Source: a virus
Length of the DNA stretch: 23,582 nt
Virus record (IMG/VR): IMGVR_UViG_3300035698_013561
Span: 1-23,582 of that record
Strand: one strand, 5' to 3'
The translations under genes were made by a program, and so were the position numbers. Under the pieces are notes generated by a model, which was not told the origin of the DNA, ran no database searches, and saw only the letters and a list, made by a program, of their open reading frames with translations. Position 1 is the first letter of the stretch. Every line of letters begins with the position of its first letter. This document shows positions 1-23,582 of the stretch, piece by piece.

Positions 1-1712
1 CCTTTACCATGAGGGCCAGTTCCATCTGGTGCTGTACCATCTTTTAGTGCTTCCTTTAAATCATCTTGCTTATCTGATTCTTTAGTAGGATCTTTACTAT
101 CAACATCTGCATTAGATGTATCAGCTTTATCTGATGCCTTAACAACATCTTTACTATCTGACTCTTCTGTAGGATCTAGATTATCCTTATCAGCCTCTGA
201 TGCATCCGATTTTGAGCTTTTCTTGCTATCAGCAGCTTTACCACTATCTTCTTTAGAAGGAGCCTTAGAATCATCATCTGCTTTAGTTGTATCTGCTTCA
301 GATCCTTCAACTATAAATAACTCTCCTGTTTCTACATCTTCATAAATCTTAAGTGGTTTGAAACCATACTTCTTTAATAGCTCATTAACTTTAGCACCAT
401 ATTCTTTACCTGTTTTAATCTTGCCATCACCAAGTGATGCATTTAATACTTTTAAATCTGCACTAAATTTAGATAAGTCACCATCACCAAGCTTTGTTAA
501 AACTTTTGCAACATTAATGACTTCCCGATATAGTTCAACAGAAAGGCTAAGAGGATTAAGCATCTTAAACGCCGTCCTTAAGCCTGATCTCAGTTTTGTA
601 ATCCCATGATTAAAAAGTCTATTTAAACGAGCTCTTTCAATCCCATCAGCATCTTTAGCTTCTGCTACAGCTTTACCATTTTCATCTTTAGAAGGTGCCA
701 TAGCATCTTTGTCTGCGTCTGCACTATCTGATTCATCAGATACCTTAGTTACATCTTTACTATCAGACTCTTTAGTTGGATCTTTACTATCCTTATCAGC
801 ATCTTTACTATCAGAAGGGTCTGCTACTTTTACAGTATCTTTACCTTCAGTATCTTTATCGACACTAACTTCTTCTTTAATAGAGTTAGATAATTCAGCT
901 ACACCAACTACTTTTTCAAAACCCTGTGCTGTTTTAACAGTTACAACGTCCCCTGCAATAGATTTAATTGTTGCGAAGTCCCCACCATACATTACTTTCA
1001 TTCCAGGTTTTGCAGTTTCAATAGCAAAAACTGAATTTGATGCAGAACTTTCCTTTACGTCTTTTTTCTTATCCACTACGGGTGCTTTAGAATCTTTACC
1101 ATCTTGGTTAAATCCAATAGCAGGAGTTACTTTAGAAAACTCCACATCTTGATCATTACCTTCAGTATCCGTAATAGTAACCTGAGTGCTTTCATCATCT
1201 AAAATGTTAGTAACTATAAAAGGTTTTTCTTCCATAAATACTTTCATACCAATCTTAGGCACAATATCAGTTTCTTCTGTTATTGCCTCATCATCATCAT
1301 CTTCATCTTCTTCGTTCTTTTTTCCAGCTCCTATTGCTGCCCCAATTGGACCACCTAATGCTGCTCCAACAGCTGCACCTAATCTACCTTCATCAGTATC
1401 TTCATCGTCATCAAGATCTTCTTCATCTTCAGACTCTAAAACAGTTTCAAGCAATGTTGCTGTACCCGCAAGAATCCTCTGTCTATCCTGTTCAGATATT
1501 GTACCCAATTTACCTACTCTAATTACATTCTTTGCATCTACTATATCTTCTAACAAATCTTCTACAACAGAATTAAAACCCTGTCTTGTTAATCTATACT
1601 TCGCTATTCTTTCAAAATTTTCCACTAAAGATACAGCATCTCGTCTAGACTTCACCTCTACTCTAATTCCATTTTCTTTTAATATACGTATAACATGCTC
1701 TGATTCTTTCAC
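1..1712 (-). CDS. Acidic repeat-rich phage protein with two SH3-like segments (partial)
   Basis: I do not recognise the family. The frame starts at GTG (1712-1710) behind an AAAGGGG ribosome site and stays open for 570 codons to the left edge, so the C-terminus is missing. Residues 1-95 are a mixed, probably helical region. Residues 96-145 are acidic and enclose a glycine-zipper stretch at about 111-130 (GAAVGAALGGPIGAAIGAG). Residues 150-200 and 232-282 look like two copies of a small beta barrel, each opening with a GMKV motif. About 295-360 and 475-558 are low-complexity Lys/Asp/Ser repeats with recurring DPTKESD. Between them lies a more ordered helical part (360-470). The visible end reads DGTGPHGK. 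It starts two bases after the glycyl-radical mini-gene stops and is last in the visible head operon, so a virion or head role is possible but unproven. Confidence 0.8.
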   Translation of the reverse strand, partial: MKESEHVIRILKENGIRVEVKSRRDAVSLVENFERIAKYRLTRQGFNSVVEDLLEDIVDAKNVIRVGKLGTISEQDRQRILAGTATLLETVLESEDEEDLDDDEDTDEGRLGAAVGAALGGPIGAAIGAGKKNEEDEDDDDEAITEETDIVPKIGMKVFMEEKPFIVTNILDDESTQVTITDTEGNDQDVEFSKVTPAIGFNQDGKDSKAPVVDKKKDVKESSASNSVFAIETAKPGMKVMYGGDFATIKSIAGDVVTVKTAQGFEKVVGVAELSNSIKEEVSVDKDTEGKDTVKVADPSDSKDADKDSKDPTKESDSKDVTKVSDESDSADADKDAMAPSKDENGKAVAEAKDADGIERARLNRLFNHGITKLRSGLRTAFKMLNPLSLSVELYREVINVAKVLTKLGDGDLSKFSADLKVLNASLGDGKIKTGKEYGAKVNELLKKYGFKPLKIYEDVETGELFIVEGSEADTTKADDDSKAPSKEDSGKAADSKKSSKSDASEADKDNLDPTEESDSKDVVKASDKADTSNADVDSKDPTKESDKQDDLKEALKDGTAPDGTGPHGK

Positions 1713-1713
1713 G

Positions 1714-1896
1714 TTAATTCCCCTTTCTAATTTCAAAATTTACTCTTTGATGGTACTCATCTTTTTTTCCTTTATTCCAGTTAGATATAGGTCGGTAATA
1801 TCCAACAATCCTTGAATATACTTCTGTATCTGTACCAACCACACTCTTTAACTCTTCTTTTAACTCACTTATTGCTACTGCGACTTGTGTGCTCAA
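1714..1896 (-). CDS. NrdD-type glycyl-radical domain mini-protein
   Basis: This 60-residue protein resembles only the extreme C-terminus of class III anaerobic ribonucleotide reductase (NrdD). The core is EVYSRIVGYYRPISNWNKGK at 25-44, with the candidate radical glycine at Gly32 inside RIVGY. In full NrdD this glycine carries the radical that starts nucleotide reduction. Here the catalytic barrel, the active-site cysteines and the zinc-binding cysteines that precede the motif in NrdD are all absent; the protein contains no cysteine. It starts at TTG with AGGAG six bases upstream, 13 bases after the neck gene ends, and abuts the next gene. It might be a spare glycyl-radical part, like YfiD for pyruvate formate-lyase, or a domain reused for another job. 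The motif match is clear; the function is inferred. Confidence 0.8.
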   Translation of the reverse strand: MSTQVAVAISELKEELKSVVGTDTEVYSRIVGYYRPISNWNKGKKDEYHQRVNFEIRKGN

Positions 1897-1909
1897 TATG
1901 TTCTCCTAT

Positions 1910-2893
1910 CTATTTAATAACAACAAAAGCTGGATTACGCTTGGTATTAAATGCCTCTAATACCTCTTGAATCTCTCTCTCAGCTTCTGACAACAAGGTA
2001 TCTCCATCGATATCTAGTGTACCACCTGGAACTTCCACCCCAGAATACTTACCTCTTACTCGGCCTAATACTTCTTTTGTTTTCGCTGTTGCCAACTTAA
2101 TGAAATTACCTGTATTTTCTGAGGCCACATCCGCTAAAGTAGGCTTAATAGCCAATTTTACACTGGCTGTTCCAACTGCGTTTGCTTGTATAAATAACTT
2201 TTTCTCTGGCGCATAATATTCCCAGTTTAAATCAGACCCCAATAAGTTTGTTTGATCTTTTAACGATTTCATTGTCTGATAATACTGAGCTGCTGTTTCT
2301 GTAAGTCTATTCATCTTTATTCCTGTTATATCATATATCCCATATGCTGAAAGCACTTTATTACCCTCTTCAGGAGTTGTTTGTTCTACTGACAAAACAT
2401 CAAGTACCTTAAAAGGTTCCTGCTTATACTGTACCATCACTGTTAAATTCTCTGTAGTGACTGCATCCAAAACAATACTAATTTCACCCGTATTATAACT
2501 AATTGTGCCAGATGCCACCCCAATACCAATAATAAGTCCATTGTGATCATCTATAGCTACAATATCACCAATACTAATTGATACAGTTCCAGCCTTTACA
2601 TCCAAAGTTTCTAAGCTTGCTAATACTGCAGTAGTTGCCCCTACTGGTATAATTCCTAGCGTTTGCTCTACACTAATAAAATCTGTTTTTGGAATTGTTG
2701 AAAGCTCACATACTGTACTGCCATCACTGACACTAACTGTGCTGTACCTAAAATTTGTAAAGTAATCATCATACAAATCTAATGCTTGCTGAATAGCTTC
2801 ATTTATATGGTCATCAAGTAACTCAACTTGTACTATACCATGACCTAATCCAAGCTTAATCTTTTGCTTTACTTGTTGTAGTGTATATCTCAT
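1910..2893 (-). CDS. T4 gp13-like neck / head-completion protein
   Basis: This 327-residue protein probably sits at the head-tail joint. The N-terminal helical part (1-60) and the C-terminal segment with LGRVRGKYSG and a following PGG...DGDTLLSEAE stretch (about 275-315) resemble the gp13-type neck proteins of T4-like phages, which are about 310 residues long. Residues about 101-158 form a glycine-rich beta module (SISIGDIVAIDDHNG, then SGTISYNTGEISIVLD) that matches a segment of the major capsid protein in this window and looks like an insertion. The ATG overlaps the TAA of the preceding HeH gene (TAATG) and has no strong ribosome site of its own, so it is probably translated by coupling. 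The family call rests on remembered motif similarity and synteny. Confidence 0.65.
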   Translation of the reverse strand: MRYTLQQVKQKIKLGLGHGIVQVELLDDHINEAIQQALDLYDDYFTNFRYSTVSVSDGSTVCELSTIPKTDFISVEQTLGIIPVGATTAVLASLETLDVKAGTVSISIGDIVAIDDHNGLIIGIGVASGTISYNTGEISIVLDAVTTENLTVMVQYKQEPFKVLDVLSVEQTTPEEGNKVLSAYGIYDITGIKMNRLTETAAQYYQTMKSLKDQTNLLGSDLNWEYYAPEKKLFIQANAVGTASVKLAIKPTLADVASENTGNFIKLATAKTKEVLGRVRGKYSGVEVPGGTLDIDGDTLLSEAEREIQEVLEAFNTKRNPAFVVIK

Positions 2894-3333
2894 TACTTAA
2901 TTAATTCAAAAGCTTCTACATTTGGATTATAACTGCTATCAATTATATCTCCTGCACCAATATATCTAAGAGTCTTATCTGGATTGTGCATTACCTGCGT
3001 TTTACCTGATATATTTATGTATGTTCCAATAGATTCTACTTCTACTATAGGTTCTTCTACTTCTACTATAGGTTCTACTTCAATAGACTCATCATCTACA
3101 ATAATTTCTTCTTCATCTGCTTCTACTATAGGTTCTTCTACTTCTACTATAGGTTCTACTTCAATAGACTCATCGTCTACAATAATTTCTTCTTCATCTG
3201 AAATATCTTGAACATTATTACTCATTGACTCTAACACTAACTCTTTCAATTCTGCTAACTTGGCGTTACTTTTGTATTCTACACCCTTATCATCTAATTC
3301 TTGCTTTAAATCTGCAATTGTTGTTTTACCCAT
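2893..3333 (-). CDS. Acidic HeH/LEM-like small head-region protein with tandem repeat
   Basis: The protein has 146 residues. Residues about 4-34 (TIADLKQELDDKGVEY, then KLAELKELV) look like a HeH/LEM/SAP-like helix-extended-helix domain, common in small phage proteins encoded beside capsid genes. Residues about 45-99 are strongly acidic, with two nearly identical 27-residue units built from EEEIIVDDESIEVEPIVEVE. The last 45 residues (GKTQVMHNPDKTLRYIGAGD) look like a short beta tail. It starts with ATG behind a GAGGAGG-type site, downstream of the terminator that follows the capsid gene, and overlaps the neck gene. A head or neck accessory role is inferred from position only. Confidence 0.75.
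   Translation of the reverse strand: MGKTTIADLKQELDDKGVEYKSNAKLAELKELVLESMSNNVQDISDEEEIIVDDESIEVEPIVEVEEPIVEADEEEIIVDDESIEVEPIVEVEEPIVEVESIGTYINISGKTQVMHNPDKTLRYIGAGDIIDSSYNPNVEAFELIK
3040..3200. repeat. 81-bp near-perfect tandem duplication inside the HeH gene
   Basis: Bases 3040-3119 and 3121-3200 are copies of one 81-base unit that differ at a single inner position (CATCATC versus CATCGTC) plus the last base. The unit is 27 codons, so the frame is kept and the acidic segment is doubled. Each unit also carries shorter internal repeats of TTCTACTATAGG. The near identity suggests a recent duplication or ongoing expansion and contraction. Confidence 0.95.
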
Positions 3334-3370
3334 GATTTCCTCCTCAACGTCTTAAGACACTCTATGCTAT

Positions 3371-3407
3371 CTTAAAGAAAAGGGGAAGGCGTTAACCTCC
3401 CCCTTTT
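3371..3407 (-). terminator. Strong hairpin terminator after the major capsid gene
   Basis: On the minus strand AAAAGGGGGAGG (3407-3396) pairs over 12 positions, with one G-U, with CCTTCCCCTTTT (3389-3378) around a 6-base loop, followed by CTTT. It lies 26 bases after the capsid stop and before the HeH gene. The U tract is modest, so it may be a partial terminator or an mRNA-stabilising hairpin. The opposite strand also ends the stem with TTTT, so it could work in both directions. Confidence 0.75.
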
Positions 3408-3432
3408 ATATTTATATTCTAAACTCTTAGTC

Positions 3433-4761
3433 CTAGGTAGCTGAGACTGTAAATGTTCTGTAGAATTTAGTATTTACTTTAGTAAATGCATCTCTACTTA
3501 ATAGACCTTTTCTTATTTTCATGTCATCTGGATTCAATAGAGAATCTGTTAACATGATTGAATATGGTGAGAATACTGCACCAGACTCTAAGAAACCTTC
3601 ACCCTTATAACCAACTAAAACCTGAGCAGTTGGGAAATAAATGTTTTGAATTACGATCCAAGTATCATTTAATACACCAATTTTACCGTTTGGATTAGTA
3701 GTTGCAGTAGCTTCTGGTCTAAATGTTGGCAATGTTTTGATGATGTTAGCTGCGTCGCTTCCAACAACAATTACGTTACCTGCGCCTCTTAAACACTGTG
3801 TATAAATATAGTTAGATTCTTCAACTAACTTATCTATAAAAGTTCTCTTATGATCATCATAAGAAATATAAGTAGGGCGAGTTTTATCCCAAGATGAACC
3901 AGCAGATGCTGCTGCATATAGCTGATTAATAACATCTAGTGAAATTTCTCTTGAAACCGCTCTTGACATTTCAGCTGTAAATGTTTCATCCCCTGAAACA
4001 CCATGAACAGCCATCATATCTTGAATTGCTTGTGGAGTCCACTTAGCTCTTAAAATTCTATCCCCAACCTGAACTGCTTGAGAAGTAATCTCAAAGTTAA
4101 TTTCTGGCTGCTGAGTATTTCCTTCATTCACGTATGAATAAGTTGATACTGCATCATCAGCTGATGCGTCATCAAGAGTAATTGAAACTACGCCTGTTGA
4201 ATAAACAACTGAACCTGTAGCAATACCTGATCCAGTGATAACACCTTCGCCATCATCTGTTCCAACAATAGAACCTATAGTTATAGATAATGAACTAGGA
4301 ACTATGGCTTTCCATGCTAGAGTTGTACTAACTGCTGTTGAAGAAGAACTTCTTGTTTCAGTTTCTTCATCAATAATTGCAGATGCATACTTATCAGAAC
4401 TGTTGTTATAAACAGCCTGCCCTGCAGTAATAGCCCCTTTAGTTGAACCATACTCTGGTTGAAAAGTAAAAATCTGACCTACTGGACCTTCAAGAGGTTG
4501 TACTGATACTAAATCATTAATAGATAAAGTAGGGTACACTCTTCTTATTAAAGGATACGCATATTTTTTAAATTGTGCGATATTCCCTGAATCTGTATCC
4601 TCTGCTAGTAATATAAATTTTTCTTCGTTTTCTAGTAATCTTGCTGTGTTACGTTGATTTTCGTCTCCTTCAACGCCTTCTAGTAAATAAGACCACTTTT
4701 CCATAAGTACCTTATCTTCTAGGATTTTTTGTTCCATTAATGATGTTGCTAAACTTGTCAT
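3433..4761 (-). CDS. T4 gp23-like major capsid protein
   Basis: This 442-residue protein forms the capsid shell. It follows the gp23 pattern: an N-terminal region with RNTARLLENE (37-46), then YPLIRRVYPTLSINDLVSVQ and EGPVGQIF at 69-98, a central RAKWTPQAIQDMMAVHG (238-254) and a C-terminal part with VLVGYKGEG (381-389), VFSPY and KFYRTFTV. Residues about 155-212 are a glycine-rich beta module (SITIGSIVGTDDGEG) also found in the neck protein. Gp23 is usually longer (521 residues), and its N-terminus is removed by the prohead protease; no cut site was assigned here. The ATG overlaps the scaffold stop (TAATG) behind AAGGAG. A terminator follows, so this gene may end a head transcript. Confidence 0.92.
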   Translation of the reverse strand: MTSLATSLMEQKILEDKVLMEKWSYLLEGVEGDENQRNTARLLENEEKFILLAEDTDSGNIAQFKKYAYPLIRRVYPTLSINDLVSVQPLEGPVGQIFTFQPEYGSTKGAITAGQAVYNNSSDKYASAIIDEETETRSSSSTAVSTTLAWKAIVPSSLSITIGSIVGTDDGEGVITGSGIATGSVVYSTGVVSITLDDASADDAVSTYSYVNEGNTQQPEINFEITSQAVQVGDRILRAKWTPQAIQDMMAVHGVSGDETFTAEMSRAVSREISLDVINQLYAAASAGSSWDKTRPTYISYDDHKRTFIDKLVEESNYIYTQCLRGAGNVIVVGSDAANIIKTLPTFRPEATATTNPNGKIGVLNDTWIVIQNIYFPTAQVLVGYKGEGFLESGAVFSPYSIMLTDSLLNPDDMKIRKGLLSRDAFTKVNTKFYRTFTVSAT

Positions 4762-5801
4762 TATCTTTTCTCCTTTTTCTTTATTCCGGCCATTTTTTGT
4801 TGATCAGACTTAACCTTGTCTACTTTATTATCTACTTCCTCAAGAATTGACATAACCTTACCCTTTGGATAACCTGTTATATCTGCCTCTTCAAATATAG
4901 ATTTCTTTACTCCAACATTTCCATATACGTTAATAAGCTTCTCAACTTCTTCAATGTTGGCACATTCTAATAATGTATCTGAATATTGTCTAAGATGTAA
5001 ATCAGTGTCTAATGTTTCATACACATATAATTTTGCACCTTTTTTCTGAGCTTCAACTTCAAGTACTTGATTCTCAGCAATCAAGTTATCAATTTCATTA
5101 CCACGCTCTTCAGTTACTTTAAGCAACTGCTCTGATAGTGATTGTATAGTTGCTGCTGCTTCATCCAATTCAACCTGCAAAGATTGTGTTGCTTCAGTAA
5201 TAGCGCTATCTATATTAATTGTTACCTGCTCTTGTGTTACTCTTAAAGATTCCAACAAGCTCTCTCCAATTTCTGTAATACTGGTTTCCATTAATTTTAT
5301 CCTTTCAAAAAAATATCTTATTAATAGATCATGTGGTTTACTTGCAATAATTTCACCTATTTGCTTTACTGTCAACCATAGTGTTTCAGACATCTCTTCA
5401 TTAATTGATCCATCACCTTTTGGATACTCTGATGGTGTAGCACACTCTACAGTATACCCATAAATTCTCATACTTGTACTTTTACATGCAGGTATATTTT
5501 CATAAATAGATTCTTGTATAATAGCTTCAGTAACACCCGCTTCTTCTCTAAGCTCCCTTAGAGCTGCATCCTTAGAAGTTTCTCCCTTTTCTATTTTACC
5601 GGATAAAACTGTATAATATCTTTGCTTTGTATTATCTTTTATATAATAAGGAGGACAATTTTCTAAACGTATACCGTACAGTTTAGTTTTATCATCTTTA
5701 ATTATATATGGTAATACGTGTACAAATTGTGACTCATGCATAATTTCATACCCATCCAATTTTACAATTTCTACCCATTTACCTTTGAATAATGTTTTCA
5801 T
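4761..5801 (-). CDS. Nudix hydrolase-prohead scaffold fusion
   Basis: Two parts are visible. Residues about 25-165 are a Nudix hydrolase domain with a complete Nudix box at 68-90: G68, E74, then RELREEAGV with R82, E83, E86 and E87 in the expected spacing. Such enzymes cleave nucleoside diphosphate-X compounds. Residues 171-346 are charged, coiled-coil-rich and Lys-ended (KKKEKR). They lie between protease and capsid genes, exactly where T4-like phages encode the gp22 scaffold. The start chosen is ATG 5801: AGGAG lies 5 bases upstream, and ATGA overlaps the previous stop. A longer reading from ATG 5819 would put that AGGAG inside the gene. An internal in-frame ATG (Met171, 5291-5289) has its own ribosome site, so a 176-residue scaffold-only product is likely. 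The Nudix call is firm; the scaffold role is inferred from position and composition. Confidence 0.88.
   Translation of the reverse strand: MKTLFKGKWVEIVKLDGYEIMHESQFVHVLPYIIKDDKTKLYGIRLENCPPYYIKDNTKQRYYTVLSGKIEKGETSKDAALRELREEAGVTEAIIQESIYENIPACKSTSMRIYGYTVECATPSEYPKGDGSINEEMSETLWLTVKQIGEIIASKPHDLLIRYFFERIKLMETSITEIGESLLESLRVTQEQVTINIDSAITEATQSLQVELDEAAATIQSLSEQLLKVTEERGNEIDNLIAENQVLEVEAQKKGAKLYVYETLDTDLHLRQYSDTLLECANIEEVEKLINVYGNVGVKKSIFEEADITGYPKGKVMSILEEVDNKVDKVKSDQQKMAGIKKKEKR
5289..5306 (-). promoter_or_regulatory. Internal ribosome site and ATG for a scaffold-only product
   Basis: On the minus strand GAAAGGA (5306-5300) is followed after 8 bases by ATG (5291-5289), in frame with the Nudix-scaffold gene at the junction between its two parts. 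The spacing is ideal for translation initiation. The product would be METSITEIGE... and 176 residues long. This resembles the nested protease/scaffold arrangement of lambda C and Nu3. Confidence 0.65.
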
Positions 5802-5995
5802 CTTTTCTCCTGATAGCATCCACTTTGAATACCTGACCTTCTATTCTTGCAATCTAAATTTTTACACTCAAAACAGTAATGCCAATATTTTGTTGTTAAA
5901 AGTGAATGACACTCTTGACACCTGTACTGACCATCATTATCTAGATATATTCCAAGTGGAGGTTTGTTCTGCTTATTACACCATAATAATGACAT
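5798..5995 (-). CDS. Small zinc-ribbon-like protein
   Basis: This 65-residue protein contains CQEC (about 26-29) and CFEC (about 41-44), followed by CKNLDCKNRR. This pattern is expected for a four-cysteine zinc ribbon with an extra Cys pair. AGGAG lies just upstream of its ATG. Its TGA overlaps the ATG of the Nudix-scaffold gene, so the two are probably translationally coupled. T4-like phages often carry tiny prohead core genes (gp67, gp68) in this place, but I see no sequence match to them. Zinc binding is inferred from cysteine spacing; the role is unknown. Confidence 0.7.
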   Translation of the reverse strand: MSLLWCNKQNKPPLGIYLDNDGQYRCQECHSLLTTKYWHYCFECKNLDCKNRRSGIQSGCYQEKR

Positions 5996-6004
5996 TTTAA
6001 TCTC

Positions 6005-6166
6005 CTAGTTATTAGATATTAAAGTACGTAACTCAACAATATGTTCTGAATCTAACTTAAAAAACTTATTATCATCTGATAATATTAAAATTGAAACATC
6101 AAATACAGCTAAAGATACCTTTAAAGGTTGTACTATTGCTTGCTGTATTATTTTTAAGGGGTTCAT
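6005..6166 (-). CDS. Tiny 53-residue protein between protease and scaffold
   Basis: The reading frame MNPLKIIQQAIVQPLKVSLA... runs to TAG at 6007-6005. AGGAAG lies five bases before the ATG, and the stop sits within the AGGAG ribosome site of the next gene, which is typical of packed phage operons. The N-terminal half is hydrophobic and amphipathic; the C-terminal half is charged (DDNKFFKLDSEHIVELR). Position matches the small prohead core proteins of T4-like phages, but no homology can be claimed. Confidence 0.6.
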   Translation of the reverse strand: MNPLKIIQQAIVQPLKVSLAVFDVSILILSDDNKFFKLDSEHIVELRTLISNN

Positions 6167-6208
6167 AAGTTCTTCCTACCATAATAGTAATAGAAAGAGT
6201 ACCTTATC

Positions 6209-7108
6209 TTAAATTAGTCCTGCCATTCTTCGCTGATGATATAGCATCATCTCATCTGTGTCTGTACTAATACCTTCATAGATACTAAGCAATCCATCTG
6301 CATTAACTTTGCAAAAAAGCTCTTTAAGTGCAACACGCAATTTTGTTTCTTGCAGCTCAACAATTCTCAACCATTTTTTTCCTGACAACTGTTGTAATAA
6401 AGCCCCTGCTTCATATATATCACCCTTAGCAGCTTCTTGTAAATGACCAATCTTTAAGCCCGCCTTATAAAAAGCTTCTGCCAATGCGCTTTGTAAATAA
6501 GAGTCATTTTGAAGTTCTATAATAAATTGTTCCCGAACTGCTGTGTTTGATTCCATAAGTAATGCTTCTTCTAATGTAATAATCTGCCCCTCTTGCACAA
6601 CTGGATGTGCACCAAAAGTTGATGGGTCCGCTACAGCATCAAATGATATTAATCTAAAATCTGGAGCCACCTTTAATTCAGATCCTTCTCTAACCAAACT
6701 TCCACTACCTCTACTAGATATCCCAGGTTTACAACCAGCTGTTAATATAGCTTTTAAATCTTGGCCCTTCCTTGTATTAAGTACTTCATACTCACCAATT
6801 ATTTCATTTCCATTCCAAGATAACTCTGTAATAACATGAGAAGCATTTTGTAAACTCGTACTCACAACTTGAGGGTGATCCAACTCTCCAAATAATGACC
6901 TTGACTCAATTTGAGATTGAAGCTTAGATATCTCTCTCTCTAATAATGACTTAGCATAAACTCTACCATTCTGGTTTTTAGTCTCTGCCATTTGAAATCT
7001 TCCACGTGCTCTTACAACGGTACCCTTTTGAATATCACTTTTTGCTTCTACTATCTGTAGGTCACAAAAACTATTATCATATACTTCTATCAATGGTTTA
7101 TTACTCAT
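6209..7108 (-). CDS. T4 gp21-like prohead maturation protease
   Basis: This 299-residue protein is a serine protease of the T4 gp21 type, which cuts scaffold and capsid proteins inside the prohead. The motifs are in order: NGRVY (48-52), SLFGELDHP (71-79) with the probable catalytic His78, and PGISSRGSGS (128-137) with the probable nucleophile in Ser131/Ser132, then FDAVADPS (156-163). The protease core ends near residue 175; the remaining 120 residues are helical and may be a propeptide-like or core-binding tail. ATG follows ATGAACTAG-type spacing with AAGGAGATG upstream. Gene order protease, small genes, scaffold, capsid is as in T4. Confidence 0.92.
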   Translation of the reverse strand: MSNKPLIEVYDNSFCDLQIVEAKSDIQKGTVVRARGRFQMAETKNQNGRVYAKSLLEREISKLQSQIESRSLFGELDHPQVVSTSLQNASHVITELSWNGNEIIGEYEVLNTRKGQDLKAILTAGCKPGISSRGSGSLVREGSELKVAPDFRLISFDAVADPSTFGAHPVVQEGQIITLEEALLMESNTAVREQFIIELQNDSYLQSALAEAFYKAGLKIGHLQEAAKGDIYEAGALLQQLSGKKWLRIVELQETKLRVALKELFCKVNADGLLSIYEGISTDTDEMMLYHQRRMAGLI

Positions 7109-7122
7109 ACTAGTTCATCTCC

Positions 7123-9558
7123 TTATTCTTTGCCAAAGTGGCCTTTATACATCTCATCAAAAATCGCAAATGCCTTCTGTTGATCTATTGGTGGTGCATC
7201 CTCAATACCTATAATATTCATAAGACCCTTGTCAACCTTTGCTTTACGCCCTTTACGTGTAAGCAATGACATAGCTTCTTTCCAAAAACCTGCAACTTTC
7301 TTAGCTTTCTGTGGTGCACCGTCTATCCCTTTCAATGTTACCATAATAGCCATCATTGCTGTAGCAAAAGACATACCCACATCTAACCAACTTTTATTTT
7401 TTAATGCTTTAGCTATTGATCCTGCTGACATCATTCCAAACATTGTCGTCAATGACTTCTGTGCCTTACCTAATTTCATTCCATGTAAAAGGTTGTATGT
7501 TTTATCAATAGCACTGTCCATTGCAGGAAAAAACATAGCCTCTTCTTCTATCTTTTTAAAGCTCTTTTTTCTACCACGCTTACTAAGCCCTACTCCATAC
7601 TTACGACGTAAATTAGAAAAATGCTGTCGTGAAACACCAACACTGTCTGCCGCTTGCTGCACGTCACCAACAGATAAAGCTAGCGCTTTAATTATATCTT
7701 CACGTGGAACAAACTTTGATTTAGGTCCAGGTTTATCATCATCAGTACCTTTAAGTAATCTTTCAATACTAGTATTAATATCTCTCTCTGATCTTCTTAA
7801 AGCATCTATTTTTGCAGCTACCTTTTCTTTATCTTCTTTAGATTTTGCAGCCTTTTGCTGAGAGAGCACTTCAATAGACCTCTGTACATTTAATCTATTA
7901 AGTATATCTTGATCAACTTGCCTCAATGCCAATTTTGCTGGTGAAGCACTTTTTCCGACTTTATTCCGTTGCGCCTTAATCTTATCCATTTGTTTTTCTA
8001 TATCTTTCTCTATTCTTTCAAGCCTACCTTCATTTAATATATCCTCAAACACATTAGTCTCTATAAGTATATTAAGTACCTCACTATTAAGATACCCTTC
8101 ATGGAAACCTCTACCTATATCTGAAGGAGCCATTACTTTGTTTACAGCAAAATCTAATGCCTTATTTGCAAACCCAGTCTTTGTACTCTTTCCAGGAATT
8201 ACTGGAATCTTGTTTCCTAAATATTTTTGTAACAATCCAGACTCTTTTCCGAATGCAAAGGCTGAAGCAATAACTCCAAATAAAACTTTACTATTAAAAA
8301 TCTTTTTCAATGCAGATGGTTGTGCGTTAGCTTTCTTTAATATAATCTTAGATAACCAAAGAACTACATCTTGTTCATGCTGCATACCTATATTATTTTT
8401 CACTATACCTTCAGCAAAACTTTCAACTGTATTTGTAAATACACTACTATCTACACTATTAGCCTTAGATAAAAATTTATCCACGTTTTTGCGCTTTGCA
8501 TTTATAGCAACCAAATATCGTAAAACATACTCAGGAACGTCATTCTTAGACACATAAATTCTTTTTAAAAATTCTACTAAGTCTGTCTTAGATACAATAT
8601 CTTTATCCAAAATACCATTCACAATTTGCTGTCCTAATTGTACTTCATATGTACGTAATGTATTTAATTCATACAACTGCATGCTATCATAAGATATTCC
8701 ACTATTGTCCTCTTTTAAACTATCAATAACATAATTTATGTCTGAAGTTTTAAGAACCAAGTTTTTTTCAAGATCAGGACCCTTAGCAATATAATGTGAA
8801 TTATCCATTTTAATAACTATATAAGCTACATCATTCTTACTACCATAAGTTACCATATCACCTGTCTTATAAGACTCTGTAAGATTATACATAAAACGAC
8901 GTATATCTGTTTCCACAAAAGGTGCTTCAACATTTTCTTTAAAACTTATTAACTCACTTAGTAATTCAAGATTATCAGCAGATAATTCTAATGATTGCAC
9001 TTCATATATTATATCTTCTATAATATTTTGAAGCATATCAAATTTCTTCTTTTTCTTTCCTTTAACATCAGAAGTTACCTCAATACTTTGAGTAGTAGTA
9101 TCTTCATTATAAAAAGTAATATCTAATTCAGGCAAAATAGGATCAAGTGTAACTCCAGCACTTTCTAAATACTTGCAAAAAGTATCAGTAAGTCGTTGCT
9201 CCATAAATGCATTAATATAATCAAGCTTCTCTTCTATACTCCCTGAAAAATTAACATCAGAAAATTGTGACATAAAACCATTTACATTTATCAACTTATT
9301 TTCCACAATAAATTTTATATCTAAAATATTATACTTATTTGATTCTATAATTTCACTCTCTTGGATAATTCTAACTTCAAAACGCTTAATAGGTCTTTTC
9401 TCACTACCTGCTTTTCTTAAATATTTATCTAAACCTCTTGTTCGCTTATCTGTATTTGCAACGCCCTGTGCTGCCCGCCTCAATTTTGCAACTGTTGATG
9501 GTCTAGACATAATCCTAGATTTCTTTAAATTAATGCGATTTGTTGCTGATCTTTCCAT
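7123..9558 (-). CDS. Large basic helix-turn-helix protein of the head gene cluster
   Basis: This 811-residue protein is not recognised as a whole. ATG at 9558 was chosen because the preceding 52-residue gene stops four bases before it; a GTG 12 bases earlier (9570) is also in frame but would overlap that gene. The N-terminus is basic (MSRPSTVAKLRRAAQ). The middle is helical and charged, with KKKKK near 170 and coiled-coil-like segments around 520-600. Residues about 619-657 form a Fis-type helix-turn-helix (DVQQAADSVGVSRQHFSNLR), followed by a basic patch (SKRGRKKSFKK). About 723-745 is hydrophobic (SWLDVGMSFATAMMAIMVTL) and may touch a membrane. It lies between minor head genes and the protease. 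A DNA-binding internal virion or core protein is possible; this is inference. Confidence 0.8.
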   Translation of the reverse strand: MERSATNRINLKKSRIMSRPSTVAKLRRAAQGVANTDKRTRGLDKYLRKAGSEKRPIKRFEVRIIQESEIIESNKYNILDIKFIVENKLINVNGFMSQFSDVNFSGSIEEKLDYINAFMEQRLTDTFCKYLESAGVTLDPILPELDITFYNEDTTTQSIEVTSDVKGKKKKKFDMLQNIIEDIIYEVQSLELSADNLELLSELISFKENVEAPFVETDIRRFMYNLTESYKTGDMVTYGSKNDVAYIVIKMDNSHYIAKGPDLEKNLVLKTSDINYVIDSLKEDNSGISYDSMQLYELNTLRTYEVQLGQQIVNGILDKDIVSKTDLVEFLKRIYVSKNDVPEYVLRYLVAINAKRKNVDKFLSKANSVDSSVFTNTVESFAEGIVKNNIGMQHEQDVVLWLSKIILKKANAQPSALKKIFNSKVLFGVIASAFAFGKESGLLQKYLGNKIPVIPGKSTKTGFANKALDFAVNKVMAPSDIGRGFHEGYLNSEVLNILIETNVFEDILNEGRLERIEKDIEKQMDKIKAQRNKVGKSASPAKLALRQVDQDILNRLNVQRSIEVLSQQKAAKSKEDKEKVAAKIDALRRSERDINTSIERLLKGTDDDKPGPKSKFVPREDIIKALALSVGDVQQAADSVGVSRQHFSNLRRKYGVGLSKRGRKKSFKKIEEEAMFFPAMDSAIDKTYNLLHGMKLGKAQKSLTTMFGMMSAGSIAKALKNKSWLDVGMSFATAMMAIMVTLKGIDGAPQKAKKVAGFWKEAMSLLTRKGRKAKVDKGLMNIIGIEDAPPIDQQKAFAIFDEMYKGHFGKE

Positions 9559-9562
9559 ATAA

Positions 9563-9721
9563 TTATCCACAGACTAAATTATCTGTAGTTCCCCCCTCTT
9601 GAATATTCTTATTATAATGATTTTCTATGTCAGAGATAGTCACTAATTTTACTTCCATGGTTTTCTTTATATCTTCTACTTCTTCTGTGGTTAAATTTTT
9701 AAATTCCTTTGAATATAACAT
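9563..9721 (-). CDS. 52-residue hypothetical protein
   Basis: The frame MLYSKEFKNLTTEEVEDIKK... ends at TAA 9565-9563. Its ATG overlaps the TAA of the preceding gene (TAATG), and AAGGAG lies 11 bases upstream; the stop is four bases before the next ATG. The protein is acidic and helical in the first half, and the second half includes DIENHYNKNIQEGG. No family is recognised. Its snug fit between two genes on both sides is the main support. Confidence 0.6.
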   Translation of the reverse strand: MLYSKEFKNLTTEEVEDIKKTMEVKLVTISDIENHYNKNIQEGGTTDNLVCG

Positions 9722-10404
9722 TATAATGCAAACTCCTTTGTCTTAGATGTAGGAAAATACTTATCATCAGCAATTCCTAAATCAAATGCAGCTATTTCTC
9801 TTGTATTAAACAATAGAGAAACAATATTTATCATTTTTAATTCATCTATATCTGGGTGTTCTTTATAAACAGTTGCTAGTAAATCTTGTACCTTATGAAA
9901 TGACTGATTTACACCGTCAGAAGTACTAACAATATCAGTAATAGTTTTTTTATCTATACCAAGCTGTGTTTTCATTGCGGCTCTTAAAAGATTTAAATTT
10001 GTTCTAGTCTTTGGTGCTGACGTCTTAAAGTTTAATGATGTATCCATATTCCTTAAAAATTCTTTATGCATATGGGAAATTTCTTCCTTAGAATAATCCT
10101 CAAGCTTCTTATCTCCCTTGGTTAGAATATCAATAGCAACCTTCTCAGCCTTACCTTTATTTTCAGCTGCATTTATTCCTACTATAATTAAAAATAAAAT
10201 ACCTGCCGCTGTTGGACCATAATTACTTAATAACGATTTAAAATTAGTGGCTAACTTCTTTGTACCCTTCTTAATCCTATCAAGTACCTTTGATTCATTC
10301 AAAAATGACTCCATAATTAAACTACTAGTATCTATCATACTTTCAGTAATAAAATCATCTTTAGTAATTACGCCTGCTAAATATTTACTATATGCATTTC
10401 CCAC
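9721..10404 (-). CDS. Hypothetical protein with one membrane segment
   Basis: This 227-residue protein is not recognised. It starts at GTG (10404) with AGGAGG seven bases upstream. Residues 1-50 are polar and end in a basic stretch (RIKKGTKKLATNFK). Residues about 63-80 (GPTAAGILFLIIVGINAA) form a single membrane-spanning or membrane-inserting helix. The rest is soluble and helical, with no obvious catalytic motif. It sits beside minor head genes, so it could be an internal virion protein or a membrane-interacting component; this is only inferred from the neighbours. Confidence 0.75.
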   Translation of the reverse strand: MGNAYSKYLAGVITKDDFITESMIDTSSLIMESFLNESKVLDRIKKGTKKLATNFKSLLSNYGPTAAGILFLIIVGINAAENKGKAEKVAIDILTKGDKKLEDYSKEEISHMHKEFLRNMDTSLNFKTSAPKTRTNLNLLRAAMKTQLGIDKKTITDIVSTSDGVNQSFHKVQDLLATVYKEHPDIDELKMINIVSLLFNTREIAAFDLGIADDKYFPTSKTKEFAL

Positions 10405-10415
10405 TTTTATGCCTC

Positions 10416-10643
10416 CTACGCTAATATATCTATATTGTGCTCATCAAAAACATAATAAACACTATTACTTTTTTCGTCTCTTAAAATATCTGTACTGCCA
10501 CGCTTAAACTTAGGTTTATATTCGTGTGTCTTCCGTTTATCCATCAACATAGTATTGCATAAACTTGGTACCTCTAAAGGAATACTTTTAGAAATATACC
10601 TGAATGGCTCTGGCATATCATTAGTAAATCCAATTTGTATCAT
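10416..10643 (-). CDS. 75-residue hypothetical protein
   Basis: No family is recognised. The ATG overlaps the stop of the minor head gene (ATGA), which supports coupled translation. The sequence is mixed polar with a basic centre (DKRKTHEYKPKFKRG) and a beta-like end (SNSVYYVFDEHNIDI). It may be a small virion or assembly factor by position only. Confidence 0.65.
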   Translation of the reverse strand: MIQIGFTNDMPEPFRYISKSIPLEVPSLCNTMLMDKRKTHEYKPKFKRGSTDILRDEKSNSVYYVFDEHNIDILA

Positions 10644-11401
10644 TTAGGTAACAACCCTTTCTTCTTCAACTTAGCAACAACTTTCTTTGCATTACCAAGC
10701 CTCATACTTATCTTTGTCAATTCTGACTTATCTGCCTCAAATTTATATATTAAATTACATCTACAATTATGATAGCAAGCTGTATTCCCAGAACGTGGCA
10801 CAAAAGGTAGAGTAGCTGCTGAAAATGGATTCATTTTATTTAATTCTAAACATGTATCACAATTTTTCCCATCAGGCTTTGTACCCTCTAATCTCCAATA
10901 AATTATTATATTTTGATTGGGCATTCCCTGTTGTCGCCCAGAAGCATAAGATGACTGCATCGCTGGTATAAACCTTTGCACTCTTATAATTGGATCTACT
11001 CCCCTATTATTTATAGTATCCTGAATTAGATTATTAACATACTTTAATTCATTATTTATAGAATCTCGTACCCAACGTTTTTCTCTAGAATCAAGATCTT
11101 CTATTCCTGCTGCTTTAAGTCCTAATTCAAAAGATTCTTTATGTGCATCTTTTATAATACCTCGAATTAATGTTGCAAATTTATCATTATCTATTTTTTT
11201 ACTTTTAAATTCTAAAACAACTTTTAGTAGTTCTTTTTTTACAATAGTTATATAGTTTCTAAATGAAACATTAGTTTGTGCATTAGAAGCCGCAATTTTT
11301 GCTGAGTAATACTTACCTAACTTTTTCATTACAGCATCGGACTCTATGTTTGCGGGTCTATGAAATGATGGTCTTTGCCTTAATTGAATATTACCAACCA
11401 T
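10640..11401 (-). CDS. SPP1 gp7 / Mu F-like minor head protein
   Basis: This 253-residue protein resembles phage head morphogenesis proteins of the SPP1 gp7 / Mu gpF superfamily, which bind the portal and enter the prohead. The hallmark C-terminal block is present: YWRLEGTKPDGKNCDTC (168-184), NPF, LPFVPRSGN (198-206) and CYHNCRC (209-215). Cys181, Cys184, Cys209, Cys213 and Cys215 could hold a metal or form the usual fold core. The N-terminal two thirds is helical and basic. It overlaps the small genes on both sides (TAATG and ATGA). Such minor head proteins are common in siphovirus-type heads but unusual beside a T4-type portal. Confidence 0.7.
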   Translation of the reverse strand: MVGNIQLRQRPSFHRPANIESDAVMKKLGKYYSAKIAASNAQTNVSFRNYITIVKKELLKVVLEFKSKKIDNDKFATLIRGIIKDAHKESFELGLKAAGIEDLDSREKRWVRDSINNELKYVNNLIQDTINNRGVDPIIRVQRFIPAMQSSYASGRQQGMPNQNIIIYWRLEGTKPDGKNCDTCLELNKMNPFSAATLPFVPRSGNTACYHNCRCNLIYKFEADKSELTKISMRLGNAKKVVAKLKKKGLLPK

Positions 11402-11733
11402 TATTTAAATTTATCTTTTGAGAACCCTGACAAGTATCTATCATACGTTTTCTTATCGAATTTAAAACCATCATCTTTAATATCATTATCATGTGTTTGT
11501 GGTAATTCTTTCACTTTAAGAATTCTGTTATCTTTCTTCTTATGTAAAGTACTTAGTTCTGACGCTAGTTTACCTGGCTTATACTTTTCCTTATTACCTT
11601 TAGAAACTATTGTCCATAGTTCTGGTCGTATAGTATATACATAATCTGTCTTACCATTAAACCTTATTACAACGTCTACAGAGTTGTACTTCTTACTGTT
11701 GTCTACAAATGTAACAAATTCTGGTGTTGACAT
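11401..11733 (-). CDS. 110-residue hypothetical protein
   Basis: The family is not recognised. The N-terminal half looks like a small beta domain (FVTFVDNSKKYNSVDVVIRF, then YVYTIRPELWTIV). The C-terminal half is Lys/Asp-rich and probably extended (DDGFKFDKKTYDRYLSGF). AGAGGAG precedes the ATG, and its stop overlaps the minor head gene start. An assembly or connector accessory role is possible from position alone. Confidence 0.7.
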   Translation of the reverse strand: MSTPEFVTFVDNSKKYNSVDVVIRFNGKTDYVYTIRPELWTIVSKGNKEKYKPGKLASELSTLHKKKDNRILKVKELPQTHDNDIKDDGFKFDKKTYDRYLSGFSKDKFK

Positions 11734-11793
11734 TATTATATACTCCTCTTCTTAAAAAGGTACCAAATTAATAATACCCTCTTATTAATACTC

Positions 11794-13263
11794 TTAAGCT
11801 GCGTTTCCTACACTGATAAGAATGTTACCAGTTAAATCATTACATTTTGTCAAAGCTAAAGTGTCTGTAGTATCTGCTGTCGGTAAGGAAACTGTTACTA
11901 CGACAACTGTAAACTTATAACCGTTCTCATCTTCGATAACAAAAGTACCACCTGCTGAGATGTCTACATAAACTCCAGTTCCTACTTTCAATTGACTTCC
12001 AGTTGCTGTTACTGCTAAATCTACATCTGAAGTATCTGTAGCTGGTAAAGAAGCATAAGTTACTGTTGCACTAAATACTACAGTATCTGAAGCTGTGAGT
12101 GCAAAAACACCATCTTCTGTGGTTGCTACTGCTGCACCACCACCAATTGCCAAAGTTGCTACTGTAAGCGCAACTGCAGCATCTGTTGCATCTGATAAGT
12201 CTAGACTAGAATACACAACCGTTACACTAACTGTTGTTGTAGTAGCTAGATCTATTAAAACGTAGTCACCATCTGCTGAGATAGCTACCGCTGTTCCACC
12301 TCCATATGCTAATGTTGCTACTGTAAGTGCTACAGCTGTATCTGTTTTGTCTCCTGCTGGAAGTGACGCTGATGTTACTGTTACATATACACTAGTTGTT
12401 CCTGCAAGGTCTACTAGTATGTAATCACCATTACTACTAACATCTACTCCAGTTCCACCACCAAATGATAATAGTGTACCAGATAGTGTGTATACTAAAT
12501 CTTCTGTTGCATCTATACCTTTTACATCCGTTATTACAACGCCAGTTACATTGGTTAATGATCCTGCTGTATAAACTGTAAAGACTAAGTCGTCTATTGA
12601 ATCAATACCTGTAACGTCAGTAATTGTTACACCAGTTACATTTGATAGTGCTGCTGACGTGTATGCTGTATACGCTAATGTGTAATCACCTGTTGCTATA
12701 GAAGGATCTGCATTTACACTTAATACAACTCCTGTTGTGTTAGTTGGTTGTTCAATAGACTCTGTTGTATTATACGTTAATGTATAATCTCCTAATGCTG
12801 CTGCCATAGCAGAAGATAAAGTTACTCCCGTTATATTAGTAATACCTGTTCCTGTACCTGCTGTTGAGCTTTCAGTCGTTCCAAAAACTACTCCTCTATT
12901 TAACTTACCTACAACAGAACTAATTGTTGTCTCTAGAATATTTGCTGCAACTTCCCATTCAGCTGCTACTGCAAAAGTTCCAAATGCTTTTTTTGCAACT
13001 AATTCGTATACGTTCTTGATATCATTGAATTGTATATCAACGCCAACTGTTGCATCTGTGTTATCTACTAACTCAGGACCACTTGGTTTTACTCTTAATG
13101 TAATATCTAAAGCTGTCGCTGTGCTTAGCGTTGATGTTAATAACTCTTCTATGATATTTCTTGCACTCGCGTATTTAAAAAATACATCCTTTACTGGACT
13201 GAACTCTTTAGGAAGAGCCCCACTTACACTTAAATTTGGTAATACTTTAACCATTTTTTCCAC
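11794..13263 (-). CDS. Virion structural protein with two kinds of tandem beta repeat
   Basis: This 489-residue protein has an N-terminal domain (1-135) that I do not recognise, followed only by repeats. Four short units of about 26-30 residues start near 142, 174, 206 and 236 and share NxTGVxI...DYTLTYT. Four longer units of about 50 residues start near 264, 319, 371 and 425 and share GGGTAV...DGDYVLIDL and VTVxxxSLPaxDxTD. The composition is rich in Thr, Val, Ala and Gly with almost no Cys or Lys in the repeats, as in surface beta-sandwich stalks or Ig-like decorations. AAAGGTGG precedes the ATG. It follows the portal, so a head, neck or fibre component is likely. The N-terminal region may be the part anchored in the virion. 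Confidence 0.8.
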   Translation of the reverse strand: MEKMVKVLPNLSVSGALPKEFSPVKDVFFKYASARNIIEELLTSTLSTATALDITLRVKPSGPELVDNTDATVGVDIQFNDIKNVYELVAKKAFGTFAVAAEWEVAANILETTISSVVGKLNRGVVFGTTESSTAGTGTGITNITGVTLSSAMAAALGDYTLTYNTTESIEQPTNTTGVVLSVNADPSIATGDYTLAYTAYTSAALSNVTGVTITDVTGIDSIDDLVFTVYTAGSLTNVTGVVITDVKGIDATEDLVYTLSGTLLSFGGGTGVDVSSNGDYILVDLAGTTSVYVTVTSASLPAGDKTDTAVALTVATLAYGGGTAVAISADGDYVLIDLATTTTVSVTVVYSSLDLSDATDAAVALTVATLAIGGGAAVATTEDGVFALTASDTVVFSATVTYASLPATDTSDVDLAVTATGSQLKVGTGVYVDISAGGTFVIEDENGYKFTVVVVTVSLPTADTTDTLALTKCNDLTGNILISVGNAA

Positions 13264-13312
13264 CTTTCTATTGTGTGTTTTTACTTACACACTGTTATCT
13301 TTTAGCCTTTTA

Positions 13313-14941
13313 TTATAATAATGTTCCTTTAAGCTCTACTTTTTCCTTTACCAATGCTGTCATACACTTAACAGCTTCTTGTAATCTAGAATTACCTACT
13401 AATGATGCCTCAAACTTTTCTTTCACACTTTTACAATAAGATTCACCTAAAGTAGGATCCTCATCTTGCTCATCTGAAGACTCACTTCCATTAGTAAACT
13501 CAGACACTAACTTCTCTGCATTAGCTGTTGCTAAAGCTGAGACTGCCTCAGTATCTATCTTTTGTGCATCTAATAGATTTAATATTTTATCTGCCTCAGC
13601 TGGTGGCACTTTAAATATCTCTATAAGAATAGTTTTTTGAGAATAATAATCTTGCAATGCTGAAGCTACTGATGCCCTAATCTCTAATGCTTCTAATCTT
13701 TGCTGCTCTTCTAAGGCACTAACTGAAGCAAATACAATATTAAAATCTGATGGTGCCTGCTTTAAAATATATGTTAAATGAACTTCAGCAATCTGTGTTA
13801 AATAACCTTTAAAAACATTTTGTATTCTTTTTATCTTTCGTGCCCAACGAATATCTGAATTTGCAAGATTCTTTTTTGTCTCTCCACCTTCCATATAACT
13901 TAAATAGTCAGATGGAATTTTTAAGGACTCAATTGATTTCTTTTTAAAATATTCTATATCATCTATATGCCTCTGTGGGTCTGTTTGAGGTAATACGTCA
14001 ACCGCAATCTTTCGACCTCCTACTTCTGGAAAGAAATAGTCTTGAGTGTCGCCAATTGCATTAACTACAGATTTAAACTCACCACGAGCAGTATCCAATA
14101 ACTTTTTACGCCTAAACATACTAGCTACACCCTCTACAGTCTGCTTTTGTCTATCTTCTGATATACCATCCACGGGTACAGAAAATACATACTTATCTGA
14201 ACCCTTAGTTAATCTCTGCATTAATAATGCTGTTTCAGCAGCTTCTAACATCTTTAATGCCCGTGTAGCATCTGCTAAAACGGATTTCCCATACATCTGA
14301 TACCTATTAGTTGAAGGTATTTTTAAATGTCCCACTTGCCATGTTTTAAATTCTATATCTTCTGCAGCTATCTGTGTACCAAAAAATAAAGAAGGCTTTT
14401 GAATATACCTTAAGGGTTTCATCCTTTCATCTGGTAATATATATATTGATTCGGGTGGAAGTGCCTGTGTAGATACTACTCCTACAACTTTATCTAAAAC
14501 TACCTCTTCAAAGACATCCCCATATTTACAGTAATCTCTAATTATTGCCCACATTTTATCAATAGAATCTAACTTAAGGATATCATATAATAAATTTTCT
14601 GTTAGCTTAACAACACGAGCATCATCACTTTCTACCCAAAAAGGCTTTCCACGAAAGTAATCCAACTGTGTAGCGTCATCCGCATATAAATCAAGTGCAG
14701 CAGAGCACATAGCATAATTATCATCTAAGTGATCATAATACTTGTAATTCATAACTCGCTGTGCATTATCATAACCAAATGTTGCCTGTAAATCTGCTAG
14801 TCTATCACTGGTTACAACTACTCCTGTTGCAGATGTCTCTATAGGTACAAAAGCCTTTGTAAATAACGTTCCAGTTATTTTATTGACCAATTCTAAATTT
14901 GCGCGTCCTCTTGATAATTGTTTTGAAAATTGACTAATCAA
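13313..14941 (-). CDS. T4 gp20-like portal vertex protein
   Basis: This 542-residue protein builds the ring through which DNA enters and leaves the head. The length is close to T4 gp20 (524). Recognisable stretches include YKYYDHLDDNYAMCSALDLY-like sequence near 68-86, ALDLYADDATQ, IIRDYCKYGDVFEE (about 138-151), the PDERMKPLRYIQ region, and DVLPQTDPQRHIDDIEYFKKK with SLKIPSDYLSYMEGGE (about 316-355), typical of gp20-family portals. The C-terminal 60 residues are acidic and variable. The start is TTG (14941-14939) with AAAGGGG nine bases upstream. The small-gene and intergenic stretch before it may hold a promoter. Confidence 0.93.
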   Translation of the reverse strand: MISQFSKQLSRGRANLELVNKITGTLFTKAFVPIETSATGVVVTSDRLADLQATFGYDNAQRVMNYKYYDHLDDNYAMCSAALDLYADDATQLDYFRGKPFWVESDDARVVKLTENLLYDILKLDSIDKMWAIIRDYCKYGDVFEEVVLDKVVGVVSTQALPPESIYILPDERMKPLRYIQKPSLFFGTQIAAEDIEFKTWQVGHLKIPSTNRYQMYGKSVLADATRALKMLEAAETALLMQRLTKGSDKYVFSVPVDGISEDRQKQTVEGVASMFRRKKLLDTARGEFKSVVNAIGDTQDYFFPEVGGRKIAVDVLPQTDPQRHIDDIEYFKKKSIESLKIPSDYLSYMEGGETKKNLANSDIRWARKIKRIQNVFKGYLTQIAEVHLTYILKQAPSDFNIVFASVSALEEQQRLEALEIRASVASALQDYYSQKTILIEIFKVPPAEADKILNLLDAQKIDTEAVSALATANAEKLVSEFTNGSESSDEQDEDPTLGESYCKSVKEKFEASLVGNSRLQEAVKCMTALVKEKVELKGTLL

Positions 14942-15125
14942 AGAGTGTATCCCCTTTCATAAAAAAACTATTACTTGTTCTATAATATAGTGTCTAAAAA
15001 GAGGTAGAAAATAAATATACCTAAGAACTTGCAGCCACTTATCTTCATAAATACTACAGCCACTACTATATCTCTATAAACCTAAACCTTTTTGTTACCA
15101 CAGGTACTGAACGCTCTGAAGACAT
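14942..15125 (-). other. Gap before the portal gene
   Basis: I see no convincing gene in this 184-base gap. It holds two direct copies of CAGCCACT (15032-15039 and 15057-15064, plus-strand reading) and an AT-rich TATATTATAG stretch on the minus strand near 14990 that could be a promoter -10 region. A 22-residue frame with a hydrophobic core is open at 15048-14980 but has no good ribosome site. Confidence 0.5.
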
Positions 15126-15287
15126 TTATGTAATAACTGCATAATTCCAATCTTGTGTAGTAAATATTGCAGACAACACACCACTACTCTTTTTATCTTC
15201 ATGAGTGTGCAATATATTAAAAGCTTTCACAGTAGTACCAATCAAAGCCTGTGTAACAACGTGTGACTCCTCACTACTATAAATCAT
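15126..15287 (-). CDS. 53-residue hypothetical protein
   Basis: The frame MIYSSEESHVVTQALIGTTV... ends at TAA 15128-15126. Its ATG overlaps the TGA of the upstream gene (ATGA), which supports coupled translation; there is no strong ribosome site of its own. The sequence looks like a small mixed fold (VKAFNILHTHEDKKSSGVLS, then QDWNYAVIT). No family is recognised. Confidence 0.55.
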   Translation of the reverse strand: MIYSSEESHVVTQALIGTTVKAFNILHTHEDKKSSGVLSAIFTTQDWNYAVIT

Positions 15288-15613
15288 TGTTCTTTTAACT
15301 CATACAAAAGCGCAAAAGGACTCCTCATTACTAATTGTTTAGCTCGAGTCCTATTACGAGAACTAATAATATGCCTATTAAGTAAGCTAGTAAACTCAGA
15401 CTCTTTTTGTTTATCCTTTTTTAAATCTATTTGATTATGCTTAATGGCCAATCGAAATTCTTTTAATGTACCTTTACCTAATTCTATACGACGCATTCTA
15501 TGTAACCTCTTAGTATCTACAGCTTTAATTGCCTTCTTTATTTTTCTAGCCTTATTTTCTGCTTTACGCCCAGCTGGATAAGCACACCTATTCTCTTGTT
15601 TTCTAGATCCCAT
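15284..15613 (-). CDS. Small very basic protein
   Basis: This 109-residue protein is dominated by Lys and Arg and is probably all helical (KARKIKKAIKAVDTKRLHRM, SSRNRTRAKQLVMRSP). GGGAGG lies nine bases before the ATG. The charge suggests binding to nucleic acid or to an acidic partner, but no domain is recognised. It sits between the co-chaperonin group and the portal, so either a DNA-associated head role or a regulatory role would fit. Confidence 0.7.
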   Translation of the reverse strand: MGSRKQENRCAYPAGRKAENKARKIKKAIKAVDTKRLHRMRRIELGKGTLKEFRLAIKHNQIDLKKDKQKESEFTSLLNRHIISSRNRTRAKQLVMRSPFALLYELKEQ

Positions 15614-15630
15614 TATACTCTACCTCCCAC

Positions 15631-16059
15631 TTAATTTATCCACTTGCTCTCAAAAATTGTAATACAAAGGCCCTTATCCTTCGAAGCCGACAAGCTACTC
15701 GCCGTCACCTTCATCTTATGAATATAGGCAAGTGTTATTAAAGCGTCCTCTACCCCTTGTCTATCTTCCAGCTGATGATCAATAATAAGCATTAATTTCT
15801 TTGCTTTTACCTTTTTATTAAATTTCCACCATGGCATATTACGTGTAACTACATAATTTGTTACCCCACGCACCTGCGAAATTGCCTCTTTACTCTCTGT
15901 CAACTTGGTTGTAACAACTAAATTATCCTTATCTTTATCAATAGTAGAAGTAAATCTATGCGTAACTAAATCTGTATAAGTCTTAATCAATGTTTTTGTA
16001 TCATGTGCAATTGAAATCACATAACACACTAATGTTAATTCATATCTAGTCTTCTTCAT
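15631..16059 (-). CDS. 142-residue hypothetical protein
   Basis: The family is not recognised. ATG at 16059 (MKKTRYELT) was preferred because GGGA lies six bases upstream. An earlier in-frame ATG at 16077 would lengthen it by six residues and deepen the overlap with the co-chaperonin gene. The sequence looks like an alpha/beta fold: ELTLVCYVISIA at the start, KLMLIIDHQLEDRQGVEDAL in the middle and GLCITIFESKWIN at the end. No catalytic motif is evident. Confidence 0.7.
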   Translation of the reverse strand: MKKTRYELTLVCYVISIAHDTKTLIKTYTDLVTHRFTSTIDKDKDNLVVTTKLTESKEAISQVRGVTNYVVTRNMPWWKFNKKVKAKKLMLIIDHQLEDRQGVEDALITLAYIHKMKVTASSLSASKDKGLCITIFESKWIN

Positions 16060-16318
16060 CAGCAATCCCATATACATCTATAATATCAATAAGATACCTG
16101 TTTTCAGTTACACGTGCAGTAGCTGCCATTTGAAAAAAAACTTCCTTACCCCTAAGTTCAGCTTTTAATGTAGCGTCTAAATCCATACCCAAACCAACAA
16201 CAGTACCTTTTCTAGAATATCGTGGATCAAATGATGGTTTTAATATTAAACCACCAACTGTCTTTGTTTCTTTCTCTTCATTAAATTCAATTAGTAATTT
16301 TTTCCCTAGTACTATCAT
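16046..16318 (-). CDS. GroES-like co-chaperonin
   Basis: This 90-residue protein matches the 10-kDa co-chaperonin fold: LGKKLLIEFNEEKETKTVGG (4-23) followed by LILKP, then KGTVVGLG (37-44), a central KAELRGKEVFF and the end YLIDIIDVYGI. The ETKTVGGLIL stretch aligns with the GroES mobile loop, whose hydrophobic tripeptide docks on GroEL; here it would be LIL. T4 phage makes gp31 for the same purpose, because host GroES cannot fold gp23 with GroEL. A gp23-like capsid protein lies in the same array, which supports this role. AAGGAG precedes the ATG. Confidence 0.85.
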   Translation of the reverse strand: MIVLGKKLLIEFNEEKETKTVGGLILKPSFDPRYSRKGTVVGLGMDLDATLKAELRGKEVFFQMAATARVTENRYLIDIIDVYGIADEED

Positions 16319-16327
16319 ATGCTCTCC

Positions 16328-16552
16328 TTATTTGCTCTTTCTAACTTCAATCCTACGAATAACAGTATGCTGTAATGTAACATCATCAATATATAAAATA
16401 TCCTCTATATTAAAAATACTATATGCTATGGGTGTACCAGAATTTAGTGGTATTAAATTCATACCAGTCATAGTAGGAATGTACAAAAAATCTAACGTTA
16501 AAATTATTTTCTCTGTATTTTTATCAATAATGTTTGTTTGTTTTAGTGTCAT
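16328..16552 (-). CDS. 74-residue hypothetical protein
   Basis: The family is not recognised. It looks like a small beta-rich protein (EKIILTLDFLYIPTMTGMNL, then QHTVIRRIEVRKSK). GGAG lies eight bases before the ATG, and the start is five bases after the primase stop. An overlapping frame on the other strand is open too, but it lacks such a site and runs against all neighbouring genes. Confidence 0.65.
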   Translation of the reverse strand: MTLKQTNIIDKNTEKIILTLDFLYIPTMTGMNLIPLNSGTPIAYSIFNIEDILYIDDVTLQHTVIRRIEVRKSK

Positions 16553-16557
16553 AATAA

Positions 16558-17508
16558 TTACTCCATCATAGAATATAACTGATACTCAAAAGAACTTATT
16601 GTTTCACGTTTTTCAATAGCCTCATTTATCTCAGTGATAGAACTCTCACCAGGGTCCTTTAAATCTAAAATAGCTAGTGATGCCTTTACATATTCTGAAA
16701 AATGATTTGTTAACTCCACAGCATCCTTTAAAGCATCAGGATCAAGCATCACAACTACCTCAGAAGGTTTTTTTTCTAATATTTTTTTAAACTGCACTTT
16801 AGATATACTCTTACCACCAATTGCGACAGCGTGATCACCTATACTTAGAGCATCAAAAGGTCCCTCACTTACTATAATCATACTATGCTTTCGTACTCTA
16901 TTTAAATTAAAAACATAATGAGACTTACCTATGTTAGATGATAATGGTTTTTTAGGATTCTTAGTTTTCAAATGTGCTTGATTTGTTATATCCCTCCCTT
17001 GAAAATATACACATTGACCATTCTCAAATATTGGTAATATTACTCTATCTCTATAGTCTTCTTTATCAATAGAAGTCTTTACACCACAACGAATTCCATA
17101 TTGTTTTACCTTGTGGTATTCTATGCCTCTACTTCTTAGATAATTCATTTCTTTTGTTCCAGGTCTAATATCTTTAAACTCATCATACAAATTCTTAATA
17201 TGATTAATAAAACGTACGTCAGGTGTTTGACTCTGTATTTCTTTTTCTATTTCTTCAATTGTTTTAACTCGAACAGAAGGCTCTATTGTTTTAGCAACAT
17301 CTAACCTAGATATACCTTCATAGTCTGACACTACAGTTAAGTAGTTTCCTTTATAGCTACAGTTAAAACAAATACACTGATCTGTTGCATCGTTAATGCA
17401 AAATCTACTACGTGTATCAGAACAAAATGGGCAATTTGTTTTATACTGCCCATCTGAATATTTAGTAACAGTTTGTATATTACTTAGATACTCTACTAAC
17501 TTGCCCAC
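16558..17508 (-). CDS. DnaG-type DNA primase
   Basis: This 316-residue protein makes RNA primers for lagging-strand synthesis. An N-terminal CHC2-type zinc ribbon is visible (Cys26, Cys29, Cys47 and Cys50; Cys45 is nearby). A linker leads to the catalytic core: RGIEYHKVKQYGIRCG (128-142), YRDRVILPIFENGQ (152-165) and YFQGRDIT (168-175). The TOPRIM part follows with SEGPFDALS (214-222) carrying the metal-binding Glu215, then VVMLDPDA (252-259) and KDPGE (284-288). No C-terminal helicase-binding domain of bacterial DnaG type is evident, so it is short, like T4 gp61 and phage primases. It overlaps the helicase gene by 29 bases, so the two are translated together. Confidence 0.92.
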   Translation of the reverse strand: MGKLVEYLSNIQTVTKYSDGQYKTNCPFCSDTRSRFCINDATDQCICFNCSYKGNYLTVVSDYEGISRLDVAKTIEPSVRVKTIEEIEKEIQSQTPDVRFINHIKNLYDEFKDIRPGTKEMNYLRSRGIEYHKVKQYGIRCGVKTSIDKEDYRDRVILPIFENGQCVYFQGRDITNQAHLKTKNPKKPLSSNIGKSHYVFNLNRVRKHSMIIVSEGPFDALSIGDHAVAIGGKSISKVQFKKILEKKPSEVVVMLDPDALKDAVELTNHFSEYVKASLAILDLKDPGESSITEINEAIEKRETISSFEYQLYSMME

Positions 17509-18946
17509 TTAATGCCTCTCCTTTTGCTGCATAATCGATAAAACTGCCTTTACCTGTTCTTGCCAACTTATCTCTTTGTTTGTCATATTTAAGTTGTGCT
17601 GCCATAGCTTCATAATCTTTAGTATTCAAATTAGCGAATTGTAATCCTGCATCATCTAATTTATATTGACTCACTAAACCTTCTTTACCTATTCTTGACT
17701 TAATGATATTCAAATTATAATAAGCTGTAATAGATGTTTGACAAACTTTTGCCATACCCATAACATATGGTATTGGTCGAAGTTTTGATGCTCCTTCAGC
17801 AGTAGACCTCTTTGTTAAAATCTCTTGTGTAGAAGATTCACTATTTCCTTGTGTGGCTGTCCACAAAACAACATCAAGTTTTTTTGCTGAACTTACTATA
17901 TTTGAAAAATGATCTTTCCATATTGCACGTGTTTCTGAAAACACAGATTTCATTATCTTCATTTCATCAGCGTAGTCAATAACTAGCATATCACATTTAC
18001 GACCAACTCTGTCTTCAGTTTCTTGCACATATTTCTCAATCATAACAGTAGTAGCTTCACCTGGATAGTATTCCTTTATTATCAACTTTCCACCATCAGC
18101 TGCTATTTGATTCATAACTATTCTAATATTATCTTGTGCAATTTTATCACAATATACTCTAGTTACTGACTGATAACTAAACCACGCATCATATCTATCT
18201 TGAGTTTCTTCTATAGTATTTTCTAATGTAATATGGATAACAAAATAACCCCTTGCTACAGCAAACCCAGCAATATTCATTAATAGTATAGATTTTCCTA
18301 CACCTGTACCACCAACAATGCAGCCAACCGTTTTACTAGTTAAGCCACCTGTTTTCATATTCTCATCAAATAAACCAAACCCAGTTGGAATAATAACTTC
18401 TGAGTCTATGCCATCATTTTTAGCTTGCTGCTTCCTTGCTCGTTCAACTACTCTATCTTCAAATGTTTCTATATGAGAAACACCTTCATCAGGAGTTTCT
18501 AAAACCATACCTTCTTGTGCTTCTCTTAATGCCTCAACTGCCTCATCTATTGACCCATTTTTATATTTGCTTAAAGCAGTAGTCATCGCTTCATGCAAAT
18601 TTTTGTGCCTTAAAAACTCTATGAATTTTGTACGTACAGTATCTATATGAACTTTACTGAATGTTTTATAAGTATTATCTACTATAGAAAGAACTTGCCC
18701 CTCATCATCTTTATAAATACTTGAAGGTTTATCTTTTAATATCTGAAGTAAAACACCTTTGGTAGGGAATTCTCCTTCACTACCAAAAAAGCTAGATAAT
18801 TTACTATAAACTTCTTGGGCAGGCTTATGACTAAAATATTCCTTTTTAACATACTTTTGAGCTTGTATGTAGGCGTCTGGTTGTTGCAATAATAACTGGA
18901 TAATTTCTATCTGTAATTGTGCATTTAAATCTGACTCTTTGAGCAT
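17480..18946 (-). CDS. DnaB-family replicative helicase
   Basis: This 488-residue protein is a ring helicase that unwinds the fork with the adjacent primase. The N-terminal helical domain (about 1-150) is followed by a linker and the RecA-like motor: Walker A GGTGVGKS at 212-219, then YFVIHITLEN with the catalytic Glu of the LE motif (241-242), Walker B MLVIDYAD (320-327) and the following VVLWTATQGN sensor stretch. The C-terminus includes SRIGKEGLVSQYKLDDAG, where the arginine finger region is expected. AGAGG is nine bases before the ATG, directly after the upstream unknown gene. Its role corresponds to T4 gp41. Confidence 0.94.
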   Translation of the reverse strand: MLKESDLNAQLQIEIIQLLLQQPDAYIQAQKYVKKEYFSHKPAQEVYSKLSSFFGSEGEFPTKGVLLQILKDKPSSIYKDDEGQVLSIVDNTYKTFSKVHIDTVRTKFIEFLRHKNLHEAMTTALSKYKNGSIDEAVEALREAQEGMVLETPDEGVSHIETFEDRVVERARKQQAKNDGIDSEVIIPTGFGLFDENMKTGGLTSKTVGCIVGGTGVGKSILLMNIAGFAVARGYFVIHITLENTIEETQDRYDAWFSYQSVTRVYCDKIAQDNIRIVMNQIAADGGKLIIKEYYPGEATTVMIEKYVQETEDRVGRKCDMLVIDYADEMKIMKSVFSETRAIWKDHFSNIVSSAKKLDVVLWTATQGNSESSTQEILTKRSTAEGASKLRPIPYVMGMAKVCQTSITAYYNLNIIKSRIGKEGLVSQYKLDDAGLQFANLNTKDYEAMAAQLKYDKQRDKLARTGKGSFIDYAAKGEALSGQVSRVSK

Positions 18947-18958
18947 TCCTATTAACCT

Positions 18959-21319
18959 CTATTTCTTATACTCTGAAAACATCAGAGTTTCATATTGTTT
19001 AAAATATTTAAACTCTTCAAACCTTTCTGCTATCTCAAGCAAATCAAATATTTCAACTTTTTTTCTCTTTGATATATATAGTAAAAAAATATTTGATGCT
19101 CCATATATATTAACTAATTCTTTATTAAAAGATGCAGAATACTTTCCAAATCTTTTTAATGATATGGGAATGTCTGATTCATATAAGTGAGTATCTACTA
19201 TGTCTGTTGATTTTAATAGATGTCTTTTTCTTACATGATATGGTAATTTATCTGGGTTAGGTTCTACTATTCTTCTAAGGCGCATATTATCTTCTGGAAA
19301 ATATGATAAAAAACGACCTTTTAATGTGTCTAGCCAATCCTCTTCACCACTTTGTTGTAGTATATTTTTATGTATCTTGTACATAGGATCTGCCATTCTG
19401 CAATTTTCTTCTGTTGGTACTACATTTGCATTTTCTGGTGGTACATGATTATCAGGATCCATTACTCTAAAAGGAGCATAAAATTTTATGTTGCTTAAAT
19501 ATCTATGAATAGTAACTTCTTCATCTGTACTTTCTACTGCTAATCTATGACAACTAACTGGGAGAAAATTTGATACATAAAATTTATCAGCAACTCTAAA
19601 TGTATAACCTTTATCTTCATATTTTTTTCTAATTCTTGAAGCCCATGTAACTACATCTAAATTACGTATCTCTTTAACACTATCAGCATAATGAGCACTA
19701 AAATATTCTATTAAACTATATTCTTTTTTATTTTGCCTACGTCTTATTATTGCTTTTACATGTTCTTCTACAGAAGCTGTGCCTTCTGCATCTTTAGAGT
19801 CTTTATAAAATTTTTGTGTCTCTTTATAGCCCTCATAAAAATCTTCTTTATATCTTATGTCTTCTAATGCACATATGTTTAAAGCTCTTCTATGTCGTCC
19901 AGTATCTTGATAGTTTAAAGTATAACCATAATATAAAAATTTATTGTAATTCATTTCAGCACCAAAAGAACGTAAAGAATTAACATAAGGACGAGCCCAA
20001 TAAATTCCTTTATAAAAGTTATCTACATAATAAAATTGAGAATAAATATAACCATACATTGAATACCCTTTAGATTTAATAAAATCAGCTAATTTGGTAA
20101 AAGCCCTATAGTTTTTACCCTTCTTAGAAAAAGCATTTACAGATGGGCGATAGTCTTCAAATACATCTCTAGAAAATGTTTCATACAATGAAGCCAAATA
20201 CGATATTTCTTTTGGTAGTGCTCTCTTTGAATGCGATAAAAGTTGTTTATCAAAAGTATGACTCCATTTCTCATTTCTTATTTGACCCATATCTTTAAAT
20301 AATTGACGCATACCCTCTGGATTTTCAAAATTAGCAAAACGTGATCTTGTATTTTCTTCCACTTCAGCTGCTCCTTTTTTATAATAGTCGTCTAAATAAT
20401 AAACTACTTCTTTTGTAAGTATTAGGTCTTCATAGAAATCTTTGGATGTAAAACGTTGTAAATCTATATTTAGGTTTTTATGTAATTCAGCATAATTAAT
20501 TTTAATATAGTTAAGAAGTTTTATATTATCAGGTTGCTTATCTTCATGTTTTATGGTTAACTTTTTTTTAATTTCAATAAGATTTTTTTTGGTAAGAGAT
20601 TTTGTAACCATTGTAACTGTATGTATTGGAAGATTTGTTATTTGTGATAAATATTTTCTTGTATAGAGATGAAAATCTTCAAACATAAATTTGGTATCAT
20701 TATTATAAGTTCTTATAATTGTTGATAAAATTAAATTTTCTTGAAATGTTAATGTTCGTTTAAAGGTACGAAAAAGTGGAACATATGTTTTTTGTTTAGT
20801 TATAATATAGCTTAAAAATTGAATATGGTGATATTGAAAATATAATTTTTGATCTTTATTTATTTTTAAGTTTCTTATATAATCAGTAATATCAATAATC
20901 TTGTATATTTTAAATAGTTCCTTATAATTAAAATAATAATATGGACTATAACCATATTGCTTAGTTTTTTCTGGTGCAATAATAATATTTGCTTGTCGAA
21001 GAAAAACGATATGACTAAGAATTGCTCTGTATTTAATATCTGTCTTTGTAAATTTATCTATTAAAATTTTTAAGTTTTCAAAGCTTATCTTAAAAACTTC
21101 AGTATTTTCATCAGTATTGTAAAAATAATTTATTAATTCAGATATTACTTGTGGATCTAAACTTCTTGTTGTTGTAGAGAGAGATGTTAACCAAGTAGTA
21201 TCATAGTAGTCTATGTATTTCTTGTCATTAATTTTTTTAAAAGCCATTAATTGTAAGTCAGGATTGATTGAAATAGTATTACAGTGTTTTATGTTTTTTA
21301 AAAATGTTTTATCCGGCAT
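18959..21319 (-). CDS. Large unknown protein with a possible winged-helix region, first in the replication array
   Basis: I do not recognise this 786-residue protein. It starts with ATG behind AGGAG (seven-base spacing) right after the divergent AT-rich region and ends 12 bases before the helicase gene. Residues about 190-258 look like a winged helix: a helix TFQENLILSTIIRTY, then YLSQITNLPIHTVTMVTKSL as helix-turn-helix and KKNLIEIKKKLTIKHE as wing. Residues about 75-130 are similar in style, with KRxxLSHIVFLRQANIII-like character. The remainder is rich in Tyr, Phe, Lys and Asp, with no Walker or nuclease motif that I can see. Position suggests a replication initiator, helicase loader or early regulator; this is inference. 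Confidence 0.8.
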   Translation of the reverse strand: MPDKTFLKNIKHCNTISINPDLQLMAFKKINDKKYIDYYDTTWLTSLSTTTRSLDPQVISELINYFYNTDENTEVFKISFENLKILIDKFTKTDIKYRAILSHIVFLRQANIIIAPEKTKQYGYSPYYYFNYKELFKIYKIIDITDYIRNLKINKDQKLYFQYHHIQFLSYIITKQKTYVPLFRTFKRTLTFQENLILSTIIRTYNNDTKFMFEDFHLYTRKYLSQITNLPIHTVTMVTKSLTKKNLIEIKKKLTIKHEDKQPDNIKLLNYIKINYAELHKNLNIDLQRFTSKDFYEDLILTKEVVYYLDDYYKKGAAEVEENTRSRFANFENPEGMRQLFKDMGQIRNEKWSHTFDKQLLSHSKRALPKEISYLASLYETFSRDVFEDYRPSVNAFSKKGKNYRAFTKLADFIKSKGYSMYGYIYSQFYYVDNFYKGIYWARPYVNSLRSFGAEMNYNKFLYYGYTLNYQDTGRHRRALNICALEDIRYKEDFYEGYKETQKFYKDSKDAEGTASVEEHVKAIIRRRQNKKEYSLIEYFSAHYADSVKEIRNLDVVTWASRIRKKYEDKGYTFRVADKFYVSNFLPVSCHRLAVESTDEEVTIHRYLSNIKFYAPFRVMDPDNHVPPENANVVPTEENCRMADPMYKIHKNILQQSGEEDWLDTLKGRFLSYFPEDNMRLRRIVEPNPDKLPYHVRKRHLLKSTDIVDTHLYESDIPISLKRFGKYSASFNKELVNIYGASNIFLLYISKRKKVEIFDLLEIAERFEEFKYFKQYETLMFSEYKK

Positions 21320-21361
21320 GATATATCTCCTGATTAATTATTTATCTGTCTTATTATTTAA

Positions 21362-21390
21362 ACTATATCGAGAATGGTTTTAAAAGTAAA
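21362..21390 (-). promoter_or_regulatory. Putative leftward promoter for the replication array
   Basis: On the minus strand TTTACT (21390-21385) and TATAGT (21367-21362) are 17 bases apart, with 4 of 6 and 5 of 6 matches to the sigma-70 consensus. The -10 element is 43 bases before the ATG of the 786-residue protein. In such AT-rich DNA chance matches are common. Confidence 0.4.
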
Positions 21391-21408
21391 CAAATAATTT
21401 AAAATAAA

Positions 21409-21450
21409 ATAGGATAAACTCAATAGATGCCGCTATATCATTTATCCTAT
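21409..21450. repeat. Perfect 10-bp inverted repeat, 22-base spacer
   Basis: ATAGGATAAA (21409-21418) and TTTATCCTAT (21441-21450) are exact reverse complements. The pair lies just upstream of the putative leftward promoter and could be a protein-binding site or a cruciform-forming element. There is no T tract, so it is not a typical terminator. Confidence 0.8.
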
Positions 21451-21525
21451 ATTAAATATTATACTAAATTATATATAAATTGTATACTTTTATTTTACAA
21501 CTACTTAAGTAATGTAATTACTGAC

Positions 21526-21557
21526 AATCAGAATTTCTGAAAGAAATAATTCTGATT
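21526..21557. repeat. Perfect 10-bp inverted repeat, 12-base spacer
   Basis: AATCAGAATT (21526-21535) and AATTCTGATT (21548-21557) are exact reverse complements, followed by TTTTC on the plus strand. It could be an operator, an origin hairpin or a weak terminator. Confidence 0.8.
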
Positions 21558-21700
21558 TTCAAGTTTCCTTTATATTTATTTTTAATTATTTCATTTATAT
21601 TTTTTTATATATTTTTATATATGTTTTATAATATATTAATTAATCGTGAAAACTTTACTGAAAACCCATATATAGCTTGTTTCAAAATTTAACTAAAATT

Positions 21701-21753
21701 GTATAATTATTATACACTTTTCGTAGTTTACGACAAAATTAGTTATATATAAT
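21701..21753 (+). promoter_or_regulatory. Putative rightward promoter region with palindromes
   Basis: GTATAATTATTATAC (21701-21715) is a perfect palindrome that contains TATAAT in both directions. Just after it, TCGTAGTTTACGA (21721-21733) has 5-bp arms around GTT and overlaps a TTTACG element (21727-21732), 15 bases before a second TATAAT (21748-21753). This arrangement suits a promoter with an overlapping operator for the small rightward genes. Spacing is not ideal, so confidence is low. Confidence 0.35.
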
Positions 21754-21784
21754 ATATATTGCACAATGAAAGGAATAACTTACA

Positions 21785-22000
21785 ATGGTTTGTACGAAAG
21801 CAAAATTGGATGAGATTACTTGCATTTATGTATTGGCTAAAAATCAATACTATAATAGACAACGTAAAGAACTATATGGTTCAGAACTAAAAAGAAAAGA
21901 AGTTAGACATTATTATTGTGAAGAATGTAAAGCCTGGCATTTAACAAAATATAAAAGGTATTATAATGAACCACTCCATATTAATGAACTTCACATTTAA
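21785..22000 (+). CDS. Small CxxC / HLT-motif protein
   Basis: This 71-residue protein has a basic helical N-terminal half (AKNQYYNRQRKELYGSELK) and a C-terminal motif HYYCEECKAWHLTKYKRY, with a CxxC pair followed by WHLT. The same YxCxxCxxWHLT pattern is widespread in tiny phage and bacterial proteins of unknown role and probably binds a metal with the His. AAAGGA is ten bases before the ATG. It is the first rightward gene after the divergent region, a typical place for early accessory functions. Confidence 0.75.
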   Translation: MVCTKAKLDEITCIYVLAKNQYYNRQRKELYGSELKRKEVRHYYCEECKAWHLTKYKRYYNEPLHINELHI

Positions 22001-22040
22001 TATAATAAGATAAGCATTTATATAAAAGAAAGGTAAAACA

Positions 22041-22607
22041 ATGAAAATAGCAATTATAGGACATCCAGGAATCAATATACAAGGTATGTGTGATTACATT
22101 TCACAAGCTCTTCCATTAACTACAGCTTGTGGTTTAACAGAGTATACTTTAAAGCAAGCGGGTATTAGTGAGTATGCTAAAGTTCAAAAAGCAGCATTTT
22201 TTGATATCGTTGCAAATATATTTGAAGATCGTATTAAACATATTAGTTGTAGAGATAATTTAATAACTGATACATGTGGACTTGATATATTGGCTTATAT
22301 GTTTACAACAGTGAATACCTTTAGTAGCCAATCTAAGTTAGATGCCCTTTTAGACATAGCAGTATTAGAAATGAATAACTACGATTTAATTATTACTTTG
22401 CCATATGTAAAAGATATTAAAAAGCATAACAATGTTTATAATTTAAAACACCGAATATTCACACAAGGATTTGTAGAATTATTAACCGACAAGACAAGTG
22501 CTTTTATTGTAGACATTCCGTATTACACCACAGACGATAATATGACACAAGATGTGTATGAAAATATTGTCGCTGACTTTCCAAAATTCAAGTCATTACT
22601 AACCTAG
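22041..22607 (+). CDS. P-loop NTPase/kinase-like protein with degenerate Walker A
   Basis: The 188-residue sequence looks like the AAA_28 / NadR-like nucleoside kinase fold. It opens with a beta strand and loop MKIAIIGHPGINIQ where a Walker A is expected, but the GK[ST] residues are missing (GHPGINIQG). Later, DNLITDTCGLDILAYMF (about 73-89) matches the typical phrase with a TD or DR pair and DxxAYM, and NYDLIITLPYV (about 113-123) is a following strand. It may have lost ATP binding or may bind it in another way. AAAGG precedes the ATG by seven bases. Fold assignment is by eye and moderately sure. Confidence 0.65.
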   Translation: MKIAIIGHPGINIQGMCDYISQALPLTTACGLTEYTLKQAGISEYAKVQKAAFFDIVANIFEDRIKHISCRDNLITDTCGLDILAYMFTTVNTFSSQSKLDALLDIAVLEMNNYDLIITLPYVKDIKKHNNVYNLKHRIFTQGFVELLTDKTSAFIVDIPYYTTDDNMTQDVYENIVADFPKFKSLLT

Positions 22608-22873
22608 ATTAATTTATTTTATTCTTTTATGCATTTTCCAATGAATAGGCATATAAATAAAATAGTTTTAAAAACGTTATAATATATATATAAATTAATA
22701 AAGACAGTTTATATATATTATATATATAAAAGTTATTAGTTTATATAAAAGAAAATTAATATTAAGTAATATTAGTTAAGGAGGTGTTGTAACTAAAAGT
22801 AGTAAAAAAGAAACAGGTAAGAACTATACCTAAAAGGGTTCAAAAAAAATAAAGCCAGAGAAGGAGAAAAGTA
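22608..22873 (+). other. AT-rich gap with a palindrome and an orphan ribosome site
   Basis: No supported gene lies here. The left part forms an imperfect AT stem (about 22612-22665). TTTATATATAT and ATATATATAAA (22708-22730) form a perfect 23-base palindrome around one T. A perfect AAGGAGG (22778-22784) follows, with only TTG-TAA (22787-22792) close behind. A start-less basic frame ends at 22852. The real ribosome site for the next gene is GAAGGAG, just before 22874. Confidence 0.5.
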
Positions 22874-23356
22874 ATGAATCATATAAAAGTAAAGAATTTA
22901 ACAGAAAAGAAGATAGAAAAGATGGTAGAAGTTTTTGGTCACAAAGGACCAAAAATCGGGTATGAAATAGACGGAAATATAATACAACTAGAGAATGGTT
23001 TGAAAGTTACTTTCACTAAGACAATTAGTGATATAGAATCTTTTGAACTGGTTAAAGATATTAAAATTAAAGTTGACAAAGGGTATTATGTCGACGATAA
23101 AGGTGTGAAAATTAAGGACTGTAAAAAAAAGGTGAATGAACCTTTTGAACTAAATTGGTTCAAAGATTTTGGAACTGTCTGGATTATACATCCATTAGTA
23201 GGAAAATTAATCCAGACAGTTCGAAAAAGTAGTAACGGAACTACTATGAATTCAGAAACCAAAGCAAAGTATAAAGAAGAGATAACAAGGTTAAAAGCTT
23301 CTAGAAAAGCTTTTCGAGAAGCTTCTGAAGTTAAAATAATAGTACCAAAAAAATAG
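22874..23356 (+). CDS. 160-residue hypothetical basic protein
   Basis: The family is not recognised. The N-terminal two thirds look beta-rich (IGYEIDGNIIQLENGLKVTF, then IKIKVDKGYYVDDKGVKIKD). The last 45 residues are a Lys/Arg-rich helix (KYKEEITRLKASRKAFREAS) that might bind nucleic acid. AAGGAG lies seven bases before the ATG, and a clear terminator follows, so it ends a rightward transcript. Confidence 0.75.
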   Translation: MNHIKVKNLTEKKIEKMVEVFGHKGPKIGYEIDGNIIQLENGLKVTFTKTISDIESFELVKDIKIKVDKGYYVDDKGVKIKDCKKKVNEPFELNWFKDFGTVWIIHPLVGKLIQTVRKSSNGTTMNSETKAKYKEEITRLKASRKAFREASEVKIIVPKK

Positions 23357-23372
23357 TGGTAAGTAAATAAAT

Positions 23373-23403
23373 CAAGCTAGTATATACTAGCTTGGTTTTT
23401 TTA
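23373..23403 (+). terminator. Intrinsic terminator
   Basis: CAAGCTAGTAT and ATACTAGCTTG (23373-23394) form a perfect 22-base palindrome, giving a 9-bp stem with a TATA-type loop, directly followed by GTTTTTTT. It lies 17 bases after the stop of the 160-residue gene and ends its transcript. Confidence 0.92.
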
Positions 23404-23455
23404 TATTAGAATTTTATTTATTAAAATCTTGTTGGTTAAAAGTTCGGAGAAAGAA

Positions 23456-23582
23456 ATGACAAAGGTAAAATCATTAGTAGAGCCAAAAAAAATAGTAAAG
23501 GAACAATGGGAAAAAAAATTATGAGTTTCCAATGGAAGACGAAACCTTGTATTCAATATTGTATGGTAAACAGTGGGAAGAA
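23456..23582 (+). pseudogene. Partial gene with frame broken at an A8 tract
   Basis: ATG at 23456 follows GGAGAAAGAA and encodes MTKVKSLVEPKKIVKEQWEK before a TGA at 23522-23524. The break coincides with eight A (23511-23518). If one A were missing, the frame would continue as KNYEFPMEDETLYSILYGKQ and stay open to the right edge. A sequencing error, a real mutation or slippage on the A tract could explain it. The family is unknown and the gene is cut by the window edge. Confidence 0.55.

Follow-up and report, generated by a model that had tools for sequence, protein, structure and literature searches.

A Nudix hydrolase–scaffold open reading frame with a putative nested scaffold-only start in the head module of an uncultured T4-like phage

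The C and Nu3 genes of bacteriophage lambda place a protease and a scaffold in one reading frame, and an in-frame internal start yields the scaffold alone. Enzymes also precede scaffolds in single open reading frames (ORFs) of T4-type head modules, as in Bacillus phage SP-15, Listeria phage LIS04, vB_SagM-GXN1 and several environmental T4-like phages, where the fused enzyme is the S77 protease. The protease-scaffold ORFs among the relatives collected here (L004, L005, L006, L012-L015, L041, L054, L074 and L076, including SP-15 and LIS04) are 477-921 aa long. The major capsid gene of SP-15 (L004; 7031-7837) is annotated as two joined pieces flanking an endonuclease gene, and is thus probably interrupted by an intron.

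In T4, the prohead core comprises the scaffold gp22 together with internal proteins and Alt, which are brought in by short N-terminal targeting peptides that the protease gp21 removes (PMC9026906, PMC5694885). The cleavage motif of gp21 is L/I-x-E, and gp22 itself is cut into fragments (PMC9026906). The protease of a giant phage, SPN3US gp245, removes its own C-terminus (PMC5694885).

Here, we describe an ORF in which the N-terminal enzyme is a predicted Nudix hydrolase and the C-terminal half resembles a scaffold. It is carried by one contig, from an uncultured T4-like phage; the entire 23,582-nt stretch of DNA that was analysed is referred to below as the window. As in lambda C/Nu3, an enzyme and a scaffold share one frame that contains an internal in-frame start for the scaffold alone, represented here by start signals only; unlike in lambda, the protease is encoded by a separate gene. 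Literature searches turned up no publication describing a Nudix-scaffold fusion.

Organization of the head module and the Nudix half

The T4-type head module lies on the minus strand of the window and consists of gp20, an S77 protease, a 65-aa ORF, the Nudix-scaffold ORF and gp23 (Table 1). The initial annotation had placed the scaffold-like half exactly between the protease and capsid genes; this is accurate on the capsid side, whereas on the protease side the 65-aa ORF intervenes. The whole open frame, 4761-5819(-), encodes 352 aa, and its seventh residue is the Met at 5801 that opens the 346-aa form. This Met is the likelier start, because it has the Shine-Dalgarno (SD) sequence AGGAGAAAAG, overlaps the stop of the 65-aa ORF as ATGA, and yields an N-terminus (MKFKTLWKGKY) that matches that of a standalone Nudix protein, L265 (MKTLFKGKW).

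Elsewhere in the window, acidic repeat proteins with KDSKDPTKESDS-like and IEVEPIVEVEEP-like repeats are encoded near the capsid gene, at 3-1736(-) and 2893-3333(-). A GroES-like co-chaperonin, which is expected with a T4-type head, is encoded at 16046-16318(-) (Cpn10 4e-4, slightly below the curated cut-off).

Table 1. Positions of the head-module genes and of the sequence features discussed in the text
Feature	Position in window	Strand	Remarks
Portal gp20	13313-14941	-	Head module
Prohead protease, Peptidase_S77	6209-7108	-	Pfam 8.6e-23; ~100-aa C-terminal extension
Protease C-terminus RRMAGLI, scaffold-type end motif	6212-6232	-	Sole non-scaffold ORF with the motif among 2,214
Cys-rich, zinc-ribbon-like ORF, 65 aa	5798-5995	-	Between protease and Nudix gene; stop overlaps Nudix start
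Nudix-scaffold fusion ORF, 346 aa from Met at 5801	4761-5801	-	Open frame to 5819
Predicted Nudix hydrolase half, 170 aa	5292-5801	-	Pfam NUDIX 3.1e-9; matches entire standalone phage Nudix proteins
Nudix box GKIEKGETSKDAALRELREEAGV	5532-5600	-	Read directly from translation
T7 run	5307-5313	-	+1 base gives TGA at once; -1 base gives TAA four codons on
Shine-Dalgarno GAAAGGA for putative internal start	5300-5306	-	Top of 98 internal ATGs, -9.4 kcal/mol
Predicted scaffold half, gp22-type, 176 aa (METSITEIGE...)	4761-5291	-	Profile match, L/I-x-E richness, AF2 helix
ILE, an L/I-x-E site	4839-4847	-	17 residues ahead of end motif
KMAGI, scaffold-type end motif	4782-4796	-	Motif count in scaffolds versus other ORFs
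Major capsid protein (MCP) gp23	3433-4761	-	Pfam Gp23 2.7e-55; start overlaps scaffold stop as TAATG

The Nudix box at residues 68-90 of the 346-aa form is intact, as first annotated. The superfamily signature GX5EX7REUXEEXGU is fully present inside the Pfam NUDIX domain, which passes its cut-off. Relatives of this half include L171, the closest at 40% identity, L265 (33%) and megaphage proteins (~30%). Most of these relatives are standalone proteins of 180-191 aa from very large phages and environmental contigs, and the standalone forms end at the position matching the internal ATG of the window. L171 comes from a different phage, where it is part of the head module, and bears an unrelated C-terminal extension. 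Searches of genome contigs returned generic Nudix matches only, with weak E-values, and PADLOC likewise gave only weak, generic matches.

For the Nudix domain of L171, the predicted structure has its best matches among ADP-ribose pyrophosphatases and NudE (E 3.5e-8), with T. thermophilus ADPRase, NudE and NUDT5 as the top structural matches; the window's own model, which is of low confidence and poor in this half, returns the same names weakly (E 4.7e-3). From the fold of L171, the one clear match, and the weak agreement of the window's own model, we infer an ADP-ribose-type substrate. Compared with ADP-ribose pyrophosphatase-type Nudix enzymes, the sequence falls under every NCBIfam cut-off, all matches of the NCBIfam subfamily models to the Nudix half (that for ADP-ribose pyrophosphatase included) lying far below, and its catalysis is a prediction. 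Phage Nudix domains occur in NAD/ADP-ribose conflict systems (PMC7824862).

In very large phages (L009, L010, L265 and L007), the Nudix relatives have RNA ligase or NADAR-like genes nearby; the NADAR-like ORF of L007, assigned by eye without a model, follows the capsid gene. The head module of L262 (IMGVR_UViG_3300017527_000466) contains a portal, a papain-like protease, a Nudix domain joined to an unknown C-terminal domain, a HAD-like phosphatase, and a Fic domain within a 1,602-aa ORF.

The scaffold half and its C-terminal motif

Wherever a relative has both a protease and a capsid gene, the ORF immediately preceding the latter encodes a scaffold, in several instances fused to the protease. 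The C-terminal half of the Nudix-scaffold ORF likewise immediately precedes gp23, within a head module of the gp20-gp21-gp23 type. BLAST and phmmer found no match to this half, and neither did the Pfam model T4_CASP (PF25623), which matches just 8 of 42 scaffold ORFs from the relatives. In a global hhalign comparison with a profile built from 45 scaffold C-termini of related phages, it aligned end to end with a score of 22.6. The best of 200 shuffled sequences scored 8.1, the reversed sequence 4.4, and the best of 400 natural unrelated C-termini 14.7. The match is remote, since members of the profile score >218 against it. The scaffold half contains 12 L/I-x-E sites versus 4.5 expected (p<0.0005); the Nudix half contains 6 versus 3.6 expected (p 0.13, not significant). 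An AF2 model places a helix at residues 165-259, and in it the last Nudix helix continues unbroken into the scaffold helix.

Profile match, end motif, protease-site richness and gene position all agree with the original description of the second half as scaffold-like, and by these features it is a divergent scaffold of the T4 gp22 type. In common with the gp22 family (T4_CASP and relatives), it is located between the protease and gp23, has a helical body and contains many L/I-x-E sites. It departs from the family in being just 176 aa long (the family spans ~250-500), in having no T4_CASP match, and in carrying a Nudix domain in front.

The end motif of the window's scaffold, [KR][LIM]A[GNS][LI], recurs across a large subgroup of the scaffolds of environmental T4-like phages. 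It was found in the last 14 residues of 42 of 97 distinct scaffolds and of 1 of 2,214 other ORFs, counts that are descriptive only, as the motif was picked after the alignments had been viewed. An [ILV]xE sequence stands exactly 12 residues ahead of it in 37 of 42 scaffolds from relatives (L025-L090), versus a spacing of 17 in the window. Together, [ILV]xE and the terminal motif are a candidate for a cleavable prohead-targeting tail in environmental T4-like scaffolds. The C-terminal extension of the window's protease is rich in L/I-x-E and is absent from unfused relatives of 195-235 aa. The possibility that this extension is a full scaffold homologue was ruled out (profile score 0.6), the end motif alone being in common. 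A tail common to scaffold and protease suggests that the motif serves as a prohead address tag.

Internal start and junction of the two halves

At the junction, GAAAGGA is followed by an in-frame ATG at 5291. The SD pairing energy of -9.4 kcal/mol ranks first among the 98 in-frame internal ATGs of the window, which sets it beyond chance, and equals that of the capsid gene's own start (-9.3). The initial annotation had proposed that a 176-aa scaffold is made alone from this ATG, as in lambda C/Nu3, and the start signals for such a product are indeed present. The chief product is most likely the scaffold alone, with the Nudix-scaffold as a minor form.

Absence of the fusion from related phages had been named as a ground for doubting it. 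About 100 head modules of relatives lack the fusion, which partly favours that doubt, but none of these phages is close, the best capsid identity being 39%. Searches of viral contigs with the whole protein or the capsid yielded no close relative, a wider capsid search peaking at that same 39%, and searches with the junction DNA, homopolymer variants allowed, yielded no match; in both, near-identical records may have been omitted. L171 was rejected as a parallel fusion, as its extension is not scaffold-like and a separate ORF of 571 aa probably encodes the scaffold there; the SD of the ATG at the matching place in L171 ranks below the top 8 among 75 internal ATGs. L171 supports the presence of Nudix enzymes in head modules, but not a Nudix-scaffold fusion. 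Programmed slippage at the T7 run, which would make the Nudix protein alone, was also rejected, because 21 comparable in-frame slippery runs in the window's genes leave this run in no way singled out.

We consider the fusion probably real and recent. It counts against the fusion that the standalone Nudix relatives stop precisely where the two halves meet, which leaves the loss of one stop codon as all that joins them. The same junction could belong to separate overlapping Nudix and scaffold genes, with a one-base indel at T7 or A4, arising in assembly or from a minority variant, that mimics a fusion. Several features are as this explanation would have them: the linker has zero residues, the SD and ATG are intact, each of the other two frames meets a stop in the 16 bases ahead of the ATG, and removal of one A from A4 would create TAATG, as at the border between the scaffold and MCP genes. 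The Nudix relatives are, moreover, separate proteins of matching length. Yet AT-rich DNA often has stops in its alternative frames, and the homopolymer runs in the window's other genes (16 of at least 7 bases and 41 of at least 6) break no frame, which implies a low error rate per run. We judge an indel to be an unlikely source of the joined frame, although its probability is far from negligible.

Possible roles of the two products

We favour, at a probability of roughly one half, a reading in which one frame encodes two proteins, a free gp22-like scaffold and a minority Nudix-scaffold that brings the enzyme into the prohead. Translation from 5291 would yield an abundant 176-aa scaffold, which would build the core of the prohead before the S77 protease cleaves it at its L/I-x-E sites. 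The minority form, translated from 5801, would have an ADP-ribose-type Nudix enzyme on the scaffold N-terminus; it would co-assemble with free scaffold and so place some of the enzyme inside the prohead. Since LME, ITE and LLE sites stand at the beginning of the scaffold half, the protease could release the Nudix domain by cleavage near the junction, and the freed enzyme would stay with the virion. The sequence itself displays the two domains, the nested start signals, the resemblance to scaffolds and the abundance of protease motifs; we infer that both starts are used, that the long form is incorporated and cleaved, that the enzyme is retained or injected, and what it hydrolyses.

Alternatively, the fusion may exist while the Nudix domain has no prohead role, its targets being cytoplasmic nucleotides or the ends of RNAs, with the long form tolerated or kept out of the core. 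Standalone Nudix accessories are common in related phages away from head genes, and some are found near RNA ligase or NADAR genes, as a cytoplasmic function would lead one to expect. Against this, scaffold features persist through the last residues of the fused half, from which core binding by the long form would still be expected, and the nearest Nudix relative is likewise in a head module; we judge this reading unlikely. Far less probable still is that no internal initiation takes place and every scaffold subunit bears a Nudix domain. Such an arrangement would be in keeping with the single open frame and with the unbroken helix of the AF2 model, but with the hundreds of scaffold copies that are required, an extra 20-kDa domain per subunit would overfill the core, and the window's best internal SD is positioned exactly at the junction.

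If the two-product reading is correct, the scaffold itself would fill the carrier role that targeting peptides play in T4. The proposed Nudix cargo would resemble Alt and the internal proteins in residing in the prohead core and being processed by the protease; it would differ from them in that its carrier is the scaffold and lies C-terminal to the cargo. A more speculative extension, to which we attach little weight, is that the few subunits bearing an ADP-ribose-type Nudix domain act as cargo carriers, the enzyme being freed inside the capsid by the protease and injected together with the DNA, so that ADP-ribose-type signals or caps would be stripped off at the onset of infection, and the end motif acting as the prohead address tag.

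The observation made in the initial annotation is confirmed, and the interpretation offered there is plausible and in part supported, namely for the Nudix domain, the scaffold character of the second half and the nested start. The Nudix-scaffold ORF is a variant of the nested enzyme-scaffold arrangement. If real, it would show a phage naturally using its own scaffold to bring a nucleotide enzyme into the head, a task for which T4 relies on a short targeting peptide, and would provide a clean test system for scaffold-borne cargo. The end motif of the scaffolds and of this phage's protease is a separate, testable candidate for prohead targeting in T4-like phages.
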